DNA from: Rhodococcus spongiicola
GTDB lineage: Bacteria; Actinomycetota; Actinomycetes; Mycobacteriales; Mycobacteriaceae
Assembly: GCF_004011835.1 (NCBI RefSeq)
Contig: NZ_RKLN01000006.1
Coordinates: 186,001-250,000, forward strand
Reading direction: 5' to 3'
Length of the DNA stretch: 64,000 nucleotides
Part shown: positions 1 through 64,000 of the stretch, piece by piece
How positions within the stretch are numbered: position 1 is the first letter of the stretch
How the letters are laid out: every line of letters starts with the position of its first letter
The notes under the pieces: model-generated
The model's database searches: none
What the model saw: only the letters and a program-made list of their open reading frames with translations
Told to the model about the DNA's origin: nothing
Translations under genes and position numbers: made by a program

Positions 1-579
1 TTGAATGCGAATCTGTACGCGAACTTCCTCCCATTGATCGTCCTGTTGATCACCATCGGCTACGGCGCGGGGTGCATTGCAGGCCAGAACGAGGAGGGCA
101 CCCTCGGCTTGGTCGTGACGCTGCCGCTGACCCGGAACCGGATCGCGCTCCAGAAGGTCGTCGCGATGTGCCTCGTGGCTGTGCCGGTCTCGGCGGTGGC
201 CGCCATCGTCGTGTTCGCGGGGCGCGGATTCGATCTGCAGGTCGACACGGGCGCGCTTATCGGTGTCACGATCGCGGTGCTGTTGCTGGGCATCGGATTC
301 GGAGCGCTAGCCCTGCTGATCGGCGCCCTCACCGGCAGTCGCGCGACCGCGCTCGGCATCACGGCGATGGTGGCCGCAGCCGCGTACCTGGTCAACTCGC
401 TGGCACCCGTCGTGAGCTGGATCCGTCCCGCACGGCTCGTCTCCCCGTTCTACTACGCGGTCGGCAACAACCAACTCATCGACGGTGTGTCCTTCTCCTC
501 GTTCGTAGTCCTCATCGGCATCGCCGTCGTGTTGTCGTGCGGAGCCGTGATCGCCTTCCGTCGCCTCGACGTCGACTGA
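1..579 (+). CDS. ABC-2 type transporter permease, C-terminal part
   Basis: Partial membrane component of an ABC exporter; the reading frame is open at the first base of the window, so the true start lies upstream. About 192 residues are visible, against the 250-280 usual for single-domain ABC-2 permeases. They contain four to five hydrophobic segments and a cytoplasmic loop with the pattern GQNEEGTLGLV...PLTR, which resembles the loop seen in ABC-2 permeases for antibiotic or bacitracin-type export. The partner ATPase would be expected just upstream, outside the window. The gene ends at a strong hairpin shared with the convergent repeat-protein gene. The substrate cannot be told from the sequence. 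Confidence 0.75.
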   Translation: MNANLYANFLPLIVLLITIGYGAGCIAGQNEEGTLGLVVTLPLTRNRIALQKVVAMCLVAVPVSAVAAIVVFAGRGFDLQVDTGALIGVTIAVLLLGIGFGALALLIGALTGSRATALGITAMVAAAAYLVNSLAPVVSWIRPARLVSPFYYAVGNNQLIDGVSFSSFVVLIGIAVVLSCGAVIAFRRLDVD

Positions 580-630
580 CCAGTAGTCGACCGAACCGTA
601 TCGAGACGCCTGACAAGCGGCACAAACGGG

Positions 631-664
631 GCGGCGCCGACACCCGTGTGGGTGTCGGCGCCGC
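631..664. terminator. Bidirectional hairpin terminator
   Basis: A perfect 15-bp inverted repeat (gcggcgccgacaccc and its complement) with a GTGT loop lies between two convergent genes. There is no clear T tract on either side, which is common for actinobacterial intrinsic terminators. It would stop transcription from both the ABC permease and the secreted repeat protein. Confidence 0.75.
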
Positions 665-700
665 GTCGGAAGTTAGCTGTTCAGATTACGTGACCTGCGA

Positions 701-2323
701 TCACTCGCCTCCCATGCCTCCCAGCAAGTCGGCCAGCAACTCGGCGATCACGTCGACGTCGATCGCGTCCACCAGCTTCTGGACGCTGCCGGCGAGCGCA
801 TCCTGATCCGGGCCGCCGGGATCCGGGTTGTCGGGATTCGGGTTGTCATCCGGGTTGTCGGGAATCAGGTCGCCGAGATCCAGGTCGCCCAGGCTGCCGA
901 GCGCGTTTTCACCGACCGTGACCAGTTGCTGCGTGCCGAACACTGGGGTCGGGTTGGCATCCGAAATGCACTCGCCCATGACGATGTATGGGCCGTCTTC
1001 GAGCTCCACGGTGTAGGCATTCGCGGTTCCCGGGCCCACTCGTTCGGTTTCGGGGCTCCGCCAGGTCAGGAATCCCTCCTCGTCGATCTTGGTCGGATCG
1101 TCCATGAGTTGGGTGATCTTGGCGTTTTCGAGAACGAATACGCTGCAAGTGCTGGAGGGATCGATGTTCTGGTTCACGATGGTGATGGTCAAGGTGCCGG
1201 CCTCGACGCCGGTCGTGACGGTCGGGCCTGCCAATGCGTTGGTCGCCGTGACCAGTTCCTCGGTGCCGAACAGGGTCGGGTTGCCGTCCGAAACGCATTC
1301 GCCGACAACGGCGTACTCACCGGCGGCGAGGTCGACGGTGAAGGTGCCCTCGGCTCCGGCGGCCACGCGCTCGGCTGCGTCGGTCCGGAAGGTCAGGAAT
1401 CCGGGCTCGTCGATCTTGGTCGGGTCGGCCTGGAAGTCGGGCAGCTTGGCGCTCTCGAGGACGATGATGCCGCAGGTGGCGGTCGGGTCGACGTTGGTGT
1501 TGGCGACGGTGGCCGTCAGCACGGTGTTCTCGACGGCGGTGGTGAGGGTCGGGGCTTCGAGGGTGTGGGAGCTGGTGACCAGTTGCTCGGTGCCGAACAG
1601 GGTCGGGTTGCCGTCCGAAACGCATTCGCCGACAACGGCGTACTCACCGGCGGCGAGGTCGACGGTGAAGGTGCCCTCGGCTCCGGCGGCCACGCGCTCG
1701 GCTGCGTCGGTCCGGAAGGTCAGGAATCCGGGCTCGTCGATCTTGGTCGGGTCGGCCTGGAAGTCGGGCAGCTTGGCGCTCTCGAGGACGATGATGCCGC
1801 AGGTGGCGGTCGGGTCGACGTTGGTGTTGGCGACGGTGGCCGTCAGCACGGTGTTCTCGACGGCGGTGGTGAGGGTCGGGGCTTCGAGGGTGTGGGAGCT
1901 GGTGACCAGTTGCTCGGTGCCGAACAGGGTCGGGTTGCCGTCCGAAACGCATTCGCCGACAACGGCGTACTCACCGGCGGCGAGGTCGACGGTGAAGGTG
2001 CCCTCGGCTCCGGCGGCTACGCGCTCGGCTGCGTCGGTGCGCCAGGTCAGGAATCCGGGCTCGTCGATCTTGGTCGGGTCGGCCTGGAAGTCGGGCAGCT
2101 TGGCGCTCTCGAGTGCGAAGGCGCCGCAGGTGGCGGTGGGATCGGTGTTCGGGTTGGCGACGGTGGCCGTCAGCACGGTCTCCTGCACGGAGGTCGTGAC
2201 GTTAGGAGCTTCAAGCGGGATAGTTTGGGCGGACGCGAGACTTGGTGCCGCGAGCGCCGCCAAGGCGACGGTCGCGGCACCACCTACCACGCGAGTAAGG
2301 GCCTTCCGTTTACGTAACTTCAC
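701..2323 (-). CDS. Secreted protein with four 109-residue tandem repeats
   Basis: Unknown function. The N terminus is a typical Sec signal peptide: KLRKRK, then a hydrophobic stretch ending in an AxA-type site (LASAQ). The mature part is four repeats of about 109 residues (327 bp), each with the pattern TVANxNxDPTATCG...DPTKIDEPGFLT...GEYAVVGECVSDGNPT. Each carries two cysteines that could form a disulfide. Repeats 2 and 3 appear identical at DNA level; repeat 4 is the most diverged. An Asp/Pro/Asn-rich linker and a short Leu/Gly-rich tail close the protein. An SD-like GAAAGGGG lies 6 nt before a GTG at 2323 but directly abuts the ATG at 2329, so I prefer the GTG (540 residues). I see no LPXTG motif or lipobox. 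A surface or adhesion role is possible but is inference. Confidence 0.8.
   Translation of the reverse strand: MKLRKRKALTRVVGGAATVALAALAAPSLASAQTIPLEAPNVTTSVQETVLTATVANPNTDPTATCGAFALESAKLPDFQADPTKIDEPGFLTWRTDAAERVAAGAEGTFTVDLAAGEYAVVGECVSDGNPTLFGTEQLVTSSHTLEAPTLTTAVENTVLTATVANTNVDPTATCGIIVLESAKLPDFQADPTKIDEPGFLTFRTDAAERVAAGAEGTFTVDLAAGEYAVVGECVSDGNPTLFGTEQLVTSSHTLEAPTLTTAVENTVLTATVANTNVDPTATCGIIVLESAKLPDFQADPTKIDEPGFLTFRTDAAERVAAGAEGTFTVDLAAGEYAVVGECVSDGNPTLFGTEELVTATNALAGPTVTTGVEAGTLTITIVNQNIDPSSTCSVFVLENAKITQLMDDPTKIDEEGFLTWRSPETERVGPGTANAYTVELEDGPYIVMGECISDANPTPVFGTQQLVTVGENALGSLGDLDLGDLIPDNPDDNPNPDNPDPGGPDQDALAGSVQKLVDAIDVDVIAELLADLLGGMGGE
923..2230 (-). repeat. Four tandem 327-bp coding repeats, two apparently identical
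   Basis: The coding region of the secreted protein is built of 327-bp units, roughly 923-1249, 1250-1576, 1577-1903 and 1904-2230. From about 1260 to about 2010 consecutive units match base for base, i.e. more than two units without visible difference. The 3'-most coding unit (923-1249) has diverged strongly. Such identity, synonymous positions included, implies recent duplication or ongoing homogenisation. Confidence 0.85.
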
Positions 2324-2689
2324 ATGCATCCCCTTTCAATCAAGAACCACCGGAAAGTGATCCGGTTGTTTGCAGGTGCGAGACGAAGATCACGTGTCCG
2401 CCATCGACGCTGGTCAGTCGAGCTTCACCAAGCGAACCCGGGCGAAATGGAATGGTCGGACATCGGGTCACGTTACAGTAACGACGTTTACTGGTCGATG
2501 GTTCAGCTGTGACTAAATCGGGAACTTCTGTTCATACAGAACCAGCTGGCCCGTTTTGGTGTCCGGTGTGACTGGGTAGATCGGGCAGGCCTGTCCGGTG
2601 GGCGGTTCGGATGCGCTCGTCCGGGTCGATCCGGGGCAGTACGGTGTCAGTGCGCACACGCCGCGCCGTCGACAACGCCGGAGGCACCG
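2324..2689. other. Divergent intergenic region between repeat protein and ClC channel
   Basis: About 366 bp holding the promoters of two divergent genes. The only clear structure is a perfect 13-bp palindrome at 2471-2483. I see no further convincing gene; short open frames here have no ribosome binding site. Confidence 0.5.
2471..2483. promoter_or_regulatory. Palindrome CGTTACAGTAACG, possible operator
   Basis: Perfect 6+1+6 bp inverted repeat in the divergent intergenic region, about 150 bp upstream of the repeat-protein start and 207 bp upstream of the ClC gene. Shape and size suit a dimeric regulator; the regulator is unknown. Confidence 0.35.
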
Positions 2690-3958
2690 TTGGACGGTAT
2701 CGAACATCCGCCGACGCGAGTGATCGCGCGCGACGCCGCCCTCGCGCTGGTCCTCGGTCTCGGTTGCGCGGTGGTTCCCCTCTTCGTTTTCCTCACGGTG
2801 CGTGGCGTCACCGATGTGCTGTACGTCCGAGTACCGGAGGCACTCGGGTTCGCACCCGACTCTCGAGCATGGATCTTCGGCGTGCTCACGGTCAGCGGGA
2901 TCGCGGTCGGGACGGTGGTGTGGTTGGTGCCGGGTCATGGTGGCCGCGACTCCGCGACCGCGGGTTTGATTGGGCCGCCGCCGCCCCTCCGGGCGTTGCC
3001 AAGCCTGCTGCTCGTGCTCATTCTCGCGCTCGGCGCCGGCGTCAGTCTGAGCCCGGAGAATGTCCTGATCTCAGCGAACTCGGCGCTGGCGCTGTGGATC
3101 TTCGCACGCGTGCGGCCGGATCTGGCGTCCGAAAGGATCATCGCTCTGTCCACTGCAGCGACCATCGGGGTCCAGTTCGGGACGCCTGTGGCCGCTCCGC
3201 TCGTGTACCACGAACTCACCGGGCGTCCCGTGCGCGGAAATGTGTGGGACGCACTCTTCGCGCCCTTCGTTGCGGCGGGTGTCGGCACGCTCGTGATGCA
3301 GGTCCTGGTCCGCCGCACGTTGTCGGTCGATGTTCCTCGGCACTCGTGGCCGTCGATCGGTGACGTGCTCGGCGCCGCCGTCGTGGCGACCGGAACGGCC
3401 GTGTTGCTGCTCGGTGTGGTCTACGTGTACCGGTGGCTGCACGGGATCTTCCACCGGATCAACAATCCTGTCCTCATGACCGGGATCGGTGGTGTCGTGT
3501 TGGGAGTGCTCGGTGCCCTGGGCGGCCCACAAACCATGTTCAAGGACGTCGAGGCCATGGAGTCCGCCGTCACCGAGGCGTCAGGCACTAGCGTGGCGCG
3601 GTTGATGTTGCTGGGTGGGTGCAGCTTGGCGGCCTACGCGGTAGCGGCGGCGAGCGGATTCCGCGGAGGACGTGTCGTCTCCGCCGCCGTCATCGGCGTT
3701 CAAGTCGGCGTGTTCGCGCATGCCGTGGTGCCTGCACTCCCCGGGCCCGTTGCGGTCGCATCGGCCGTGCTCGGAGCCGTCACGGTCGCGGCCCGCAGTG
3801 GCTGGCTCGGCCTCTTCCTCCCGGCGGCCGTGGTCGGTTCGGTCGCGCTGCTACCCGCGCTGGCCGTCGCGATGATCCCGGTGTGGCTGCTGGTGGCACA
3901 TCGACCGACGATGACGATTCGTCCGGCTCACCCGGAACCTCCCGGCACATCCGGATAG
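2690..3958 (+). CDS. ClC-type chloride channel/transporter family protein (YfeO-like)
   Basis: Integral membrane protein of 422 residues with about ten hydrophobic segments. Motifs fit the ClC superfamily in a divergent, YfeO-like form: PGHGGRDSAT (residues 81-90), GAGVSLSPE (115-123) at the place of the GxxGP selectivity motif, and GFRGGRVVS (323-331) at the third anion-binding motif. The family moves chloride or other small anions as channels or H+/anion antiporters. The gating glutamate of classical ClC proteins is not obvious, so mechanism and ion are uncertain. The start is TTG, chosen because GGAGG lies 5-6 nt upstream. The gene is divergent from the secreted repeat protein and is followed after 88 bp by a multicopper oxidase. 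Confidence 0.75.
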   Translation: MDGIEHPPTRVIARDAALALVLGLGCAVVPLFVFLTVRGVTDVLYVRVPEALGFAPDSRAWIFGVLTVSGIAVGTVVWLVPGHGGRDSATAGLIGPPPPLRALPSLLLVLILALGAGVSLSPENVLISANSALALWIFARVRPDLASERIIALSTAATIGVQFGTPVAAPLVYHELTGRPVRGNVWDALFAPFVAAGVGTLVMQVLVRRTLSVDVPRHSWPSIGDVLGAAVVATGTAVLLLGVVYVYRWLHGIFHRINNPVLMTGIGGVVLGVLGALGGPQTMFKDVEAMESAVTEASGTSVARLMLLGGCSLAAYAVAAASGFRGGRVVSAAVIGVQVGVFAHAVVPALPGPVAVASAVLGAVTVAARSGWLGLFLPAAVVGSVALLPALAVAMIPVWLLVAHRPTMTIRPAHPEPPGTSG

Positions 3959-4046
3959 ATTCCTCCAAAGCGCCAGGGCAGCAAGCAGTTACAGCGTAGC
4001 GTCGTGTGCGCGCGTGCCCAGGTCGACCACAGGGAGTACGAGTGAC

Positions 4047-5837
4047 ATGAGCGGAGGGATCTCGAGGCGCACCTTCAATCGCGGACTCGCGTGGACCGCC
4101 GGGGCGGTAGGGCTCGGTGCCGCGAAGTCGGCCACAGTGGGTGCACAGGACCTCGGCGACTTCGGCAGTATCGACCCCTCGAGCCCGCTGCTCTTCGCGT
4201 CACCGAGACTGGAGCCGTTCGTGGATGAGCTACCCCTCTTGCCTGTGATCACCGGATCGGAACTCGAGCTACGCGCCGCCAGCACCGTGCACCGGTTTCA
4301 CCGGGACCTGGATCCCTCGCCGACCTTGGCGTACGGCGGCATGGACTATCTCGGCCCGACGATCGAGGCGCACAGCGGCGACCCACTGACCGTCGCGTAC
4401 CGCAACGAGATCGGAGTGCACCCCCTCGCGGGCGACTTCGACACCTCCCTGCACGGCGTCACCGAACAGGACCGGACAGCGGTGCCGACGTCGATGCATC
4501 TGCATGGTGCGGTGACACCGCCGGAGCACGACGGACACCCGGCCTTCCTGCAGCGCCCCGGGCAGGGGCATGTACACCGGTACCCGAACGTCCACGAGGC
4601 CACCCAGTTCTGGTACCACGATCACGCGATGGGGATCACCCGCCTCAACGTCTACGCCGGACTCGCCGGCCTGTATCTGTTGCGCGACGAATTCGACACG
4701 GGCACAGCCGCGAACCCGTGGGGATTGCCGTCGGGCGAGTTCGAGGTGTCGCTCGTGCTGCAGGAGAAGCGCTTCACCGCGAACGGGCACCAGAGCATCC
4801 GGGCGACCCCGCTCGTGCCCCAGGGACGGTGGGACGCGGGAACGCCTGGTGACGTCGGGGTGGTGAACGGCAAGATCTGGCCGGATCTCGAGGTGGCTAG
4901 GGGAATGTACCGCCTGCGCGTGCTCAACGCCGCGTCGTTCAGCGTGTGGAATCTGTTCTTCGGCAATGGGATGCGGTTCTGGATCCTGGGAATGGAGAGT
5001 GGAATGCTGCCGGCACCGGTTCCGGCCACGCGGGTAAGGCTGGCTCCCGGCGAACGTGTCGATCTATTGGTCGATTTCGGTGCGCTCGAACCGGGTTCGA
5101 CGGTGGAGTTGCGCAACGACGAGCCGCCGCCGCTGGGAGCGTTGCAGCGTGGGGCGGGGGCGATGCCGCTGTTCTGCCGATTCCGGGCGGCCGGTGGCCG
5201 CGGCGTCTCGGGTACGGTGCCGGAGATCCTCCGCGGTGGACGCGGCCGTCCCGCCGATCTCGCGCCCATCGCGACACCCCAGGTGCAGCGGACCGTCAGC
5301 GTGATGCAGTTGCCCGACCCGTCCACCGGTGGGGTACTCATGTCACTGAACAACCTGTTGTTCGGGGACACCGACATCGAGATGCCGCGGCAGGGCACCG
5401 TCGAGCAGTGGAACATCGTCAACATCACGCCCGAGCCCCATCCGATCCACCTGCACCTGGTCAACTTTCGAATCCTCGGGCGCCAGACGATCGATGTGCC
5501 CAGCTACACACGGCGGCATCCGCCCCCACCTGTCGGTACCAGGTGGGCGCCGCCGGTCGACGAGTTCGTCACGTCCCCGGTGGTGCCGCCGGAACCGTGG
5601 GAAGCCGGGCCGAAGGACACCGTCGTGACGAATCCGGGGACCGTCACCAGGATCGTCGTGGTGTTCCCGACCGCAGACCAGCTGGGCTTCGACCCGGACG
5701 CGACCTTCGCCGCCGGCGCGGCCGCGCCATCACCACCGGCGCTGCCCCCTCCGCTGCAGGGCTACGTGTGGCACTGCCACATGCTCGACCACGAGGACCA
5801 CGACATGATGCTCGGATACCGCGTCGTGGCAGAGTGA
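4047..5837 (+). CDS. Tat-exported multicopper oxidase
   Basis: Copper enzyme of about 596 residues that oxidises phenolic, metal or pigment-type substrates with reduction of O2 to water. The N terminus carries a twin-arginine signal (SRRTFNRGLAW), so it should be exported folded. All four copper-ligand motifs are present: HLHG (His151/153), WYHDHAMG (His191/193), HPIHLH (465-470) and HCHMLDHEDHDMM (576-588), with Cys577, His582 and Met587 as type 1 ligands. Length and arrangement resemble CotA/bilirubin-oxidase/CueO-type three-domain enzymes. I take the ATG at 4047 with AGGGAG about 10 nt upstream; a GTG at 4014 in frame would add 11 residues. No copper chaperone or copper regulator is adjacent, so copper tolerance is only one possible role. 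Confidence 0.9.
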   Translation: MSGGISRRTFNRGLAWTAGAVGLGAAKSATVGAQDLGDFGSIDPSSPLLFASPRLEPFVDELPLLPVITGSELELRAASTVHRFHRDLDPSPTLAYGGMDYLGPTIEAHSGDPLTVAYRNEIGVHPLAGDFDTSLHGVTEQDRTAVPTSMHLHGAVTPPEHDGHPAFLQRPGQGHVHRYPNVHEATQFWYHDHAMGITRLNVYAGLAGLYLLRDEFDTGTAANPWGLPSGEFEVSLVLQEKRFTANGHQSIRATPLVPQGRWDAGTPGDVGVVNGKIWPDLEVARGMYRLRVLNAASFSVWNLFFGNGMRFWILGMESGMLPAPVPATRVRLAPGERVDLLVDFGALEPGSTVELRNDEPPPLGALQRGAGAMPLFCRFRAAGGRGVSGTVPEILRGGRGRPADLAPIATPQVQRTVSVMQLPDPSTGGVLMSLNNLLFGDTDIEMPRQGTVEQWNIVNITPEPHPIHLHLVNFRILGRQTIDVPSYTRRHPPPPVGTRWAPPVDEFVTSPVVPPEPWEAGPKDTVVTNPGTVTRIVVVFPTADQLGFDPDATFAAGAAAPSPPALPPPLQGYVWHCHMLDHEDHDMMLGYRVVAE

Positions 5838-5846
5838 CTCGCCGGC

Positions 5847-6617
5847 CTACCGGCTGTCGCGCTCGGCCACGTCGGCGCCGTCGTCGACCGCGATGACGCG
5901 GCCGGTCACGTGGGAGTTCTCGGGGGAGATGAGCCACGCCAACAGGGGCGCGACCTGCTCGGGCCGGACACGGCCGCGCAGTGCCGACGGGATGCAGTCG
6001 TCGATCGCTTTTCGTCCCACCTCGGTATCCAGCAGGGCGTCGATCATCGGCGCTACCAGCATTCCGGGAGCGATCGCATTCAGCCGGATACCGGCGCCCG
6101 CCCACTCGGGTGTGACGGCGGTGCGGTGGACCCAACGTGCGATCGCCGCTCTCGAAGACGAATACACCTGAGCGCCGTCGCCCTGCGTCACTGCCGTGCG
6201 GGCCGCCTCCACGGCCGCGTCCTCGTCGCCGTCGAGCGCGGCGTCGACGATCGCCGGATCCGCCGGGTGCAGTGACGCGGCCGCCGAGATCACCACGGCA
6301 CGCGGATCCGTGCCGGCCGCGAGTAGCGAACGCAGGCCCTCCAGAGTGGCCACGGTGCCGAAATAGTTGACCTTGATCGTGAGGGGATCGAACAGCGCTA
6401 CACCGGCGCACGCAACGACGCCGTCGAGGTGTCCGCCGCTGTGTTCACGCGCCTGCGCGACGAGCGCGGCCCGGCCCTGCCCGGCGCCGAGGTCGGCGGT
6501 GATGTCGGCGTCGCGCAGGTCGGCGCCGATCACGTGAGCGCTCTGATTGACCAGCAGTTCGGCGGCCGCGGCACCGACCCCGGAGGCGCTACCGGTGACA
6601 AGGTAGGTACGGGGCAT
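5847..6617 (-). CDS. Short-chain dehydrogenase, 3-alpha-hydroxysteroid-dehydrogenase-like
   Basis: NAD(P)-dependent oxidoreductase of 256 residues with a Rossmann motif TGSASGVG near the N terminus and a long insert before the active site, as in the 3-alpha-HSD/coniferyl-alcohol-dehydrogenase branch of the SDR family. The active-site segment reads VYSSSRAA, so the usual YxxxK is YxxxR; the catalytic serine region reads VISAAAS. The enzyme may have lowered or altered activity, or Arg may substitute for Lys. The start is the ATG at 6617, directly before MPRTYLVTG and with AGGA a few bases upstream; a longer frame to 6698 lacks a good ribosome site. It is convergent with the multicopper oxidase, 9 bp apart. 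Substrate unknown. Confidence 0.8.
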   Translation of the reverse strand: MPRTYLVTGSASGVGAAAAELLVNQSAHVIGADLRDADITADLGAGQGRAALVAQAREHSGGHLDGVVACAGVALFDPLTIKVNYFGTVATLEGLRSLLAAGTDPRAVVISAAASLHPADPAIVDAALDGDEDAAVEAARTAVTQGDGAQVYSSSRAAIARWVHRTAVTPEWAGAGIRLNAIAPGMLVAPMIDALLDTEVGRKAIDDCIPSALRGRVRPEQVAPLLAWLISPENSHVTGRVIAVDDGADVAERDSR

Positions 6618-6765
6618 GGTCCTGCACTTTCGGGGTCGGGGGAGCCACGGGCACGGGCGTCCGGTGCCCGTCTGTGCCACATGGCCAGTGTGTGCCAATC
6701 GGCGCCGTGACGGCTACGCCGGACGCCAGTGGACGCTCAACCGCAACCCGGAGAACTTCCTACCG

Positions 6766-6806
6766 GAGGAACATGGGCTGGAGGAACATGGGCTGGAGGA
6801 ACATGG
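6766..6806 (+). repeat. 15-bp tandem repeat carrying repeated SD-ATG modules
   Basis: The unit gaggaacatgggctg occurs twice in full (6766-6780, 6781-6795), then a partial third copy ends in gaggaacatgg (6796-6806). Each unit has an AGGA-type Shine-Dalgarno followed closely by ATG, and the unit is five codons long, so all three ATGs (6773, 6788, 6803) share one frame. Confidence 0.7.
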
Positions 6807-6919
6807 ACGCCGAACTCGGTAAGAAGTCAGGAAGATGCGCGCACTGGGTTGAAGTAGTCAACCAACCACTGAGGGCCCGCTGCGGATCGTGTCCGGACGG
6901 GTCCCCGGTCTTTCATTGA
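6803..6919 (+). CDS. Possible small protein of 38 residues
   Basis: Speculative short gene opening at the last of three in-frame, ribosome-site-preceded ATGs; starting at 6773 it would be 48 residues beginning MGWRNMGWRN. The product is MDAELGKKSGRCAHWVEVV... with three cysteines including a CGSC pair, and ends PVFH before TGA. It is not a family I recognise and could be noncoding. The only support is the unusual repeated SD-ATG arrangement upstream. Confidence 0.2.
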   Translation: MDAELGKKSGRCAHWVEVVNQPLRARCGSCPDGSPVFH

Positions 6920-7154
6920 TCGTCAGGGAAGCAGACCCCACCAGTAGACGAGAGTCGCTGCCACCCACAGAAGCAAAGTGTCCATCACCGCATCACCGCC
7001 TCCCCGGTAGTGGACGCCTCTTTCCATCATGCGCCCTCGGCACGGGAGAAGGCGACGGGTGTCGGCTGACGGGTGTCTCGACTGAACAGCCGATGAGGTG
7101 ACGATCCGGACGTTGCGAACATCCGAGCCGACGTTCGACGCGAGTTGGTCGGGT

Positions 7155-8621
7155 TCAGGGCTCGAGGAAACGCGCGAGGAACTCGATCAGCAGCCGTTCG
7201 GCGACCGGGGCCGGCAGCTCCTCGACCAGTGCGAGGATGTCGGCCTTTGGCCCGTCGAGCCCGACCTTGGGGTCGAGCCCCGCCAGGGCGAGGACACCCG
7301 CGCTGATCTCACTGGTGAGATTCGCGGGGTCGATGTTTGCCGCTGCTGCGACGAACTCGGTCGGTGCGCTCGCGCCGGCGACGCCGCGGGTGCGGTCGGC
7401 AGCCTTGGTCAACGAGGCCACCAGGTCGTCGACGACGGCCTCGGTGACCGGTGTGATCGTCAAATGGGTAGTGCGGGGCAGCACTGTTCCGTCGGACTGG
7501 ACGTGGCGCGGCTGCGGCTGCAACGCCCAACCGTCGTCCCCGGCGGCGTCGGACCAGCGGTGCGGATCCACGCGGCGTTCGGCGGGCACCTGCTCGTCCG
7601 CAGCAACGGCCAGCAGGGGGCCGACCGGGTCGCCGACAACCCTCAGCCCCTCGATCCGGTCGAACGCCTCTCGGATCCTGCCCGTCGCGCGAACCATCGG
7701 AGCCACCAAGTCCCGGAAACCTTTCTGGCCCAACGCCTGTGCAACCGCCCAGCCGGCCGCGATCGGCATCGCGCTGCGGGATCCGAGCAGGGTGGGGTTG
7801 ACCACCGCGTAGCCGGGCCAGCGGGTGGTCGCGAACCAGTGCGTTCGGTGCCGGTCACGGTCGCGAAAGAGCAGCAGCGAGACGCCCTTGGGGGCGTAGC
7901 CGTACTTGTGCAGGTCCACGGACAGGCTCGACACCCCCGGCACCGTCAGATCCCAACGACGGTTCTCCGAGTCCGGCCACCACGGCAGCACCCAGCCGCC
8001 GATGCAGCCGTCGACGTGCAACGCGACCTCGCGTGCCGCACAAACGGCCGCGATCTCGGCGATCGGGTCGAGCGCGCCGTGCGGATACGACGGGGCGCTC
8101 GCGACCACGAGCGCGACGTCGGGGGACAGGTCCGCGGCGACGTCGTCCGGGCGCAGCCGCGCGGTGATGGGATCGACCGGCAGCACTTTCAGGCGTAGAT
8201 CGAGGTGGTACGCCGCTTTGTGGAACGCGGCATGGGCGGTCGACCCGATCAGCAGTGTCGGGCGGTGCTCGGCACCGGTACGGGCTCGCCAGGTGTCGCG
8301 CGCGGATTTCACGGCGAGCATGCAACTTTCGGTGCCGCCACTGGTGACGCTGCCGATAACGTCCGGGTCGCCGCCGGCGAGCACGTCGCGACCGAGTGCC
8401 ACAAGATCGCGCTCCATCGCCGCAATCGACGGAAAAGTGGTGGGATCCAACCCGTTCAGTGGTTGCGCCCGGAGTGCGGCAGAACCCGCTAGGTCGGACA
8501 GTTCGGCAATGCCGGAGTCGTAGACGTACGACAGCAGCCGGCCGCCCGACGTCGGGGCATCCGATGCGCGCAGCCCGTCCAGGCGGGAGAGGATTTCGGT
8601 GGGATCGAGCTCGAACTTCAT
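7155..8621 (-). CDS. PLP-dependent lyase/decarboxylase, sphingosine-1-phosphate-lyase-like
   Basis: Pyridoxal-phosphate enzyme of 488 residues, fold type I. Landmarks are TSGGTES (residues 93-99, phosphate binding), HVDGCIGG (202-209, Asp204 contacting the cofactor nitrogen) and SVDLHKYGYAPKG, where Lys239 should form the Schiff base. This combination matches the sphingosine-1-phosphate lyase and group II decarboxylase relatives; bacterial members act on long-chain-base phosphates or on aromatic and amino-acid substrates. The C-terminal 100 residues are an extra helical segment. The gene overlaps the upstream transporter gene by 4 bp, so the two are very likely co-translated. Actual substrate is unknown. 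Confidence 0.8.
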   Translation of the reverse strand: MKFELDPTEILSRLDGLRASDAPTSGGRLLSYVYDSGIAELSDLAGSAALRAQPLNGLDPTTFPSIAAMERDLVALGRDVLAGGDPDVIGSVTSGGTESCMLAVKSARDTWRARTGAEHRPTLLIGSTAHAAFHKAAYHLDLRLKVLPVDPITARLRPDDVAADLSPDVALVVASAPSYPHGALDPIAEIAAVCAAREVALHVDGCIGGWVLPWWPDSENRRWDLTVPGVSSLSVDLHKYGYAPKGVSLLLFRDRDRHRTHWFATTRWPGYAVVNPTLLGSRSAMPIAAGWAVAQALGQKGFRDLVAPMVRATGRIREAFDRIEGLRVVGDPVGPLLAVAADEQVPAERRVDPHRWSDAAGDDGWALQPQPRHVQSDGTVLPRTTHLTITPVTEAVVDDLVASLTKAADRTRGVAGASAPTEFVAAAANIDPANLTSEISAGVLALAGLDPKVGLDGPKADILALVEELPAPVAERLLIEFLARFLEP

Positions 8622-9991
8622 CGGTGGTTTCCGTTCTGTGCGTGAGCGTCCTCGGCGGCGAGTCGGTAGCGCAGGAGTACGACGATGCTGAGGGCGGTGA
8701 GGATCGCGGGGGCCACAGAGAAGGCGAGGACGATACCGTCGAGGGCGGTATCGGACTGGACCACGTCTTCATCGCCGGTGGAGGAGACGAACCCGGTGAC
8801 GGCAAGTATCGCGAGCACCAGGGCGGGACCGAGAGCGAGACCGACGGTTTCGACAGCCGTCCACACCCCGCTGAACGCCCCGGCGCGGGCGGTGCCGGAC
8901 TCGGAGCGCTCGTGATCACTGATGACGTCCGGCAGCATCGACATCGGCAGCATCTGCATGCCGGCATATCCGACACCGGCCAGGGCCACCACCGCGTACA
9001 CCCACCACCCGCCGCCGGTCATCAGGCCCAGCAGCGCGACGGCCGCGGCGAGGAAGAGCGTCGATGCCAGCAGGTACGCCCGGCGCTTGCCCCAAGCCCG
9101 AACGCTCTTGGACCACAGCGGCATCACCGCGACCGCCGGCCCGACCAGCGCCGCGAACAGGATCGACACCGACCGCTCATCGCCGAGCACATACGTTGCG
9201 ACGTACTGTGCTCCGGCGAGCATCGTCCCCGTCGCGAGCGCCTGGAGTGCGAACGCGCCCAACAACACCCGGAAAGGGCCGCTGGACCGGACGACGCGCA
9301 GAGAAGCCGCGAACGGCACGCCCCCACCGACGACGGCCGTGCTCGCCGGACGGGAGGGCGCAACCCGTGAGGCCGCGAACATACCGAGGCCGAGGACGAT
9401 CCCCGCGACGACGCCCATCACGAGATAGCCCCAACGTCCGCCACCGCCGAGTTCACGCAGTTCGGGTCCGCCCGCACCGAACAGCAGGATCGCGACCCCG
9501 AGGACTGCCACGCGCCAAGCCATCAGGCGGGACCGCTCGTGGTAGTCGTGGGTCAGTTCGGCCGGCAGCGCGATGTACGGCACCTGGAAGAAGCTGAACG
9601 CCATCGCGGAGGCGATGAACGCGACCGCCACCCACACCGCGCCCGCCGCGGTACCGAGGCCGTCGGGCACGGCGAAGGTGAGGGCGAAGAAGATCGGCAG
9701 CAAGGCCGCGCCGACCACGAGGAACCGCCGTCGGCTGCCGGTCCTATGGGCCGATGCGTCGCTCCACGACCCGATCAGGGGATTGAGCACCACGTCCAGG
9801 ACCTTGGGGAGGAACACCACGACGGTCGCCGCTGCGGCCGCGACACCGAGGGTGTCGGTGAGGTAGTAGGCCAGCACCAAGCCGGGCAGGGTCGCGAAGC
9901 CACCGGTACCGACCGACCCCAGGGCGTAGCCGCGAATCGTCGCGGAGCTCAGTCGGGCGGCCGCGGATGTGGAGGCGGTCGTGGCCGTCAT
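8618..9991 (-). CDS. GPH-family (melibiose-type) major facilitator transporter
   Basis: Membrane transporter of 457 residues with about twelve hydrophobic segments. The first loop reads GSWSDASAHRTGSRRRF, close to the GxxxDRTxxxxGRRRP signature of glycoside-pentoside-hexuronide:cation symporters, and helix 1 has the typical GYALGSVGTGG. In actinobacteria such proteins also carry lipid-like or organic anionic solutes, for example MFSD2-like lysolipid carriers. Coupling by a 4-bp overlap to a sphingosine-phosphate-lyase-like enzyme suggests it imports that enzyme's substrate; this is inference. Start ATG at 9991, only about 15 bp from the end of an IS605-type remnant, so its promoter has probably been altered by the insertion. 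Confidence 0.8.
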   Translation of the reverse strand: MTATTASTSAAARLSSATIRGYALGSVGTGGFATLPGLVLAYYLTDTLGVAAAAATVVVFLPKVLDVVLNPLIGSWSDASAHRTGSRRRFLVVGAALLPIFFALTFAVPDGLGTAAGAVWVAVAFIASAMAFSFFQVPYIALPAELTHDYHERSRLMAWRVAVLGVAILLFGAGGPELRELGGGGRWGYLVMGVVAGIVLGLGMFAASRVAPSRPASTAVVGGGVPFAASLRVVRSSGPFRVLLGAFALQALATGTMLAGAQYVATYVLGDERSVSILFAALVGPAVAVMPLWSKSVRAWGKRRAYLLASTLFLAAAVALLGLMTGGGWWVYAVVALAGVGYAGMQMLPMSMLPDVISDHERSESGTARAGAFSGVWTAVETVGLALGPALVLAILAVTGFVSSTGDEDVVQSDTALDGIVLAFSVAPAILTALSIVVLLRYRLAAEDAHAQNGNHR

Positions 9992-10005
9992 CGAACGCCG
10001 CCCGA

Positions 10006-10370
10006 GAAGCCCCCGGCTTCAGCCGTGGGGAGGTAAGGGCGGTCGGGTGCTGCGTTCGGCACTGGCTACTCCTTCTCGAGTCTCTGGTGTCGGTTGGATT
10101 TCCGGTCGTGGATACAGTCGCGGATACAGAGGTGGTGCGCTACCCGTATCGGCTGCGCCCCGGCGTGCAAGCCGAGCGCGCACTGCTCGACGAATGGCAC
10201 CGTTGCCGGTTCTTGTGAAACGAAGCCGTCCACCAACAGAAGTCGGGGAACAGGCCGACCTTCGGGAGGCTATCGAAGCTCCTCACCGACGCGGGCAAGA
10301 ACAGTGAATGGTCGCGGACAGGTTCTCGAGGTGCAGTCCGAGCTGAAGCTCCCGGCTTCAGCCGTGGCGA
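10006..10370 (+). mobile_element. Decayed IS200/IS605-type element
   Basis: A short relic bounded by two copies of one terminal motif: 10006-10032 (gaagcccccggcttcagccg, then tggggag) and 10345-10370 (same sequence with ct for cc and cga at the end). This motif is familiar to me from IS605-group ends and can fold on itself (AAGCC/GGCTT). Between them lies a fragment of the TnpB N terminus with an in-frame stop. No transposase TnpA is present. Most of the element has been deleted, which explains the two near-identical ends lying only about 340 bp apart. Confidence 0.65.
10108..10340 (+). pseudogene. tnpB: TnpB (IS605 OrfB) N-terminal remnant
   Basis: From GTG 10108 the frame reads VVRYPYRLRPGVQAERALL then DEWHRCRFL, the conserved start of actinobacterial TnpB proteins. 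A TGA at 10216 stands where the family has Trp (WNEAVHQ). After the stop the same frame continues NEAVHQQKSGNRPTFGRLSK and SLLTDAGKNSEWSR-like residues, then runs into the terminal motif. So it has a nonsense mutation and lacks the whole RuvC-like nuclease part; it cannot encode an active guide-RNA nuclease. Confidence 0.75.
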
Positions 10371-10579
10371 ACAATTAAGTGAGGTCCTCTACGCACGTTG
10401 ACGCCCCAAAATCCGTTGCTATTGTCGTGAGTTGGGGCTTCGACGTTCGGATCGTGGCGAGGATGACGTAGAACATGGTGCTCATACCGACGACGCCAAT
10501 TGGTCTCACGCTCTGTCGAAACTCTCGGATCAGAACCTCGACGCCGGTTCGCTTCAGCGTTTGATGACCGGACGGCACG
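10371..10579. other. Unassigned segment between IS remnant and SDR stub
   Basis: About 210 bp of less GC-rich sequence. On the minus strand a short frame ends KPQLTTIATDFGAST, which I cannot assign. It lies at the junction where the sixth SDR copy was truncated, so it may belong to a lost mobile element. Confidence 0.3.
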
Positions 10580-10786
10580 ACATCCCCATGCTCCAGACTT
10601 CTCCGCCACGGGTCCGAGCCCACCATGGCCACGGCGATGCCGGGGTTGATGTCGCACAGCATGTTGCCCGTGCCGTGGGCCGAGCCGACCGATATCAGCA
10701 TTGCCGTGCTGTTCCTCGGCAGTGACGAGGCGCGGTACGTCACCGGGGTCACCTTCCCCGTCGATGCCGGAGCGTGCATGAAATAA
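10580..10786 (+). pseudogene. 3' stub of a sixth SDR gene of the array
   Basis: The C-terminal quarter of a carveol-dehydrogenase-type SDR, ending [20 protein letters not shown] then TAA, nearly the same as the end of the intact copies. Homology begins near 10580-10590; the whole Rossmann and catalytic part is missing. Within the variable loop it resembles the fifth intact copy best (ccgagcccaccatgg against ccgagcccaccgtgg). The stub is followed by the same type of long spacer that precedes copies 1 and 3. Truncation probably came with the IS605 insertion or later deletion. Confidence 0.8.
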
Positions 10787-10889
10787 CCGGCACGCTCGTT
10801 CTGGGGGTGGACGACAACGAGGATCTCTGCTGGGTGCGCGCCGTGCTTCCACTCTGATCCGCACAACACCTTCAGGAGGTTTTGCGAAC

Positions 10890-11726
10890 ATGTCAGGTCG
10901 TGTAGAGGGCAAGGTCGCATTCATTACCGGTGCCGCGCGGGGGCAGGGGCGTAGTCACGCAGTGCGGTTGGCGGAGGAGGGAGCGGACATCATTGCGGTC
11001 GACATCTGCGAGAACATCGACACGGTCACGTCGTACTCCCTGGCCACCGATCAGGAGTTTCAGGAGACCGTCGCGCAGGTGGAGGCGCTCGGCAGGCGGA
11101 TCGTGGCCGTCAAGGCCGATGTGCGCGACCTCGCCAGTCTCCAGAAGGCCTTCGATGCGGGGATCGAGCAGTTCGGCCGCGTCGACATCGTCGTCGCCAA
11201 CGCAGGCATCATCACCTACGGGCGGTCGTGGGAGCTCACCGCGCAGCAGTGGCAGGACGTGATCGACGTCGATCTGACCGGTGTGTACAACACGGCCAAG
11301 GTCGCGATCCCGAGCATGATCGACGCCGGACGGGGTGGGTCCATCCTGTTCACCAGTTCGATGGCCGGGCTGAAAGGGTTGCAAGGGGCAGGGCACTACG
11401 TAGCCGCCAAACACGCAATTGTCGGTCTGATGCGAACCATGGCCAACGAGCTGGGGCCGTACAACATTCGGGTGAACACCATCCACCCCACCAACGTCGA
11501 CACCCTCATGATCCACAATCCGGGCGCGTACTCGATCTTCTCGGCCGGCGAATCCGAGCCGTCTGAGGACACGGCGATGCCGGGGTTCATGTCGCTCAAC
11601 ACGCTGCCCGTGCCGTGGGTCGACCCGGCCGATGTCAGCAATGCCGTGCTGTTCCTCGGCAGTGACGAGACGCGGTACGTCACCGGGGTCACCTTCCCCG
11701 TCGATGCTGGAGCGTGTGTGAAGTGA
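10890..11726 (+). CDS. SDR oxidoreductase, carveol-dehydrogenase/mycofactocin type, array copy 1
   Basis: NAD-dependent dehydrogenase of 278 residues. It opens MSGRVEGKVAFITGAARGQG, the hallmark of the mycofactocin-coupled SDR family that includes Rhodococcus carveol dehydrogenase; in these enzymes the nicotinamide is thought to stay bound and to be reoxidised through mycofactocin. Visible motifs: TGAARGQG (13-20), NAGI (104-107), Ser157, Tyr170 and Lys174 (YVAAK). Residues 201-240 form the presumed substrate loop (HPTNVDTLMIHNPGAYSIFS in this copy). A strong AGGAGG precedes the ATG. Its first 157 codons are essentially identical in DNA to copy 2. Secondary alcohol substrates such as terpenoid alcohols are plausible but unproven. 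Confidence 0.88.
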   Translation: MSGRVEGKVAFITGAARGQGRSHAVRLAEEGADIIAVDICENIDTVTSYSLATDQEFQETVAQVEALGRRIVAVKADVRDLASLQKAFDAGIEQFGRVDIVVANAGIITYGRSWELTAQQWQDVIDVDLTGVYNTAKVAIPSMIDAGRGGSILFTSSMAGLKGLQGAGHYVAAKHAIVGLMRTMANELGPYNIRVNTIHPTNVDTLMIHNPGAYSIFSAGESEPSEDTAMPGFMSLNTLPVPWVDPADVSNAVLFLGSDETRYVTGVTFPVDAGACVK

Positions 11727-11772
11727 CTCGCAAGCCCTGGCCCACACAACATCTTCAGGAGGTTTTGCGAAC

Positions 11773-12606
11773 ATGTCAGGTCGTGTGGAGGGCAAGGTCG
11801 CGTTCATTACCGGTGCCGCGCGGGGGCAGGGGCGTAGTCACGCAGTGCGGTTGGCGGAGGAGGGAGCGGACATCATTGCGGTCGACATCTGCGAGAACAT
11901 CGACACGGTCACGTCGTACTCCCTGGCCACCGATCAGGAGTTTCAGGAGACCGTCGCGCAGGTGGAGGCGCTCGGCAGGCGGATCGTGGCCGTCAAGGCC
12001 GATGTGCGCGACCTCGCCAGTCTCCAGAAGGCCTTCGATGCGGGGATCGAGCAGTTCGGCCGCGTCGACATCGTCGTCGCCAACGCAGGCATCATCACCT
12101 ACGGGCGGTCGTGGGAGCTCACCGCGCAGCAGTGGCAGGACGTGATCGACGTCGATCTGACCGGTGTGTACAACACGGCCAAGGTCGCGATCCCGAGCAT
12201 GATCGACGCCGGACGGGGTGGGTCCATCCTGTTCACCAGTTCGACCGCAGGGTTCAAGGGGATCCAGGGGTCCGGGCACTACGTGGCCGCCAAACACGCA
12301 ATAGTCGGCCTGATGCGGACCATGGCCAACGAGCTGGGGCCGTACAACATTCGGGTGAACACCATCCACCCCACCTGTGTCGACACCTGCATGATCCGGA
12401 ATCCGGACATGTACGCGACAATGTCCAGCGAATCCGAGCCGTCCGAGGACACGGCGATGCCGGGGTTCATGTCGCTCAACACGCTGCCCGTGCCGTGGGT
12501 CGACCCGACCGACATCAGTAATGCCGTGCTGTTCCTCGGCAGTGACGAAACGCGGTACGTCACCGGGGTCACCTTCCCCGTCGATGCCGGAGCGTTGGTG
12601 AAATGA
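11773..12606 (+). CDS. SDR oxidoreductase, array copy 2
   Basis: Second tandem copy, 277 residues, one shorter than copy 1 in the substrate loop. It has the same Rossmann motif and Ser-Tyr-Lys triad. Only two bases differ from copy 1 in the first 30, then about 440 bp match completely (11803-12244 against 10920-11361). Divergence starts right at the active-site segment (STAGFKGIQGSGHYVAAK) and is largest in the loop HPTCVDTCMIRNPDMYATMS. A 46-bp spacer with its own AGGAGG separates it from copy 1, so translation is independent although transcription is probably shared. Confidence 0.88.
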   Translation: MSGRVEGKVAFITGAARGQGRSHAVRLAEEGADIIAVDICENIDTVTSYSLATDQEFQETVAQVEALGRRIVAVKADVRDLASLQKAFDAGIEQFGRVDIVVANAGIITYGRSWELTAQQWQDVIDVDLTGVYNTAKVAIPSMIDAGRGGSILFTSSTAGFKGIQGSGHYVAAKHAIVGLMRTMANELGPYNIRVNTIHPTCVDTCMIRNPDMYATMSSESEPSEDTAMPGFMSLNTLPVPWVDPTDISNAVLFLGSDETRYVTGVTFPVDAGALVK

Positions 12607-12707
12607 CCCGCAAACCCGTTCTGGGGGTGGATGACAACGTGGGCCCCCGCTCGGCGCGCGGCGCTGCTTCCCACTGATCCACAACATCTTCAGGAGGTTT
12701 TCTGAAC

Positions 12708-13547
12708 ATGTCAGGTCGTGTAGAGGGCAAGGTCGCGTTCGTTACCGGTGCCGCGCGGGGGCAGGGGCGCAGTCACGCACTACGGCTCGCGGAGGAGGGT
12801 GCGCACGTCATCGCGGTCGACATCTGCGAGAACATCGAAACGGTTACGCCGTTCTATCCTCTTGCTACCGATCAGGAGCTGCAGGAGACCGTCGCGCAGG
12901 TGGAGGCGCTCGGCCGGCGAGTCGTGGCCGTCAAGGCCGATGTGCGCGACCTCGCCGGTCTCCAGAAGGCCTTCGATACGGGCATCGAGCAGTTCGGCCA
13001 CGTCGACATCGTCGTCGCCAACGCCGGCATCATCTCCTTCGGACGCTCGTGGGAGCTCACCGCGCAGCAGTGGCAGGACATGATCGACGTCAATCTGACC
13101 GGCGTGTACAACACGGCCAAGGTCGCGATCCCGAGCATGATCGATATCGGACGCGGTGGGTCCATCCTGTTCACCAGTTCGACCGCCGGGCTCAAGGGGA
13201 TGCCAGGAGCCGGGCACTATGCGGCCGCCAAACACGCGATAGTCGGTCTGATGCGGACCATGGCCAACGAACTGGGGCCGTACTGCATTCGGGTGAACAC
13301 GATCCATCCCGGTAGTACCGACACCTTGATGATCCAAAATCCGGGCATGTACGCGAAGATGTCGCCCAATGAATCCGAGCCGTCCGAGGACACGGCTATT
13401 CCGGGGTTCATGTCGTACAACACGCTGCCCATCCCGTGGGCCGACCCGACCGACATCAGTAATGCCGTGCTGTTCCTCGGCAGTGACGAGGCGCGGTACG
13501 TCACCGGGGTCACCTTCCCCGTCGACGCCGGGCTGGGCGTGAAGTGA
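12708..13547 (+). CDS. SDR oxidoreductase, array copy 3
   Basis: Third tandem copy, 279 residues, with one extra residue near position 48 (TPFYPLATDQE) and one in the substrate loop (KMSPNESEPSED). Rossmann motif TGAARGQG, NAGI and YAAAK are intact. The middle part (about 12890-13180) is almost identical in DNA to copy 4, only the NLTG/DLTG codon differing, while the ends are less similar. Loop sequence: HPGSTDTLMIQNPGMYAKMS. It is preceded by a 101-bp spacer of the long type and a good AGGAGG site. Confidence 0.88.
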   Translation: MSGRVEGKVAFVTGAARGQGRSHALRLAEEGAHVIAVDICENIETVTPFYPLATDQELQETVAQVEALGRRVVAVKADVRDLAGLQKAFDTGIEQFGHVDIVVANAGIISFGRSWELTAQQWQDMIDVNLTGVYNTAKVAIPSMIDIGRGGSILFTSSTAGLKGMPGAGHYAAAKHAIVGLMRTMANELGPYCIRVNTIHPGSTDTLMIQNPGMYAKMSPNESEPSEDTAIPGFMSYNTLPIPWADPTDISNAVLFLGSDEARYVTGVTFPVDAGLGVK

Positions 13548-13593
13548 CTCGCAAACCCTGATCCACACAACACCGCCAGGAGGTCTTGCGAAC

Positions 13594-14430
13594 ATGTCAG
13601 GTCGTGTAGAGGGCAAGATCGCGTTCGTTACCGGTGCCGCGCGGGGGCAGGGGCGCAGTCACGCGGTACGGCTGGCGGAGGAGGGTGCAGACGTCATTGC
13701 GGTCGACATCTGCGGGAACATCGACACGGTCACGCATTACTCTCTGGCCACCGATCAGGATCTGCAGGAGACCGTCGCGCAGGTGGAGGCGCTCGGCCGG
13801 CGAGTCGTGGCCGTCAAGGCCGATGTGCGCGACCTCGCCGGTCTCCAGAAGGCCTTCGATACGGGCATCGAGCAGTTCGGCCACGTCGACATCGTCGTCG
13901 CCAACGCCGGCATCATCTCCTTCGGACGCTCGTGGGAGCTCACCGCGCAGCAGTGGCAGGACATGATCGACGTCGATCTGACCGGCGTGTACAACACGGC
14001 CAAGGTCGCGATCCCGAGCATGATCGATATCGGACGCGGTGGGTCCATCCTGTTCACCAGTTCGACCGCCGGGCTGAAGGGGTTGCGGACGATGGCGCAC
14101 TACGTGGCCGCCAAGCACGGAGTCGTCGGTCTGATGCGGACCATGGCCAACGAGCTGGGGCCGTACAACATTCGGGTGAACTCCATCCATCCCGGCAGTG
14201 TCGACACCGCGATGATCCATAATTCGGGCATGTACGGGAGGATGTCGCCCGGTGAATCCGAGCCGTCCCGGGACAGTGCGATTCCGGGGTTCTTGTCGTG
14301 CAACACGCTGCCCATCCCGTGGGTCGATCCGATCGACATCAGCAGTGCCGTGGTGTTCCTCGGCAGTGACGAGGCGCGGTACATCACCGGGGTCACCTTC
14401 CCCGTCGATGCCGGGCTGTGCGTGAAGTGA
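13594..14430 (+). CDS. SDR oxidoreductase, array copy 4
   Basis: Fourth tandem copy, 278 residues, catalytic residues intact (YVAAK). It shares its middle third with copy 3. The substrate loop differs again (HPGSVDTAMIHNSGMYGRMS, followed by PGESEPSRDSAIPGFLSCN), and the active-site flank reads LKGLRTMAHYVAAKHGVVG. The spacer to copy 3 is 46 bp of the short type, with AGGAGG 5-10 nt before the ATG. The different loop suggests a different alcohol substrate; this is inference. Confidence 0.88.
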   Translation: MSGRVEGKIAFVTGAARGQGRSHAVRLAEEGADVIAVDICGNIDTVTHYSLATDQDLQETVAQVEALGRRVVAVKADVRDLAGLQKAFDTGIEQFGHVDIVVANAGIISFGRSWELTAQQWQDMIDVDLTGVYNTAKVAIPSMIDIGRGGSILFTSSTAGLKGLRTMAHYVAAKHGVVGLMRTMANELGPYNIRVNSIHPGSVDTAMIHNSGMYGRMSPGESEPSRDSAIPGFLSCNTLPIPWVDPIDISSAVVFLGSDEARYITGVTFPVDAGLCVK

Positions 14431-14475
14431 CTCGCAAACCCTGATCCACACAACACCGTCAGGAGGTTTCCGAAC

Positions 14476-15312
14476 ATGTCAGGTCGTGTAGAGGGCAAGG
14501 TCGCATTCATTACCGGTGCCGCGCGGGGGCAGGGGCGCAGTCACGCGGTACGGCTGGCGGAGGAGGGTGCAGACATCATCGCGGTCGACATCTGCGAGAA
14601 CATCGAGACGGTCGCGCACTACTCCCTGGCCACCGATCAGGATCTGCAGGAGACCGTCGCGCAGGTGGAGGCGCTCGGCAGGCGGATCGTGGCCGTCAAG
14701 GCCGATGTGCGTGACCTCGCCGGTCTCCAGAAGGCCTTCGATACGGGTATCGAGCAGTTCGGCCACGTCGACATCGTCGTCGCCAATGCCGGCATCATCA
14801 CCTTCGGACGGTCGTGGGAGCTCACCTCGGAAGAATGGCGGGACGTGATCGATGTCAATCTGACCGGTGTGTACAACACGGCCAAGGTCGCGATCCCGAG
14901 CATGATCGACGCCGGACGCGGTGGGGCCATCCTGTTCACCAGTTCGACCGGCGGGCTGAAAGGGCTGCAGATGATGGGGCACTATGTGGCCGCCAAACAC
15001 GCAATAGTCGGTCTGATGCGGACCATGGCCAACGAACTGGGGCCGCACCGCATTCGGGTCAACACCATCCATCCCGGCAGTGTCGACACCGCGATGTTCC
15101 AGAATCCGGGCACGTACTCGGTGTTCTCGCCCGGAGAATCCGAGCCCACCGTGGATACGGCGATGCCAGCGGTGATCGCGCAACACGCGCTGCCCACACC
15201 GTGGGTCGATCCGATCGACATCAGCAATGCGGTGTTGTTCCTCGGCAGTGATGAGGCGCGGTACGTCACCGGGGTCACCTTCTCCGTCGATGCCGGAGCG
15301 TGCGTGAAATGA
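14476..15312 (+). CDS. SDR oxidoreductase, array copy 5
   Basis: Fifth and last intact copy, 278 residues. It is the most diverged in the helix after NAGI (ELTSEEWRDVIDVNLTG in place of ELTAQQWQD) and in the substrate loop (HPGSVDTAMFQNPGTYSVFS, then PAVIAQHALPTPW). TGAARGQG and YVAAK are intact. A 45-bp spacer with AGGAGG precedes it. The truncated stub at 10580-10786 resembles this copy most closely in the loop, which hints that the array once expanded by block duplication. Confidence 0.88.
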   Translation: MSGRVEGKVAFITGAARGQGRSHAVRLAEEGADIIAVDICENIETVAHYSLATDQDLQETVAQVEALGRRIVAVKADVRDLAGLQKAFDTGIEQFGHVDIVVANAGIITFGRSWELTSEEWRDVIDVNLTGVYNTAKVAIPSMIDAGRGGAILFTSSTGGLKGLQMMGHYVAAKHAIVGLMRTMANELGPHRIRVNTIHPGSVDTAMFQNPGTYSVFSPGESEPTVDTAMPAVIAQHALPTPWVDPIDISNAVLFLGSDEARYVTGVTFSVDAGACVK

Positions 15313-15356
15313 CTCGCAAACCCTGATCCACAACACCTTCAGGCGGTTTCCGAAGG
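15313..15356 (+). repeat. Decayed array spacer after the last SDR copy
   Basis: The sequence after copy 5 still matches the intergenic spacer (ctcgcaaaccctgatccaca, then acaccttcag), but the ribosome binding site reads caggcggtttccgaa where active spacers have caggaggttt(t/c)cgaac followed by ATG. No SDR gene follows. This marks a lost or never completed further copy at the right end of the array. Confidence 0.6.
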
Positions 15357-15507
15357 CGTCGATCCAGGTCAGGGTTCGGTCGGAACCGACCGCTCAGATA
15401 GCGTGTCAGGGGCCGTTGCTACCGTCTGGCGGGGGTCCGAGATCGAAGCATCGGATCACTCGCGTATTCATGGTGTGCTTGTTGGTCCTCGAAAGGTGCT
15501 GTCCCCC

Positions 15508-16335
15508 ATGGTAATGGGTGCTACCCATGCAATGTCCGGTGCCGCCGTCGGTCTTGCCGTCGCAGACGTGCTGCCGAAGGACTGGGGTGGCCCCACCTCG
15601 ACTGCCGAAGCGTTCGCATTCGCGGGGGTGTGCGCGGGGGCCGCGCTGCTCCCGGACCTCGACACCACGCAGTCCACGGTCGCCCGCTCGTACGGCCCGG
15701 TCTCCAAGATGCTGGCCTCGGGTATCGGCGCGCTGTCCAGGGGTGTGTACCGGGTGACCAAGGGTCGCAAGGACTCCAACCGGCGCGGCGGCCACCGCAC
15801 GTTCACGCACACCGCGTTGTTCGCAGTCGGGATCGGTGCGATGACCTCGGCACTTGTGGGGCAGCTCGGCCGCCCCGCCATCATCGCCACGCTGTTCGTG
15901 ACGCTGGGTCTGGCGCTGCGTGGGCTGTTCGGGGACTGGGCGCGAGACAAGGGGTGGTTAATCGTCACCGCGGTCTCGGCGTTCCTGTCGATCCTGGCCT
16001 GGCAGTGGTTCCCGGACAAGGTGGGCTCGACGGGACTGGGCGTCGCGGTCGCGCTCGGCTGTGTTGTGCATTGTCTCGGCGACATGATCACCAAGGAGGG
16101 AGTGCCATTCCTGGCGCCATTCGTTCCGATCAGAGGTGAACGGTGGTGGGAGTTGAAACTGCCTTCGTTTCTTGCGATCCGTGCCGGAGGTGGATTCGAG
16201 CGAGCAATCCTGGGTCCGTTTCTGACCTTCGTGGCCGTCGCGCTTGCGGTGCTGGCCGTGGACGGTGCGCCGGCAGCGATTACCGATGCGCTGCGGAACG
16301 CGGTGTCAGCGGATCCGACTACCGGTCAAATGTGA
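15508..16335 (+). CDS. YdjM-like membrane-bound metal-dependent hydrolase
   Basis: Membrane protein of about 275 residues of the YdjM/DUF457 family (LexA-regulated inner-membrane hydrolase-like proteins). It starts MVMGATHAMSGAAVGLAVAD and has the family histidine motifs: an early ATHAMSG, PDLDTTQS, the central HRTFTHT, and HCLGDMITKEG in the second half. These His/Asp residues probably bind a metal; the reaction is unknown. Five to six hydrophobic segments. The frame is open from 15403, but I take ATG 15508 because it begins the conserved part; ribosome site evidence is weak (GAAAGG 13 nt upstream; an ATG at 15514 is also possible). Confidence 0.7.
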   Translation: MVMGATHAMSGAAVGLAVADVLPKDWGGPTSTAEAFAFAGVCAGAALLPDLDTTQSTVARSYGPVSKMLASGIGALSRGVYRVTKGRKDSNRRGGHRTFTHTALFAVGIGAMTSALVGQLGRPAIIATLFVTLGLALRGLFGDWARDKGWLIVTAVSAFLSILAWQWFPDKVGSTGLGVAVALGCVVHCLGDMITKEGVPFLAPFVPIRGERWWELKLPSFLAIRAGGGFERAILGPFLTFVAVALAVLAVDGAPAAITDALRNAVSADPTTGQM

Positions 16336-16418
16336 GTGAAGGCTAGGGCACGCGCTGTCCGAGATCTGGACGGCGCCTCACGTCCGTTGCAGGCTCGCGA
16401 CTGCGTGTGCCTTCGGTG

Positions 16419-16451
16419 AATACCCAGGTGTACCGAATACCCAGGTGTACC
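16419..16451. repeat. 17-bp direct repeat
   Basis: gaatacccaggtgtacc occurs twice in direct succession (about 16419-16451) in the leader region of the propeller gene. It may be a duplicated binding site or a slippage product. Confidence 0.6.
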
Positions 16452-16554
16452 GGGATTGTGATTGTTAGCCTCTTTTCGGCTGGTGTCCGGGTCGGGCGTC
16501 GGTTGTCGCACTGTAAGGCCTGTCCGTTCTGTTCCTCTACGGTAGGAGAGAAAT

Positions 16555-17706
16555 GTGAATTGGCTCAGTGATTTTCAAGGCTACCCGGTTGGGAAGCGCG
16601 CCACGCGTCTGATGGTCGCGGTGGCAACTGCTTCCGCGATGGCTATGGGTTTGGCCGGCGTGGGGGCGTCGGCCGCGACAGCGGACACGGTCATAGGCAC
16701 CATTCCGGTCGGAAACGCCCCCGACGGGGTGGCAGTGTCCCCGTCAGGGTCCCGTGCCTACGTCGCGAACTCCAGCGACGGCACTGTGTCGGTGATCGAC
16801 ACCGCTACGAACGCGTTGGTCGCCACAGTTGGGGTCGGGAACAACCCACGAGGGTTGGCAGTGAACCCGGCCGGGTCCCGTGTCTATGTCGCCAACGCCA
16901 GCGACAACACAGTGTCGGTGATCGACACCGCCGTGAACACCGCGGTCGACACTGTTGCTGTCGGGATCACCCCGGTCGCGGTGGCAGTGTCGCCGCTCGG
17001 GTCCCGCGTCTACGTCACCGACCGTGCCGACGGCACGGTGTCGGTGATCGACACCGCTACGAACGCGGTGGTCGACACCATTGCGGTCGGGAACGGACCG
17101 CGAGGGGTGGCGGTGAACCCGCTGGGGTCTCGTGTCTACGTCACCAACCGTATGGACGGCACGGTGTCGGTGATCGACACTTTCGCCAATGCGGTGGTCG
17201 ACACCATCGGGGTCGGAAACAATCCCGATGGAGTGGCGGTGTCCCCGTTCGGGTTTCGTGTCTACGTCGCCAACCGAATCGACGGCACGGTGTCGGTGAT
17301 CGACACCTTCACGAACACGGTGATCGACACCGTTGCGGTCGGGAGCACTCCGAGCGGGGTGGCGGTGACCCCCGATGGCTCCCGCGTCTACGTCACCGTT
17401 GTCAACGCTGACATCGTGTCGGTGATCGACACCTTCACAAACACGACGGCCGAAACCATTCCGGTTGGCGATGGACCGCGTGGGGTGGCGGTGAGGCCGG
17501 ACGGGTCGCGTGTCTACGCCACCATTGGTGGCGACGGCGAGGTGTCGGTGATCGCGGTCGAGAAGTGCCCTGGGTCGTTGTGCTTCGGCGCTGGTTCGTT
17601 GGCGGGTGCGGGTTCGTCGGCGAGCGGCGGTTCGAGTGACACCGGCTCACTGACGGGCGTGGGTTCGTTGGCCGGTGGTGGTGCGACGGGCAGCACTGGC
17701 AGCTGA
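16555..17706 (+). CDS. Secreted seven-bladed YVTN beta-propeller protein
   Basis: Protein of 383 residues with a Sec signal peptide (basic start, hydrophobic core, cleavage near ASAATA). Residues about 44-335 are seven repeats of 42 residues with the pattern (V/I)xTIxVGxxPxGVAVxPxG followed by SRVYVxNxxDGTVSVIDT, the YVTN/lactonase-like surface-layer repeat; seven blades would close one propeller. The tail is Gly/Ser-rich with two cysteines (CPGSLC) and lacks a sortase signal. Start is GTG at 16555 with GGTAGGAGAG upstream; alternative starts would cut into the signal. Such propellers bind ligands or partners on the cell surface; no enzymatic residue is evident. Confidence 0.82.
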   Translation: MNWLSDFQGYPVGKRATRLMVAVATASAMAMGLAGVGASAATADTVIGTIPVGNAPDGVAVSPSGSRAYVANSSDGTVSVIDTATNALVATVGVGNNPRGLAVNPAGSRVYVANASDNTVSVIDTAVNTAVDTVAVGITPVAVAVSPLGSRVYVTDRADGTVSVIDTATNAVVDTIAVGNGPRGVAVNPLGSRVYVTNRMDGTVSVIDTFANAVVDTIGVGNNPDGVAVSPFGFRVYVANRIDGTVSVIDTFTNTVIDTVAVGSTPSGVAVTPDGSRVYVTVVNADIVSVIDTFTNTTAETIPVGDGPRGVAVRPDGSRVYATIGGDGEVSVIAVEKCPGSLCFGAGSLAGAGSSASGGSSDTGSLTGVGSLAGGGATGSTGS

Positions 17707-17774
17707 CCGGCGCCCACTCGAAAGGCGGGTGGCAGCGTCGCGCTGGTCCCGACGCACCGAGGATGAAGATGTGG

Positions 17775-17814
17775 AAAGAGGCCCTACCGAATTCCTCGGA
17801 TAGGGCCTCTTTTT
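17775..17814. terminator. Bidirectional terminator hairpin
   Basis: Inverted repeat aaagaggcccta / tagggcctcttt (12 bp) followed on the plus strand by a run of five T (17809-17814). It ends the propeller gene on the plus strand and the tRNA-Pro transcript on the minus strand. Confidence 0.85.
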
Positions 17815-17824
17815 GCTCTGACAC

Positions 17825-17901
<77 letters not shown>

Positions 17902-17955
17902 GTGTTGAACCTCCGATAGCCTACATGACCGACTCGTAGGGGGTAAATCGGCTGG

Positions 17956-18933
17956 TCAGAGGCCTGAAACGGTGGTTTCCACGGCTGCGGATCCGCGGCC
18001 GACGGTGGTGTCGTGGTGCGGTGCCGGGACCAGCGTGAGCAGCGTCGCCTCGGGTCGGCAGCAGAATCGGGCCGGCGCGTACGGCGACGTTCCGACACCC
18101 GCGGAAACATGCAGCCGCGTGTGTGCACCCCAGCGCGACGGCCCCTTCACCCGGGAGCGGTCCAACTGGCAGTTCGTCACGAGCGCGCCGTAGAACGGAA
18201 GACACAGCTGACCGCCGTGCGTGTGCCCGGCCAGGACGAGGTCATAGCCGTCGTCGGCGAAGCGATCGAGTACCCGTGGCTCGGGGGAGTGCGTGACTCC
18301 CAGCTTGAGCTGTGCCAGGGGGTTCGGCGGGCCGGCGATCGTGTCGTAGCGATCGCGACCCAGGTGCGGGTCGTCGACGCCGGCGGCGGCGATGCGCACG
18401 CCCGCGACCTCGATTTCGCGGTGTACGTGGGTGACGTCGAGCCAGCCGCGCTCGTTGAACGCGGCCCGCAGGTCCGCCCACGGCAACGGGGCACCCAGTA
18501 CCCGTCGCCGGTTCCTCCTGAAGTACTCGAACGGATTCTTCGGCTTGGGCGAGAAGTAGTCGTTGCTGCCGAAGACGAACAGGCCGGGGCGGGCCAGCAG
18601 GCCGCCCAGCGACTGCACTACAGCCGGTACCGACTTCGGGTGCGCCAGGTTGTCGCCCGTGTTGACGACGAGGTCGGGCTCGAGGCGGTCCAGCTCTCGC
18701 AGCCATTTCTGCTTGAGCTTCTGGTTCGGCATCATGTGCAGATCACTGACGTGCAGCACTCGCAGGGTCGCAGAGCCCGGTGCTAGGACCGGCAACGTCG
18801 CTTCCCGCAGCGCAAACGCATTGCGTTCGATCAGTGAGGCGTAACCAATGCCCAGGGCGGCGGCTCCGGCGGTGGCGAGCGCGGCTCGGTTCATGGCGCT
18901 GCGGTTCGAGGTACGGCTAGACAGATCAGACAC
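17956..18933 (-). CDS. Metallophosphoesterase (Rv3683-like)
   Basis: Calcineurin-like phosphoesterase of about 325 residues with an N-terminal hydrophobic anchor. Metal-site motifs appear in order: DLH in VLHVSDLHMMP, GDN in VVNTGDNLAH, GSND for the GNH(E/D) block, and GHTHGGQLCLP near the end. These bind a two-metal centre that hydrolyses phosphoesters; the bacterial family includes UDP-2,3-diacylglucosamine hydrolase-like and YkuE-like enzymes. I take GTG 18933 (VSDLSSRT) because the length then suits the family; an ATG at 18894 and a frame open to 19047 are alternatives. It is divergent from the YqeY-like gene with about 60 bp between starts. In M. tuberculosis the equivalent gene also neighbours ponA2. 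Confidence 0.82.
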   Translation of the reverse strand: MSDLSSRTSNRSAMNRAALATAGAAALGIGYASLIERNAFALREATLPVLAPGSATLRVLHVSDLHMMPNQKLKQKWLRELDRLEPDLVVNTGDNLAHPKSVPAVVQSLGGLLARPGLFVFGSNDYFSPKPKNPFEYFRRNRRRVLGAPLPWADLRAAFNERGWLDVTHVHREIEVAGVRIAAAGVDDPHLGRDRYDTIAGPPNPLAQLKLGVTHSPEPRVLDRFADDGYDLVLAGHTHGGQLCLPFYGALVTNCQLDRSRVKGPSRWGAHTRLHVSAGVGTSPYAPARFCCRPEATLLTLVPAPHHDTTVGRGSAAVETTVSGL

Positions 18934-18994
18934 CGTTTCAGAATACGGGCAATGCAGGTGCAGGACACGGCCCCGGGCGCGTACCGTTCGGCGC

Positions 18995-19471
18995 ATGGCC
19001 GATACCACTCCCACGCTCAAGTCCAAGCTCCGCGCCGATCTCACCATCGCGATGAAGGAGAAGGATCAACTGCGCCTGTCCACGCTGCGCATGATCCTCT
19101 CGGCGGTCCAGAAGGAGGAGACGGCCGGCAAGGAGGCCCGCGAACTCGACGACGAGGAGATCCTCAAAGTCCTTGCCAAAGAGTCGAAGAAGCGTGGCGA
19201 GGCTGCCGAGGTCTACACCGCGGCCGGGCGGGGTGAACTCGCCGCCAACGAGCGTGCCGAGGCGCAGGTGATCGATTCCTACTTGCCCACACCGTTCACG
19301 GACGCCGAACTTGCCGACGTTGCCGACACCGCCATCGCGCAGGTCGCCGAGGAACTGGGTGAGCGCCCCGGTATGCGGCAGATGGGTCAGGTCATGAAGG
19401 CCGCCACCGCGCTCGCGGCGGGCAAGGCCGACGGATCGCGAATCTCGAAGGCAGTCAAGGATCGCCTGTAG
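18995..19471 (+). CDS. GatB/YqeY domain protein
   Basis: Small soluble protein of 158 residues. Features: LKSKLRADLTIAMKEKD start, helical first half with LRMILSAVQKEE, the conserved LAKESKKRGEAAEVY block, and a C-terminal helical domain containing IDSYLP and GMRQMGQVMK. This is the YqeY family, related to the tail domain of GatB/GatE amidotransferase subunits, which contacts tRNA. A stand-alone role in tRNA metabolism is assumed but not established. The ATG at 18995 begins the conserved domain. Confidence 0.88.
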   Translation: MADTTPTLKSKLRADLTIAMKEKDQLRLSTLRMILSAVQKEETAGKEARELDDEEILKVLAKESKKRGEAAEVYTAAGRGELAANERAEAQVIDSYLPTPFTDAELADVADTAIAQVAEELGERPGMRQMGQVMKAATALAAGKADGSRISKAVKDRL

Positions 19472-19577
19472 TCCGCCCCCGCTTGTAGTCCGCGCGCCTG
19501 CGACCCGGCCCGCTGTCTTCCCAGCGGACTGAGACGGTGCGGGGCCCGTAAGTAGGTTGCTCAGCGTAGGTCGGTCG

Positions 19578-20210
19578 TCACTGTGTTCTACCGCTCAACA
19601 AGTGGCGATGGCCATTCCCTTCATGTGTCTCGGTGTCGGTGTCGACATCGGCGAGCACCGGATCGAACGCGGGGCCATCGTTCGAGGCTGTCATCTCGAG
19701 ACCGGCGCCCTGGCCATAGACGAGATGCTGGCCCAGCGCGCCGCCGAACCCGACTGCCCCGAGGGCGGTTGCGGACAGCGCGACGGCCATTCGGTCCTTT
19801 GCGCTCGGGTCCTGTCGGCGACGGCGGAACGATGCGAGCATCAACGTGATTCCCACCCCGTTGGCTGCGACGTGCAGCAGGCCGACTCGCCGCTGGCGGA
19901 CGTCGCGTTCGCTCCAGTCCGCCCAGCCCGTCGCCAAGGTCGGCGGAAGGGCGAGCAATCCCACACCGATGAGCCGACGCGCCCCGCGGTGGTCGCGCAA
20001 GCAGACGTCGAAGATCAGGGAACTTGTCCACGCTCCGATAGGTACGGCGACGAGACCCGGATGCACCGGGTGCCCCAGCCAGCCGCCGCGGAGGCGATCA
20101 CCGATCGGCGTGCGGCCCAGCCCGGCCTGGATGCGGTGCTGCAATGTGGCGCTGAGTCCGTCGAGGAAAGACGCGGACTCAGCGCGGTTGTACAGGTGAC
20201 GAAGGTTCAT
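19578..20210 (-). CDS. DUF2231 membrane protein
   Basis: Membrane protein of 210 residues with four hydrophobic segments and the HPVHPGLVAVPIGAW motif typical of DUF2231 proteins, where the histidines may bind a cofactor or metal. N- and C-terminal tails are hydrophilic; the C-terminal tail is Asp/Thr/His-rich. Function unknown. It lies between yqeY and ponA2, transcribed in the ponA2 direction 44 bp downstream, so it may be read through from ponA2. I do not recall it in the M. tuberculosis order, so it may be an addition here. Confidence 0.75.
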   Translation of the reverse strand: MNLRHLYNRAESASFLDGLSATLQHRIQAGLGRTPIGDRLRGGWLGHPVHPGLVAVPIGAWTSSLIFDVCLRDHRGARRLIGVGLLALPPTLATGWADWSERDVRQRRVGLLHVAANGVGITLMLASFRRRRQDPSAKDRMAVALSATALGAVGFGGALGQHLVYGQGAGLEMTASNDGPAFDPVLADVDTDTETHEGNGHRHLLSGRTQ

Positions 20211-20254
20211 GCACCCCGACTACCCGACTCCGGGCCAGACGAAACCCGACGGGT

Positions 20255-22606
20255 TCAGCCGGCAGGCGTGGTCGTCGTCGGGGGCGGCGAGGTCTGCTCC
20301 GGCGATTCCGCATCGGAATCGGAATCGGAAGGCGGGGCGGTCACGGAGCCGTCGCTGACGTAGACCGTGATGGTCGACCCCGGAACCGCCAGGCCCGACG
20401 GTGAACTGGCGGTGACATTGCCCCTGGGCTCGTGGGACTCGGTACTTACCGCGCTCGCCGCAAAACCGGCGTCCTTCAGGGCGGCGACCGCGGCGTCCTC
20501 AGTCATACCGACGACGTCAGGCACCCGGGCGTTCTGTGATCCCGTGACGTACCTTTCGGCGACTTCCGGCAGCGTGGTGGGGCCGAAGTCGCCGACAATC
20601 GGCATCATCGCCTGGAACCATGTGCGGGCCGGTTCGTTGCCGCCGTAAAGGCTGCCGCTGCTACACGGCCGCAGTGGGGATGAGCAGATCTGACCGGGCG
20701 ACGTGGAGTCACCGTAGACAAGCGCAGCGGCCGCAAGGTTGTTGGTGTACCCCAGGAACCCAGAGGACATGTTGGACTCGGTGGTGCCTGTCTTGCCTGA
20801 CATCGGAAGGTTCCAGCCAGCCGAATTGGCGGCCGCGAAGGCCGTGCCGCCCGGGGCGTCGTCCTTGCTCAACGCCACCGACAGGGTGTCGGCCAGACCC
20901 GGATCGACCACCTGCTCACACGCCTGCTGAGTGATCGGGACGGGCTTGCCCAAGCGGTCGGTGATGGAGTCGATCGGCGTCGGTGGGCACCACTTGCCTT
21001 GAGAGGCGAGGGTCGCGCCGACGTTGGCGAGCTCGAGCGGATTGACCCACGTGGGTCCGAGGGTGAACGAGCCGAGGTTCTGCTCTTTCTGCATCTCGGC
21101 CATGCTCTGGTCTCCGAAGCCGGACGAGCCCGGGTCCGTGTACGACCGCAGGCCGAGGCGCACGGCCATGTCGACGGCGGCATCGACACCGGTCGACTGG
21201 AGCAGCTTCACGAACGCCGTGTTCGGGGACTGAGCGAGCGCGTCGGTGACCGACAGCCTCGGGGCGTAGTTCCCTGCGTTCACGACACAGTACGTGGCCG
21301 GCGGACAGCCCCGGGCGCCGCCGTTACCCATGCCGCGGGCCTCGAAGCGAGCAGGAACATCGAGGATCGCGCTGGTGCCCAGGCCCTCCTCCATCGCGGC
21401 GGCCGTCGTGAAGATCTTGAAGATCGATCCGGCGCCGTGCCCGACGAGAGAGTAGGGCTGGGGCTGCACGGTCTGTTCCTCTGAGGAGTCGAGTCCGTAC
21501 GTGCGGCTGGAGCCCATCGCCAGCACGCGGTGCTCGTCCTGGCCCGGCTCGACCACGTTCATCACGTTCGCGATGCCGTTCAGCTTGGGGTCGGCGTTGT
21601 TCACCAGCGCCGACTGGACCGACTCCTGTACGTCCGGGTCGAGCGTCGTCTTGATCGTGTAGCCGCCGCGGTTGATCTGGTCCCGGCTCATACCCGAGGC
21701 CTCGAGGTACTGCAGCGCGTAGTCGCAGAAGAACCCTTTGTCACCGGCCGAGATGCAGCCACGCGGGAGGGTATTGGGCTCGGGTAGCACCCCGAGGGGT
21801 TCGGTCTTCGCAGCGCGGATCTCGTCGGCACGGTCCGGGATGTTCTCGATCATCGTGTCGAGCACGGTGTTGCGACGCTCGAGAACCCCGTCCGGATTGG
21901 TGTACGGATTCAGTGCGGAACTGGACTGCACCATGCCGGCAAGCATCGCCGCCTGCGTCAGGGTCAGGTCCCTGGCATCGATACCGAAGTAGGTCTGGGC
22001 GGCATCCTGCACGCCGAACGAGCCGTTGCCGAACGGAACGAGGTTGAGGTAGCGGGTGAGGATCTCGTCCTTGCTCAGTTCCTTGTCGAGCGCGAGTGCC
22101 ATCCGGATCTCTCGGATCTTGCGTGCCGGCGTGGTCTCGATTGCGGCGCGGCGTTCGGCCTCGTCGCGGGCAACCACCAGCAGCTGGTAGTTCTTGACGT
22201 ACTGCTGCTCGATGGTCGACGCGCCTTGCTGGACCTGACCGCTCGTGGTGTTCGTCATGAACGCGCGCAGGGTGCCTTGCCAGTCGACACCGTCGTGCTC
22301 GGCGAAGCGCTTGTCCTCGATCGAGACGATCGCCAGTTTCATCTCGTTCGAGATCTGGTCGCTCGGAACCTCGAACCGGCGCTGCTCGTACAGCCAAGCG
22401 ATCGGATTGCCGTCGACGTCGGTCATAGTCGTCACCGCGGGAACGATGCCCTCGACGAGTTCGGCCGATGCGTTGTCGACGGCGTCGACCGCGCGGTTGG
22501 AGGCGAACCCGAATCCTCCCGCCAACGGAAACAACACACCTGCGACAAGGACACCGGCGAGTGCGGTGCAACCCGCGAGCTTGGCGATCGTTTTGGCTCT
22601 CGACAC
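20255..22606 (-). CDS. ponA2: Bifunctional penicillin-binding protein 1A/1B with PASTA domain (PonA2)
   Basis: Class A peptidoglycan synthase of about 783 residues. An N-terminal membrane anchor is followed by a glycosyltransferase domain (EDKRFAEHDG; GASTIEQQYVKN; RKIREIRMALALDKELSK) that polymerises lipid II. A transpeptidase domain has the active-site SIFK, then SPN, and KTGTTES. One PASTA domain (VPDVVGMTEDAAVAALK...) precedes a Ser/Thr/Pro-rich tail. Residue order closely follows M. tuberculosis PonA2. I place the start at GTG 22606 (VSRAKTIAKLAGC) by alignment from memory; the frame stays open to 22750. It is divergent from whiB4, the arrangement also found in mycobacteria. Confidence 0.92.
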   Translation of the reverse strand: MSRAKTIAKLAGCTALAGVLVAGVLFPLAGGFGFASNRAVDAVDNASAELVEGIVPAVTTMTDVDGNPIAWLYEQRRFEVPSDQISNEMKLAIVSIEDKRFAEHDGVDWQGTLRAFMTNTTSGQVQQGASTIEQQYVKNYQLLVVARDEAERRAAIETTPARKIREIRMALALDKELSKDEILTRYLNLVPFGNGSFGVQDAAQTYFGIDARDLTLTQAAMLAGMVQSSSALNPYTNPDGVLERRNTVLDTMIENIPDRADEIRAAKTEPLGVLPEPNTLPRGCISAGDKGFFCDYALQYLEASGMSRDQINRGGYTIKTTLDPDVQESVQSALVNNADPKLNGIANVMNVVEPGQDEHRVLAMGSSRTYGLDSSEEQTVQPQPYSLVGHGAGSIFKIFTTAAAMEEGLGTSAILDVPARFEARGMGNGGARGCPPATYCVVNAGNYAPRLSVTDALAQSPNTAFVKLLQSTGVDAAVDMAVRLGLRSYTDPGSSGFGDQSMAEMQKEQNLGSFTLGPTWVNPLELANVGATLASQGKWCPPTPIDSITDRLGKPVPITQQACEQVVDPGLADTLSVALSKDDAPGGTAFAAANSAGWNLPMSGKTGTTESNMSSGFLGYTNNLAAAALVYGDSTSPGQICSSPLRPCSSGSLYGGNEPARTWFQAMMPIVGDFGPTTLPEVAERYVTGSQNARVPDVVGMTEDAAVAALKDAGFAASAVSTESHEPRGNVTASSPSGLAVPGSTITVYVSDGSVTAPPSDSDSDAESPEQTSPPPTTTTPAG

Positions 22607-22783
22607 GTCCAACAGAGTACGTGTACCGCCGAGCCCACCCGACAGCGAGAACTGGACGCTAGTTCGGCGACGAAGAAGCGGGTGGGACTCGGTCAAAGGC
22701 GACGAAGTATGCACGCCCGTACCAGAATTTCTGGCTGTGATCTTGCGCACCGGACTTCCTTTACCTAAATTGACTCTCGTCGG

Positions 22784-22799
22784 TGTGATACAGCTAACA
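22784..22799. promoter_or_regulatory. Near-consensus CRP/GlxR site between ponA2 and whiB4
   Basis: TGTGA-TACAGC-TAACA differs by one base from TGTGA-N6-TCACA. It lies in the divergent ponA2/whiB4 region, 98 bp upstream of the whiB4 start. The window also encodes the matching regulator. A one-mismatch site can occur by chance. Confidence 0.4.
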
Positions 22800-22896
22800 C
22801 TGAATTAGGAATGTGGTGCAGTCCTCGCGTGCTACCGGGGGCTGTGGGAACATCCTGAGCGCCGTGGGGAACGGCGTTTCGACGAAGGGGAACCGA

Positions 22897-23220
22897 ATGC
22901 ACATGACCAGCCCCGCCACGCGGCTCGACTACGAACAGGCGGAAGCCCGGATTCAGTGGGTTGCACAGGCACGATGCCGTGAAATCGACCCCGATCAGCT
23001 CTTCGTACGTGGTGCGGCCCAGCGCAAGGCCGCAACCATCTGCCGGCACTGCCCGGTCCTCATGCAGTGCGGAGCCGACGCACTCGACAACCGGGTCGAG
23101 TTCGGGGTGTGGGGCGGCATGACCGAACGCCAGCGTCGAGCACTGCTCAAGCAGCACCCCGAGGTCGAGTCTTGGGCGGACTTCTTCGAGGCGCAGCGTC
23201 AGCATCAGTCCGCGGTCTGA
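22897..23220 (+). CDS. whiB4: WhiB-family iron-sulfur regulator (WhiB4)
   Basis: Small DNA-binding protein of 107 residues with a [4Fe-4S] cluster. The four ligand cysteines are Cys27, Cys49, Cys52 and Cys58 (CRHC then Cx5C), followed by GVWGG (70-74) and the basic ERQRRALLKQ segment that contacts DNA. Similarity to M. tuberculosis WhiB4 (LFVRGAAQRKAA, ICRHCPV, GADALDN) and the ponA2/Get3 neighbourhood support the assignment. WhiB4 there senses oxygen and nitric oxide and represses antioxidant genes. Start ATG 22897 is supported by GAAGGGG 6 nt upstream. Confidence 0.93.
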   Translation: MHMTSPATRLDYEQAEARIQWVAQARCREIDPDQLFVRGAAQRKAATICRHCPVLMQCGADALDNRVEFGVWGGMTERQRRALLKQHPEVESWADFFEAQRQHQSAV

Positions 23221-23308
23221 ACAGCAGCCCGGGTAGGCCTTTTTCGGAGAAGTAGCCCGACCGGAATCGCCTGACCGGAATCGCCACAGTCTCGTCGATC
23301 TCGTTACG

Positions 23309-23347
23309 GCGCAGCCCCGCTACCGCTTTCGTTTGCCGGGGCTGCGC
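23309..23347. terminator. Terminator hairpin between whiB4 and get3
   Basis: Perfect 11-bp stem gcgcagccccg / cggggctgcgc with a 17-nt loop, between two convergent genes. No long T tract. Likely works in both directions. Confidence 0.7.
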
Positions 23348-23390
23348 TTATGACGCTCTATGACGCTGATGGGTTGGAACCGGGTGTGTT

Positions 23391-24530
23391 TCAACCCCGG
23401 CGAGTCAGCTGATCCCCGACCGCACGCAGCGCCGTGAGGTCCGAGACCTCGAACGGCAGCGACGGTACCCCGACGATCGGTACATGGGGGTGCGAGGAGG
23501 TGAAGCGGCTCAACAGCCGCACCTCTCGTTTCGCGGTCACCGCGCGATGCGCGTGGACCCGCAGGACGGCGGAGGTCAGTCGATTCGCTGCGTCCGTCGG
23601 GTCGCCCTCGTCCAGCAGATCGGCGCCCGTGAGGGCGTGATCGGCGGGCAACGAGCACAGCGTGGGGTGGGTGCGGTTGAGGATCAGGCCTGCGAGCGGC
23701 ATCCGGTCACCGGACAGCCGGTCGACGAAGAATGCTGCTTCCCGCAGTGCGTCGGGCTCGGCGGACGCGACGACGACGAACTGGGTGCCTTCGCGGCGCA
23801 GCAGTTCGTATGTGCGAGTCGCCCGCTCCCGGAAGCCCCCGAACATCGAGTCCAGCGACTGCACGAACGCCGATGCGTCTGCGAGCATCTGGCTGCCCAC
23901 CACCGTCGACACACCCTTGAGGGCCAGCCCCATCGCTCCCGTCACGAGGCGGCCTATGCCCCGCCCGGGCGCGGTGAGTAGACGGATCATGCGGCCGTCG
24001 AGAAACGCCCCGAGCCGCTGCGGGGCATCGAGGAAGTCGAGCGCGTTGCGTGACGGTGGTGTGTCGACGATTACGAGATCCCAGCGGCGGTCTGCGGCGA
24101 GCTGGCCGAGCTTCTCCATCGCCATGTACTCCTGCGTTCCGGAGAACGACGTGGCGACCGTTTGATAGAAGGGGTTCGCGAGGATCTGCTCGGCCTTGCC
24201 GGGTGGGGAGTGTTCGAGGACCATCTCGTCGAACGTCCGGCGCATGTTGAGCATCATCGCGTGCAGCTCCCCGGTCGACCCGAGCGCGAGGTCCACGAGT
24301 TGGGGTTCGTTGTCGAGGTCCTGGACTCCCAGAGCCTGCGCCAGCCGGCGGGCTGGATCGATCGTCAGAACCGCGACCCGTCGACCTTGCTCGGCGGCGC
24401 GCAGTGCCATGGACGCGGCCGTCGTCGTCTTCCCGACACCGCCGGCGCCGCAGCATACGACGATGCGGGTACGCGGATCGGTGAGAACCGCTTCCAGGTC
24501 AAGGGCCGGGGCCGTGCGTGGCAGATTCAT
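23391..24530 (-). CDS. Get3/ArsA-like ATPase (Rv3680-like)
   Basis: Soluble P-loop ATPase of 379 residues of the ArsA/Get3 class. The deviant Walker A reads GAGGVGKTT (28-36), followed by [31 protein letters not shown] is the switch/Walker B region. Eukaryotic Get3 targets tail-anchored proteins; in mycobacteria the Rv3679-Rv3680 pair forms an ATPase complex linked to redox and glycerol metabolism. The cysteines of arsenite-pump ArsA are not evident. Its start overlaps the end of the second ATPase gene by 4 bp, so the two subunits should be made together. Confidence 0.87.
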
Positions 24531-25549
24531 CGCACACCCTGCGCGCTCAGCCGCTCGGCGAGTTCGTAGAGGCCCCCGAGATCGGCGCCGTCCACCAGCG
24601 TGGGCAAGTACATGCGGGCCACCTTCACATCGTCGAGTTGCCTGGCGCTCTCGTCCTGCGCAGCCAGGGTGGCCGCATGCTCGATCACCTCGGTCAGCAG
24701 GCCCGCGAAATCGTCGTCGGACAGCGTGATGCCTGCGGCCGCGAGCCCCTTGTGGATTCCTTCGGCATCGATCCGTCCGTTCGCCGCGTCGTCGAGTGCC
24801 TCCTTCGGCAGGTGCGCGGAGTCGGTGCGGTTCACGATTACCGCCCCGAGATGCAAGCCGGCGGACTGGAGTTCAGTGACCGCGTCCGCCGTCTCCTGCA
24901 CGGGCAGCGCCTCGAGCAGCGTCACCAGATGCACGACGGTCTCCTCCGAGTGCAGCAGTCGGACGACGCCCAGGCTCTGCGAGTGGATCGGCCCGCCCTT
25001 CGCCAGATCTGACATGGCCCGGGTCACGTCCAGGAACTTTCCGATACGGCCGGTCGGTGGCGAGTCCACCACCACCGCGTCGTACACGCGGCGACCGGAC
25101 TTGTCGGTGCGTACCGCGCACTCCTTGATCTTTCCGGTGAGCAGCACGTCACGCAGTCCCGGTGCGAGGGTCGTCGCGAACTCGACCGCGCCGATCCTCT
25201 TCATTGCGCGTCCCGCGAACCCGAGGTTGTAGAACAGGTCGAGGTATTCGAGGAACGCGGTCTCGAGGTCGACGGCGAGGGCGAACACCTCGCCGCCACC
25301 CTCGGCAGTCGCGATCTTGGTTTCCTGCGGCGGCAGCGGTGGGACGTCGAACAACTGCGCGATACCCTGCCTGCCCTCGACCTCGACCAGCAGCACCCGC
25401 CGTCCTCCGGCGGCGAGTGCAAGCGCCAGCGAGGCAGCGACGGTGGACTTGCCTGTACCACCCTTACCGGAGACGAAGTGCAGTCGCGCCCGGTCGGCGC
25501 TCTGCGGCCACCTATGCGCGGCCGAATCTGTCGGTGCTGCCACGGCCAC
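24527..25549 (-). CDS. Get3/ArsA-like ATPase (Rv3679-like)
   Basis: Second ATPase of the pair, about 340 residues. It has the signature Lys Walker [11 protein letters not shown] (27-36), then [17 protein letters not shown] and [16 protein letters not shown]. Similarity to M. tuberculosis Rv3679 is high along the whole length as I recall it. It probably heterodimerises with the downstream-encoded Rv3680-like subunit. The frame is open to 25600, where it would overlap the divergent DUF4177 gene; I take GTG 25549 (VAVAAPTDS), which leaves a 49-bp divergent promoter region. Confidence 0.87.
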
Positions 25550-25598
25550 GAGCCTATAAGTCGCGGGGCCGGTATGCGTGGGGGATAGGCTCGGCGGC

Positions 25599-25763
25599 AT
25601 GAGTGAAATGACTACCTGGGAGTATGCGACCGTGCCGCTGTTGACGCACGCGACAAAGGCGATTCTCGACCAGTGGGGTGGCGACGGCTGGGAGCTGGTG
25701 ACCGTGCTCCCCGGACCGACCGGCGAACAGCATGTGGCCTACCTCAAGCGACCCAAGGGCTGA
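25599..25763 (+). CDS. DUF4177 small protein
   Basis: Small protein of 54 residues, MSEMTTWEYATVPLLTHATK..., with the WEY...LDQWGGDGWELVTV pattern of DUF4177. Such proteins form a compact beta-alpha fold and have no known function. An equivalent short gene sits between the Get3 pair and the RidA gene in mycobacteria. It ends 5 bp before ridA, so the two are probably one transcript. A second ATG at 25608 is an alternative start. Confidence 0.8.
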   Translation: MSEMTTWEYATVPLLTHATKAILDQWGGDGWELVTVLPGPTGEQHVAYLKRPKG

Positions 25764-25768
25764 GGCAG

Positions 25769-26239
25769 ATGGCAGACGTCACACAGTCCTGGACCGCGCG
25801 CCTGGCCGAGCTTGGTATCGCTCTGCCACCGGTCGCGGCTCCGGTCGCTGCCTATGTGCCGGCCGTCCGCACCGGTAGTCACGTTCACACCTCGGGCCAG
25901 CTGCCGTTCGTCGCCGGGACCCTGTCCCTGACCGGCAAGCTCGGTGCGGACGTCTCGGAGGCCGACGGGAAGGCTGCTGCCCGCACTTGCGCGCTGAACG
26001 CGCTCGCCGCAGTGGACGCGCTGGTCGGGTTGGACTCGATCGTGCGCATCGTCAAGGTCGTCGGCTTCGTGGCCTCGGCCGAAGGATTCACGGGCCAGCC
26101 CAGTGTGATCAACGGTGCCTCCGAGTTCCTCGGCGAGGTGTTCGGAGACGCCGGCATCCACGCCCGCTCGGCCGTCGGTGTCGCCGAGCTGCCGCTGGGC
26201 TCACCCGTCGAGGTCGAACTGATCGCGGAGGTGCGTTAG
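25769..26239 (+). CDS. RidA/YjgF/Rv3678c-like protein
   Basis: Protein of 156 residues of the RidA (YER057c/UK114) superfamily, which hydrolyses reactive enamine/imine intermediates from PLP enzymes or has related functions. Visible: HTSGQLPFVAGT early, the middle helix with CALNALAAVDALVGLDS, and HARSAVGVAELPLG, where the Arg corresponds to the substrate carboxylate ligand. It follows DUF4177 by 5 bp. The last codons and stop (gtgcgttag) begin a series of short repeats that continues into the spacer. Confidence 0.87.
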   Translation: MADVTQSWTARLAELGIALPPVAAPVAAYVPAVRTGSHVHTSGQLPFVAGTLSLTGKLGADVSEADGKAAARTCALNALAAVDALVGLDSIVRIVKVVGFVASAEGFTGQPSVINGASEFLGEVFGDAGIHARSAVGVAELPLGSPVEVELIAEVR

Positions 26240-26282
26240 TCCGAGGTGCATTAGTGGGGTGCATTAGTGAGGTGCATTAGTA
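26229..26282 (+). repeat. Short tandem repeats around the ridA stop codon
   Basis: The unit (g/t)gaggtgcattag, 13-15 bp, appears about four times: aggtgcgttag (the ridA end), gaggtgcattag, ggggtgcattag, gaggtgcattag. Each ends in TAG, so the ridA stop has been multiplied in the spacer before the next gene. Confidence 0.7.
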
Positions 26283-26292
26283 CGGAGGGACC

Positions 26293-27057
26293 ATGAAGCG
26301 ATTCGAAGGCCGTCGAGTGCTCGTCACCGGTGCGGGGTCGGGCATCGGGCAGGCGGTAGTGGCCCGCCTACTCGAAGAGGGCGGCATCGTCGCCGGAGCG
26401 GACGTGTCCGAGCGCGGGCTGGCGGTGACGCACGAGCATGCCGAGCAGGCCGGTGTCTCCGACCGCCTGCGCTCGGTCGTCGCCGACGTTGCCGATGAGG
26501 CTTCGGTCCGTGAGAACGTCGGCGACGCGATCGCCGGCCTGGGTGGCCTCGACGTACTGGTCAACGCCGCCGGCATCCTGCGTTCGTCGCACACCCACGA
26601 AACCGACCTCGGATCCTGGAACGAGGTCATCGGCACCAATCTGACCGGCACGTTCTTGGTCACCCGGCAGGCCTTGCCCGCGCTGCTCGAGACCGGCAAG
26701 GGCGTCGTGGTGAACTTCAGTTCCACGTCGGCGCAGTTCGCGCACCCGTACATGGCGGCGTACGCAGCCTCGAAGGGCGGCATCCAGTCGTTCACCCACG
26801 CGATTGCGCTCGAGTACGCCAAGCAGGGCCTACGCGCAGTCGCGGTCGCGCCCGGCAGCATTGCGTCGGGCATGACCAGCAACCCCGGCTTCCCGGAGGG
26901 TGTCGACACCAGCCTGATCGGCAAGCTCTATCCGTGGATCGGCGAGGGTTTCGCGAGTCCGGAGACCGTCGCCGGCGTCGTTGCGATGCTCGCCTCCGAC
27001 GACGGCGCCTTCGTCACCGGGACCGAGATCCGGATCGACGGCGGCACCCACATGTGA
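26293..27057 (+). CDS. FabG-like short-chain dehydrogenase
   Basis: Classical SDR of 254 residues: Rossmann TGAGSGIG near residue 12, NAAGI, catalytic SSTSAQF...YAASK, and a normal C terminus GTEIRIDGG. It should reduce or oxidise a carbonyl/alcohol with NAD(P)H; the substrate cannot be predicted. Good ribosome site (GGAGGGACC before ATG). It is inserted between ridA and the metallo-beta-lactamase gene, which are neighbours in mycobacteria as I recall. It is clearly a different SDR subfamily from the array at 10.9-15.3 kb. Confidence 0.87.
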   Translation: MKRFEGRRVLVTGAGSGIGQAVVARLLEEGGIVAGADVSERGLAVTHEHAEQAGVSDRLRSVVADVADEASVRENVGDAIAGLGGLDVLVNAAGILRSSHTHETDLGSWNEVIGTNLTGTFLVTRQALPALLETGKGVVVNFSSTSAQFAHPYMAAYAASKGGIQSFTHAIALEYAKQGLRAVAVAPGSIASGMTSNPGFPEGVDTSLIGKLYPWIGEGFASPETVAGVVAMLASDDGAFVTGTEIRIDGGTHM

Positions 27058-27120
27058 TTGCGTTGCGCCACACCGTACATGGGGTGGACGGCAGGAAGCT
27101 CGAGGTAGTCGTCGTACAGT

Positions 27121-27165
27121 GATGCTCGGTTCCGTGATGCCCGGTTCCATGACGCTGGTTTCCGC
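27121..27165 (+). repeat. Degenerate 15-bp triple repeat
   Basis: gatgctcggttccgt, gatgcccggttccat and gacgctggtttccgc follow each other in the spacer before the metallo-beta-lactamase gene. Another case of short tandem duplication in this window. Confidence 0.6.
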
Positions 27166-27200
27166 CGAACCTGCTGTCCACCCGTCAGGAAGGTGCGTCG

Positions 27201-27986
27201 ATGACGCTTCACCACCCCGCGTACGCCCAGCTGCGGCAGGTAACTCCGGTCGCGGCCGTGATGCTCGAGAACAATCCGAGCATGTACGCGCTCGAGGGCA
27301 CCAACACCTGGATCCTGCGTGCGCCCGGCAACGACGAGTGCATCGTGGTCGATCCCGGTGACGACGACCCGGCGCACCTGGCGCGGGTTGCGGGTGCTGG
27401 GACAGTGGCGCTGACGTTGATCTCGCACCGCCACCACGATCACACGGGTGGCATCGACAAGTTCGTCGAGCTCACCGGGGCGCCCGTACGTGCGGTGCGG
27501 GAAGAGTTGCGTAGGGGCGGCGGCGCAGGTCTGGAACACGACGAACTGATCGAAGCGGCGGGCCTCACGCTACGGGTGCTCCGTACTCCGGGGCACACGG
27601 CAGACTCGGTGTCGTTCGTGATCGAGGACGAGGGGTCCGTGCTCACTGCCGACACCATCCTCGGCCGGGGCACCACCGTGCTCGACGCCTCGGACGGCAA
27701 CCTGGGTGACTACCTGGAGTCGATGCGGGTCCTCATCGGCCTCGGGGCGGGCCGGATGGTCCTGCCCGGGCACGGGCCGGAGCTGCCCGACCTCGAAACG
27801 GTTGCCAGGCGCTACCTCGCGCACCGCGAGGAGCGTCTGACGCAGATCCGGGGAGCGCTCGACGCCCTCGGTGCTGACGCGGACGTACGGGCGGTTGTCG
27901 AGCACGTCTACACCGACATCGACGAGACACTCTGGCCCGCGGCCGAGCAGTCGGTCCGGGTGCAGCTGGAGTATCTCCGCGATTGA
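27201..27986 (+). CDS. Metallo-beta-lactamase fold hydrolase (Rv3677c-like)
   Basis: Protein of 261 residues. The zinc motif HRHHDH (76-81) lies in LTLISHRHHDHTGG, with further ligands in TPGHTADS and LPGHGPE; NTWIL near the start is typical of the LACTB2-like branch, in which some members are RNases. The C-terminal helical part (REERLTQI...AEQSVRVQLEYL) fits that group. Role here unknown. AGGAAGG lies before the ATG. It is convergent with crp, only 8 bp apart, as in M. tuberculosis. Confidence 0.87.
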   Translation: MTLHHPAYAQLRQVTPVAAVMLENNPSMYALEGTNTWILRAPGNDECIVVDPGDDDPAHLARVAGAGTVALTLISHRHHDHTGGIDKFVELTGAPVRAVREELRRGGGAGLEHDELIEAAGLTLRVLRTPGHTADSVSFVIEDEGSVLTADTILGRGTTVLDASDGNLGDYLESMRVLIGLGAGRMVLPGHGPELPDLETVARRYLAHREERLTQIRGALDALGADADVRAVVEHVYTDIDETLWPAAEQSVRVQLEYLRD

Positions 27987-27994
27987 CCGAGCGG

Positions 27995-28669
27995 TCAGCG
28001 AGCGCGTCGGGCCAGACGCTCGGAGTCGGAGATCAGCACGCTCTTGCCCTCGAGACGCAGCCAGCCGCGGTGTGCGAAGTCGGCCAGGGCCTTGTTCACG
28101 GTCTCGCGGGAGGCACCGACGAGCTGAGCGATCTCCTCCTGCGTGAGGTCGTGCGTCACGCGGAGGGACCCGGCCTCCTGGGTGCCGAAACGCTGCGCGA
28201 GCTGCAACAGTGCCTTGGCGACACGACCCGGAACGTCGGTGAAGATCAGGTCGGCGAGGTTGTTGTTGGTGCGACGCAGGCGACGTGCAAGCACGCGCAG
28301 CAGCTGCTCCGCGATCTCCGGGCGCTGGTCGATCCACGACTTGAGGGCGTCGCGGTCCATGCTCACGGCGCGCACCTCGGTGACGGTGGTGGCCGTCGAC
28401 GTGCGCGGACCTGGGTCGAAGATCGACAGTTCGCCGAACATGTCCGACGGACCCATGATCGTCAGCAGGTTCTCACGGCCGTCCGGCGAGCGGCGGCCGA
28501 GCTTGACCTTGCCGGAGACGATGATGTACAGCCTGTCACCGGGTTCGCCCTCGTTGAAGATGACGTGCCCGCGGGGGAAGTCGACGGGCTGGAGCTGCTT
28601 GACCAGCGCAGCAACCGCCGAGGGCTCGACTCCTTGGAAGATGCCCGCTCTGGCAAGGACCTCGTCCAC
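27995..28669 (-). CDS. crp: cAMP-binding transcription regulator CRP/GlxR
   Basis: Global regulator of 224 residues, almost the same along its length as M. tuberculosis CRP (Rv3676) from memory. The N-terminal cyclic-nucleotide domain contains [17 protein letters not shown] and [18 protein letters not shown] (phosphate-binding cassette). The C-terminal winged helix contains [20 protein letters not shown]. It binds TGTGA-N6-TCACA; a perfect such site lies before acs at 40923. GTG 28669 is the start, with AGGAG 6 nt upstream. The 230-bp upstream region holds a 16-bp palindrome at 28811. Confidence 0.94.
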
Positions 28670-28810
28670 TTGCGCTCCTCTTGGAAAACTGTTCGTCAAT
28701 TGCAGATTGCTGCACGGGGACTTAGGTCTCATGCAACCGGTACGCGAACAGAGTCTACTTGGCGCAGCTGTGGGACGAATCACGGACACAGTGCGGGATT
28801 CTGCACCACC

Positions 28811-28826
28811 GTGAAGAAATCTTCAC
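28811..28826. promoter_or_regulatory. Palindrome GTGAAGA-AA-TCTTCAC upstream of crp
   Basis: Seven-base arms with an AA centre, about 140 bp upstream of the crp start. It resembles a CRP half-site pair (GTGA/TCAC) but the spacing is 8 rather than 6, so it may belong to another regulator. Possible autoregulatory or stress operator. Confidence 0.35.
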
Positions 28827-28899
28827 AAATCCACGCGTTCCGGCGTTCGGCGTCTCGTGCGGTCTGTCCACCACCCGACATCGGCCCTGCCGGCGCGAA

Positions 28900-29178
28900 T
28901 CAGCTCGCGCGTCGGGGGCTCTGGTCGTCCTCGTCGGCGCTGACGGTGTCCGGAGCGTCGCGGCGCCCCCGCCTGCGTCGACGGTTGAACCGGGCCAGCG
29001 CGTTCGGGAACCCATCGGCGGCGAGCGTCGCGACCTCGTCCTGGCTCGCCTGGTCGAGAAACTCCTCGACCTCCTGCTCGCGGACCGTCAGCCGCCGGAG
29101 GCGGAACTCGACGCGCTCCATCGCGAGTGCGAAGAGCATGAGCAGCACAGGGAACAGCACGACAGCCAGACCTTGCAT
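28900..29178 (-). CDS. Small membrane protein (Rv3675 position)
   Basis: Predicted protein of 92 residues: one N-terminal transmembrane helix (GLAVVLFPVLLMLFALAME), then a charged cytoplasmic part with an Arg-rich patch (RFNRRRRRGRR) and an acidic end. No known domain. Its position between crp and nth matches Rv3675 of M. tuberculosis. No clear Shine-Dalgarno is seen before the ATG; the transcript may start close to it. It is divergent from nth. Confidence 0.6.
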   Translation of the reverse strand: MQGLAVVLFPVLLMLFALAMERVEFRLRRLTVREQEVEEFLDQASQDEVATLAADGFPNALARFNRRRRRGRRDAPDTVSADEDDQSPRRAS

Positions 29179-29261
29179 AAGGGTGAAGTAAACACTGTGA
29201 ACGTCTCAGAAGAAACACGGCGGGGGATCCGGCCGGCGGGAGGGTCCGTAGAGTTGTCGAG

Positions 29262-30035
29262 GTGCACGCCGCCACAGCAGACGACCGCAGCCCGGGTTCG
29301 GTGACCACTCCCACCGGAGAATCACGGCTGGCTCTCGTGCGCCGGGCGCGGCGGATGAACCGCCGCCTGAAGGAGGCCTTCCCGCACGTCTATTGCGAAC
29401 TCGACTTCACCACTCCGCTCGAGCTCACGGTGGCCACCATCCTGTCGGCCCAGTGCACGGATGTGCGAGTCAACCAGGCAACTCCCGCGTTGTTCGCACG
29501 CTATCGCGACGCTCGCGCCTACGCCGAGGCGGACCGAACGGAGCTCGAGGAGTACATCCGTACAACCGGCTTCTATCGCAACAAGGCAAACTCGATCATC
29601 GGTCTCGGGCAGGCGCTCCTCGAGCGCTACGACGGAGAGGTTCCGAACAGGTTGCGTGATCTCGTGACGCTGCCCGGCATCGGCCGCAAGACCGCGAACG
29701 TTGTCCTCGGCAATGCGTTCGGTGTGCCCGGAATCACCGTCGACACGCACTTCGGCCGATTGGTCCGACGATGGAAGTGGACCGACGAGACGGATCCGGT
29801 CAAGGTCGAGCACGCGGTCGGGACACTGATCGAACGCAAGGAGTGGACGGATCTGTCGCACCGAGTGATCTTTCACGGCCGTCGGGTCTGCCACGCGCGC
29901 AAGCCCGCGTGCGGGGTGTGCGTCCTGGCTAAGGACTGCCCCTCCTACGGGATCGGCCCGACCGACAAGGTCGCCGCGGCGAAGCTGGTGAAGGGCCCGG
30001 AGACCGAGCATCTCCTCGAGCTGGCAGGTCTGTGA
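29262..30035 (+). CDS. nth: Endonuclease III, DNA glycosylase/AP lyase
   Basis: Base-excision repair enzyme of 257 residues that removes oxidised pyrimidines and cleaves the abasic site. The helix-hairpin-helix [14 protein letters not shown] (138-150) contains catalytic Lys143, Asp161 follows in VDTHFGR, and the iron-sulfur loop Cys210-x6-Cys217-x2-Cys220-x5-Cys226 is complete. Start GTG 29262. It is the first gene of a tight four-gene operon (nth, tlpA-like, nudix, marP), each pair overlapping by 4 bp. Confidence 0.95.
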
Positions 30036-30709
30036 GAGGTATGCGTATTTCGGGTGCAGCGCGGTGGAGTTTGGTCGCGCTCGTGGTGGTCGTTGCGCTG
30101 ATCGTCGCCATCTGGCCACGGGACAACGACAGCGACGGAGGGGTTGCGGCCTACCCCGGAGCGAACCGTTCGACTTCGCAATTGGAGCGCCGAGACGCCG
30201 ATACCGCAGAGGCACTCGCCCCGCTGCGCGCGGACGCGGCACTGGCGGAGTGCCCCACACCGGCCGGCCCGGCCCCGGCCGGCTCGGTACTCGAGGGCAT
30301 CACGCTCGAGTGCATCGGTGACGGCAGTCGCGTCGACCTCGGGGCAGCGCTCGCCGGTAAGCCTGCGCTGCTGAACATCTGGGCCTACTGGTGCGCTCCG
30401 TGCCGTGAAGAACTGCCATACCTCCAGCAGTACTCGGATCGGGTCGGGGACGCGGCTACCGTTCTGACGGTGCACACCGATTCCAACGAAGCCAACGGGC
30501 TCCGCTTTCTCGCCGACGTCGACGTCCATCTGCCGGGTGTGCAGGACGGATCGGCGCGGGTGCAGGCGGCCGTCGGGGCTCCGCCCGTGCTGCCGGTAAC
30601 GGTACTGATCCGCCCGGACGGCACGATCGCGAAGATCCTCCCGCAGCAGTTCCGCAGCGTCGACGAGATCGCCCAGGCCGTCGAGCAGCATCTCGGTGTC
30701 GCCGCATGA
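30032..30709 (+). CDS. Membrane-anchored thioredoxin-like protein (TlpA family)
   Basis: Protein of 225 residues: N-terminal signal anchor ([17 protein letters not shown]), an extracytoplasmic linker, then a thioredoxin fold with [18 protein letters not shown]; redox pair Cys121/Cys124. Two further cysteines (74, 94) flank the domain start. The TlpA/ResA group reduces or oxidises disulfides outside the membrane. GTG start overlaps the nth stop by 4 bp; an ATG at 30041 is an alternative. Rv3673c holds the same place in M. tuberculosis. A role near the disulfide-containing protease MarP, encoded two genes on, is conceivable. Confidence 0.88.
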
Positions 30710-31491
30710 GCTTCCACCCTCATCCCCCGTTGAACCCGGACGCCGCACCGGAGTGGCTGCGCGCGATGACGCGCACACTGCCCGCGGATCCGAACCGCGT
30801 CAACCCCGTCCTCAACCGCCATTCCCCGGAAGACGCCCAAGCGCGGCCAGCCGCCGTGCTGGTGTTGTTCGGCGGGTCTCCGGAGTCTGATCCGCTCGCC
30901 GTCGGTGGACTTCCTGCTGATGCCGATGTCTTACTGACGCAGCGAGCGTCGACGATGCGGCAGCACAGCGGCCAGATCGCCTTCCCCGGCGGCGCCGCCG
31001 ACCCTGAGGACGAGAGCCCCGTCGACACTGCGCTCCGCGAGGCGGAGGAGGAGACCGGACTCGTCCGCGACGGTGTCCAGCCGCTCGCGATGCTGCCCGA
31101 GATCTTCATTCCGCCATCCGGGTTCGACGTCACCCCGGTCCTCGCCTACTGGCGCGATCCCAGCCCCGTCCGCGTCGTCGATGCCGCGGAGGCCGAACGC
31201 GTCGTGCGGGTGCCTCTGCGCGAGCTGATCGACCCCGACAATCGGTTCCAGATCCGGCATCGCGCCGGTTTTCAGGGCCCGGCATTCGAGGTGGACGGGA
31301 TGCTTGTGTGGGGGTTCACCGCGGGTGTGATTGCGGGCCTGCTGGCGGTGTCCGGCTGGGAAATCGAATGGGACCACCGCGATGTCCGGGACCTCGACGT
31401 AACGCTCACCCGGGTTGAGACCGGCGTGGAGGAGAGCGAACTGACCAGCGATTTCGGGCACCGCGCGGCGCGAGGATTGGGGGAGCTTTGA
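30706..31491 (+). CDS. Nudix hydrolase, CoA pyrophosphatase-like
   Basis: Hydrolase of 261 residues. The Nudix box starts at GGAADPEDESP (96-) and ends REAEEETGL (111-119), the Mg2+ site for cleaving nucleoside diphosphate-linked compounds. Preceding QRASTMRQHSGQIAFPGG is characteristic of the CoA/acyl-CoA pyrophosphatase (NudL, UPF0035) subgroup. It overlaps both neighbours by 4 bp in the operon. Rv3672c is the mycobacterial counterpart. Confidence 0.9.
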   Translation: MSFHPHPPLNPDAAPEWLRAMTRTLPADPNRVNPVLNRHSPEDAQARPAAVLVLFGGSPESDPLAVGGLPADADVLLTQRASTMRQHSGQIAFPGGAADPEDESPVDTALREAEEETGLVRDGVQPLAMLPEIFIPPSGFDVTPVLAYWRDPSPVRVVDAAEAERVVRVPLRELIDPDNRFQIRHRAGFQGPAFEVDGMLVWGFTAGVIAGLLAVSGWEIEWDHRDVRDLDVTLTRVETGVEESELTSDFGHRAARGLGEL

Positions 31492-32678
31492 GTGGATCCG
31501 GTTGGATCGACCTGGCGGTAATCCTCGTGGCGTTGCTGGCTGCCTCCTCGGGGTGGCGGCAGGGCGCGGTGGCGTCGGCGCTCGCGTTCCTCGGCGTCGT
31601 GCTCGGTGCGGTGGCCGGCATCCTCATCGCGCCGCACGTGCTCGTCCATGTCGACGAAGGGCGGCTGCGGTTGCTCGCGGGCATCGCGCTGATCGTCGTA
31701 CTGGTGGTGATCGGCGAAGCGGCGGGCATGGTGCTTGGGCGTGCGGCCCGCGGCGGTATGCACAGTCCCGTCGCCCGGGGCGCGGACAGCACGGTGGGCG
31801 CAGGTCTGCAGTTCGTCGCGGTGCTGGTCATTGCATGGCTTCTCGCGATACCGCTCACTTCGTCCGCACAGCCCAACGTCGCGACGGCGGTGCGCGGTTC
31901 CAAGGTGCTCAGCACCGTGGACGATGTCGCCCCCGACTGGCTACGCCGGGTGCCCAGCGAGTTCTCGGCCTTGCTCGACACATCGGGCCTGCCCGATGTA
32001 ATCGGCCCGTTCGGTCGTACCCCCATCACGAACGTCGAGCCGCCCGACGCCACGGTGCTCGCCAGTCCGATCGCGCAGCAGCTGCACCCGAGCGTGCTCC
32101 GGATCCGAGGGTCTGCGCCCAGCTGCGAGAAGGCGCTCGAAGGTTCGGGCTTCGTCGTCGGCCCGCAGCTCGTGATGACCAACGCGCACGTCGTGGCCGG
32201 CACCTCCAGAGTCATCGTCGATACCGCCGCGGGGCCGCTGGACGCCCGCGTCGTGGTATTCGATCCGGCCGTCGACGTAGCAGTGCTCGACGTACCGGGC
32301 CTCACTGCGCCGCCGCTCGCCTTCGCTTCGGGGCATGCCGACACGGGGGACAACGCGATCGTCCTCGGTTACCCGGGTGGCGGCCCGTACACGGCCAGCG
32401 CCGTGCGCATTCGAGAGGTTCTCGACCTCCAGGGCCCGGACATTTACCGGTCCGGCACGGTCGAGCGCGAGGTGTACACGGTGCGCGGCCTGGTGCAACA
32501 GGGCAACTCGGGGGGCCCGCTGGTTGACGAGCAGGGCGATGTCCTCGGTGTGGTGTTCGGGGCCGCTGTAGACAACAGCGACACCGGATTCGCGCTCACC
32601 GCGGACGAAGTGTCCAAGCAGCTCGACCAGGCCGAGCAGTCGAGCGCCCCGGTGGGCACCGGGGTGTGCATCGTCTGA
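31488..32678 (+). CDS. marP: Periplasmic serine protease MarP
   Basis: Membrane-bound trypsin-like protease of 396 residues. Four N-terminal transmembrane helices (CvpA-like, residues 1-125), a linker, then the protease domain with His234 (MTNAHVVAG), Asp263 (DPAVDVAVLDV) and Ser341 (QQGNSGGPL). Cys213 and Cys394 match the disulfide that activates M. tuberculosis MarP (Rv3671c), which protects against acid and oxidative stress and acts on a peptidoglycan hydrolase. The TTG start overlaps the Nudix stop as TTGA. Last gene of the nth operon. Confidence 0.93.
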   Translation: MSGSGWIDLAVILVALLAASSGWRQGAVASALAFLGVVLGAVAGILIAPHVLVHVDEGRLRLLAGIALIVVLVVIGEAAGMVLGRAARGGMHSPVARGADSTVGAGLQFVAVLVIAWLLAIPLTSSAQPNVATAVRGSKVLSTVDDVAPDWLRRVPSEFSALLDTSGLPDVIGPFGRTPITNVEPPDATVLASPIAQQLHPSVLRIRGSAPSCEKALEGSGFVVGPQLVMTNAHVVAGTSRVIVDTAAGPLDARVVVFDPAVDVAVLDVPGLTAPPLAFASGHADTGDNAIVLGYPGGGPYTASAVRIREVLDLQGPDIYRSGTVEREVYTVRGLVQQGNSGGPLVDEQGDVLGVVFGAAVDNSDTGFALTADEVSKQLDQAEQSSAPVGTGVCIV

Positions 32679-32731
32679 CGCCCAGCGCCTCGACGTAGGA
32701 CGGCACCGCCGTCGGGCTGCCGGCCGCGCGG

Positions 32732-33679
32732 TCAGCGGGACGCCGACGCGAACCGGATCAGTTCGGCGGTGACCTGGTCGGGCGACTCCTGGTGCGCGAA
32801 GTGGCCGACATCGGCGATCCGGTGCAGCTGTTGTCCGGGCGCGTGCGCGGTCGACCGCTCGACCGTTCCGGCCAGAACGTAGGGGTCCAGGTCGCCATGG
32901 ATCTGCAGCACCGGGATCTCGAGTCGACGATCCATCGCCGCCATGAAACGGTGGCCCTCGGGGCGGAACTGGCTGCGGAACGCCCAGCGCTGGTACTCGA
33001 GCGCGGAATGCGCAACCCGCGGGATCTGGATCGCCGACCGCAGCCGGGCGGCGACCTCACGGTACTCGTCGGACCGCGGCCATCCAGGCCCGGACCGAGC
33101 CCGCAGGAGGCGTTCGACCTCGGCGCCGTTGTCGCGGACAAGTCGTCGCTCCGGCCGCCACGGCAGCTGGTATTCGAGGAAGGTCGGGAGAAGCGCCTGG
33201 CGCTGCCGATGGTCCCGGAGGACGGATTGCTTGAGCGCAATCGGGTGCGGTGAACTGATCAGCCCGATCGACTTCACCAGCCGTGGGTGTAGCAGTGCTG
33301 TCGCCCAACATACGAGGCCGCCGTCGGCGTGCCCGATCAGGGCCGCGTTCGAGTGACCCATCGCGCGGATCAGCCCGGCGATGTCGCCGGCGAGCGTCCA
33401 GCCGTCGTAGCCGCGAGGCGGGGTGTCGGTGTCGCCGTACCCGCGCAAGTCGACGGCTACCGTCCGGAACCCCGCGTCGGCGAGGGCGGGAAGTTGGTGG
33501 CGCCAGGACCACCAGAGATCGGCGAAGCCGTGCAGCAGGACGACCAGGGGGGCGTCGGGTCGCGACGGGCCGGCCTCCGAGACGTGGATGCGGATGCCGT
33601 TCGCGTGGATGTCACGATGCGTCCACGGTCCGTCGTAGCGGACCGTGGACGGGTCGGGTTGCGTCACGGGACGAGCCAC
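32732..33679 (-). CDS. Alpha/beta hydrolase, epoxide-hydrolase-like (EphE)
   Basis: Hydrolase of 315 residues. Oxyanion motif LLHGFADLWWSW (48-), nucleophile elbow GHADGG with Asp119, an acid in HGDLDPYV, and histidine in DVGHFAHQE. The Asp nucleophile and length fit epoxide hydrolases; Rv3670 (ephE) has the same place in M. tuberculosis. Cap-domain tyrosines were not verified, so haloalkane or other substrates remain possible. It is convergent with marP. Start GTG 33679. Confidence 0.85.
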   Translation of the reverse strand: MARPVTQPDPSTVRYDGPWTHRDIHANGIRIHVSEAGPSRPDAPLVVLLHGFADLWWSWRHQLPALADAGFRTVAVDLRGYGDTDTPPRGYDGWTLAGDIAGLIRAMGHSNAALIGHADGGLVCWATALLHPRLVKSIGLISSPHPIALKQSVLRDHRQRQALLPTFLEYQLPWRPERRLVRDNGAEVERLLRARSGPGWPRSDEYREVAARLRSAIQIPRVAHSALEYQRWAFRSQFRPEGHRFMAAMDRRLEIPVLQIHGDLDPYVLAGTVERSTAHAPGQQLHRIADVGHFAHQESPDQVTAELIRFASASR

Positions 33680-33705
33680 CGGGGCTTAAACCGGGGCTTC
33701 AACCG
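33678..33705. repeat. 12-bp direct repeat accggggctt(a/c)a
   Basis: Two adjacent copies (accggggcttaa, accggggcttca) between the hydrolase start and the end of the holin-like gene. Confidence 0.5.
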
Positions 33706-34223
33706 GCGGTGGCCTCTCCCGTGCCTGCCGGCGAGGTGGCGTCCGGACGCTGTCCGGGGAGAACCGTCGCGGTCTGCTTGAGCGAGTTGATCGTCTTGTT
33801 CGGGGCGTGCAGTCTGCGGAACCGGGCGTAGCCGAGCAGCGCGAGGACACCGGTGACGACGAGCATCAGCGCGAACACGATCAGGAACGAGGCCCACCGA
33901 TCGAGCCACACGCTGAGCAGCTCTGCGAGGAAGAAAAAGAAGAAGAATGCGCTGAAGGTGAGCACGGCGAGCGCCAGGACGAGGAACGCGCTGCCTTGCA
34001 GGCCCTTCTTCGCCTCTCTGGTGACCTCAGCCTTCGCAAGTTCGACCTCGGCGCGGAACAGCGTCGAGATCTGCGCGGTCGCATCGCGCACGAGGGTGCC
34101 GATGGACGCAGTCTGCGGATCGTGGAGGTCTGTGAGCGGAATCGAGGAAACCGTCGTCGGGACTCCGTCCCCGGTGAACCGATTGCTGTCTCCTGCGGCT
34201 CCGTTGCCGTTGGTGAAACTCAC
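33699..34223 (-). CDS. Phage holin-like superfamily membrane protein (Rv3669-like)
   Basis: Protein of 174 residues. A soluble N terminus with the block IGTLVRDATAQISTLFRAEVELAKAEV precedes two strong transmembrane helices (FLVLALAVLTFSAFFFFFFL and FLIVFALMLVVTGVLALLGY). This is the DUF1469/putative actinobacterial phage-holin family, which is chromosomal and not tied to a prophage. Function unknown. Same place and direction as Rv3669. A short run of phenylalanines is notable. Confidence 0.8.
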   Translation of the reverse strand: MSFTNGNGAAGDSNRFTGDGVPTTVSSIPLTDLHDPQTASIGTLVRDATAQISTLFRAEVELAKAEVTREAKKGLQGSAFLVLALAVLTFSAFFFFFFLAELLSVWLDRWASFLIVFALMLVVTGVLALLGYARFRRLHAPNKTINSLKQTATVLPGQRPDATSPAGTGEATAG

Positions 34224-34278
34224 TTCTCGACCCCTCCAGGTTCTCTTGGCGCGCTGATACCCCGATAAGCGAGTGCTC

Positions 34279-35505
34279 TCACGAATCGGTGGCAGCGGCG
34301 CGGGCCTGATGGACCCGTCCGCGCCGTAACAGTAACGCCGATCCGATCAGTGACGCAGCCAACGATGTTATGAGCACCGCGGCCTTCGCGATCTCCGCTT
34401 CGCTGCCGTCGCCGACACCCGCGAGAGCAAGATCGGCTACCAGAAGGCTAACGGTGAACCCGATCGCGCCGAGCATCGACAGCGCGAACATGTCGCGGAA
34501 CCCGAGCAGGCGCGGCTTGGTGGCGATGCCGAGACGGATGGCCAACCACGAGATCCCGAAGATGCCGACGGTCTTGCCGACGAGCAGGCCAAGGATGATC
34601 GCGAGCGAGATCCGATTGGTGAACAGTTCGCCGAGAACCTGCCCGTTGATCGGGACACCCGACGCGAACAGCGCGAACATCGGCACACAGAACCCGGCGG
34701 ACCAGGGTTGGATGCGGTGCTCGAGCCGGGTTGCCGGCGCTTCCTGCTCGCCCGGATCCGTGCGTACACGGGTGAGCAGGCCCAACGCGACACCCGCCAG
34801 CGTGGCGTGAACACCGGCCTCGTGGACGCTGTACCAGGTCAGCAGGGCGAGGGGGACATAGAGGAACGGGGTCGTGATGCGCCGCTGCTGCGCGAACCAG
34901 TAGACGAGCAGGCACGCAGCAGCGGTCAGGAGCCACAGCATCGCGATCGACGCCGTGAACAGCACCGCGATCAGGATGATGGCGAGCAGGTCGTCGACCA
35001 CAGCGAGGCTGAGCAGGAAGACTCGTGCGCTCGCGGGTACTCGGGATCCGGTCAACGCGAGGACGCCCAGCGCGAAAGCGATATCGGTGGCGACCGGAAT
35101 CGCCCAGCCGCCCTGGTTCATGCCCGGGGCGCCGGCACCGACCACGGCCGCGATGACCGCCGGCACCAGGACGCCGCCGAGGGCGGCGATGATCGGCAGC
35201 AGCGCCTTCTTGCGGTCGGCAAGCTCGCCGACGACGAGCTCACGCTTGAGTTCGAGACCGGCGACGAAGAAGAAGACCGCCAGCAGACCGTCTTTCGCCC
35301 AGGTACCGAGGCTGAGATCCAAGTGGAGGGGAATGGGGCCGATCTCGCTGGGGCCGACCTGCCAGTCGCGCAGCGATGTGTAGGAATCCACCAACGGTGA
35401 GTTCGCCCACACCACGGCGATGGCGGCGGCAATGAGGAGTACGGATCCGCCAACGGTCTCGGTGCGAAGGAAACGGGCGAGCTCAGAACGTGTGGCGGGA
35501 ATCAA
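34279..35505 (-). CDS. nhaA: Na+/H+ antiporter NhaA
   Basis: Antiporter of about 408 residues with eleven to twelve hydrophobic segments. It contains the family landmarks FFFVAGLELKRELVVGEL, PVATDIAFALGVLAL (the DIAFALG aspartate pair region, with VVDDLLAI supplying further aspartates) and GFTVSLLVADLAL. It exports sodium in exchange for protons and helps pH homeostasis. I choose TTG 35505 with GAGAGG 6 nt upstream; the frame stays open to 35568. In M. tuberculosis this place is taken by other genes, as far as I recall. Confidence 0.9.
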   Translation of the reverse strand: MIPATRSELARFLRTETVGGSVLLIAAAIAVVWANSPLVDSYTSLRDWQVGPSEIGPIPLHLDLSLGTWAKDGLLAVFFFVAGLELKRELVVGELADRKKALLPIIAALGGVLVPAVIAAVVGAGAPGMNQGGWAIPVATDIAFALGVLALTGSRVPASARVFLLSLAVVDDLLAIILIAVLFTASIAMLWLLTAAACLLVYWFAQQRRITTPFLYVPLALLTWYSVHEAGVHATLAGVALGLLTRVRTDPGEQEAPATRLEHRIQPWSAGFCVPMFALFASGVPINGQVLGELFTNRISLAIILGLLVGKTVGIFGISWLAIRLGIATKPRLLGFRDMFALSMLGAIGFTVSLLVADLALAGVGDGSEAEIAKAAVLITSLAASLIGSALLLRRGRVHQARAAATDS

Positions 35506-35833
35506 GAATGGCCTCTCACCTGGGATTTGGGTATGACTGATCGGCGCCGACCAGGCTTCCCGGCACACCGTATGGAATCTTAGCGCGACCTTTGCGACCG
35601 TTCAGTCGGGGCGTCCCCGGCCGCTGGCGAAGCGTACGAAACGTTCAGTTCGACGCCCAGGTAGGCGGCTTGGGAAAGGTGAACCGGGAAGGTGAACCGG
35701 GGAGGTGAAAGGTGGAGAGGTCGAGACCGCGGCGGAGGGCGACGGCGGGGCAGGGGTGAATCGCTCGGCAGGGTCCGACGCGACCTCGATCTGGGGTTGG
35801 AGAGTGGATATGGGGTTGGAGAGTGTCCGACGC
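35506..35833. other. Intergenic region rich in short direct repeats
   Basis: About 328 bp upstream of nhaA and downstream of the DUF35 gene. It holds two repeat patches: aaggtgaaccggg-like units at 35674-35712 (about three copies) and tggggttggagagtg twice (35792-35806, 35811-35825). No gene or RNA recognised. Confidence 0.55.
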
Positions 35834-36211
35834 TCAGCGGGTCTGCTGCAGCACGAACATCGGGTAGGGCTCGCCAGGGATCATGTGGTGGTAACGGACG
35901 CGGATTGGTGCCTTCCCGTTCGCATCGGGCGCGCCGGCGATCCACGCGTACGTCCACGGACCTTCGTCGAGTGCGACGATCGCGATCGTGTGCGGGACGC
36001 AATCGTTGGACGTCCGGCTGGCGAAGACTTCGACCACGGTCCACGAGACGATCGATCCGTTCCCGCCGGTACTCGTCCGGCTGATCTCGGCGCTGTGGCA
36101 GGACGAGCAGACTGCCGCGTCAGGGGAGAGGAGCGTCTTGCAGCAGTCGCAGCGGCCGATCGTGAAGTCGTCCTGGATGGTGGTGCCTGGGCGTTGAAGC
36201 TGAGCGTGCAT
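35834..36211 (-). CDS. DUF35 OB-fold/zinc-ribbon protein
   Basis: Protein of 125 residues. N-terminal rubredoxin-like zinc ribbon CDCC...CSSC, then an OB-fold with GSIVSWTVVEVFASR and ending PYPMFVLQ. DUF35 proteins usually pair with thiolase or ketosteroid-CoA enzymes and hold acyl-CoA substrates; no thiolase is adjacent here. ATG 36211 with GGAGG 8 nt upstream is the likely start; the frame is open to 36292. Confidence 0.85.
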   Translation of the reverse strand: MHAQLQRPGTTIQDDFTIGRCDCCKTLLSPDAAVCSSCHSAEISRTSTGGNGSIVSWTVVEVFASRTSNDCVPHTIAIVALDEGPWTYAWIAGAPDANGKAPIRVRYHHMIPGEPYPMFVLQQTR

Positions 36212-36364
36212 CAGGAGACCTCCACTGCGTGAATCGTTGGTGGTGAATCGTTGGTGTTCGAACTCACACACTTCCAACCACGGCGCCATCACACGACGGT
36301 AGAACTACCGGTGCAGATACCTGTCTTCGATCCAGGTACCTACACAGGCCGGTGAAATCCCAGC

Positions 36365-38695
36365 TCAGACGGCATCGTTGCGGGCGGCTTTGCCCTGTTC
36401 GATCACCCAGGCAGCGATCTGAGTCCGCGAATTGAACGCCAGTTTCGCGAGGATGTGCTCGACGTGGCCCTGAGCGGTGCGCTGCGAAATGACGAGTTGG
36501 TCGGCGATCGCCTTGTTCGTCATGCCCCGTGCCACCAGCTCGGCGACCTCTTGCTCGCGGGGCGTCAGGTCGGTCGAGGAGCGCTCGGCCGACGACTCCT
36601 CCGGAAGACGGTCCTCCACGGCGAAGGTGACGATCTCGCTCAGCGCGAGCCCAGCTCCCAGATGCACCGCAGACTCGAAAGTTCGAGGGCCGAGAGCGCG
36701 AAGGAGTTGAGTGCGCGACTCGCCGCGATTCGAATGCAGCTTCTTGATGCCCATGCTCTCGTATCCGACAGCCAGCCAGAGAGATTCGGCCGCGCCGAGG
36801 AGGACGGCGGCGCGCCAGTACTCGTGCTGCAGGGTGGTCGTCCACGCCAGTCCTTCGGTACCGATGGCCACTCCGAGGAGGTCATCGACACCTTCGCTGA
36901 GCTGAAGCGCCTGCCTGAACAACGGCACCGTATCTTCAGGGTCGTCGCGCCACAGTGCAAGGCCGCGGAAGCTCAGAGCGTACGACCGGTAGATCGACTC
37001 ACCACATTCAGTGGTGATGGCGATGACCTCGTCGGAGTACTCGACGGCCTCGCGACGTTCGCCCAGGACGGCCGCGCCCATCGTCAGAGCGAGAAGTGTC
37101 TGGATGTGAAGTGGGCGATCCGGACCGGCTCGGACGGTGTCGAGGATCTTGTGGCTCAGCTGCATCGTCTTCTGCGTTTCACCGCTGAAGAGCGCCAGAA
37201 TCGCGTCTGCGAGGGCAACGACGACCTCGATCTCGGAATCCTCGAGTCGGGCCGCGATCTCGTACGCCTCGGCGACCAGTACCTTTCCGGCAGCGACGTC
37301 GCCCTGGTTCGCAGCGAGGCTGATCGCGGCGAACAACGCCTTCACGCGATCGGCGGTCGGTTCTCCGCCCTGCGCGGCGAGTGTGCGGTCGAGCCACAAG
37401 CGCCCCTCGTTGAGGAGGCCGCGGGAGCCCCAGAACCGGTACATCGAATAGGCAATGCGCAACCCGTCCTCGGCCTCACCCGGTTCCGTCATGCAGTACT
37501 CGAGCGCGTCATGCAGATTGGGCCGTTCGCGGTCGATGCGTCCGATCCACGCCGTCTGATTAGGTCCGATCCACTCGTGATCGGCCTTCCACACCAGGTC
37601 CTGGTACCAGTCCCGGTGTTGTCTACGAAGGTTCGCGTACTCACCGGCTTCGTGGAGGCGTTGGCGCCCGTAGTCGCGCAGGGTCTTGAGCAGTCGATAC
37701 CGCACGATGCCGTCGTGTTCCTCGCGGATGAGAATCGATTTGTCGACCAGGGCAGCGACGACGTCGAGCAGGTAGGTCGGGGTCAGGTCAGGGGCGGCGA
37801 TCGCCTCTGCGGCATCGAGCTCGAATCCGTGCGAGAAAATCGACAGCCGTCGCCACATCTGCTGTTCGGTCGGCGTGCACAGATCGTGGCTCCAGTCGAT
37901 GCTCATCCTCAGTGTCTGCTGACGGTCGGGTGCGGCGCGGCTGCCCCCCGTCAGGAGACGGAAGCGGTCCGTGAGCAACTCCAGGATCTGGTCGATCGAC
38001 ATGGCCCGTAGTCGGGCTGCCGCGAGTTCGATGGACAGTGGGAGCCCGTCGAGTTCGGAGCAGATCGCGACCACCTGATCTCGATTGCTCTCGTTCAGCT
38101 CGAACCCGGGGACCGCCGCCGCGGCGCGCTCGGTGAACAGATTGACCGCCTCGTACTGGGCCAGCGCACGGGGTTTCGTCGCTTCTTCGGACGTGGGGAA
38201 GGTTAGTGGAGGCACACGCAGAACGGCTTCGCCGCCGATCGCGAGGGGCTCGCGACTAGTCGCAAGGATTCGCAACTCGGGGCTCGCGCGGAGCAGGGTT
38301 TCGGCGAGCTTGGCGATGGCGTCGATCAGGTGCTCGCAGTTGTCGAGGATGAGCAGTGTGTTCCGTGTCGACATGTAGTCGGTGAGGAACTGCATGGTCG
38401 GGACGGCCGATTGCTCCCGCAGACCGAGAGCTGCCGCGACCCTTTCGGGGACCAGTTGTGGTTCACGCCGCTCACCGAATTCGACCAGCCAGACACCGTC
38501 ATCGAAGGCCCGCTGCGCGTCGGTGGCCACGCGGAGCGCGAGGCGGGTCTTACCGACGCCGGCGATGCCGGTGAGCGTCACCAGACGGGACGAGGCGAGT
38601 AGCCGTCTCGCCTCCGTCACCTCACGTCGCCGACCGACAAAACTGGTTAGATCCTGAGGTAGGTTGCCGACTTTGCCTCGCACGGCATGCGCCAT
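36365..38695 (-). CDS. LuxR-type ATPase transcription regulator (AfsR/LAL-like)
   Basis: Large regulator of 776 residues. An N-terminal NB-ARC/STAND ATPase has P-loop TGIAGVGKTRLAL and Walker B TLLILDNCEHL, followed by SRE-type sensor residues (ATSREPLAIGGE). A long helical (TPR-like) middle follows, then a C-terminal LuxR helix-turn-helix: LTPREQEVAELVARGMTNKA, then IADQLVISQRTAQGHVEHIL. Such proteins switch on pathways after ligand-driven ATP binding. Start ATG 38695 (MAHAVRG), with AGAGGG 7 nt upstream; an upstream ATG at 38719 lacks a site. Targets unknown; acs and the DUF35 gene flank it. Confidence 0.88.
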   Translation of the reverse strand: MAHAVRGKVGNLPQDLTSFVGRRREVTEARRLLASSRLVTLTGIAGVGKTRLALRVATDAQRAFDDGVWLVEFGERREPQLVPERVAAALGLREQSAVPTMQFLTDYMSTRNTLLILDNCEHLIDAIAKLAETLLRASPELRILATSREPLAIGGEAVLRVPPLTFPTSEEATKPRALAQYEAVNLFTERAAAAVPGFELNESNRDQVVAICSELDGLPLSIELAAARLRAMSIDQILELLTDRFRLLTGGSRAAPDRQQTLRMSIDWSHDLCTPTEQQMWRRLSIFSHGFELDAAEAIAAPDLTPTYLLDVVAALVDKSILIREEHDGIVRYRLLKTLRDYGRQRLHEAGEYANLRRQHRDWYQDLVWKADHEWIGPNQTAWIGRIDRERPNLHDALEYCMTEPGEAEDGLRIAYSMYRFWGSRGLLNEGRLWLDRTLAAQGGEPTADRVKALFAAISLAANQGDVAAGKVLVAEAYEIAARLEDSEIEVVVALADAILALFSGETQKTMQLSHKILDTVRAGPDRPLHIQTLLALTMGAAVLGERREAVEYSDEVIAITTECGESIYRSYALSFRGLALWRDDPEDTVPLFRQALQLSEGVDDLLGVAIGTEGLAWTTTLQHEYWRAAVLLGAAESLWLAVGYESMGIKKLHSNRGESRTQLLRALGPRTFESAVHLGAGLALSEIVTFAVEDRLPEESSAERSSTDLTPREQEVAELVARGMTNKAIADQLVISQRTAQGHVEHILAKLAFNSRTQIAAWVIEQGKAARNDAV

Positions 38696-38933
38696 CGATG
38701 ACCCTCTTTCCGTCTCCATCGGACACGGTACGCCTGAGCGCGGTCTCTAGGCATTGACCTGCAGATTCGGTACAGAAGGGATACCGGGAGGGGCAGGGAT
38801 GTCGGCACGTGTGGCGGGCCGGGAGAACGTGCAGCAACGGGTGGCCTGCTGCCCCGGAAGGCATGCAGGCACCCGTTCGTTCCCGGCTACGTTTTTCTGC
38901 TCTGGTTGCCGCCCCTGTGTCGAGTGGGCGTCT

Positions 38934-40880
38934 CTAGCGACCGCGGATCGCGTCGAACACCTTCGGATCAACGAGCGTTGAGGTGTCGCCGAGGTCGCGG
39001 CCCTCTGCGACGTCGCGCAGCAGACGGCGCATGATCTTGCCGGAGCGAGTCTTCGGGAGCTCGGGCACGACCGTGATCTGCCGCGGCTTGGCGATCGGGG
39101 AGATCTCGGTGGACACCTGAGTGCTCAACTCCGATACGAGTTGTTCGCCAGTGTTTTCCATGCCTTCGCGCAGGATCACGAAGGCCACGATCCCCTGGCC
39201 GGTGGTCTCGTCTGCCGCTCCGACGACGGCAGCCTCCGCGATCGCGGGATGCCCGACCAGTGCCGACTCCACCTCGGACGTGGAGATGCGGTGCCCGGAG
39301 ACGTTCATGACGTCGTCGACTCGGCCGAGGACCCACAGGGCGCCGTCCTCGTCGTACTTGGCGCCGTCACCGGCGAAGTACCAGCCCGCTTCTGCGTACC
39401 GGGACCAGTAGGTGTCCCGGTAGCGGGCCATGTCGCCCCAGATCCCACGCAGCATCGACGGCCACGGCTGGTCGAGGACCAGGTACCCGCTGCCGCCGGC
39501 GCCGAGTTCGTGGCCGTCGTCGTCGACGATCTTCGCGGAGATACCCGGCAGCGGGGCCATTGCCGAGCCGGGCTTGGTTGCGGTGACACCGGGCAGCGGC
39601 GAGATCATGATCGCGCCGGTCTCCGTCTGCCACCACGTGTCCACGATCGGAACCCCGCCGCCGCCGATGACATTCCGGTACCAGCGCCAGGCCTCCGGGT
39701 TGATGGGCTCGCCCACCGAGCCGAGGAGGCGGATAGAGGACAGGTCGTGCGCATCCGGGATCTCGCGGCCCCATTTCATGAACGTGCGCACCAGCGTCGG
39801 CGCCGTGTAGTAGATAGTGACGCCGTACTTCTCGATGATCTGGAAGTGGCGATGCTCGTCGGGGGAATTGGGAGTGCCCTCGTACACAACCTGCGTCACG
39901 CCGTTCGACAGCGGCCCGTAGACGATGTAGCTGTGCCCGGTCACCCAGCCGATGTCGGCAGTGCACCAGTAGATGTCGTGCCCCGGCTTGTGGTCGAACA
40001 CGTTGTGGTGCGTGTAGGACGCCTGCGTCAGGTAGCCGCCGGACGTGTGGATGATCCCCTTGGGCTTGCCGGTGGTGCCCGAGGTGTACAGGATGAACAG
40101 CGGATGTTCGGCGTCGAACGGCTGTGCCTGATGTTCCGCCGACGCCTTCTCCACGGTGTCGTGCCACCACAGATCCCGGCCATCGGTGAGGGCGATATCG
40201 GTGCCGGTTCGCTTGACGACCAGCACGTTCTGGACGGAACCGGCGCCGGCGTCCGCCGCGTTGCCGGCCAAGGCCTCGTCGACGGCGGGCTTGAGCGGGG
40301 CGGCCTGGCCTCGGCGCCACTGCCCGTCGACGGTGACGACGAGCTTGGCCTGGGCGTCGTCGATGCGCGAGCGCAGTGCGGTCGCGGAGAATCCGGCGAA
40401 CACGACCGAGTGGGTCAGGCCGAGTCGGGCACAGGCGAGCATCGTGACGATCGCTTCGGGGATCATCGGCATGTAGATCGCGACCCGATCCCCGGAGACC
40501 AGGCCGAGGTCGGTGAAAGTGTTTGCCGCACGGCTCACTTCGGCGAGGAGCTCGCTGTAGGTGATGTCGCGGCTGTCGCCCGGCTCTCCCTCGAAGTGGA
40601 TTGCGACACGGTCGCCGTTGCCGGCGACTACGTGCCGGTCGACGCAGTTGTACGCGACGTTGAGGCTGCCGCCGACGAACCACTTCGCGACGGGAGCGTC
40701 CGACCAGTCGAGGACCTCGGTCCACGGCGTCGCCCAGTCCAGGCGTCGGGCCTGGGCGTCCCAGAAGGCTAGGCGGTCGCTGTCGGCCTCGGTCTGCAGT
40801 TCGGGGCCTGCGTTCGCTGCGGCCGCGAACTCCGCGCTGGGCGGGTACACCTCGAGGGCGTCGGAAGCACTGCTCGTCAT
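38934..40880 (-). CDS. acs: Acetyl-coenzyme A synthetase
   Basis: AMP-forming acetate-CoA ligase of 648 residues. ATP-binding YTSGTTGKPKGIIHTSGG, DTWWQTETG, the hinge region DVMNVSGHRIST, and PKTRSGKIMRRLLR, whose lysine is the usual site of regulatory acetylation. It converts acetate, ATP and CoA to acetyl-CoA. Start ATG 40880, with AGAAGG 7 nt upstream. It is divergent from the dipeptide transporter operon. A perfect CRP/GlxR site 43 bp upstream of the start indicates cAMP-dependent control. Confidence 0.96.
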   Translation of the reverse strand: MTSSASDALEVYPPSAEFAAAANAGPELQTEADSDRLAFWDAQARRLDWATPWTEVLDWSDAPVAKWFVGGSLNVAYNCVDRHVVAGNGDRVAIHFEGEPGDSRDITYSELLAEVSRAANTFTDLGLVSGDRVAIYMPMIPEAIVTMLACARLGLTHSVVFAGFSATALRSRIDDAQAKLVVTVDGQWRRGQAAPLKPAVDEALAGNAADAGAGSVQNVLVVKRTGTDIALTDGRDLWWHDTVEKASAEHQAQPFDAEHPLFILYTSGTTGKPKGIIHTSGGYLTQASYTHHNVFDHKPGHDIYWCTADIGWVTGHSYIVYGPLSNGVTQVVYEGTPNSPDEHRHFQIIEKYGVTIYYTAPTLVRTFMKWGREIPDAHDLSSIRLLGSVGEPINPEAWRWYRNVIGGGGVPIVDTWWQTETGAIMISPLPGVTATKPGSAMAPLPGISAKIVDDDGHELGAGGSGYLVLDQPWPSMLRGIWGDMARYRDTYWSRYAEAGWYFAGDGAKYDEDGALWVLGRVDDVMNVSGHRISTSEVESALVGHPAIAEAAVVGAADETTGQGIVAFVILREGMENTGEQLVSELSTQVSTEISPIAKPRQITVVPELPKTRSGKIMRRLLRDVAEGRDLGDTSTLVDPKVFDAIRGR

Positions 40881-40922
40881 TCGGCTGCCTTCTTTCCGGT
40901 CAAAATAGACATTCGTGGCACG

Positions 40923-40938
40923 TGTGAGCGTAGTCACA
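40923..40938. promoter_or_regulatory. CRP/GlxR operator TGTGA-GCGTAG-TCACA
   Basis: Exact match to the 16-bp TGTGA-N6-TCACA consensus in the 232-bp region between divergent acs and dppA. CRP/GlxR is known to control acetate metabolism genes in corynebacteria and mycobacteria, and the regulator is encoded at 27995-28669. It may serve both promoters. Confidence 0.75.
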
Positions 40939-41112
40939 GATGGCGGACGCCGCAGTATACGCTCCCGGGAGTGGCCGTTGGGCGTGGTGTGCTTCATGTT
41001 GCGAACGGGACTCGAAAAGGTGCCGATCCGAGCCGGGAGTCCAGGACCCACGCGGCGGGCTTCGGGTGTGTCTATCGTCGCTAGCACCATCCGGCAAGTC
41101 GGGAGGTGGGTC

Positions 41113-42729
41113 GTGGCTGTTCGGTGGGGTATCGCGCGCGCTGCGACCGCCGTGGTGGTGCTCGTGTTCGTGTCGATGCTCGCGGCGTGCACCAGCGGTA
41201 CGACGTCGGGCACGGGAATCGTCTACGCGTGGAGCGGTGAACCGCAGAACCCGCTGATTCCGACCGACACGAGCGAGAACACCGGTGGCCGTGTGCTCGA
41301 TGCACTCTTCGCGGGCCTCGTCTACTACACCGCCGACGGCAGCACCGAGAACGAGGTGGCCGAGTCCATCGAGACCTCGGACGGGCAGCACTACACCGTG
41401 ACGCTCGAGGACGGCTGGACGTTCACCGACGGAACCCCTGTCACCGCAAAGTCGTTCGTCGACGCGTGGAACTACGGTGCGCTGTCGACCAACGCGCAGC
41501 TGCAGTCGTCGTTCTTCGACCCGATAGCGGGCTACGACGAGGTCGCGGCAGCCAACCCGACGGCGCAGACGATGTCGGGGCTGAGCGTGGTCGACGACCG
41601 CACTTTCACTATCACGCTGAAGCAGCCGGAGTCCGCGTTTCCTAAGCGCCTGGGCTTTGCCGCCTACTATCCGCTGCCGCAATCGGCGTATGCGGACATG
41701 GCTGCGTTCGGACAGCACCCGATCGGAAACGGCCCGTACCAGTTGGCGAACGACGATGCCTGGCAACACAATGTGCGGATCGACCTGGTGACGAATCCGG
41801 GCTATCGAGGCAATCGGGCGGCACAGAACGAGGGTGTGACGTTCGTGCTCTACAGCAACCTGGACACTGCTTACACCGACCTGCTGTCGAACAATCTCGA
41901 CGTGCTCGACGGGGTGCCGTCCAGCGCGCTCGACATATACGAGAAGGATCTGCCGGGGCGCACCGTCAATCAGCCTTCCGCGACGATCGAGACCTTCACG
42001 ATCCCGGAGCGACTGCCGCACTTCGGCGGCGAAGAGGGGCGACTGCGTCGGCAGGCGATCTCGTTGGCGATCGATCGCCAGCAGATCACCGAGCGACTGT
42101 TCGCGAGCACTCGGACCCCGGCTCGGGACTTCACCTCTCCTGCTGTCGAGGGCTGGACGCCCGACCTGCCCGGATCCGACGTCCTCGACTTCGCAGCCGA
42201 CCGGGCACGGGCATTGTGGGCGCAGGCCGACCAAATCGCACCGTGGTCGGGCACGTTCCAGCTCGCCTACAACTCCGATGGCGGGCACCAGGACTGGGTG
42301 GACGCGGTGAGCAACAGCATCCGCAACACGCTCGGCATCGACGCGCGCGGCGCACCGTATCCGACGTTCGCCCAGCTGCGGACCGAGGTGACCGAGCGGA
42401 CGATACAGACGGCGTTCCGCTCGGGATGGCAGGCCGACTACCCGCAGCAGTACGGATTCCTCGCGCAGAACTTCCAGACGGGAGGCAGCTCCAACGATGG
42501 CGGGTACTCGAACCCCGAGTTCGACCGTCTGCTGAGGGCGTCCGCCGGGGCCACGGACCCCGTCGAGTCCCAGCAGCTGATCGACAGGGCACAGGAGATC
42601 CTGCTGCGCGATCTGCCGGCGGTTCCGAACTGGAACCGCAATGCGACCGGCGGTTGGTCCGAATACGTGACGAACGTGCAGATCGGCTGGGACGGGGTGC
42701 CGCTGTACTACCTGATCGAGAAGAAGTGA
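41113..42729 (+). CDS. dppA: Dipeptide ABC transporter substrate-binding lipoprotein
   Basis: Extracellular solute-binding protein family 5, about 538 residues, with lipobox MLAACTSG after a hydrophobic signal. Internal features: TFTDGTPVTAKSFVDAWNY, PIGNGPYQL, and the late YGFLAQNFQTGGSSNDGGY region. It captures peptides and passes them to DppB/C. The start is GTG 41113 with GGGAGG 6 nt upstream; the frame runs open from 40915 but the longer form would spoil the signal peptide. First gene of dppABCD; 3 bp separate it from dppB. Confidence 0.9.
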   Translation: MAVRWGIARAATAVVVLVFVSMLAACTSGTTSGTGIVYAWSGEPQNPLIPTDTSENTGGRVLDALFAGLVYYTADGSTENEVAESIETSDGQHYTVTLEDGWTFTDGTPVTAKSFVDAWNYGALSTNAQLQSSFFDPIAGYDEVAAANPTAQTMSGLSVVDDRTFTITLKQPESAFPKRLGFAAYYPLPQSAYADMAAFGQHPIGNGPYQLANDDAWQHNVRIDLVTNPGYRGNRAAQNEGVTFVLYSNLDTAYTDLLSNNLDVLDGVPSSALDIYEKDLPGRTVNQPSATIETFTIPERLPHFGGEEGRLRRQAISLAIDRQQITERLFASTRTPARDFTSPAVEGWTPDLPGSDVLDFAADRARALWAQADQIAPWSGTFQLAYNSDGGHQDWVDAVSNSIRNTLGIDARGAPYPTFAQLRTEVTERTIQTAFRSGWQADYPQQYGFLAQNFQTGGSSNDGGYSNPEFDRLLRASAGATDPVESQQLIDRAQEILLRDLPAVPNWNRNATGGWSEYVTNVQIGWDGVPLYYLIEKK

Positions 42730-42732
42730 CCC

Positions 42733-43659
42733 ATGCTCCGATACACCGGCCGCCGTGTGCTGCAGATGATCCCGGTGTTCCTCGGTGCCACGTTCCTGAT
42801 CTACGCGCTGGTCTTTCTGCTGCCGGGTGATCCCGTCGCAGCGCTTGCTGGTGACCGGGCGCTGACCCCGGCCGTCACCGAGCAACTCCGGGCCCGCTAC
42901 CACCTCGACGAGCCCTTCCTGGTGCAGTACTTCCAGTACCTGAAGGGGATCGTGACGCTCGACTTCGGCACGTCGTACTCGGGACGACCGGTCGGTGAGG
43001 TTCTGGCGCAGGCATTTCCGATCACACTCAAGCTCGCGGTGATGGCCGTGGCGATCGAGACGGTACTGGGAGTCGGGGCGGGTCTGATCGCGGGGCTACG
43101 CCGGGGCGGGATCTTCGACTCGACGGTGTTGATCGTGAGCCTGGTCCTGATTGCGGTTCCGGTTTTCGTGATCGGATTCCTCGCCCAGTTCTTCATCGGA
43201 ATCCGTTGGGGGCTTGCCCCACCCACGGTGGGCGCGGACACGAGCTTCGCCAGACTGCTGTTGCCGGCCTTCGTGCTCGCCTCGGTATCGTTCGCGTACG
43301 TCCTTCGCCTGACCCGCACTTCCGTCGCTGCGACGCTGACGGCAGACCATGTCCGCACCGCGTCCGCGAAGGGGCTGTCCCGACCGAGAGTCGTGGGGGT
43401 GCACGTGCTGCGCAACTCGCTGATCCCGGTCGTCACGTTCCTCGGGGTCGACCTCGCCACGTTGATGGGCGGAGCGGTGGTCACCGAGGGCATCTTCAAT
43501 ATCAATGGGGTGGGGGGCACGATCTACCAAGCCATCATCCGTGGTGAGGCGCCCACTGTCGTCTCCTTCGTCAGCGTCCTCGTGGTTGTGTACCTGGTCG
43601 CGAATCTACTCGTCGACCTGTTGTACGCCGCCCTCGATCCGAGGATCCGCTATGGCTGA
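42733..43659 (+). CDS. dppB: Dipeptide ABC transporter permease DppB
   Basis: Inner-membrane permease of 308 residues, about six transmembrane helices. N-terminal RRVLQMIPVFLGATFLIYAL and LLPGDPV, and the coupling loop with RTASAKGLSRPRVVGVHVLR (EAA-like motif), are typical of the OppB family. It forms the channel with DppC. Overlaps dppC by 8 bp. Confidence 0.93.
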   Translation: MLRYTGRRVLQMIPVFLGATFLIYALVFLLPGDPVAALAGDRALTPAVTEQLRARYHLDEPFLVQYFQYLKGIVTLDFGTSYSGRPVGEVLAQAFPITLKLAVMAVAIETVLGVGAGLIAGLRRGGIFDSTVLIVSLVLIAVPVFVIGFLAQFFIGIRWGLAPPTVGADTSFARLLLPAFVLASVSFAYVLRLTRTSVAATLTADHVRTASAKGLSRPRVVGVHVLRNSLIPVVTFLGVDLATLMGGAVVTEGIFNINGVGGTIYQAIIRGEAPTVVSFVSVLVVVYLVANLLVDLLYAALDPRIRYG

Positions 43660-44521
43660 TGTGGTTCGGGCACAAGGGATGTGGTCGTCGGCGTGGGGGC
43701 GGCTGCGTCGGCGTCCGATGTTCTGGGTGGCCGTCGCGATCCTGCTGGTGGTCGCCGTGGCGGCGCTGTTCCCGAGGATGTTCACCGATCTGGATCCACG
43801 CTACTGCAACATCTCCGACAGCCTCGCGCCTCCAAGGTCGGGGCACTGGTTCGGGTTCGACCGTCAGGGTTGTGATGTCTTTGCGCGGACGGTGTACGGG
43901 GCGCGGCCGTCGATCACGGTGGGGGTGTGCGCGACTGCGGCGGTGCTCGTGATCGGTGTGGTGTTCGGTTCGTTGGCCGGCTACTTCGGGGGGTGGGCCG
44001 ATTCACTCCTCTCCCGCGTCACCGACATCTTCTTCGCCATCCCGTTCATCCTCGCGGCGATCGTGCTGATGCAGCTGTTCGCCGAACGCACCATTTGGAC
44101 GGTGGTCTCGGTGCTGGCGCTGTTCGGCTGGCCGCAGATGGCGAGAATCGCACGCGGATCCGTCATGTCGGCCAAGTCGAACGACTACGTCCTCGCCGCC
44201 CGGGTCGTCGGGATGTCACATCCGTCGATCCTGGTGCGGCACGTGCTGCCGAACGCGCTCGCACCCATCATCGTCATGGCCACGATGTCGCTCGGCACGT
44301 TCATCGTCGCCGAGGCGACGCTGTCGTTTCTCGGGATCGGATTGCCCCCCACGACGGTCTCATGGGGCGGCGATATCAGCACCGCTCAGGTCACGCTGCG
44401 GAGCGGATCGATGATTCTGTTCTATCCCGCGGGCGCGCTCGCGATCACGGTGCTGGGCTTCGTCCTCCTCGGCGACGCCCTGCGAGACGCGCTCGACCCG
44501 ACCACTGCGAGGCGAAGATGA
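43652..44521 (+). CDS. dppC: Dipeptide ABC transporter permease DppC
   Basis: Permease of 289 residues. N-terminal helix, GTDxxGRD-like GFDRQGCDVFARTVYGARPS, then the EAA-type loop YVLAARVVGMSHPSILVRHV and LSFLGIGLPP, as in OppC. Start ATG 43652 lies inside the end of dppB (overlap); a longer frame to 43505 is in the wrong context. Stop overlaps the start of the ATPase gene as ATGA. Confidence 0.93.
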   Translation: MADVVRAQGMWSSAWGRLRRRPMFWVAVAILLVVAVAALFPRMFTDLDPRYCNISDSLAPPRSGHWFGFDRQGCDVFARTVYGARPSITVGVCATAAVLVIGVVFGSLAGYFGGWADSLLSRVTDIFFAIPFILAAIVLMQLFAERTIWTVVSVLALFGWPQMARIARGSVMSAKSNDYVLAARVVGMSHPSILVRHVLPNALAPIIVMATMSLGTFIVAEATLSFLGIGLPPTTVSWGGDISTAQVTLRSGSMILFYPAGALAITVLGFVLLGDALRDALDPTTARRR

Positions 44522-46134
44522 CGGGCCCGCTGCTCTCGGTCGACGGACTCGACGTCTCGTACGGGTCGGGTGCGGCCGAGGTGCGTGCGGTGCAAGACGT
44601 CCACCTGGCGATACGGCCGGGACAGACGGTCGCGGTCGTCGGGGAGTCCGGCTCCGGCAAGTCCACGCTTGCGCATGCGATCATCGGTCTGCTGCCGGGG
44701 GACGGCCGGATCACCGGCGGGCGGATCAAGTTCGGGGACGCGGATCTCGTCGGCGCGACGGAACGGGAGTTCGTCCGGATCCGGGGCAGTGGGATCGGAT
44801 TCGTGCCGCAGGATCCCGCGACCAACCTCAACCCAGTATGGACGGTTGGCTTCCAGGTTCGGGAAGCTCTGGAAGCCAACGGGATCGCCAAGGGGCGCGC
44901 TGCCCGCAGGCGCTCCGACGAACTACTCGAGGAGGCCGGGCTCGCCGGCGCCGCGGACCGGTCCACGCACTACCCGCACGAGTTCTCGGGCGGCATGCGT
45001 CAGCGGGTCCTCATCGCGATCGGGCTCGCAGCACGACCGCGTCTGCTCATCGCGGACGAGCCGACGTCTGCGCTCGACGTGACGGTGCAGCAGCGTGTGC
45101 TCGATCATCTCGCTCACCTGACGGGCGAGCTGGGCACAGCGGTCCTGCTCGTCACTCACGACTTGGGCGTGGCGGCAGAACGTGCGGAGCATGCCGTCGT
45201 CATGCACCAGGGGCGGGTGGTCGAGTCCGGTCCCGCGGAGCAGATTCTCACCGACCCGGAGGATCCGTACACGCGCCGACTCGTGGCTGCGGTGTCGCCG
45301 CTGTCGGCGGTTCGATCCCGACCGCGACCCACCCCCGCGCCGAGCGCCCAGCCGCTGCTGGCCGTCGACGGTCTGCGCAAGGTGTTCCGACGGCGCGGAA
45401 CCAAGATCGGTCGGCACGTCGACGTCACAGCCGTCGACGATGTCTCGTTCTCCGTCCTTCGGGGCACGACCACCGCGATCGTCGGGGAGTCAGGATCGGG
45501 TAAGTCGACCGTCGCCAGGATGATCCTGGGTCTGCTGCCGCCGGACTCCGGGTCGGTCGTGTTCGACGGCGCCGATATCGCAACCCTCGGACGCGGGGAG
45601 AGGAGGTTTCGGCGTCGGGTCCAGGCGGTCTTCCAGAATCCGTACGGCAGTCTGGACCCCACCTACTCGGTGCAGCGGATCGTCGAGGAACCGCTGCGCG
45701 TGCACCGTGTCGGCGGCCGCCGCGAGCGCGCCGAGCGGGTCCGCGAACTGCTCGACAGGGTCGCCTTGTCGACTGACGTCGCGCGGCGATTCCCGGCCGA
45801 ACTGTCCGGAGGACAGCGCCAGCGGGTCGCGATCGCGCGGGCCCTCGCACTCGGACCCGACCTCGTCGTGTGCGATGAGGCGGTGTCCGCGCTCGACGTC
45901 GTCGTTCAGGATCAGATCCTCCGACTGCTCGACGAGTTGCAGCGCGACCTCGGGCTGACCTACGTCTTCATCAGCCATGACTTGGCGGTCGTGCGGAGGA
46001 TCGCTGACCAGGTAGTGGTGATGCACGGCGGCCGGGTGGTGGAGTCCGCCGATGCGGAGGAGGTATTCGGCAAGCCGCGTCACGAGCACACGCGTCGTCT
46101 GCTGGATGCCATACCGCGCGGTCGGCGACACTGA
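44518..46134 (+). CDS. dppD: Dipeptide ABC transporter, fused double ATPase DppD (DppD-DppF)
   Basis: One polypeptide of 538 residues carrying both ATPase domains. First domain: GESGSGKST, FSGGMRQRVLIAIGLA, Walker B LLIADEPTSALDV. Second domain: GESGSGKST, LSGGQRQRVAIARALA, Walker B LVVCDEAVSALDV. A linker at about residues 255-285 joins them. The same fusion exists in M. tuberculosis Rv3663c. The second ATPase has DEA instead of DEP after Walker B; this is common in this subgroup. The stop lies in the first of three 27-bp direct repeats. Confidence 0.93.
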   Translation: MTGPLLSVDGLDVSYGSGAAEVRAVQDVHLAIRPGQTVAVVGESGSGKSTLAHAIIGLLPGDGRITGGRIKFGDADLVGATEREFVRIRGSGIGFVPQDPATNLNPVWTVGFQVREALEANGIAKGRAARRRSDELLEEAGLAGAADRSTHYPHEFSGGMRQRVLIAIGLAARPRLLIADEPTSALDVTVQQRVLDHLAHLTGELGTAVLLVTHDLGVAAERAEHAVVMHQGRVVESGPAEQILTDPEDPYTRRLVAAVSPLSAVRSRPRPTPAPSAQPLLAVDGLRKVFRRRGTKIGRHVDVTAVDDVSFSVLRGTTTAIVGESGSGKSTVARMILGLLPPDSGSVVFDGADIATLGRGERRFRRRVQAVFQNPYGSLDPTYSVQRIVEEPLRVHRVGGRRERAERVRELLDRVALSTDVARRFPAELSGGQRQRVAIARALALGPDLVVCDEAVSALDVVVQDQILRLLDELQRDLGLTYVFISHDLAVVRRIADQVVVMHGGRVVESADAEEVFGKPRHEHTRRLLDAIPRGRRH

Positions 46135-46203
46135 GCCGGTCGCGGCGGTCGGCGACACTGAGCCGGTCGCGGCGGTCGGCGACGCTGAGCCGGTCGCGGC
46201 GGT
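46121..46203 (+). repeat. Three 27-bp direct repeats spanning the dppD stop
   Basis: gtcggcgacactgagccggt plus cgcggcg occurs at 46121-46147 and 46148-46174 exactly, and at 46175-46201 with one change (gctgag). The dppD stop TGA lies in the first unit, so every unit carries a copy of it. GC-rich; no array of spacers, so not CRISPR. Confidence 0.9.
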
Positions 46204-46238
46204 CGGGTGGGTGACCGGCGGCGGGTAGCGTCTGGGCC

Positions 46239-47000
46239 GTGAGTGTTCCCGTAACTGATCCCCTGCGGCCGCTGTTGGATCTGCCCGGTGTTCTCGACGC
46301 GGCGGATCGCGCGCGCGACGCACTCGGCGAGGTTCATCGGCACAAGGCCAACCGTCGAGGGTGGCCGCAGACGGCCACCGAGGCATCGGTCCGCGCGGCA
46401 CGCGCGTCGGCCTCGATCGACGGCGGCTCAATGGAACTGCCGACTCCCGGCACCGTCGGTGATCCTGTGCTGTCCGGGGCCCTGCGCGTGGCGCAGGCTC
46501 TCGACGGTGAGGCGCTGACAGTCATCCTCCCGACCTGGGAGCGGGCGCCGCTCCAGGTGCTCGCCCGGCTCCACCTGCTCGCCGCGGCCGATCTCGTCAC
46601 CGACCAGGCGACGCTGGGCCGACCGCGGGCCGATCGCGGTGTCGGCGAGCGACTGGACATGCTCTCGCAACTCGTCACGGGTGGCACGAAGGCGCCGGCA
46701 CCCGTACTCGCTGCCGTCGTTCACGGAGAACTGCTCGCTTTGCAGCCGTTCGGGGTGGCCGACGGGATCGTCGCTCGAGCTGCATCCCGACTGGTTGCCA
46801 CGTCGACGGGGCTCGACCCGCACAATCTCGGCGTGCCGGAGGTGAGTTGGATGCGTCGCATCCCCGCCTACCGTGACGGACTCGAGGGATTCGCGGCGGG
46901 AACGCCGGAAGGCGTGGGAAGTTGGGTGATCCTGTGCTGCGGCGCCTTGGAAGCGGGCGCCCGCGAGGCGATGTCGATCGCCGACGCTGCCGCGAGTTGA
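46239..47000 (+). CDS. Degenerate Fic-like protein (Rv3662c position)
   Basis: Protein of 253 residues, function unknown. The segment VHGELLALQPFGVADGIVARAASRLV resembles the Fic active-site loop H(P)FxxGNGRxxR, but the motif histidine is replaced (LQPF) and GNGR reads ADGI, so AMP transfer activity is unlikely. An inhibitory-helix type motif (S/T)xxxE(G/N) is not obvious; ASASIDGGSMELP upstream resembles a spoiled version. Start GTG 46239. Same place as Rv3662c in M. tuberculosis. A structural or regulatory role may remain. Confidence 0.65.
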   Translation: MSVPVTDPLRPLLDLPGVLDAADRARDALGEVHRHKANRRGWPQTATEASVRAARASASIDGGSMELPTPGTVGDPVLSGALRVAQALDGEALTVILPTWERAPLQVLARLHLLAAADLVTDQATLGRPRADRGVGERLDMLSQLVTGGTKAPAPVLAAVVHGELLALQPFGVADGIVARAASRLVATSTGLDPHNLGVPEVSWMRRIPAYRDGLEGFAAGTPEGVGSWVILCCGALEAGAREAMSIADAAAS

Positions 47001-47409
47001 TACTGCCGGGATTGAACACCGGTTCACGGGCCACGCACATACGAAGCGGGTGGTGCACCGACCGTGACCGATGTCGCCACCCGCTAGCACGGACTGCCAG
47101 GTTACCAAGCGTGCAAGGTGGGTTGTGTGTCAACGGCCTCGGCGTAGGCTCGTGCGGTGCCGGTTCGTCTCCGCAACCAGTGCGGAGTCCTTGCCGTCAT
47201 CATTCGAGTCACGCAAGCCCACAACGCTTCTGCCCTTATAGTGGCTTGTGCTCTGCGTGGGTTCCTGGTGTCCGTGCTGGGAAGTCCGTGCGGGGGGATC
47301 GGCCCTTCTCTTCCGGAGCGATCCTGTCTTTCCGGGCTTCCGTAACTCCTTTGTACCCTGTGCTCCAAGCCACTTCAAGTGGCAATTTTCCTTTGTGGCA
47401 GACGCGCGT
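47001..47409. other. Intergenic region between convergent genes
   Basis: About 409 bp. The one structure is gccacttcaagtggc at 47369-47383 followed by aattttcc, a small hairpin that could act as plus-strand terminator. No gene with codon bias or ribosome site seen. Confidence 0.4.
47369..47395 (+). terminator. Possible terminator hairpin
   Basis: GCCAC-TTCAA-GTGGC followed by AATTTTCCTTT on the plus strand. Weak stem; 370 bp from the nearest plus-strand stop, and it lies just beyond the convergent HAD gene. Confidence 0.35.
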
Positions 47410-48228
47410 TCAGCGTTTTCGACGGCGCCGGCCGTAAGTGAAGGCGCCCGCCACCGCGGCGCCCGACATCACCGCTGCGGCCGCCGCGACGGTCGTGCGG
47501 GACTGCGTCTGGAGTCGGGCACGAAGCGACACCGGGTTCGAGAAAGACAGTATGGGCCAACCGTTCTCGGATGCGGCACGGCGCAGGGCTCGGTCCGGAT
47601 TGACCGCGGTGGGATGCCCGACGGCCTCGAGCATCGGTAGATCGGTCACCGAGTCCGAATACGCGTAGCAGTGGGCGAGGTCGTACCCCTGGCTCTCGGC
47701 GAGCTCCTGCATGGCCTCGACCTTGCCCTTGCCGTAGCAGTAGAACTCGAGGTCGCCGGTGTACCTGCCGTCCTCAATCACCATCCGGGTGGCAGTGCTG
47801 TGTGTGGCACCGAGGGCTCCGGCGATGGGCGAGACCACCTCTTCGCCGGAAGCCGACACGATCACGACGTCGTGCCCGCGGGCCTTGTGGTCGGCGATGA
47901 GGTCAGTGGCTTCGGCATAGATCAGAGGCTCGACGATGTCGTGCAGCGTCTCGGCGACGATGGTGCGGATCTGCTGGACGTCCCAACCCGCCGTCATGCG
48001 GGTCAGATGGGCGCGCATCCGCTCCATCTGATCGTGGTCGGCGCCTGAAAGGAGGAACAGAAACTGTGCGTAGGTGCTCTGCAGTACCGACCGGCGGGTG
48101 ATGAGGCCTTGTGCGAAGAACGGCTTGCTGAAGGCGAGGACGCTGGACTTTGCGATGACGGTCTTGTCCAGATCAAAGAACGCGGCAACGCGGCCGCGTT
48201 CGGTCTGTGCGCTCGGATGCCCGGTCAC
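47410..48228 (-). CDS. HAD-superfamily phosphatase, SerB-like (Rv3661-like)
   Basis: HAD subfamily IB hydrolase of 272 residues. Motif I FFDLDKTVI (two Asp), motif II VIVSASGEE, motif III lysine in CYGKGKVEA, motif IV YSDSVTDLPMLE. A C-terminal hydrophobic helix (TTVAAAAAVMSGAAVAGAF) with RRRRKR tail may anchor it to the membrane. Subfamily members are phosphoserine-phosphatase-like or act on lysolipids; substrate uncertain. The 6C RNA lies on its upstream side, on the other strand. Confidence 0.85.
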   Translation of the reverse strand: MTGHPSAQTERGRVAAFFDLDKTVIAKSSVLAFSKPFFAQGLITRRSVLQSTYAQFLFLLSGADHDQMERMRAHLTRMTAGWDVQQIRTIVAETLHDIVEPLIYAEATDLIADHKARGHDVVIVSASGEEVVSPIAGALGATHSTATRMVIEDGRYTGDLEFYCYGKGKVEAMQELAESQGYDLAHCYAYSDSVTDLPMLEAVGHPTAVNPDRALRRAASENGWPILSFSNPVSLRARLQTQSRTTVAAAAAVMSGAAVAGAFTYGRRRRKR

Positions 48229-48360
48229 AGGAGAAAGGATAGGGGAGCGGGGCGCGTTCGTGGCGCACCGCGCGCAAGTCGGGAGATCCGACGTTCCGGA
48301 CTCCAGGGGGAGCGCAGGAGGGTCGGTGGATGTACTTGCAATTGGTCCCCGATGTAGGTG

Positions 48361-48366
48361 TAGTAT
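48361..48366 (+). promoter_or_regulatory. -10 box of the 6C RNA promoter
   Basis: TAGTAT 9 nt before the first stem of the 6C RNA; TTGCAA at 48336 is a possible -35 with a long 19-nt spacing. Predicted transcription start near 48373. Confidence 0.45.
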
Positions 48367-48373
48367 CCCTTTT

Positions 48374-48470
48374 ACCTGGACGCGGTCCAGGCGTGTTCAG
48401 CCCGACCCCCCGGGGCTGAACTCCGACGACCCCCGCCTCCTCCCCCCCTGGCGGGGGTCGTCTCCTTTCC
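48374..48470 (+). ncRNA. 6C RNA
   Basis: Conserved actinobacterial small RNA recognised by two stem-loops with C-rich loops. A short stem cctggac/gtccagg (48375-48391) comes first. Stem-loop 1 pairs gttcagccc with gggctgaac (48395-48421) around a loop with six C. Stem-loop 2 pairs gacgacccccgc with gcgggggtcgtc (48425-48462), 12 bp, around a loop with seven C, followed by tcctttcc. In M. tuberculosis the 6C homologue B11 lies at the same place, upstream of Rv3660c. It base-pairs with target mRNAs through the C loops and affects growth and cell division. Confidence 0.92.
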
Positions 48471-48678
48471 GGCCCAAAACGCAGACCCGCTCGGGTCCTG
48501 CTCGGCCTCCCGTCTTCACCGAGCGGCTGGCGCCGCCGACGTCGTCTCCAGGTGTTCGGACCACCATCGTGCCCTCAAATTGGTACGGCTGTACAGAAAT
48601 TCATTCACAGGGTTCGAATCTGTCCACATTCGTCCGTCGCGGGTTCCGCGCTGCAGTTCCGGGCCGCACGCTGACGGC

Positions 48679-49815
48679 ATGAACATCGACCGCTCCGACG
48701 GGCTCGGAGTCTTGGGCGTGGTGAAGGCGAACAACGTCGTCGAGTGCCTCCGATCGATCGCGGCAGCAACCGACCAAACATTCGTCGAGGCTTCGACGTC
48801 GGTCGGGAGGATCGACTGGGCCTCGGCCGACCTCGTGGTGCTGGACGCAGACGCTGCACGTGAGTGTGCCGCACGACTGCCGCGCCGAGATCGGGTTGTC
48901 CTCGTGTGCGACGGTGCGCCCACCCTTGCGGACTGGCAGTCGGCGACGGTGGTCGGGGCCGATCGCGTGCTCGGGATTCCCGACGACGAGGCGACTTTGG
49001 TGGCAGCATTCGGCGAACGTCGAACCCGAAGCTCGGCCGATGGTGCCGTGGTCGCTGTTGTCGGTGGCTGCGGCGGAGCGGGAGCCTCGAGTCTGGCGGC
49101 CGCTATTGCCATGGAATCTGCCCGGCTCTCTGCCGAGGCGTCGGCGCGCGCTGCCGGCGACGAGAGTCGTGCTCGGTGGACCCTGCTGGTCGACGCGGAT
49201 CCGCTCGGCGGCGGGCTGGACGTGCTCCTGGGCATAGAAGGGAAGCACGGCTTGAGGTGGCCGGGCCTGGCCGTCGAAGGTGGGCGTGTATTCGCCGACG
49301 CCTTGCGAGCGGCGTTGCCGTCGCACGGGAAGGGGCTCAGCGTGCTCGCGTGTGGTCGCGGGAGCGGCGAGCCCAGTGGACCGGCTCCGGCGGCAGCGAC
49401 CGCTGTCGTCGAGTCCGGTCGGTCTGCGGGAGGTGTGGTGGTCTGCGATGTTCCCCGAAACCTCACCGCGGTTGGAGAGAGCCTGCTGGACGGTGCCGAC
49501 CTCGTCGTCGTGGTACTTCCCGCAACAGTCCGAGGCGGATTGGCGGCCGAGCGTGTGCTGGCCCGGATCTCCGAGCGAAACCCCAACCTGGGAATCGTGA
49601 TTCGCGGACCCGCGCCGGGTGGGCTGCGGAGCGGCGACCTGGCCGAGAGCCTTCAGGTCCCGCTGCTCGCGTCCATGCGCCCGGAGCCGAGGATCGACAC
49701 GATGCTCGAGCACGGAGGGCTCGATCTCGGTAGGCGGTCACCGCTCGCGGTTGGTGCCAGAGCGGTCCTCGATGTGCTCACCGCCCGACCGCACCGTGGA
49801 CGGAGGCCGGCTTGA
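48679..49815 (+). CDS. ssd: Septum-site-determining/CpaE-like ATPase family protein (Ssd)
   Basis: MinD/CpaE-type protein of 378 residues. Residues 1-115 form a receiver-like N domain; the P-loop region reads GGCGGAGASSLAAAIA, so the lysines of the deviant Walker A are missing, and LLVDADPLGGGLD is the A' motif. It is first in the Tad pilus operon and corresponds to Rv3660c, reported to affect septum formation. It may localise the pilus machine. ATG 48679 gives the best start. Stop overlaps the next start (TTGA). Confidence 0.85.
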   Translation: MNIDRSDGLGVLGVVKANNVVECLRSIAAATDQTFVEASTSVGRIDWASADLVVLDADAARECAARLPRRDRVVLVCDGAPTLADWQSATVVGADRVLGIPDDEATLVAAFGERRTRSSADGAVVAVVGGCGGAGASSLAAAIAMESARLSAEASARAAGDESRARWTLLVDADPLGGGLDVLLGIEGKHGLRWPGLAVEGGRVFADALRAALPSHGKGLSVLACGRGSGEPSGPAPAAATAVVESGRSAGGVVVCDVPRNLTAVGESLLDGADLVVVVLPATVRGGLAAERVLARISERNPNLGIVIRGPAPGGLRSGDLAESLQVPLLASMRPEPRIDTMLEHGGLDLGRRSPLAVGARAVLDVLTARPHRGRRPA

Positions 49816-50990
49816 GCACCATCGCCTCGCCGGATCTCCTCGAGCGGGTACGCGAGCGGCTCGCGCTCACGGAAGGTGAACTCACCCCTGCAACGGTCGC
49901 ATCGGCGATCCGCGCTGAATCGGGTGGGGTCCTCGGTGACACAGACCTCCTCACCGCGTTGCGGACCCTGCAGACCGAACTCATCGGAGCGGGACCGCTC
50001 GAGCCGTTGCTCGGTGTCCCAGGCGTCGCTGACGTCCTCGTCACCGCACCCGACGCGGTGTGGATCGACCGTGGTGCCGGACTCGAACGCACGGCGGTTT
50101 CGTTCCCCGACGAGGCCGCGGTGCGGCGACTCGCCCAGCGTCTGGCGCTGTCCGCGGGTCGGCGTCTCGACGACGCACAACCCTGGGTGGACGGTCGCCT
50201 CGATGGAATCACGCACGGCAACTTAGGAATTCGGCTTCACGCGGTTCTGGCACCGGTCGCTGAGGATGGAACGTGCGTGTCGCTGAGGGTTCTTCGGCCC
50301 GCGACGGATGAACTCGATGACCTCGTGGGTCGCGGTGCGATCCCTCCCGACGCAAGGGATCTGCTCGAGGAGATCGTCCGAGCAAGGATCGCCTTCCTCG
50401 TGACCGGCGGAACCGGCGCAGGAAAGACGACGATGCTCGCGGCAATGCTTGGTCGGGTCGATCCGGCAGAACGGATCGTCTGCGTCGAGGATGCCGCCGA
50501 GTTGGTTCCCTCCCATCCTCACGTCGTGCGACTCGTGGCGCGTGCGCCCAACGTCGAAGGAGTCGGTGAGGTGACGGTGCGGGACCTGGTCCGGCAGTCC
50601 TTGAGGATGCGTCCGGACCGCATCGTCGTCGGGGAGGTGCGTGGAGCCGAGGTAGTCGACCTCCTCGCCGCGCTCAATACCGGGCACGATGGCGGCGCCG
50701 GGACGGTGCATGCGAACTCGCCCAGAGAGGTTCCGGCCAGACTCGAGGCTCTCGCTGCGCTGGGTGGCATGGATCGTCGTGCGCTGCACAGTCAACTCGC
50801 AGCCGCCGTACAGGCGGTCCTGCACGTGCGCCGCGATTCGTCCGGCCGCCGTGGCTTGGTGGAGATCGGAGTCCTCGAACGTGATTCCACAGGTGTGGTG
50901 GATATTGTTCCCGCTTGGACCAGCGAAGCGGGCCCCGGTCCCGCGCTCCGGATATTGCGTGACTTGCTGGACCGAAGGATCGTGCGGTGA
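49812..50990 (+). CDS. tadA: Tad/CpaF pilus assembly ATPase
   Basis: Secretion ATPase of 392 residues (Rv3659c-like). N-terminal domain, then Walker A VTGGTGAGKTTML (198-209), Walker B region IVCVEDAAEL, a DLVRQSLRMRPDRIVVGEVR Asp-box-like segment and HDGGAGTVHANSPREV His box. It powers assembly of Flp-type pili. TTG start overlaps the ssd stop; stop overlaps the tadB start. Confidence 0.92.
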   Translation: MSTIASPDLLERVRERLALTEGELTPATVASAIRAESGGVLGDTDLLTALRTLQTELIGAGPLEPLLGVPGVADVLVTAPDAVWIDRGAGLERTAVSFPDEAAVRRLAQRLALSAGRRLDDAQPWVDGRLDGITHGNLGIRLHAVLAPVAEDGTCVSLRVLRPATDELDDLVGRGAIPPDARDLLEEIVRARIAFLVTGGTGAGKTTMLAAMLGRVDPAERIVCVEDAAELVPSHPHVVRLVARAPNVEGVGEVTVRDLVRQSLRMRPDRIVVGEVRGAEVVDLLAALNTGHDGGAGTVHANSPREVPARLEALAALGGMDRRALHSQLAAAVQAVLHVRRDSSGRRGLVEIGVLERDSTGVVDIVPAWTSEAGPGPALRILRDLLDRRIVR

Positions 50991-51808
50991 CCGCGGTCCT
51001 GCTCTTCCTGGCGTCCGCCCTCCTGGTGGCGCCCAAGCGCGGTGCGCGCGCCCGACTACGAGCAACCAGGCCCCATGCGGTGTCCCGGCGGGGCCTGGTT
51101 GCTCGCGGGAAACGGTGGGCACTGCGTCGTGGAATGTCACCGTTCGACCTCATGTTCCCCGCGTGCGTGCCGCTCGCGGCAGTGGGCGCGGTGGGCCCGG
51201 CTGTTGCGACCGCGATCGCGGCGGCTACCGCCCGTCGGCGCCATCGGCGGCGGCTTGTATCCGAGCGTCGGGATCGGGAACGTCGCTGGGTGCTCACCGG
51301 GCTGGACGTAGTCATCGCAGAACTGCGAGTGGGAGCGCACCCGGCCGTCGCGTGCGAAACCGCGGCGGCCGACTGTGATGGTGCTGCCGCCGAGGCGTTC
51401 CGCTGTGCAGCCGCCCGAGCACGACTCGGGGGTTCGGCAGCGAGCGGGTTCTCGGCGAACGACGGCGGCGTCGACGACGACTTGCGGCGAATCGCGAACG
51501 CGTGGGCGGTAGCCGAGAAACACGGCCTCGCGCTGGCCGAGCTCTTGCACGCTGCGCGTTCGGACCTCGTGGGCCGCGTCCGGTTCCGTACGCGCGCAGA
51601 AGCAGGGCTGGCGGGAGCACGTGCGACAGCCGCTGTCCTGGCGGCCCTTCCGGTGCTAGGAGTTGGTCTGGGACAGATGATGGGCGCGGCGCCGGTTCGA
51701 GTGTTGCTCGGAAGTGACCTCGGCCAAGTGTTGCTCGTGATCGGCACGGTCCTGGTGGCGAGCGGACTGTGGTGGACCGACCGCATAGTCGACAGCGTGG
51801 TGGCGTGA
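50987..51808 (+). CDS. tadB: Tad pilus inner-membrane protein TadB
   Basis: Type II secretion F-domain protein of 273 residues with hydrophobic segments at the N terminus, centre and C terminus and the GspF-like helical core (LAELLHAARSDLVGRVRFRT, then RAEAGLAGARATAAVLAALP). With TadC it forms the membrane platform of the Flp pilus. GTG start in a 4-bp overlap with tadA; Rv3658c counterpart. Confidence 0.87.
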   Translation: MTAVLLFLASALLVAPKRGARARLRATRPHAVSRRGLVARGKRWALRRGMSPFDLMFPACVPLAAVGAVGPAVATAIAAATARRRHRRRLVSERRDRERRWVLTGLDVVIAELRVGAHPAVACETAAADCDGAAAEAFRCAAARARLGGSAASGFSANDGGVDDDLRRIANAWAVAEKHGLALAELLHAARSDLVGRVRFRTRAEAGLAGARATAAVLAALPVLGVGLGQMMGAAPVRVLLGSDLGQVLLVIGTVLVASGLWWTDRIVDSVVA

Positions 51809-52392
51809 TGTGGTTGTCCCTGATACTTGTCGCCGGGTCGGCGCTCGTGGCTCCCGTCTCGACGAAGGCGCACCGACGTCTTCGAGGGTCGGCGATCTCG
51901 ACCTCCGACCGACCGCCGGAGACCGATACTGCCTCGGAGACCGCGGATCCGCTGGCCGTAGCCGGCACCTTCGATCTCTTGGCGGCATGCCTGAAGGCGG
52001 GACTTCCGATGTCCGCGTCCGCGTCCGCTGTCGCCGCCTTCGCGCCGCAGCCGCTGTCGGAATCTCTGGGCCGAACGGCCCATCTGCTGGCGCTCGGCGC
52101 CGATCCTTCGACGGCGTGGGATGTCGTGGCCACCGAACCGGCAACGGAGGCGTTGGCGCGGATGGCACGGCGCTCTGCGCGCTCCGGTGCGGCGCTGTCG
52201 AGCGCGATCGAGGAACTGGCGACGCAGCAGCGCACCGATGCCGAGGACTGCGCGGTAGCCGCGTCCGAGCGGGCGGGCGTGCTGATCAGTGGCCCGTTGG
52301 GTCTGTGCTTCCTACCCGCGTTCGTCTGCCTGGGGATCGTCCCGGTGGTGATCGGGCTCGCCGGTGGGGTACTCGCGGGAGGACTCCCGTGA
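51808..52392 (+). CDS. tadC: Tad pilus inner-membrane protein TadC
   Basis: Second F-domain protein, 194 residues (Rv3657c-like). It begins MWLSLILVAGSALVAP, has FDLLAACLKAGLPMS and IEELATQQRTDAEDCAVAAS, typical for the T2SSF fold, and ends with a membrane helix rich in Gly/Val. Its ATG shares one base with the tadB stop. Confidence 0.87.
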   Translation: MWLSLILVAGSALVAPVSTKAHRRLRGSAISTSDRPPETDTASETADPLAVAGTFDLLAACLKAGLPMSASASAVAAFAPQPLSESLGRTAHLLALGADPSTAWDVVATEPATEALARMARRSARSGAALSSAIEELATQQRTDAEDCAVAASERAGVLISGPLGLCFLPAFVCLGIVPVVIGLAGGVLAGGLP

Positions 52393-52451
52393 CCGGCACG
52401 GGGAAGCCGGTGCGGAAGAGCCGTACCGGAACCGAATGGAGGGGAAAAGTA

Positions 52452-52655
52452 ATGTGGTCGAAGAAGTTCCAAGAAATCCAGTCCCGGCTCGTCGTTGCGG
52501 CGGCCGCCGACGACGGGATGTCGACCGCCGAGTATGCGATCGGGACCATCGCGGCGGCGGCGTTCGGGGCGATCCTGTACACCGTCGTGACCGGGGATTC
52601 GATCGTCTCCGCGCTCACTGGAATCATCGACAAGGCGTTGGCCACGTCAGTGTGA
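52452..52655 (+). CDS. Flp-type prepilin (DUF4244)
   Basis: Small pilin of 67 residues. A short basic leader ends ADDG, and the mature part begins MSTAEYAIGTIAAAAFGAIL. Gly at -1, Glu at +5 and Tyr at +6 fit the class IV prepilin peptidase site. The hydrophobic helix would form the pilus core. ATG 52452 is preceded by GGAGGGGAAAA; a GTG at 52389 overlapping tadC is less likely. The prepilin peptidase is not in the window. Rv3656c is the counterpart. Confidence 0.87.
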   Translation: MWSKKFQEIQSRLVVAAAADDGMSTAEYAIGTIAAAAFGAILYTVVTGDSIVSALTGIIDKALATSV

Positions 52656-53008
52656 GTGGTCGGCCTCGGGCGGGCAACGACGACGGATCGACCACGGTCG
52701 AGGCGGCGATCGCAATCGCGTCGATAGTGACCGTTGTGGCCTTGTGTGTCGGCGCGATCGCGGCGGCGGCCGCGCAAGTGCGGTGCATCGACGCGGCCCG
52801 GGAGGCCGCCCGTCTCGCTGCCCGCGGTGACCGCGCCGATGCGATCGTCGTCGCGGAACGGGTCGCGCCGCGCGACTCGGACATCGAGGTGCGACAGGAC
52901 GGCGCGTTCGTCGTGGTAACCGTCCGAGCAACTGTGCCGTTGCTGCCGTTGGTTCGATTGTCGGCGGAGACAGTCGCTGCCCGCGAACCCGAGGCGGGGT
53001 ACGGGTGA
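52652..53008 (+). CDS. TadE-like pseudopilin
   Basis: Protein of 118 residues with DDGSTTVEAAIAIASIVTVV near the N terminus; Gly-Ser...Glu(+5) again fits prepilin-type processing, followed by one membrane helix. A minor pilin of the Flp system (Rv3655c-like). GTG start overlaps the prepilin stop by 4 bp. Confidence 0.85.
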   Translation: MSGRPRAGNDDGSTTVEAAIAIASIVTVVALCVGAIAAAAAQVRCIDAAREAARLAARGDRADAIVVAERVAPRDSDIEVRQDGAFVVVTVRATVPLLPLVRLSAETVAAREPEAGYG

Positions 53009-53361
53009 CAAAGTTCCTCCGGGACGAGTCCGGCGGCGCGACGGTGTTCGCTTGCTTCGCGCTGACCGGCCTCGTCGCGGTGACCGCCGTCCTGCTCCAC
53101 CTCGGTGGGGCCGTCGCGGCGCGACATCGTGCTCAGGCTGCCGCCGACCTGGCAGCGCTCGCGGCGGCGCAGTCGCTAGTCGGTGGGGAAGAATCAGCCT
53201 GTAGTACCGCGGCTTTGCTCGCGCAGCGAATGCAGGTTGAGGTCAGTGAGTGCCGCGTCGAGGACTGGGATGTCGTCGTGTCCACCGAGGTGTTCATGGG
53301 ACCGTCCCCATTCGTGCTCGGCTCCGCCACCGCTGTAGCACGAGCGGGTCCCGCCGGCTGA
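53005..53361 (+). CDS. TadG-like (Rv3654c) pilus-associated membrane protein
   Basis: Protein of 118 residues beginning MTKFLRDESGGATVFACFAL. The SGGATVFA start, helix, and RHRAQAAADLAALAAAQ belong to the TadE/TadG-like Rv3654c family. Two cysteines (ESACSTA, SECRVED) might pair. In M. tuberculosis Rv3654c and Rv3655c have also been described as secreted effectors. Last gene of the operon, overlapping its neighbour by 4 bp. Confidence 0.85.
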   Translation: MTKFLRDESGGATVFACFALTGLVAVTAVLLHLGGAVAARHRAQAAADLAALAAAQSLVGGEESACSTAALLAQRMQVEVSECRVEDWDVVVSTEVFMGPSPFVLGSATAVARAGPAG

Positions 53362-53375
53362 CGGGGTCAGGCAGC

Positions 53376-53406
53376 TGACTGCGTTGCCTCGGTTGACTGC
53401 GTTGCC
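53376..53406. repeat. Short direct repeat gactgcgttgcc
   Basis: Two copies in the 58-bp spacer between the pilus operon and the convergent lactonase gene. It marks the left edge of the accessory block; possibly only slippage. Confidence 0.5.
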
Positions 53407-53419
53407 GCGAATCGGTGCT

Positions 53420-54340
53420 TCACCCTGCGAACCGGGGTTCGGGCAGCCCGCGCACGCCCAGGCCATGCACTGCGAACACGCTGCCGGGTTGGGGATGTTG
53501 TTTCAATTCCTCGGGGGCTGCGAACGCCTGCTGCGAGGTGACAAAGAGTGTTTCGTAGTCGGCGCCGCCGAACGTCACGCACGTAGGCGTGCGGACGGGC
53601 ATGTCGATTTCTCGGTCCAGGCGCCCATCGGGTGCCACACGGAGTATCTTGCCGCCGAGGTTGAGGGCGAACCAGTAGAAGCCCTCGGCATCGACCGTGG
53701 CACCATCGACGATCGCGGGTGCGGGTGCGTAGTCCGCGACAGAGAAGAAAGGTCGGCGGTTCTCGATGCGGCCCTCGTCGATGTCGAAGTCGAACACGTA
53801 GATCATGCCGCCCTTGGTGTCGCCAAAGTACATTCGCGTATCTTGCGGATCGAACGCGATACCGTTGCTGCAGATGAATGCGAAGTCCTCGGCCACTCTC
53901 CGGCAAGAGTGATCAGCGTCGAAGCGATACAGGAAAGACGACTTGTCGGTCAGCTTGCCGTCCATGCTGCCGCACCAGTACCGGCCGCGGCGATCAATCT
54001 TGCCGTCGTTGAGCCGATTGAACGGCTTGTCTGGCTCCGGGTCGAAGATCCGCTCGAAGGTGCCACGTTCCAAATCGATCGCGCAGAATCCCGAGTTCGA
54101 ACCGGCGATCAAACCGCCCCGTTCGCGGAACCCGAACGAACCGACCTGTTCGGGCATGGGCCACACCGTACGCTCGCGGGTCGCGAGGTTCAGCCGACGA
54201 ATCGACGGCTTTCGCGCACCGTTGAGGTCGATCGACGGACCCACGTGGTCTGCCCAATAGAGCGAGGATTCCTCGGCGACCCAGATCGGCGTTTCGCCAA
54301 GTCCGTCATTGCATTCCCACAAGCACTCGATCTCGACCAT
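53420..54340 (-). CDS. SMP-30/gluconolactonase family lactonase
   Basis: Six-bladed propeller hydrolase of 306 residues. Motifs: GLGETPIWVAEESSLYWAD with the metal-ligand Glu, NDGKIDRRGRYWCGSMD, SNGIAFDPQDTRMYFGDT and VDGATVDAEGFYWFAL, supplying the Asn and Asp ligands of the Ca2+/Zn2+ site. It opens sugar or other lactones. Start ATG 54340 with AAGGGAG about 6 nt upstream. Placed downstream of the hydrolase and monooxygenase genes, it may work in the same catabolic route. Confidence 0.87.
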   Translation of the reverse strand: MVEIECLWECNDGLGETPIWVAEESSLYWADHVGPSIDLNGARKPSIRRLNLATRERTVWPMPEQVGSFGFRERGGLIAGSNSGFCAIDLERGTFERIFDPEPDKPFNRLNDGKIDRRGRYWCGSMDGKLTDKSSFLYRFDADHSCRRVAEDFAFICSNGIAFDPQDTRMYFGDTKGGMIYVFDFDIDEGRIENRRPFFSVADYAPAPAIVDGATVDAEGFYWFALNLGGKILRVAPDGRLDREIDMPVRTPTCVTFGGADYETLFVTSQQAFAAPEELKQHPQPGSVFAVHGLGVRGLPEPRFAG

Positions 54341-54505
54341 GGCCGCTCCCTTGTCCAGTCCGATCAGGCCAGTGTTTGGTGGCGCCTCCAAGTGCACTAT
54401 CACACGATTGACTTCGACCCCTTGGCGATTCGTCAACGGACCTTGGTCCGACCCGAGCTCGCCTGTAGCCCAAGTGATGTCGATACCGCCGAGGGCCGAG
54501 CATTG

Positions 54506-55288
54506 CTACACCAACCGACGTCGGACGGCGGCAGCCGTCTCGGTTGGACGCGCCAACGGCACCATGTGCTTGCATTCGACGTCGATGAGTTCGAAGTCCG
54601 AGCCCAGATTGCTCTTCAGTGCGGCGACCAGCGCGGGGGTGACGCAATGTGGGTCGGTGCGGGTCGATCGAAGAAGCGTTGTTCGAATTCTGTTCTGTGG
54701 CACTACTAGCGGCCGCGCCAGCTCACTCCAATAGCTGACCATCGCCGGCAGGCACACCCGCCAACCGACGCGTCCTGCGGGCCACGGGATGAGATGTTCG
54801 TCGAGTTCGGACTGCAGCTCGCCGGCGGGTACGTCGCTCCACAAGCCGGTCGCCTTGTGCTCGCGAGCCTCGTCGCGGTCGGAGTAGTCTGGCGCCTCCA
54901 ACAGCTCCTCGGCGCTTTGGCGCATCCAGTGCCCATCCAACCCGATCGCTGGATCGAGCAACACCAGCGAGTCGACGAGATCGGGCCGCGCCGCGGCCAG
55001 ATGCAGCGCCAACCCGCCGCCGAGTGAGTGCCCGATTACCATCACCGGCTGATCGGAGTCTTGTTCTACCAATGCGGCGAGCGCGGCGACGTTGGCCTCG
55101 AGCGTCCATGGCGCAGCCCACGGCGAGCGGCCGTGACCCAGCAGATCCGGCGCGACCAGCGTCAGATCGTCAAGGTACTGCCGGGCCAGGTGCCGCCAGC
55201 GTTCACCGTGCCCAGCCAGTCCGTGAATGGCCAGGACTCGGGCGGGTCCGGCCGGGCCGTAGCGGTGAGCATGCAAAACCGCGGTCAC
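54506..55288 (-). CDS. Alpha/beta hydrolase
   Basis: Serine hydrolase of 260 residues. HGLAGHGERWRHL for the oxyanion loop, LVAPDLLGHGRS, nucleophile GHSLGGG, acid region in the last third and CKHMVPLARP with the terminal His. Typical of esterases or C-C bond hydrolases. GTG start at 55288, 45 bp after the monooxygenase stop, so both are likely co-transcribed. Substrate unknown. Confidence 0.87.
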   Translation of the reverse strand: MTAVLHAHRYGPAGPARVLAIHGLAGHGERWRHLARQYLDDLTLVAPDLLGHGRSPWAAPWTLEANVAALAALVEQDSDQPVMVIGHSLGGGLALHLAAARPDLVDSLVLLDPAIGLDGHWMRQSAEELLEAPDYSDRDEAREHKATGLWSDVPAGELQSELDEHLIPWPAGRVGWRVCLPAMVSYWSELARPLVVPQNRIRTTLLRSTRTDPHCVTPALVAALKSNLGSDFELIDVECKHMVPLARPTETAAAVRRRLV

Positions 55289-55333
55289 TGTCCCGATGTT
55301 TCCAGACCTGTCGGCGTCAGTTGCTGATACCCG

Positions 55334-57019
55334 CTAACCCGTTGGGGTCGCCGGTTCAGCAATTGCCACATTCCGAATGAACCACCGTTCGAGCCAGCGG
55401 GCCAGCGTGGCCGCGTCGGCTGAGTGGCCTGCGGCGGCGAGGTAGCCGTCGGGCCGTAGCAGCATCCAACCGGGCTGGGCGGCCAACTGCTCTGCGATCT
55501 GTACGTCGCTGCCTCGCAGTCGTGGTTGATGGGTCGCGATGCGTACCCGGTGGACGGTGATCAGGTCGCGGAACGAGTGGTAGGAATCATCGATTGCGGC
55601 GTTGGTGTCGGTGATGAACAGCGTCAGCGCGGACAGGTCTTGCATGTCGTAGAGATGTCGGCGCTCTTCGGTTTTGGTTGGCTCGTCGTTCGTTGACTCA
55701 GCGTTGGTTGGGTCGTCGCCGACTGTGTACAGGTCCATATCAGGGACGCGGTCACCGGCGTGTAGGTCGCCATTGCGTCCCGCATGCCTGGCAATTGGGC
55801 AGCTGCGATAGGTCGCGGCGAGCTGTCCGAGCCGGGGCGTCACTTTGTCCTGGGTGGCTGATCTGGTGAGCAGCCGTGGTGCGAGGCGAGTCAGTGCCGA
55901 ATGCACGATCGGATTGGTGGAGTTGACGACTCTGGTCATTCTTCGGGTCATCCGGACCACCTGCTTGATCACCGGGAGCCGATCGGTTTCGTAGGTGTCG
56001 AGCAATTCGGGTTTCGCCTGTGTATTGAGCACCATTGCCAGCTTCCACGACAAGTTGATCATGTCCTGAATTCCGGTGTTCATGCCCTGCCCGCCGGCTG
56101 GGCTGTGGACATGGGCGGCGTCGCCACCGAAGAACACTCGCCCGGCGCGCAACGTGGACATGTGGCGGCTGTTGATCCGGAAGCGTGAGCTCCAATTCAG
56201 GTTGTGCAGCGTTGCCGGAACGTGAGAGACGCGATCGTAGAGGCGCTGAATATCCTTCAGTGTCGGTTCGGCCGCCTCACCGGCAATCCCGTCGGGGTCG
56301 GTCGCGGTGAACCGGAATCGCCCCTCGCCCATCGGGAACACCGCGATGAACCCCCTGGGTGCCAAGAAGACGGACATCTGGTCTTCGGCAAGATCGCCGT
56401 CAAGATGCAGGTCGCCCAAGGCGTATTTCTGGGTGAACGAGGTGCCCTCGAAGGTCAGCCCGAGCGCCTTGCGGGTGGGGCTGTGTGCGCCGTCTGCGGC
56501 GATCAGATACGACGCCTCAACTTGTTCGTCGGTTCCATCGGCCCTGCGCAGCACCACCTTCACCGTGTTGCCATCGTGGGTGTTGCCAGCGTCGTGATTC
56601 TGTGTGACCGAGACCAGTTCGACACCACGCTCGATCTTCACGCCCTGACGAGCACACTGATCGGCGAGGATGCGTTCGGTTTCCGACTGGGCGAGCAGCA
56701 GAATGTAGTTGAACTCGCTGGGCATCCGGTGCAGCTCCACATCGGCCAGTTTGCGGCCCTTGGCGTACAGGGTCGTTGCACTCACCGGATTGCCCAGTCG
56801 CAGCAGTTCCTCGCCGACTGCGCGGGGCCGCAACAACTCGACCGTGCGCGCCTGAATGGCCAGCGCCCGTGATGTGTCTGACGGCTTGGGCGCCTTGTCG
56901 ACGATGCGCACATTGATTCCGAGCCGAGACAGCTCAACTGCGGCTGTCAGCCCAGTTGGTCCAGCTCCGACAATCAACACCGGCACCTTGTCTTCGGCGC
57001 GAATCATCTGCGACTTCAT
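55334..57019 (-). CDS. FAD-dependent aromatic monooxygenase (group A)
   Basis: Flavoprotein hydroxylase of 561 residues. FAD motif LIVGAGPTGLTAAVELSRLG, the DG motif AADGAHSPTR, and GDAAHVHSPAGGQGMNTGIQ; C-terminal thioredoxin-like domain as in phenol hydroxylase and PHBH relatives (MhpA, PgaE, rifampicin monooxygenase groups). It adds one oxygen to an aromatic ring using NAD(P)H. ATG 57019 has AAGGAG 7 nt upstream. Two operator-like sites lie between it and the divergent tetR gene. The stretch NAESTNDEPTKTEE is a polar insertion. Confidence 0.9.
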   Translation of the reverse strand: MKSQMIRAEDKVPVLIVGAGPTGLTAAVELSRLGINVRIVDKAPKPSDTSRALAIQARTVELLRPRAVGEELLRLGNPVSATTLYAKGRKLADVELHRMPSEFNYILLLAQSETERILADQCARQGVKIERGVELVSVTQNHDAGNTHDGNTVKVVLRRADGTDEQVEASYLIAADGAHSPTRKALGLTFEGTSFTQKYALGDLHLDGDLAEDQMSVFLAPRGFIAVFPMGEGRFRFTATDPDGIAGEAAEPTLKDIQRLYDRVSHVPATLHNLNWSSRFRINSRHMSTLRAGRVFFGGDAAHVHSPAGGQGMNTGIQDMINLSWKLAMVLNTQAKPELLDTYETDRLPVIKQVVRMTRRMTRVVNSTNPIVHSALTRLAPRLLTRSATQDKVTPRLGQLAATYRSCPIARHAGRNGDLHAGDRVPDMDLYTVGDDPTNAESTNDEPTKTEERRHLYDMQDLSALTLFITDTNAAIDDSYHSFRDLITVHRVRIATHQPRLRGSDVQIAEQLAAQPGWMLLRPDGYLAAAGHSADAATLARWLERWFIRNVAIAEPATPTG

Positions 57020-57045
57020 GGTCCCGCTCCTTGGCCCCTAACCAA

Positions 57046-57064
57046 GTCAACAGTTGATGACTTA
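57046..57064. promoter_or_regulatory. Operator-like site 1 (GTCAACAGTTGATGACTTA)
   Basis: 19-bp element with palindromic core TCAAC-A-GTTGA, 27 bp upstream of the monooxygenase start. It matches the copies at 57090 and 57862. Probable TetR-family operator. Confidence 0.75.
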
Positions 57065-57089
57065 AATCTAGCCTCGCCGACCAGCTGAT

Positions 57090-57108
57090 GTCAACCGTTG
57101 ATGACTTA
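57090..57108. promoter_or_regulatory. Operator-like site 2 (GTCAACCGTTGATGACTTA)
   Basis: Same element with one changed base, ending 10 bp before the tetR ATG. It would allow autoregulation of the repressor. Confidence 0.75.
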
Positions 57109-57118
57109 TGCTGGGCAC

Positions 57119-57733
57119 ATGACTGCCGCCCGGCCTCGCAACGCCGCGGGAACCCGCGCCGACATCCTCCGTGCTGCACGTGTTCGCTTCGGTGCCGACG
57201 GCTACGAGCGCACCACCCTGAGAGCGGTTGCAGCCGACGTCGGCGTGGATGCGGCCTTGGTCATCCGCTATTTCGGTAGCAAGCAAGATCTCTTCGCCGC
57301 GGCCGCCGACTTCCGCGTCGAACTGCCGGACCTGAGCGACACCGATCCCGAAGACGTGGCCGAAGCGCTGTTGCCGAAGTTCTTCGCGGTATGGGAGGAC
57401 GAGACCACATTCGTCGCCCTCTTGCGCGCGGCGATGACCAGCCCCACCGCCGCCGAGACGATGCGACAAGTCTTCGCCGAGCAGATCGCACCCAAGCTCG
57501 CCCCGATCACCCCCGATCACGCTGCTCAACGCGCCGGCTTGATGGGCGCTCTCATCATCGGTTTGGCCACCACCCGGTATGTGCTGGCCAACCCCGCAGT
57601 GGCCAACTTGAGCCACGACGAACTCGCCGCCTGGATCAGCCCGCTGATACGTCAACTATTGGTCGGCCCCGCTCCCGAGGAAGCCAAGCCCAAAACGGGG
57701 CGTCGCCGGCGGCCGCGTACAACCGACATCTGA
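57119..57733 (+). CDS. TetR-family transcription repressor
   Basis: Regulator of 204 residues. N-terminal helix-turn-helix TTLRAVAADVGVDAALVIRY with following FGSKQDLFAAAADF; the C-terminal ligand domain is alpha-helical (DUF/TetR_C type with LMGALIIGLATTRYVLA) and a basic tail KTGRRRRPRTT closes it. Divergent from the monooxygenase gene and flanked by matching operator sites, it most likely represses itself, the monooxygenase operon and the small downstream gene. Confidence 0.9.
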   Translation: MTAARPRNAAGTRADILRAARVRFGADGYERTTLRAVAADVGVDAALVIRYFGSKQDLFAAAADFRVELPDLSDTDPEDVAEALLPKFFAVWEDETTFVALLRAAMTSPTAAETMRQVFAEQIAPKLAPITPDHAAQRAGLMGALIIGLATTRYVLANPAVANLSHDELAAWISPLIRQLLVGPAPEEAKPKTGRRRRPRTTDI

Positions 57734-57861
57734 TGCGTGGCGCCCGAGGTGCCGTGCGAACAGGGCCTGCAGCCTCGACGCCGCGTTCGACGTTGCTCGG
57801 TCTGCGTGTCGCCCCTTTTAGTCATCATGCGTTGACATATCCAGGACGGCATGCCAGCATA

Positions 57862-57880
57862 GTCAACAGTTGATGACTTA
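57862..57880. promoter_or_regulatory. Operator-like site 3 (GTCAACAGTTGATGACTTA)
   Basis: Exact copy of site 1, 22 bp upstream of the ATG at 57903 and downstream of tetR. It suggests the small gene has its own promoter in the same regulon. Confidence 0.75.
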
Positions 57881-57902
57881 TTGGTGATCCCGGAGGTTCG
57901 CC

Positions 57903-58316
57903 ATGACTGTCAAAGTGCTGCAGACTGGCCTCGACCCAGACCTGATCGACTTCACCTCACCTGATTTCGCTCAATTCGAAGGTCTGACCCGAGAGGCGTT
58001 GCGCAAGGCCAACGACGACAATGTCGCGGCATTGCGTGCGGCTGGATTCGATGTCGACAACGTCCTGATCGATTTCGGTGAGACCGCCGTCGACGTGATC
58101 CGCGATGCGATCACCGCCACTCGATACGACGCCGTTCTGATCGGCGCGGGCGTGCGGCTGGTACCGAGGAATACCTTGCTCTTCGAGTCGTTGGTCAACC
58201 TCATCCATACCGAACTTCCCTCGGCGCGTTTCGTTTTCAACTACGTTCCGAGATCGACACCCGACGATATCTACCGCTGGTTCGACTCGCCTCGAGCCAC
58301 CGAACCCAAGAAGTGA
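57903..58316 (+). CDS. Small protein with CheY-like alternating fold, unknown function
   Basis: Protein of 137 residues, family not recognised. Predicted strands and helices alternate (KVLQTGL; helix to AALRAAGF; NVLIDFG; VIRDAITATR; YDAVLIGAGVR; ESLVNLIHTEL; ARFVFNYV), like a receiver or flavodoxin-type domain without the usual phosphorylation Asp set. Its C terminus PRATEPKK also ends the unrelated protein at 58646-59071. Good site CCGGAGG before the ATG. It has its own operator (57862) and a decayed copy downstream. It may sense or process a product of the monooxygenase pathway; speculation. Confidence 0.75.
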   Translation: MTVKVLQTGLDPDLIDFTSPDFAQFEGLTREALRKANDDNVAALRAAGFDVDNVLIDFGETAVDVIRDAITATRYDAVLIGAGVRLVPRNTLLFESLVNLIHTELPSARFVFNYVPRSTPDDIYRWFDSPRATEPKK

Positions 58317-58395
58317 TGGCGTGCACGGCGTAGTAGCCACTCATCGGTGGTAGTGAATCAGCTAGTGCCACAGCATCAGACCTCGCAAAGCCCAA

Positions 58396-58446
58396 AGGCA
58401 ACTGACTCCGGAGCCGCCGTGGCGAGTACCGCCGAAAGGACACCGA
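58396..58446. repeat. Duplicated 3' end of the MrfA-type helicase gene
   Basis: The segment tgactccggagcc(g)ccg(t)g through gaaaggacaccgatcg matches 59190-59240, the C-terminal codons of the helicase gene, with about three mismatches over 50 bp. It lies outside any gene here, so it is a relic of a segmental duplication. Confidence 0.8.
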
Positions 58447-58636
58447 TCGAGTCGTGATTCGCGATGCGATGACCACTACCCGATGAGATGCTGCTCCGAT
58501 CGGCGCGGGAGTAGGGCTGGCAGCGAGGGACGTATCGCTGACCGAATCACTGGTAAGCCTCCTCGATACCGAATGCCATTCGGCGCGTTCTATTTTCGGA
58601 TAACCTTGAAATCGACACCGGATGACATCGAGAATG
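58447..58636 (+). pseudogene. Decayed copy of the 57903 gene (3' half)
   Basis: gtgattcgcgatgcgatgac at 58454 onward through attcggcgcgttctattttc and gacaccggatgacatcg parallels the second half of the 57903 gene (gtgatccgcgatgcgatcac ... tcggcgcgtttcgttttcaa ... gacacccgacgatatc). In-frame stops and frameshifts (e.g. ccgatgagatg) destroy the frame. The 5' half is missing. Confidence 0.75.
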
Positions 58637-58645
58637 CAGGGCAGA

Positions 58646-59071
58646 ATGAGCGAGATGAGCGACACCAGTAAGCAGGGCCCGGGCGACGAAGGTCTGACGG
58701 GGTCCTCCAGTCACGAGGCTGGCTACGAGCCGCGTGGAGTGGGCAGCTACCGCTACCACGACTCCGGCGAGATCGTCGCCGGTGAGATCTGGAGCCAGGG
58801 CCCGTTCCATCGCACCTTGTGGGTGCTCGGGCCAGAGGGGCCAGTCGTCGTGGACGTCCACGGCCACCAACGGATCCCCTACGATCTCCCGACCTACTTC
58901 CCCGAGACGCACTTGTGGGGCCGGTCGAGCGGCTACGGCTACCGGCCGATTGACTTGCGTGGACGCCGACCCTCGGTCACCGCCGAGCGATGGGCTGCCC
59001 TCACCGAGGGCGCCTTCGAGGTCCGAGATGACTCGGCCGGCACTCGACGAGTCACCGAACCCAAGAAGTGA
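58646..59071 (+). CDS. Hypothetical protein ending in TEPKK
   Basis: Protein of about 141 residues without recognised domain. Start region MSEMSDTSKQGPGDEG is low-complexity; the middle has aromatic, Gly/Pro-rich text (YRYHDSGEIVAGEIWSQGPF, HRTLWVLGPEGPVVVDVHGH) suggesting a small beta-rich fold; the end is RRVTEPKK, shared with the 57903 protein. ATG 58646 or 58655. It is convergent with the helicase gene. The shared 3' end and 3' flank argue that one gene end was copied to the other. Confidence 0.6.
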   Translation: MSEMSDTSKQGPGDEGLTGSSSHEAGYEPRGVGSYRYHDSGEIVAGEIWSQGPFHRTLWVLGPEGPVVVDVHGHQRIPYDLPTYFPETHLWGRSSGYGYRPIDLRGRRPSVTAERWAALTEGAFEVRDDSAGTRRVTEPKK

Positions 59072-59182
59072 TCGCCTGCAACACGCGGATGTGATCGCGG
59101 TGGGGCAGCCCCCGGGAATAGGCCCCGGGTCATTGCGGAAGATGCAAGGTTCCTCCGGGAGCCCGGCGGCGCGAAGTCGGGC

Positions 59183-61543
59183 TCAAGCAGTTGACTCCGG
59201 AGCCACCGCGGCGAGTACCGCCGAAAGGACACCGATCGCGCCATCCTTGTCCAGCGGTTGGTTTCCGTTGCCGCACTTGGGGGAGTGCACGCACGACGGG
59301 CAGCCGGCGGCGCACTCGCACGAGACGATCGCCGATCGTGTCGCGCTGAGCCAGCGCACCAGCTCGGCGTGACCTCGGTCGGCGAATCCCGCACCACCCG
59401 GATGACCGTCGTAGACGAACACGGTCGGCAGTCCGGTGTCGGGGTGCAGGGCGGTGGATACGCCGCCGATGTCGCCGCGATCGCACGTCGCAACCAGCGG
59501 GAGTAGCCCGATGGCGGCGTGCTCGGCCGCATGCAACGCGCCGGGGATGCGGTCGGTGCCGATGCCTCCGTTTGCGAGCATTTCGGGGGTGATGGTGTAC
59601 ATCACGGCTCGGGTATCGAGTGTCTGAGCGGGCATGTCTAGTTCAACGGAGTCGAGCACCTGTCCCGACGCCAGCCGACGCAGGTACCCGACCACCTGGT
59701 GGGTGACCTCGACTTGCGCCAGCGCAACGTCGACTTCGCCGTATCGCTTGTGTACCGATATGTCACCCACTGCTATGTCGGTGATTTCTCGCGCGGAGGT
59801 GGTCCACTCGGGTTCCTCGGCATGGACGATAGCGATGCCGTCCTCGAGATCGAGATGGTCGACGACGAACGACTCACCTTGGTGGATATGGACTGCGCCG
59901 GGATGGATGGTGGCGGGCGCCCGGCCTGCGTCGACGGTGCCGAGGAGGCGACCGGACTCGCCGTCGACGATCGCGACCTGGCCGCCAATTCCGCCCCGGA
60001 TATCGAGCGATGAGTGCGGATCGCTGTCCGCGGCGATAAACCAGCCTTGTGAGCGCCGCCGGATCAGACCTCGAGCCGAGAGGTCGGCGAGCACCTCCGC
60101 CGCATCGAGATCGGCCACTTCGGTGTCGGACAGGGGCATCTCCATTGCCGCGCACAGCAGCTGTGGACCCAGTACGTAGGGATTCGTCGGATCGGTCACG
60201 GTCGCCTCGACTGGACGATCCAGCAGGGCGGATGGATGGTGCACGAGGTACGTGTCGAGCGGATCGTCGCGGGCGACGAGCACGACCAGCGACCCCTCGC
60301 CCCGCCGACCCGACCGCCCGGCCTGCTGCCAGAAAGAGGCGACCGTGCCAGGGAAACCGGCGACCACGACGGCGTCGAGACCGGCGATATCCACGCCCAG
60401 CTCGAGGGCATTCGTCGTCGCGGCTCCGAGTAGTCGACCATCGGCGATGGATGCCTCTAGGTCGCGGCGGTCCTCCGCGAGGTACCCGGCACGGTAGGCG
60501 GCCACCCGTTCGGCCAAATCGGGTTCGATCTCGGACAGGATGCGACGGGCACCGAGCGCGGCTAGTTCGGCGGCGCGGCGGGAACGGACGAACGTCAGTG
60601 TTCGCGCGCCCTCGACGAGCAGATCCGCCATGATCCGGGACGCCTCCGATCCTGCCGATCGCCGGACCGGGGCACCGTTCTCTCCGGTCACGGACTCGAG
60701 CAGCGGCGGCTCCCAGAACGCGATCGTGCGGGGACCGTGTGGGGAACCGTCTTCCGTGACTTCCGCGCACGGGGCCCCGATCAGCCGTGATGCGGCCGCA
60801 CCGGGCTCCGAGGTGGTAGCGCTCGCCAGCACGAACACCGGGCTCGCGCCATACCGTGCGGCGATCCGGCGTAGTCGGCGCAGTACCAGCGCAACGTTCG
60901 ATCCGAACACTCCGCGATAGGAGTGGCACTCGTCGACGACGACATACCGAAGATTCCGTAGCAGCCGTGCCCACCGTTGATGCGAGCGAAGGATCCCGAT
61001 ATGCAGCATGTCCGGGTTCGTGAAGATCCATCGTGAGTTCGCCCGGGCCCACTGCCGACCCTCGGTCGAGGTGTCGCCATCGAAACCGGCCGGGTGGATA
61101 GACGACAACTCCGGCTCCGACTCGGTCAGGGCGGTCACGGAGCGAAGTTGATCGGCACCGAGCGCCTTCGTCGGAGACAGATAGAGCGCCGTGTCGTGCG
61201 AGTCGGCGAGGGCGGTCAGCACCGGAAGCTGGTACGCCAACGACTTGCCCGACGCCGTACCGGTCGCGACGACGACATGCTCGCCCTCGGCGGCGACGGA
61301 TGCGGCCTCTGCTTGATGCCTCCAGGGTTGCGGGATTCCTGCCGCACGCAACGCGCTCACAACAGCCGGATGTGCCCATTCGGGCCAGTCCGCGAATCGC
61401 GAGACCCGGGATGGGAGGTCGGCGGCGAAAATTAGAGGCTGTTCCCCAGGGGGTGTGCCGGCCAGGACACGAGTGAGGAGGTTCTGTCCATACGAGTTGT
61501 CGCCGGTTTCGCCCGGATACTGTCGGTCGGCGGCGACATTCAC
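59183..61543 (-). CDS. MrfA/YprA-type DEAD/H helicase with DUF1998 (Rv3649-like)
   Basis: Superfamily 2 helicase of 786 residues. Q/Walker A region VVVATGTASGKSLAYQLPVL, motif II VVDECHSY, motif III SATTSEPG, motif VI QQAGRSGRRGEGS; the C-terminal DUF1998/MZB domain has four cysteines (CECAAGCPSCVHSPKCGNG) for a metal. The Bacillus relative MrfA removes mitomycin adducts with an exonuclease partner. GTG 61543 with AAGAGG 5 nt upstream. Its 3' end has been copied to 58396-58446. Confidence 0.9.
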   Translation of the reverse strand: MNVAADRQYPGETGDNSYGQNLLTRVLAGTPPGEQPLIFAADLPSRVSRFADWPEWAHPAVVSALRAAGIPQPWRHQAEAASVAAEGEHVVVATGTASGKSLAYQLPVLTALADSHDTALYLSPTKALGADQLRSVTALTESEPELSSIHPAGFDGDTSTEGRQWARANSRWIFTNPDMLHIGILRSHQRWARLLRNLRYVVVDECHSYRGVFGSNVALVLRRLRRIAARYGASPVFVLASATTSEPGAAASRLIGAPCAEVTEDGSPHGPRTIAFWEPPLLESVTGENGAPVRRSAGSEASRIMADLLVEGARTLTFVRSRRAAELAALGARRILSEIEPDLAERVAAYRAGYLAEDRRDLEASIADGRLLGAATTNALELGVDIAGLDAVVVAGFPGTVASFWQQAGRSGRRGEGSLVVLVARDDPLDTYLVHHPSALLDRPVEATVTDPTNPYVLGPQLLCAAMEMPLSDTEVADLDAAEVLADLSARGLIRRRSQGWFIAADSDPHSSLDIRGGIGGQVAIVDGESGRLLGTVDAGRAPATIHPGAVHIHQGESFVVDHLDLEDGIAIVHAEEPEWTTSAREITDIAVGDISVHKRYGEVDVALAQVEVTHQVVGYLRRLASGQVLDSVELDMPAQTLDTRAVMYTITPEMLANGGIGTDRIPGALHAAEHAAIGLLPLVATCDRGDIGGVSTALHPDTGLPTVFVYDGHPGGAGFADRGHAELVRWLSATRSAIVSCECAAGCPSCVHSPKCGNGNQPLDKDGAIGVLSAVLAAVAPESTA

Positions 61544-61931
61544 GGGAGCCTCTTCCGGAATTGTTACATCTGAGTGTTTTGGTCGTGTCCTCGCACTATC
61601 ACAGGCGCTGGACCTGCGGGTTTGATCCTAACCGGGGTTACGTTGGACGGGAAATGTGGGGTGTACTGGACAGTAACTGAAGTGTCACCGCGTGCAAGAT
61701 CAACTATTTGCTGGTTTTGTTTGTCTTTTGACTGTCGCAGCTAAGTTCGACGTGGTTGACTATGACCTGGTCGCAGCTTCTGTGTTCGGTGAAACGCCCG
61801 CAGGATCGATGTTGCGAGCGCGGTGCTTACGCGTTCCTGAGGGGGAATCGAGAAAGTACAGCGGTCGGAACCGGCCCGGTGGACTGCAAGTGCTGTCCGT
61901 CGAATCCGGTGTAAGAAAGAGAAGGAAAAGC
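61544..61931. other. Long leader/promoter region upstream of cspA
   Basis: About 388 bp, less GC-rich than its surroundings, with many T-rich stretches (gtttgtcttttgactgtcgc). Cold-shock genes usually have long structured 5' leaders, so part of this is probably the cspA untranslated region; the helicase promoter lies at its left end. A short open frame continuous with cspA from 61692 is probably not translated. Confidence 0.5.
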
Positions 61932-62135
61932 ATGGCACAGGGCACTGTGAAGTGGTTCAACGCGGAAAAGGGCTTCGGCTTCATCGCTCCCGAGGACGGC
62001 TCCGCCGACGTCTTCGTCCACTACTCGGAGATCCAGGGCAGCGGCTTCCGCACCCTGGAAGAGAACCAGCGCGTCGAGTTCGAGGTCGGCCAGGGCACCA
62101 AGGGCCCGCAGGCCACCGGCGTTCGCGCAATCTGA
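61932..62135 (+). CDS. cspA: Cold-shock protein CspA
   Basis: RNA-chaperone of 67 residues with the complete cold-shock domain: [15 protein letters not shown] (RNP1), DVFVHYSEI (RNP2), and [19 protein letters not shown]. It binds single-stranded nucleic acid and melts RNA structure. AAGGAAAAGC precedes the ATG. A 13-bp hairpin terminator follows. Same place as M. tuberculosis cspA (Rv3648c) between the helicase and Rv3647c. Confidence 0.96.
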
Positions 62136-62186
62136 TCCGTTCACCAGCTGAACGATGGGCACCGCGGTCCTATGACCGCTGCCCAG

Positions 62187-62224
62187 CTCGTCCCCTGCTG
62201 TCCTCGTCGGGAGCAGGGGACGAG
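62187..62224 (+). terminator. Terminator hairpin after cspA
   Basis: Perfect 13-bp stem ctcgtcccctgct / agcaggggacgag with a 12-nt loop, no T tract. Likely ends the cspA message. Confidence 0.8.
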
Positions 62225-62278
62225 TAGGCTCACGGCCTGGTCGCGGTATGGCTGCGCGTTCACTCGCGTGGCGGGTTC

Positions 62279-62923
62279 GTGGACCCGACGTTCACGATCC
62301 TGACGAACGAAACTCGGTTTTGGCCTACTGTCCACTTTGTGGGTCAGCTTTCGTTCTTCTCCGCCGAATCGGTGCCGCCTGCGGTGACCGATCTGGGTGG
62401 GCTGCTGGCTGCGCAGGGACAAGTGGTCGTGTCGGGGCGAGGGGCCCGCGTCTCCATCGTCGTCGAAGCCTTCTGGCGCGCCGAGGCGATTGCCGAGCTG
62501 ATGCGGGAAGCCGGCCTCGACGCCGAGATCGGTAGGTCGGACGAGGGGCGTCCACTGGTGCGAACCGCTGTGGTCCCTCAGTTGATGGACTTGGCGACGC
62601 AATGGACCCGAGGAGCGGTCAAGGCGGTGCCTGAGGACTGGATCCCGGGGCCCCGGGAACAGCGCGCCTGGGTGCTCGCCTCCGGCCGCGTCGAACTCGA
62701 CGGCCAGCGGTATGTCCTCGGATTGGATCCCCACGCCCCAGACACCTACGCCGCGCTGGCCCAGTCGCTCATGCGAGCTGGGGTCGCCCCCACAATCGTG
62801 GGCGTTCGAGGATCCGTCCCGGGATTGCGCATTTCCGGCCGTCGTCGTCTCATGCACCTCTCCGAAAACATCGGGGAACCACCCGACGATCCCGACGCTC
62901 GACGCAACTGGCCGCACATTTGA
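62279..62923 (+). CDS. Conserved actinobacterial protein (Rv3647c-like)
   Basis: Protein of 214 residues, function unknown. It has no membrane helix or signal; two similar sub-blocks with helix-rich text (AFWRAEAIAELMREAGLDAE, LAQSLMRAGVAPTIVG) and a Trp-rich middle (WIPGPREQRAWVLASGRVEL). Found between cspA and topA as in M. tuberculosis. GTG 62279 is my start; the ribosome site is weak. Confidence 0.75.
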   Translation: MDPTFTILTNETRFWPTVHFVGQLSFFSAESVPPAVTDLGGLLAAQGQVVVSGRGARVSIVVEAFWRAEAIAELMREAGLDAEIGRSDEGRPLVRTAVVPQLMDLATQWTRGAVKAVPEDWIPGPREQRAWVLASGRVELDGQRYVLGLDPHAPDTYAALAQSLMRAGVAPTIVGVRGSVPGLRISGRRRLMHLSENIGEPPDDPDARRNWPHI

Positions 62924-63071
62924 GCGAATCGAGCGGGATGGACGCACACGGTCGTCTTGCTCGTGTGACACCCTGTAATCGACCGGACCCGGTATAACGG
63001 TGGCGGAGACGAGATATTCGCGTCAGATGCGCAACAGCACTGATCGAGCAGGAAAGGTTGCGGACAGACTG

Positions 63072-64000
63072 GTGGCATCACGGGAGAAGAGCACGGCGGA
63101 CGGAGCGCCTGCGATGCGCCGCCTCGTCATCGTCGAGTCACCGACGAAGGCCAAGAAGATCGCGCCCTACCTCGGCAAGGACTATGTAGTGGAGGCGTCG
63201 GTCGGACACATCCGTGACCTGCCGCGTGGCGCCGCCGACGTGCCCGCGAAGTACAAGGGCGAGCCGTGGGCCCGCCTCGGGGTGAACGTCGACCACGACT
63301 TCGAGCCGCTGTATGTCGTGAGCCCCGAGAAGAAGTCGAAGGTCACCGAGCTCAAGGGTCTGCTGAAGGACGCCGACGAGCTCTACCTCGCCACCGACCC
63401 CGACCGTGAGGGCGAGGCCATCGCCTGGCATCTTCTCGAAACGCTCAAGCCCAAGATCCCGGTTCGCCGGATGGTCTTCCACGAGATCACCGAGCCCGCG
63501 ATCCGGGCGGCGGCAGAGGACACCCGCGACCTGGACAATGACCTGGTCGATGCGCAGGAAACACGTCGTATCCTCGACCGCCTCTACGGTTACGAGGTCA
63601 GCCCGGTTCTGTGGAAGAAGGTCATGCCGCGACTGTCGGCAGGCCGCGTTCAGTCCGTCGCGACGCGCGTCGTCGTGCAGCGCGAGCGCGAGCGCATGGC
63701 ATTCCGGTCGTCGGAGTACTGGGACATCTCGGCCACGCTCGACGCCGGCGCCGACGCCAGCCCCCGCACCTTCGGTGCACGCCTGGTCTCGATCGACGGG
63801 TCCCGTGTCGCGGTCGGACGTGACTTCGGTCCCGACGGAAATCTGAAGACGTCGGGTGTCACGGTTGTCGACGAGGCGTACGCACGTCGACTCGCGGAAG
63901 CCCTCGAGAGCGTCGACCTGGTCGTTTCGTCGGCCGAGGACAAGCCGTACTCGCGCAAGCCTTACGCGCCGTTCATGACGTCGACCCTGCAGCAGGAGGC
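63072..64000 (+). CDS. topA: DNA topoisomerase I, N-terminal part
   Basis: Type IA topoisomerase, first 309 residues; the gene runs past the window end. Toprim domain RRLVIVESPTKAKKIAPYLG with catalytic Glu, then LYLATDPDREGEAIAWHLLE (acidic triad region) and ETRRILDRLYGYEVSP, LSAGRVQSVATR. It relaxes negative supercoils; the active-site Tyr lies outside. GTG 63072 is the probable start; a TATAAC at 62993 could be its -10 box. Confidence 0.95.
   Translation, partial: MASREKSTADGAPAMRRLVIVESPTKAKKIAPYLGKDYVVEASVGHIRDLPRGAADVPAKYKGEPWARLGVNVDHDFEPLYVVSPEKKSKVTELKGLLKDADELYLATDPDREGEAIAWHLLETLKPKIPVRRMVFHEITEPAIRAAAEDTRDLDNDLVDAQETRRILDRLYGYEVSPVLWKKVMPRLSAGRVQSVATRVVVQRERERMAFRSSEYWDISATLDAGADASPRTFGARLVSIDGSRVAVGRDFGPDGNLKTSGVTVVDEAYARRLAEALESVDLVVSSAEDKPYSRKPYAPFMTSTLQQE

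Follow-up and report, generated by a model that had tools for sequence, protein, structure and literature searches.

Five SDR genes assigned by sequence to the mycofactocin-coupled nicotinoproteins lie in tandem in the 64,000-nt stretch of Rhodococcus spongiicola DNA analysed here (the window), and their NAD-binding halves and substrate lids tell conflicting phylogenetic stories, with excess divergence in the pocket. We consider it probable, though well short of certain, that gene conversion holds the cofactor-facing half uniform while the lids diversify for different alcohols. The first-pass annotation had described an amplified, diversifying set of alcohol dehydrogenases; that view is supported here and sharpened, in that the lid diverges and the NAD half is homogenized within genomes.

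Organization of the array and its remnants

Five intact SDR ORFs of 277-279 aa lie side by side on the + strand at 10890-15312 of the window, within a source assembly that is a draft of 29 contigs.

10890..11726, + strand: SDR copy 1, 278 aa, TIGR03971 409.1 bits
11490..11624, + strand: substrate lid of copy 1, codons 201-245, 27 of 45 positions differing among the five copies
11773..12606, + strand: SDR copy 2, 277 aa, TIGR03971 408.7 bits, M-type lid at 12373-12504
12708..13547, + strand: SDR copy 3, 279 aa, TIGR03971 398.9 bits, M-type lid at 13311-13445
13594..14430, + strand: SDR copy 4, 278 aa, TIGR03971 406.0 bits, M-type lid at 14194-14328
14476..15312, + strand: SDR copy 5, 278 aa, TIGR03971 406.2 bits, F-type lid at 15076-15210

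Protein identity to copy 1 is 94% for copy 2, 85% for copies 3 and 5 and 84% for copy 4, and the in-register repeats, spaced 882-938 nt, lie far above chance expectation. AGGAGG precedes the ATG of every copy, its end 9-10 nt away (5/5), and TGAARGQG stands at residue 13 in all five. The catalytic Ser157-Tyr170-Lys174 (copy 1 numbering; +1 in copy 3 owing to a one-residue insertion) is invariant in 5/5 copies and in 45/45 aligned relatives, and catalytic and NAD residues alike are invariant across the array. Two helices, 211-217 and 226-236, are predicted within the copy 1 lid. Scans of the array returned promoter-like and terminator-like sites at or below the chance count, with no terminator-like site inside it.

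The surroundings retain traces of further genes:

9992..15400, no strand assigned: entire insert, about 5.4 kb, missing in 8 congeners
10468..10539, + strand: weak 3'-end remnant of korB (2-oxoacid:ferredoxin oxidoreductase beta), 58% over 24 aa (E 1.6e-4) in tblastn with KorB of R. marinonascens
10616..10783, + strand: decayed sixth SDR, 3' stub of the last 56 codons, 75% to an R. marinonascens SDR, E 8e-24
10784..10889, + strand: long spacer ahead of copy 1, holding a degenerate 5' end from a PNPOx-like flavoprotein gene and then AGGAGG
12607..12707, + strand: long spacer separating copies 2 and 3, also carrying this PNPOx-like flavoprotein-gene remnant
15313..15350, + strand: spacer remnant 3' of copy 5, intergenic unit retained with AGGCGG replacing AGGAGG

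The sixth-copy stub matches TIGR03971 over profile positions 197-270 and contains two internal TGA codons. The text of the 10784..10889 spacer corresponds to the start of the intact gene that lies 3' of R. marinonascens copy 2 (PF01243, 40.3 bits), and the 15313..15350 remnant is likely, from its sequence, to be the leader of a further, lost copy. The earlier description of five same-strand genes, each with its own AGGAGG and with the TGAARGQG and Ser-Tyr-Lys signatures, preceded by a 3' stub and followed by a decayed spacer, was confirmed throughout.

In the eight congeners without the insert, the flanking MFS and YdjM genes adjoin, and the array was inserted at the site between them. Its source is a larger catabolic cluster, whose genes are gone from the array locus except for the korB fragment and a pseudogene; at the equivalent place in R. 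xishaensis, the KorB match reaches 78-79% over 66 aa (E 2e-22).

Family membership and mycofactocin partners

All five copies score 398.9-409.1 bits against TIGR03971, above its curated cut-off of 300 bits, which bears out the proposed placement in the mycofactocin-coupled family. Only seven members exceed this cut-off genome-wide, and the array holds five of them. Set against a plain SDR from the window, the copies carry an insertion of 8-9 residues following beta-2, where NAD binds, and a further 4 residues a short way on; an insertion after beta-2 is described for the family in PMC5264612. The mft genes that the annotation had suggested seeking elsewhere in the genome were found by profile search as a complete set, mftA-G plus mftR, all above cut-off (bits: mftA 48.8, mftB 113, mftC 663, mftD 739, mftE 330, mftF 606, mftG 648, mftR 274). 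Carveol dehydrogenase is the name carried by the top PDB matches, with 3uve and 5ej2 as relatives; we read that name as a family label, and the terpenoid substrates suggested in the annotation stay hypothetical.

Related loci in other genomes

A survey of relatives, likewise proposed at the outset, gave copy numbers of 5 (R. spongiicola), 4 (R. xishaensis), 2 (R. marinonascens) and 2 (G141). R. xishaensis was assembled separately and has its copies between the corresponding flanking genes, which means that the array cannot be put down to assembly error alone; six flanking genes compared between the two species show dS of 0.145-0.345. The R. marinonascens and G141 pairs still adjoin korAB. Related clusters contain varying sets of acyl-CoA dehydrogenase, KorAB, AMP-binding CoA ligase, MaoC, enoyl-CoA hydratase and P450 genes. 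Scoring places their P450 closest to reconstructed CYP125, P450cin and CYP142, and their CoA ligase fell short of every cut-off in the NCBIfam models listed, so that this context yielded no substrate assignment. Pathway genes that could have hinted at a substrate have been lost from the array locus. A plasmid origin was considered and set aside: 52 PLSDB records match copy 5, every one at <60% identity, and hence no near plasmid donor is indicated.

Presumed conversion tracts and conflicting trees

Two long identical tracts mark the 5' parts of neighbouring copies:

10920..11361, + strand: tract of 442 nt shared without a mismatch with copy 2 (11803-12244) and running up to the catalytic serine
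12879..13091, + strand: tract of 213 nt that recurs unchanged in copy 4 at 13762-13974

The first is presumed, from its sequence, to be a gene conversion product. In global permutation tests over 55 pairs using all sites, three pairs stood at 0/400, namely copies 1/2, copies 3/4 and R. xishaensis copies 1/2; with silent sites alone, only one of the 55 pairs was significant (copies 1/2, p 0.03; copies 3/4, 0.7). Between copies 1 and 2, dS is 0.018 in codons 1-153 vs 0.249 in codons 154-245. The significant R. xishaensis tract falls within codons 164-198, indicating that the C-terminal part is sometimes converted too.

The trees show a topological conflict between the NAD half and the lid, one part grouping by genome and the other by orthologue. 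In codons 1-153, copies tend to cluster by genome, with support of 100/100 for copies 1+2, 98/98 for copies 3+4, 99/97 for the R. marinonascens pair and 94/99 for the G141 pair, whereas the lid clusters across genomes. In codons 154-245, copy 5 joins R. xishaensis copy 2 (100/97) and copy 4 joins R. xishaensis copy 1 (97/93), relationships that mark these pairs as orthologues over this part of the gene. The conflict is strongest where copies 1/2, copies 3/4 and the R. marinonascens pair are set against these two cross-species pairs. AU tests on the lid rejected a one-genome clade for three of four genomes (R. spongiicola 1.3e-4, R. xishaensis 7.6e-5, R. marinonascens 7.2e-4), and the G141 pair as sisters was not rejected in any part. 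For codons 1-153, copy 4 with R. xishaensis copy 1 was rejected (2.7e-5) and copy 5 with R. xishaensis copy 2 was not clearly rejected (p 0.063).

The best tree of codons 1-153 splits the five R. spongiicola copies, although a single clade of them was not rejected (AU p 0.137, 0.326); as they do not form one clade, homogenization appears to be pairwise rather than array-wide. The R. xishaensis clade in the larger tree of this region has weak support (67/92). The two lid types have support of only 89-90 and do not reappear when all of codons 154-245 are used, and the M-type clade was named after the alignment had been seen, unlike the genome groups.

Divergence of the substrate pocket

Excess pocket divergence in the array is evident under two pocket definitions, with 18/18 within-genome array pairs above the maximum of 159 control pairs, for pocket limits drawn from catalytic residues and predicted helices after the alignment had been seen, and for control pairs that are not independent and in part come from loci that are tandem too. 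These controls derive from 78 of 80 loci (L042 and L043, arrays themselves, were left out, and none was dropped for stops), the comparison having been redone after an earlier set of 48 of the 80 loci, hand-picked, plus two others. A plain split of the C-half against the rest placed just 6/18 array pairs above the control maximum.

Omega in the array is 0.490 for the pocket and 0.248 for the rest, compared with 0.031-0.076 and 0.067-0.097, respectively, in control clades from Prauserella, Mycolicibacter and Streptomyces, giving pocket/rest ratios of 2.0 in the array and 0.46-0.80 in controls. Copy 4 and R. xishaensis copy 1, as true orthologues, have a small pocket excess (dN 0.075 vs 0.067). 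Average omega over lid codons 201-240 is 0.516, and fixing it at 1 is worse by 4.3 lnL; being <1, this value does not show positive selection on the lid.

Weighing of explanations

Amplification might have served to raise the output of a single enzyme, with the lids of redundant copies drifting under relaxed constraint; the differing copy numbers, a rise in omega outside the pocket as well as within it, and an array that fits a single transcript, having no internal terminator-like site, would all be expected. Redundancy should nevertheless relax every part equally, contrary to the pocket/rest ratios, and all five copies are intact; moreover, the lid types of copies 4 and 5 are common to two species and so have been kept through speciation, which leaves dosage an improbable account. 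Homologous recombination is limited by mismatch, and conversion could simply proceed wherever sequences are still alike, with the lid already too diverged to recombine and no protective selection needed. Lid windows, where identity falls to 69-75% in some pairs, agree with such a passive barrier, yet the R. xishaensis tract within codons 164-198 indicates that the pocket side is able to recombine, and the earlier divergence of the lid, contrary to the trend in the 159 control pairs, is left unexplained; we regard this reading as rather unlikely.

That the array is a non-functional, decaying remnant of a lost pathway would suit the missing cluster genes, the korB fragment and pseudogene left behind and the promoter-like sites not beyond chance, but it is very hard to reconcile with five intact frames with ribosome sites, invariant catalytic and NAD residues, omega well below 1 and retention in two species whose flanking genes have diverged at the dS given above. 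Collapsed or chimerically joined copies, giving a wrong copy number or false identical tracts, are a concern in a 29-contig draft, since 442 nt of exact identity is difficult for short reads. Against this stand the four copies of the separately assembled R. xishaensis locus, the two copies in G141, whose main contig is 4.44 Mb, and the fact that every R. spongiicola lid differs, and an artefact is scarcely credible. Plain dosage, decay and assembly error were each considered as the main reading and rejected on this evidence.

Proposed history and function

Under the favoured account of a converted cofactor-facing half with diversifying lids, the starting context would have been a catabolic cluster like that persisting in R. 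marinonascens, and the array would have arisen by unequal recombination of an SDR gene together with the start of the next gene. In an ancestor shared with R. xishaensis, the array, stripped of pathway genes, would have been placed between the MFS and YdjM genes. Short conversion events may afterwards have repeatedly overwritten mainly the 5' half, which binds NAD and probably meets mycofactocin, and which would therefore tend to look like its same-genome neighbours, while the active-site loop and two-helix lid would retain old, lineage-crossing types and vary. By analogy with the family, each enzyme would oxidize an alcohol with buried NAD and hand the hydride on to mycofactocin, and MftG would feed respiration from there. 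As the lid types are old and varied, the copies most likely oxidize different or overlapping alcohols. Enzyme activity, co-transcription, different substrates and selection as the cause of the lid escaping conversion are what we infer.

A stronger version is offered tentatively, as possible but not favoured: the array may be a modular kit in which conversion keeps the NAD/mycofactocin-docking half interchangeable for one shared redox partner, selection holds and spreads distinct lids, at least two of which predate the divergence from R. marinonascens, and the edge of the converted stretch, close to the catalytic serine, marks mycofactocin docking off from substrate choice.

Comparison with known systems

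With the carveol dehydrogenase type of the known TIGR03971 family, the copies share the profile score, NAD insertion loop, Ser-Tyr-Lys, a loop of two helices covering the nicotinamide and a full mft set. Large paralogue numbers are reported, e.g. 16 in R. jostii RHA1 (Haft 2011 PMC3023750), and the accessible portions of the published accounts describe paralogue expansion without a near-identical tandem array (Haft 2011 PMC3023750, Haft 2017 PMC5264612), the word 'tandem' occurring 0 times in the Haft 2011 text; here, one array holds 5/7 members, with one half converted. Tandem neighbours occur at 22 of the 80 TIGR03971 loci, e.g. Agromyces L087 with six hits, but are 43-75% identical (81% in the MAG pair L063) vs 82-94% here. 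A literature search on the family returned no case of conversion sparing a specificity region.

Vertebrate UGT clusters (PMC1885805) are tandem enzymes whose acceptor pocket has diversified while the cofactor-donor part is constant; a shared exon supplies the constant part, and gene conversion is reported not to predominate, whereas every SDR gene here is complete. In mammalian TLR1/TLR6, tandem paralogues, gene conversions that occurred independently keep one part alike per species, which is ascribed to binding partners in common, and the ligand part diverges (PMC2077338). Those are two immune receptor genes of an unrelated family and these are 2-5 bacterial oxidoreductase genes, so that the likeness would be one of evolutionary mode only. 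The array looks like one engine with several substrate lids and would be a bacterial example of conversion sparing a specificity region within a metabolic enzyme. Near-identical NAD halves with natural lid variants make alcohol-choosing and redox-partner-facing residues directly testable, and if coupling survives an exchange of lids, a single mycofactocin-dependent scaffold could gain new alcohol specificities.

Array composition and mycofactocin background

The first-pass annotation described five intact SDR genes in tandem, each with its own AGGAGG, between a 3' stub and a decayed spacer, and assigned them to the mycofactocin-coupled SDRs; all of this was borne out.

10616-10783: decayed SDR copy (3' stub)
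10890-15312, + strand: five intact SDR genes (copies 1-5) of 277-279 aa each, head to tail, repeat spacing 882-938 nt
After copy 5: spacer remnant with AGGCGG
16555-17706, directly downstream of the YdjM gene: predicted beta-propeller protein with six repeats of 126 nt in register, each beginning exactly 126 nt after the one before and 62-74% identical to the reference copy

In all five copies the AGGAGG ends 9-10 nt upstream of the ATG, and by score all five proteins belong to TIGR03971, making up five of the seven members above cut-off in the whole genome, a draft assembly. The mycofactocin genes sought elsewhere in this genome were found (mftA, mftB, mftC, mftD, mftE and mftF), together with mftG, mftR and two mycofactocin-system OYE genes. 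The mftA product ends in IDGMCGVY, and the mft locus itself holds a further TIGR03971 SDR, distinct from the array copies. Members of this family use bound NAD and mycofactocin, as described in passages of PMC5264612 and PMC3023750; given these traits and the mft set, the same would be expected of the array enzymes by family membership.

Insertion site and probable ancestral cluster

The congener R. xishaensis carries four copies (xish) at the same locus; its flanking genes and those of the window share 81-97% identity. Among the 14 genomes of the genus searched for an empty site, including these two, the flanking MFS and YdjM genes adjoin without an SDR between them in eight of the 12 other congeners, the remaining four having no MFS gene inside the 1.5 kb inspected. 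Homology to the eight empty sites ends on the left at 9991 (9982 in three) and restarts on the right at 15401-15402 in six, while of the last two one resumes at 15479 and one at 15488; these breaks define an insert of ~5.4 kb between the MFS and YdjM genes. The copy-number survey foreseen in the annotation covered 401 family genomes, of which 21 gave a hit with E ≤1e-105 and four had at least two copies at ≥83%: five in the window genome, four in R. xishaensis and two each in R. marinonascens and the compared genome G141. A congener lacking the window's array has a different tandem TIGR03971 pair (L123, 10003-11693; 55-59% identity to copy 1). Six tandem TIGR03971-like matches in Agromyces sp. 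Marseille-P2726 (L087, 4429-9746; neighbours 49-65% identical) form a longer, older array of this family.

The two-copy arrays of R. marinonascens and G141 lie downstream of korA-korB, and in R. marinonascens a PNPOx-like flavoprotein gene comes after the second copy. Single-copy relatives (73-79% identity) have acyl-CoA dehydrogenase, korAB, CoA-ligase, MaoC or P450 genes as neighbours, in varying combination. The window retains a korB remnant of 24 aa, whose R. xishaensis counterpart is stronger. Broken starts of the flavoprotein gene persist in two window spacers, and R. xishaensis and R. marinonascens each have one such spacer. What unequal recombination multiplied was thus probably an SDR gene together with the start of the next gene. 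Directly ahead of the R. marinonascens pair (L043, 6610-6897) lies a 95-aa remnant, 84% identical to a Gordonia rhizosphera AMP-binding CoA ligase, a sign that this cluster is likewise decaying. At the G141 locus (L164), a multicopper oxidase gene (6626-8110) sits on the opposite strand between korB and the SDR pair.

Two histories within one gene

Copies 1 and 2 differ in codons 1-153, the NAD half, by two silent changes and zero replacements (dS 0.018), whereas codons 154-245 show dS 0.249 and dN 0.098. Set against the dS of 0.145-0.345 for six flanking genes between the window genome and R. xishaensis, these values date the homogenisation of the 5' halves to after the two species separated, the 3' parts being about as old as that separation. 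Identical tracts span 442 nt in copies 1 and 2 (10920-11361 = 11803-12244) and 213 nt in copies 3 and 4. In permutation tests of 55 pairs, 0/400 was obtained for own1/own2, own3/own4 and xish1/xish2 (own, window copy); on silent sites alone, only own1/own2 was left (p 0.03). Trees of 18 genes, built separately per codon part, united own1+2, own3+4, the R. marinonascens pair and the G141 pair for codons 1-153, and own5+xish2 and own4+xish1, across species, for codons 154-245. For the lid, the AU test rejected a single clade of own, xish and R. marinonascens copies and did not reject one of G141 copies. Two moderately supported (89-90) lid types, Y-S/A-x-F and Y-x-x-M, recur across the array genomes; copy 1 does not fall clearly into either, and the outgroups are F-like.

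Among the five copies, 27/45 lid residues (201-245) and 9/19 in the active-site stretch 157-175 vary, against 5/38 in residues 1-38 and 6/53 in 54-106, with six variable columns in the NAD insertion loop. The lid forms two helices in the AlphaFold model (mean pLDDT 96.5), as also described for mycobacterial relatives in part of PMC5264612. Pocket-biased divergence (active-site loop plus lid) exceeded, under two pocket definitions, the maximum of 159 control pairs (78 loci, 78-96% identity) in 18/18 within-genome array pairs from four genomes. A tandem SDR pair in an Actinomycetota MAG (L063, 7151-8831; 81% identical, pocket/rest ratio 3.33) has a similar bias and is possibly a second, independent instance of lid-biased divergence.

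The lid may have escaped conversion passively, merely through having grown too different to recombine. Codon-model omega, which is independent of the amount of conversion, reached 0.490 for the pocket and 0.248 for the rest across 13 array genes; the corresponding values in three control clades were 0.031-0.076 and 0.067-0.097, so pocket change is enriched beyond what homogenisation of the rest gives. The mean pocket omega lies below 1, with which relaxed, mixed and diversifying selection are all compatible and here indistinguishable.

Proposed function and comparison with known systems

Each copy is predicted to hold an alcohol under its lid and to pass hydride to buried NAD and on to mycofactocin, which MftG, assigned this role in passages of PMC11778925, would then reoxidise. 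A common cofactor half with five lids would cheaply broaden the alcohol range, conversion maintaining likeness in the half that would contact the shared partner. The mainly open-access literature searched yielded nothing on mycofactocin together with gene conversion. The same proposal, of a partner-contacting part kept alike by conversion, is made for TLR1/TLR6 in passages of PMC2077338.
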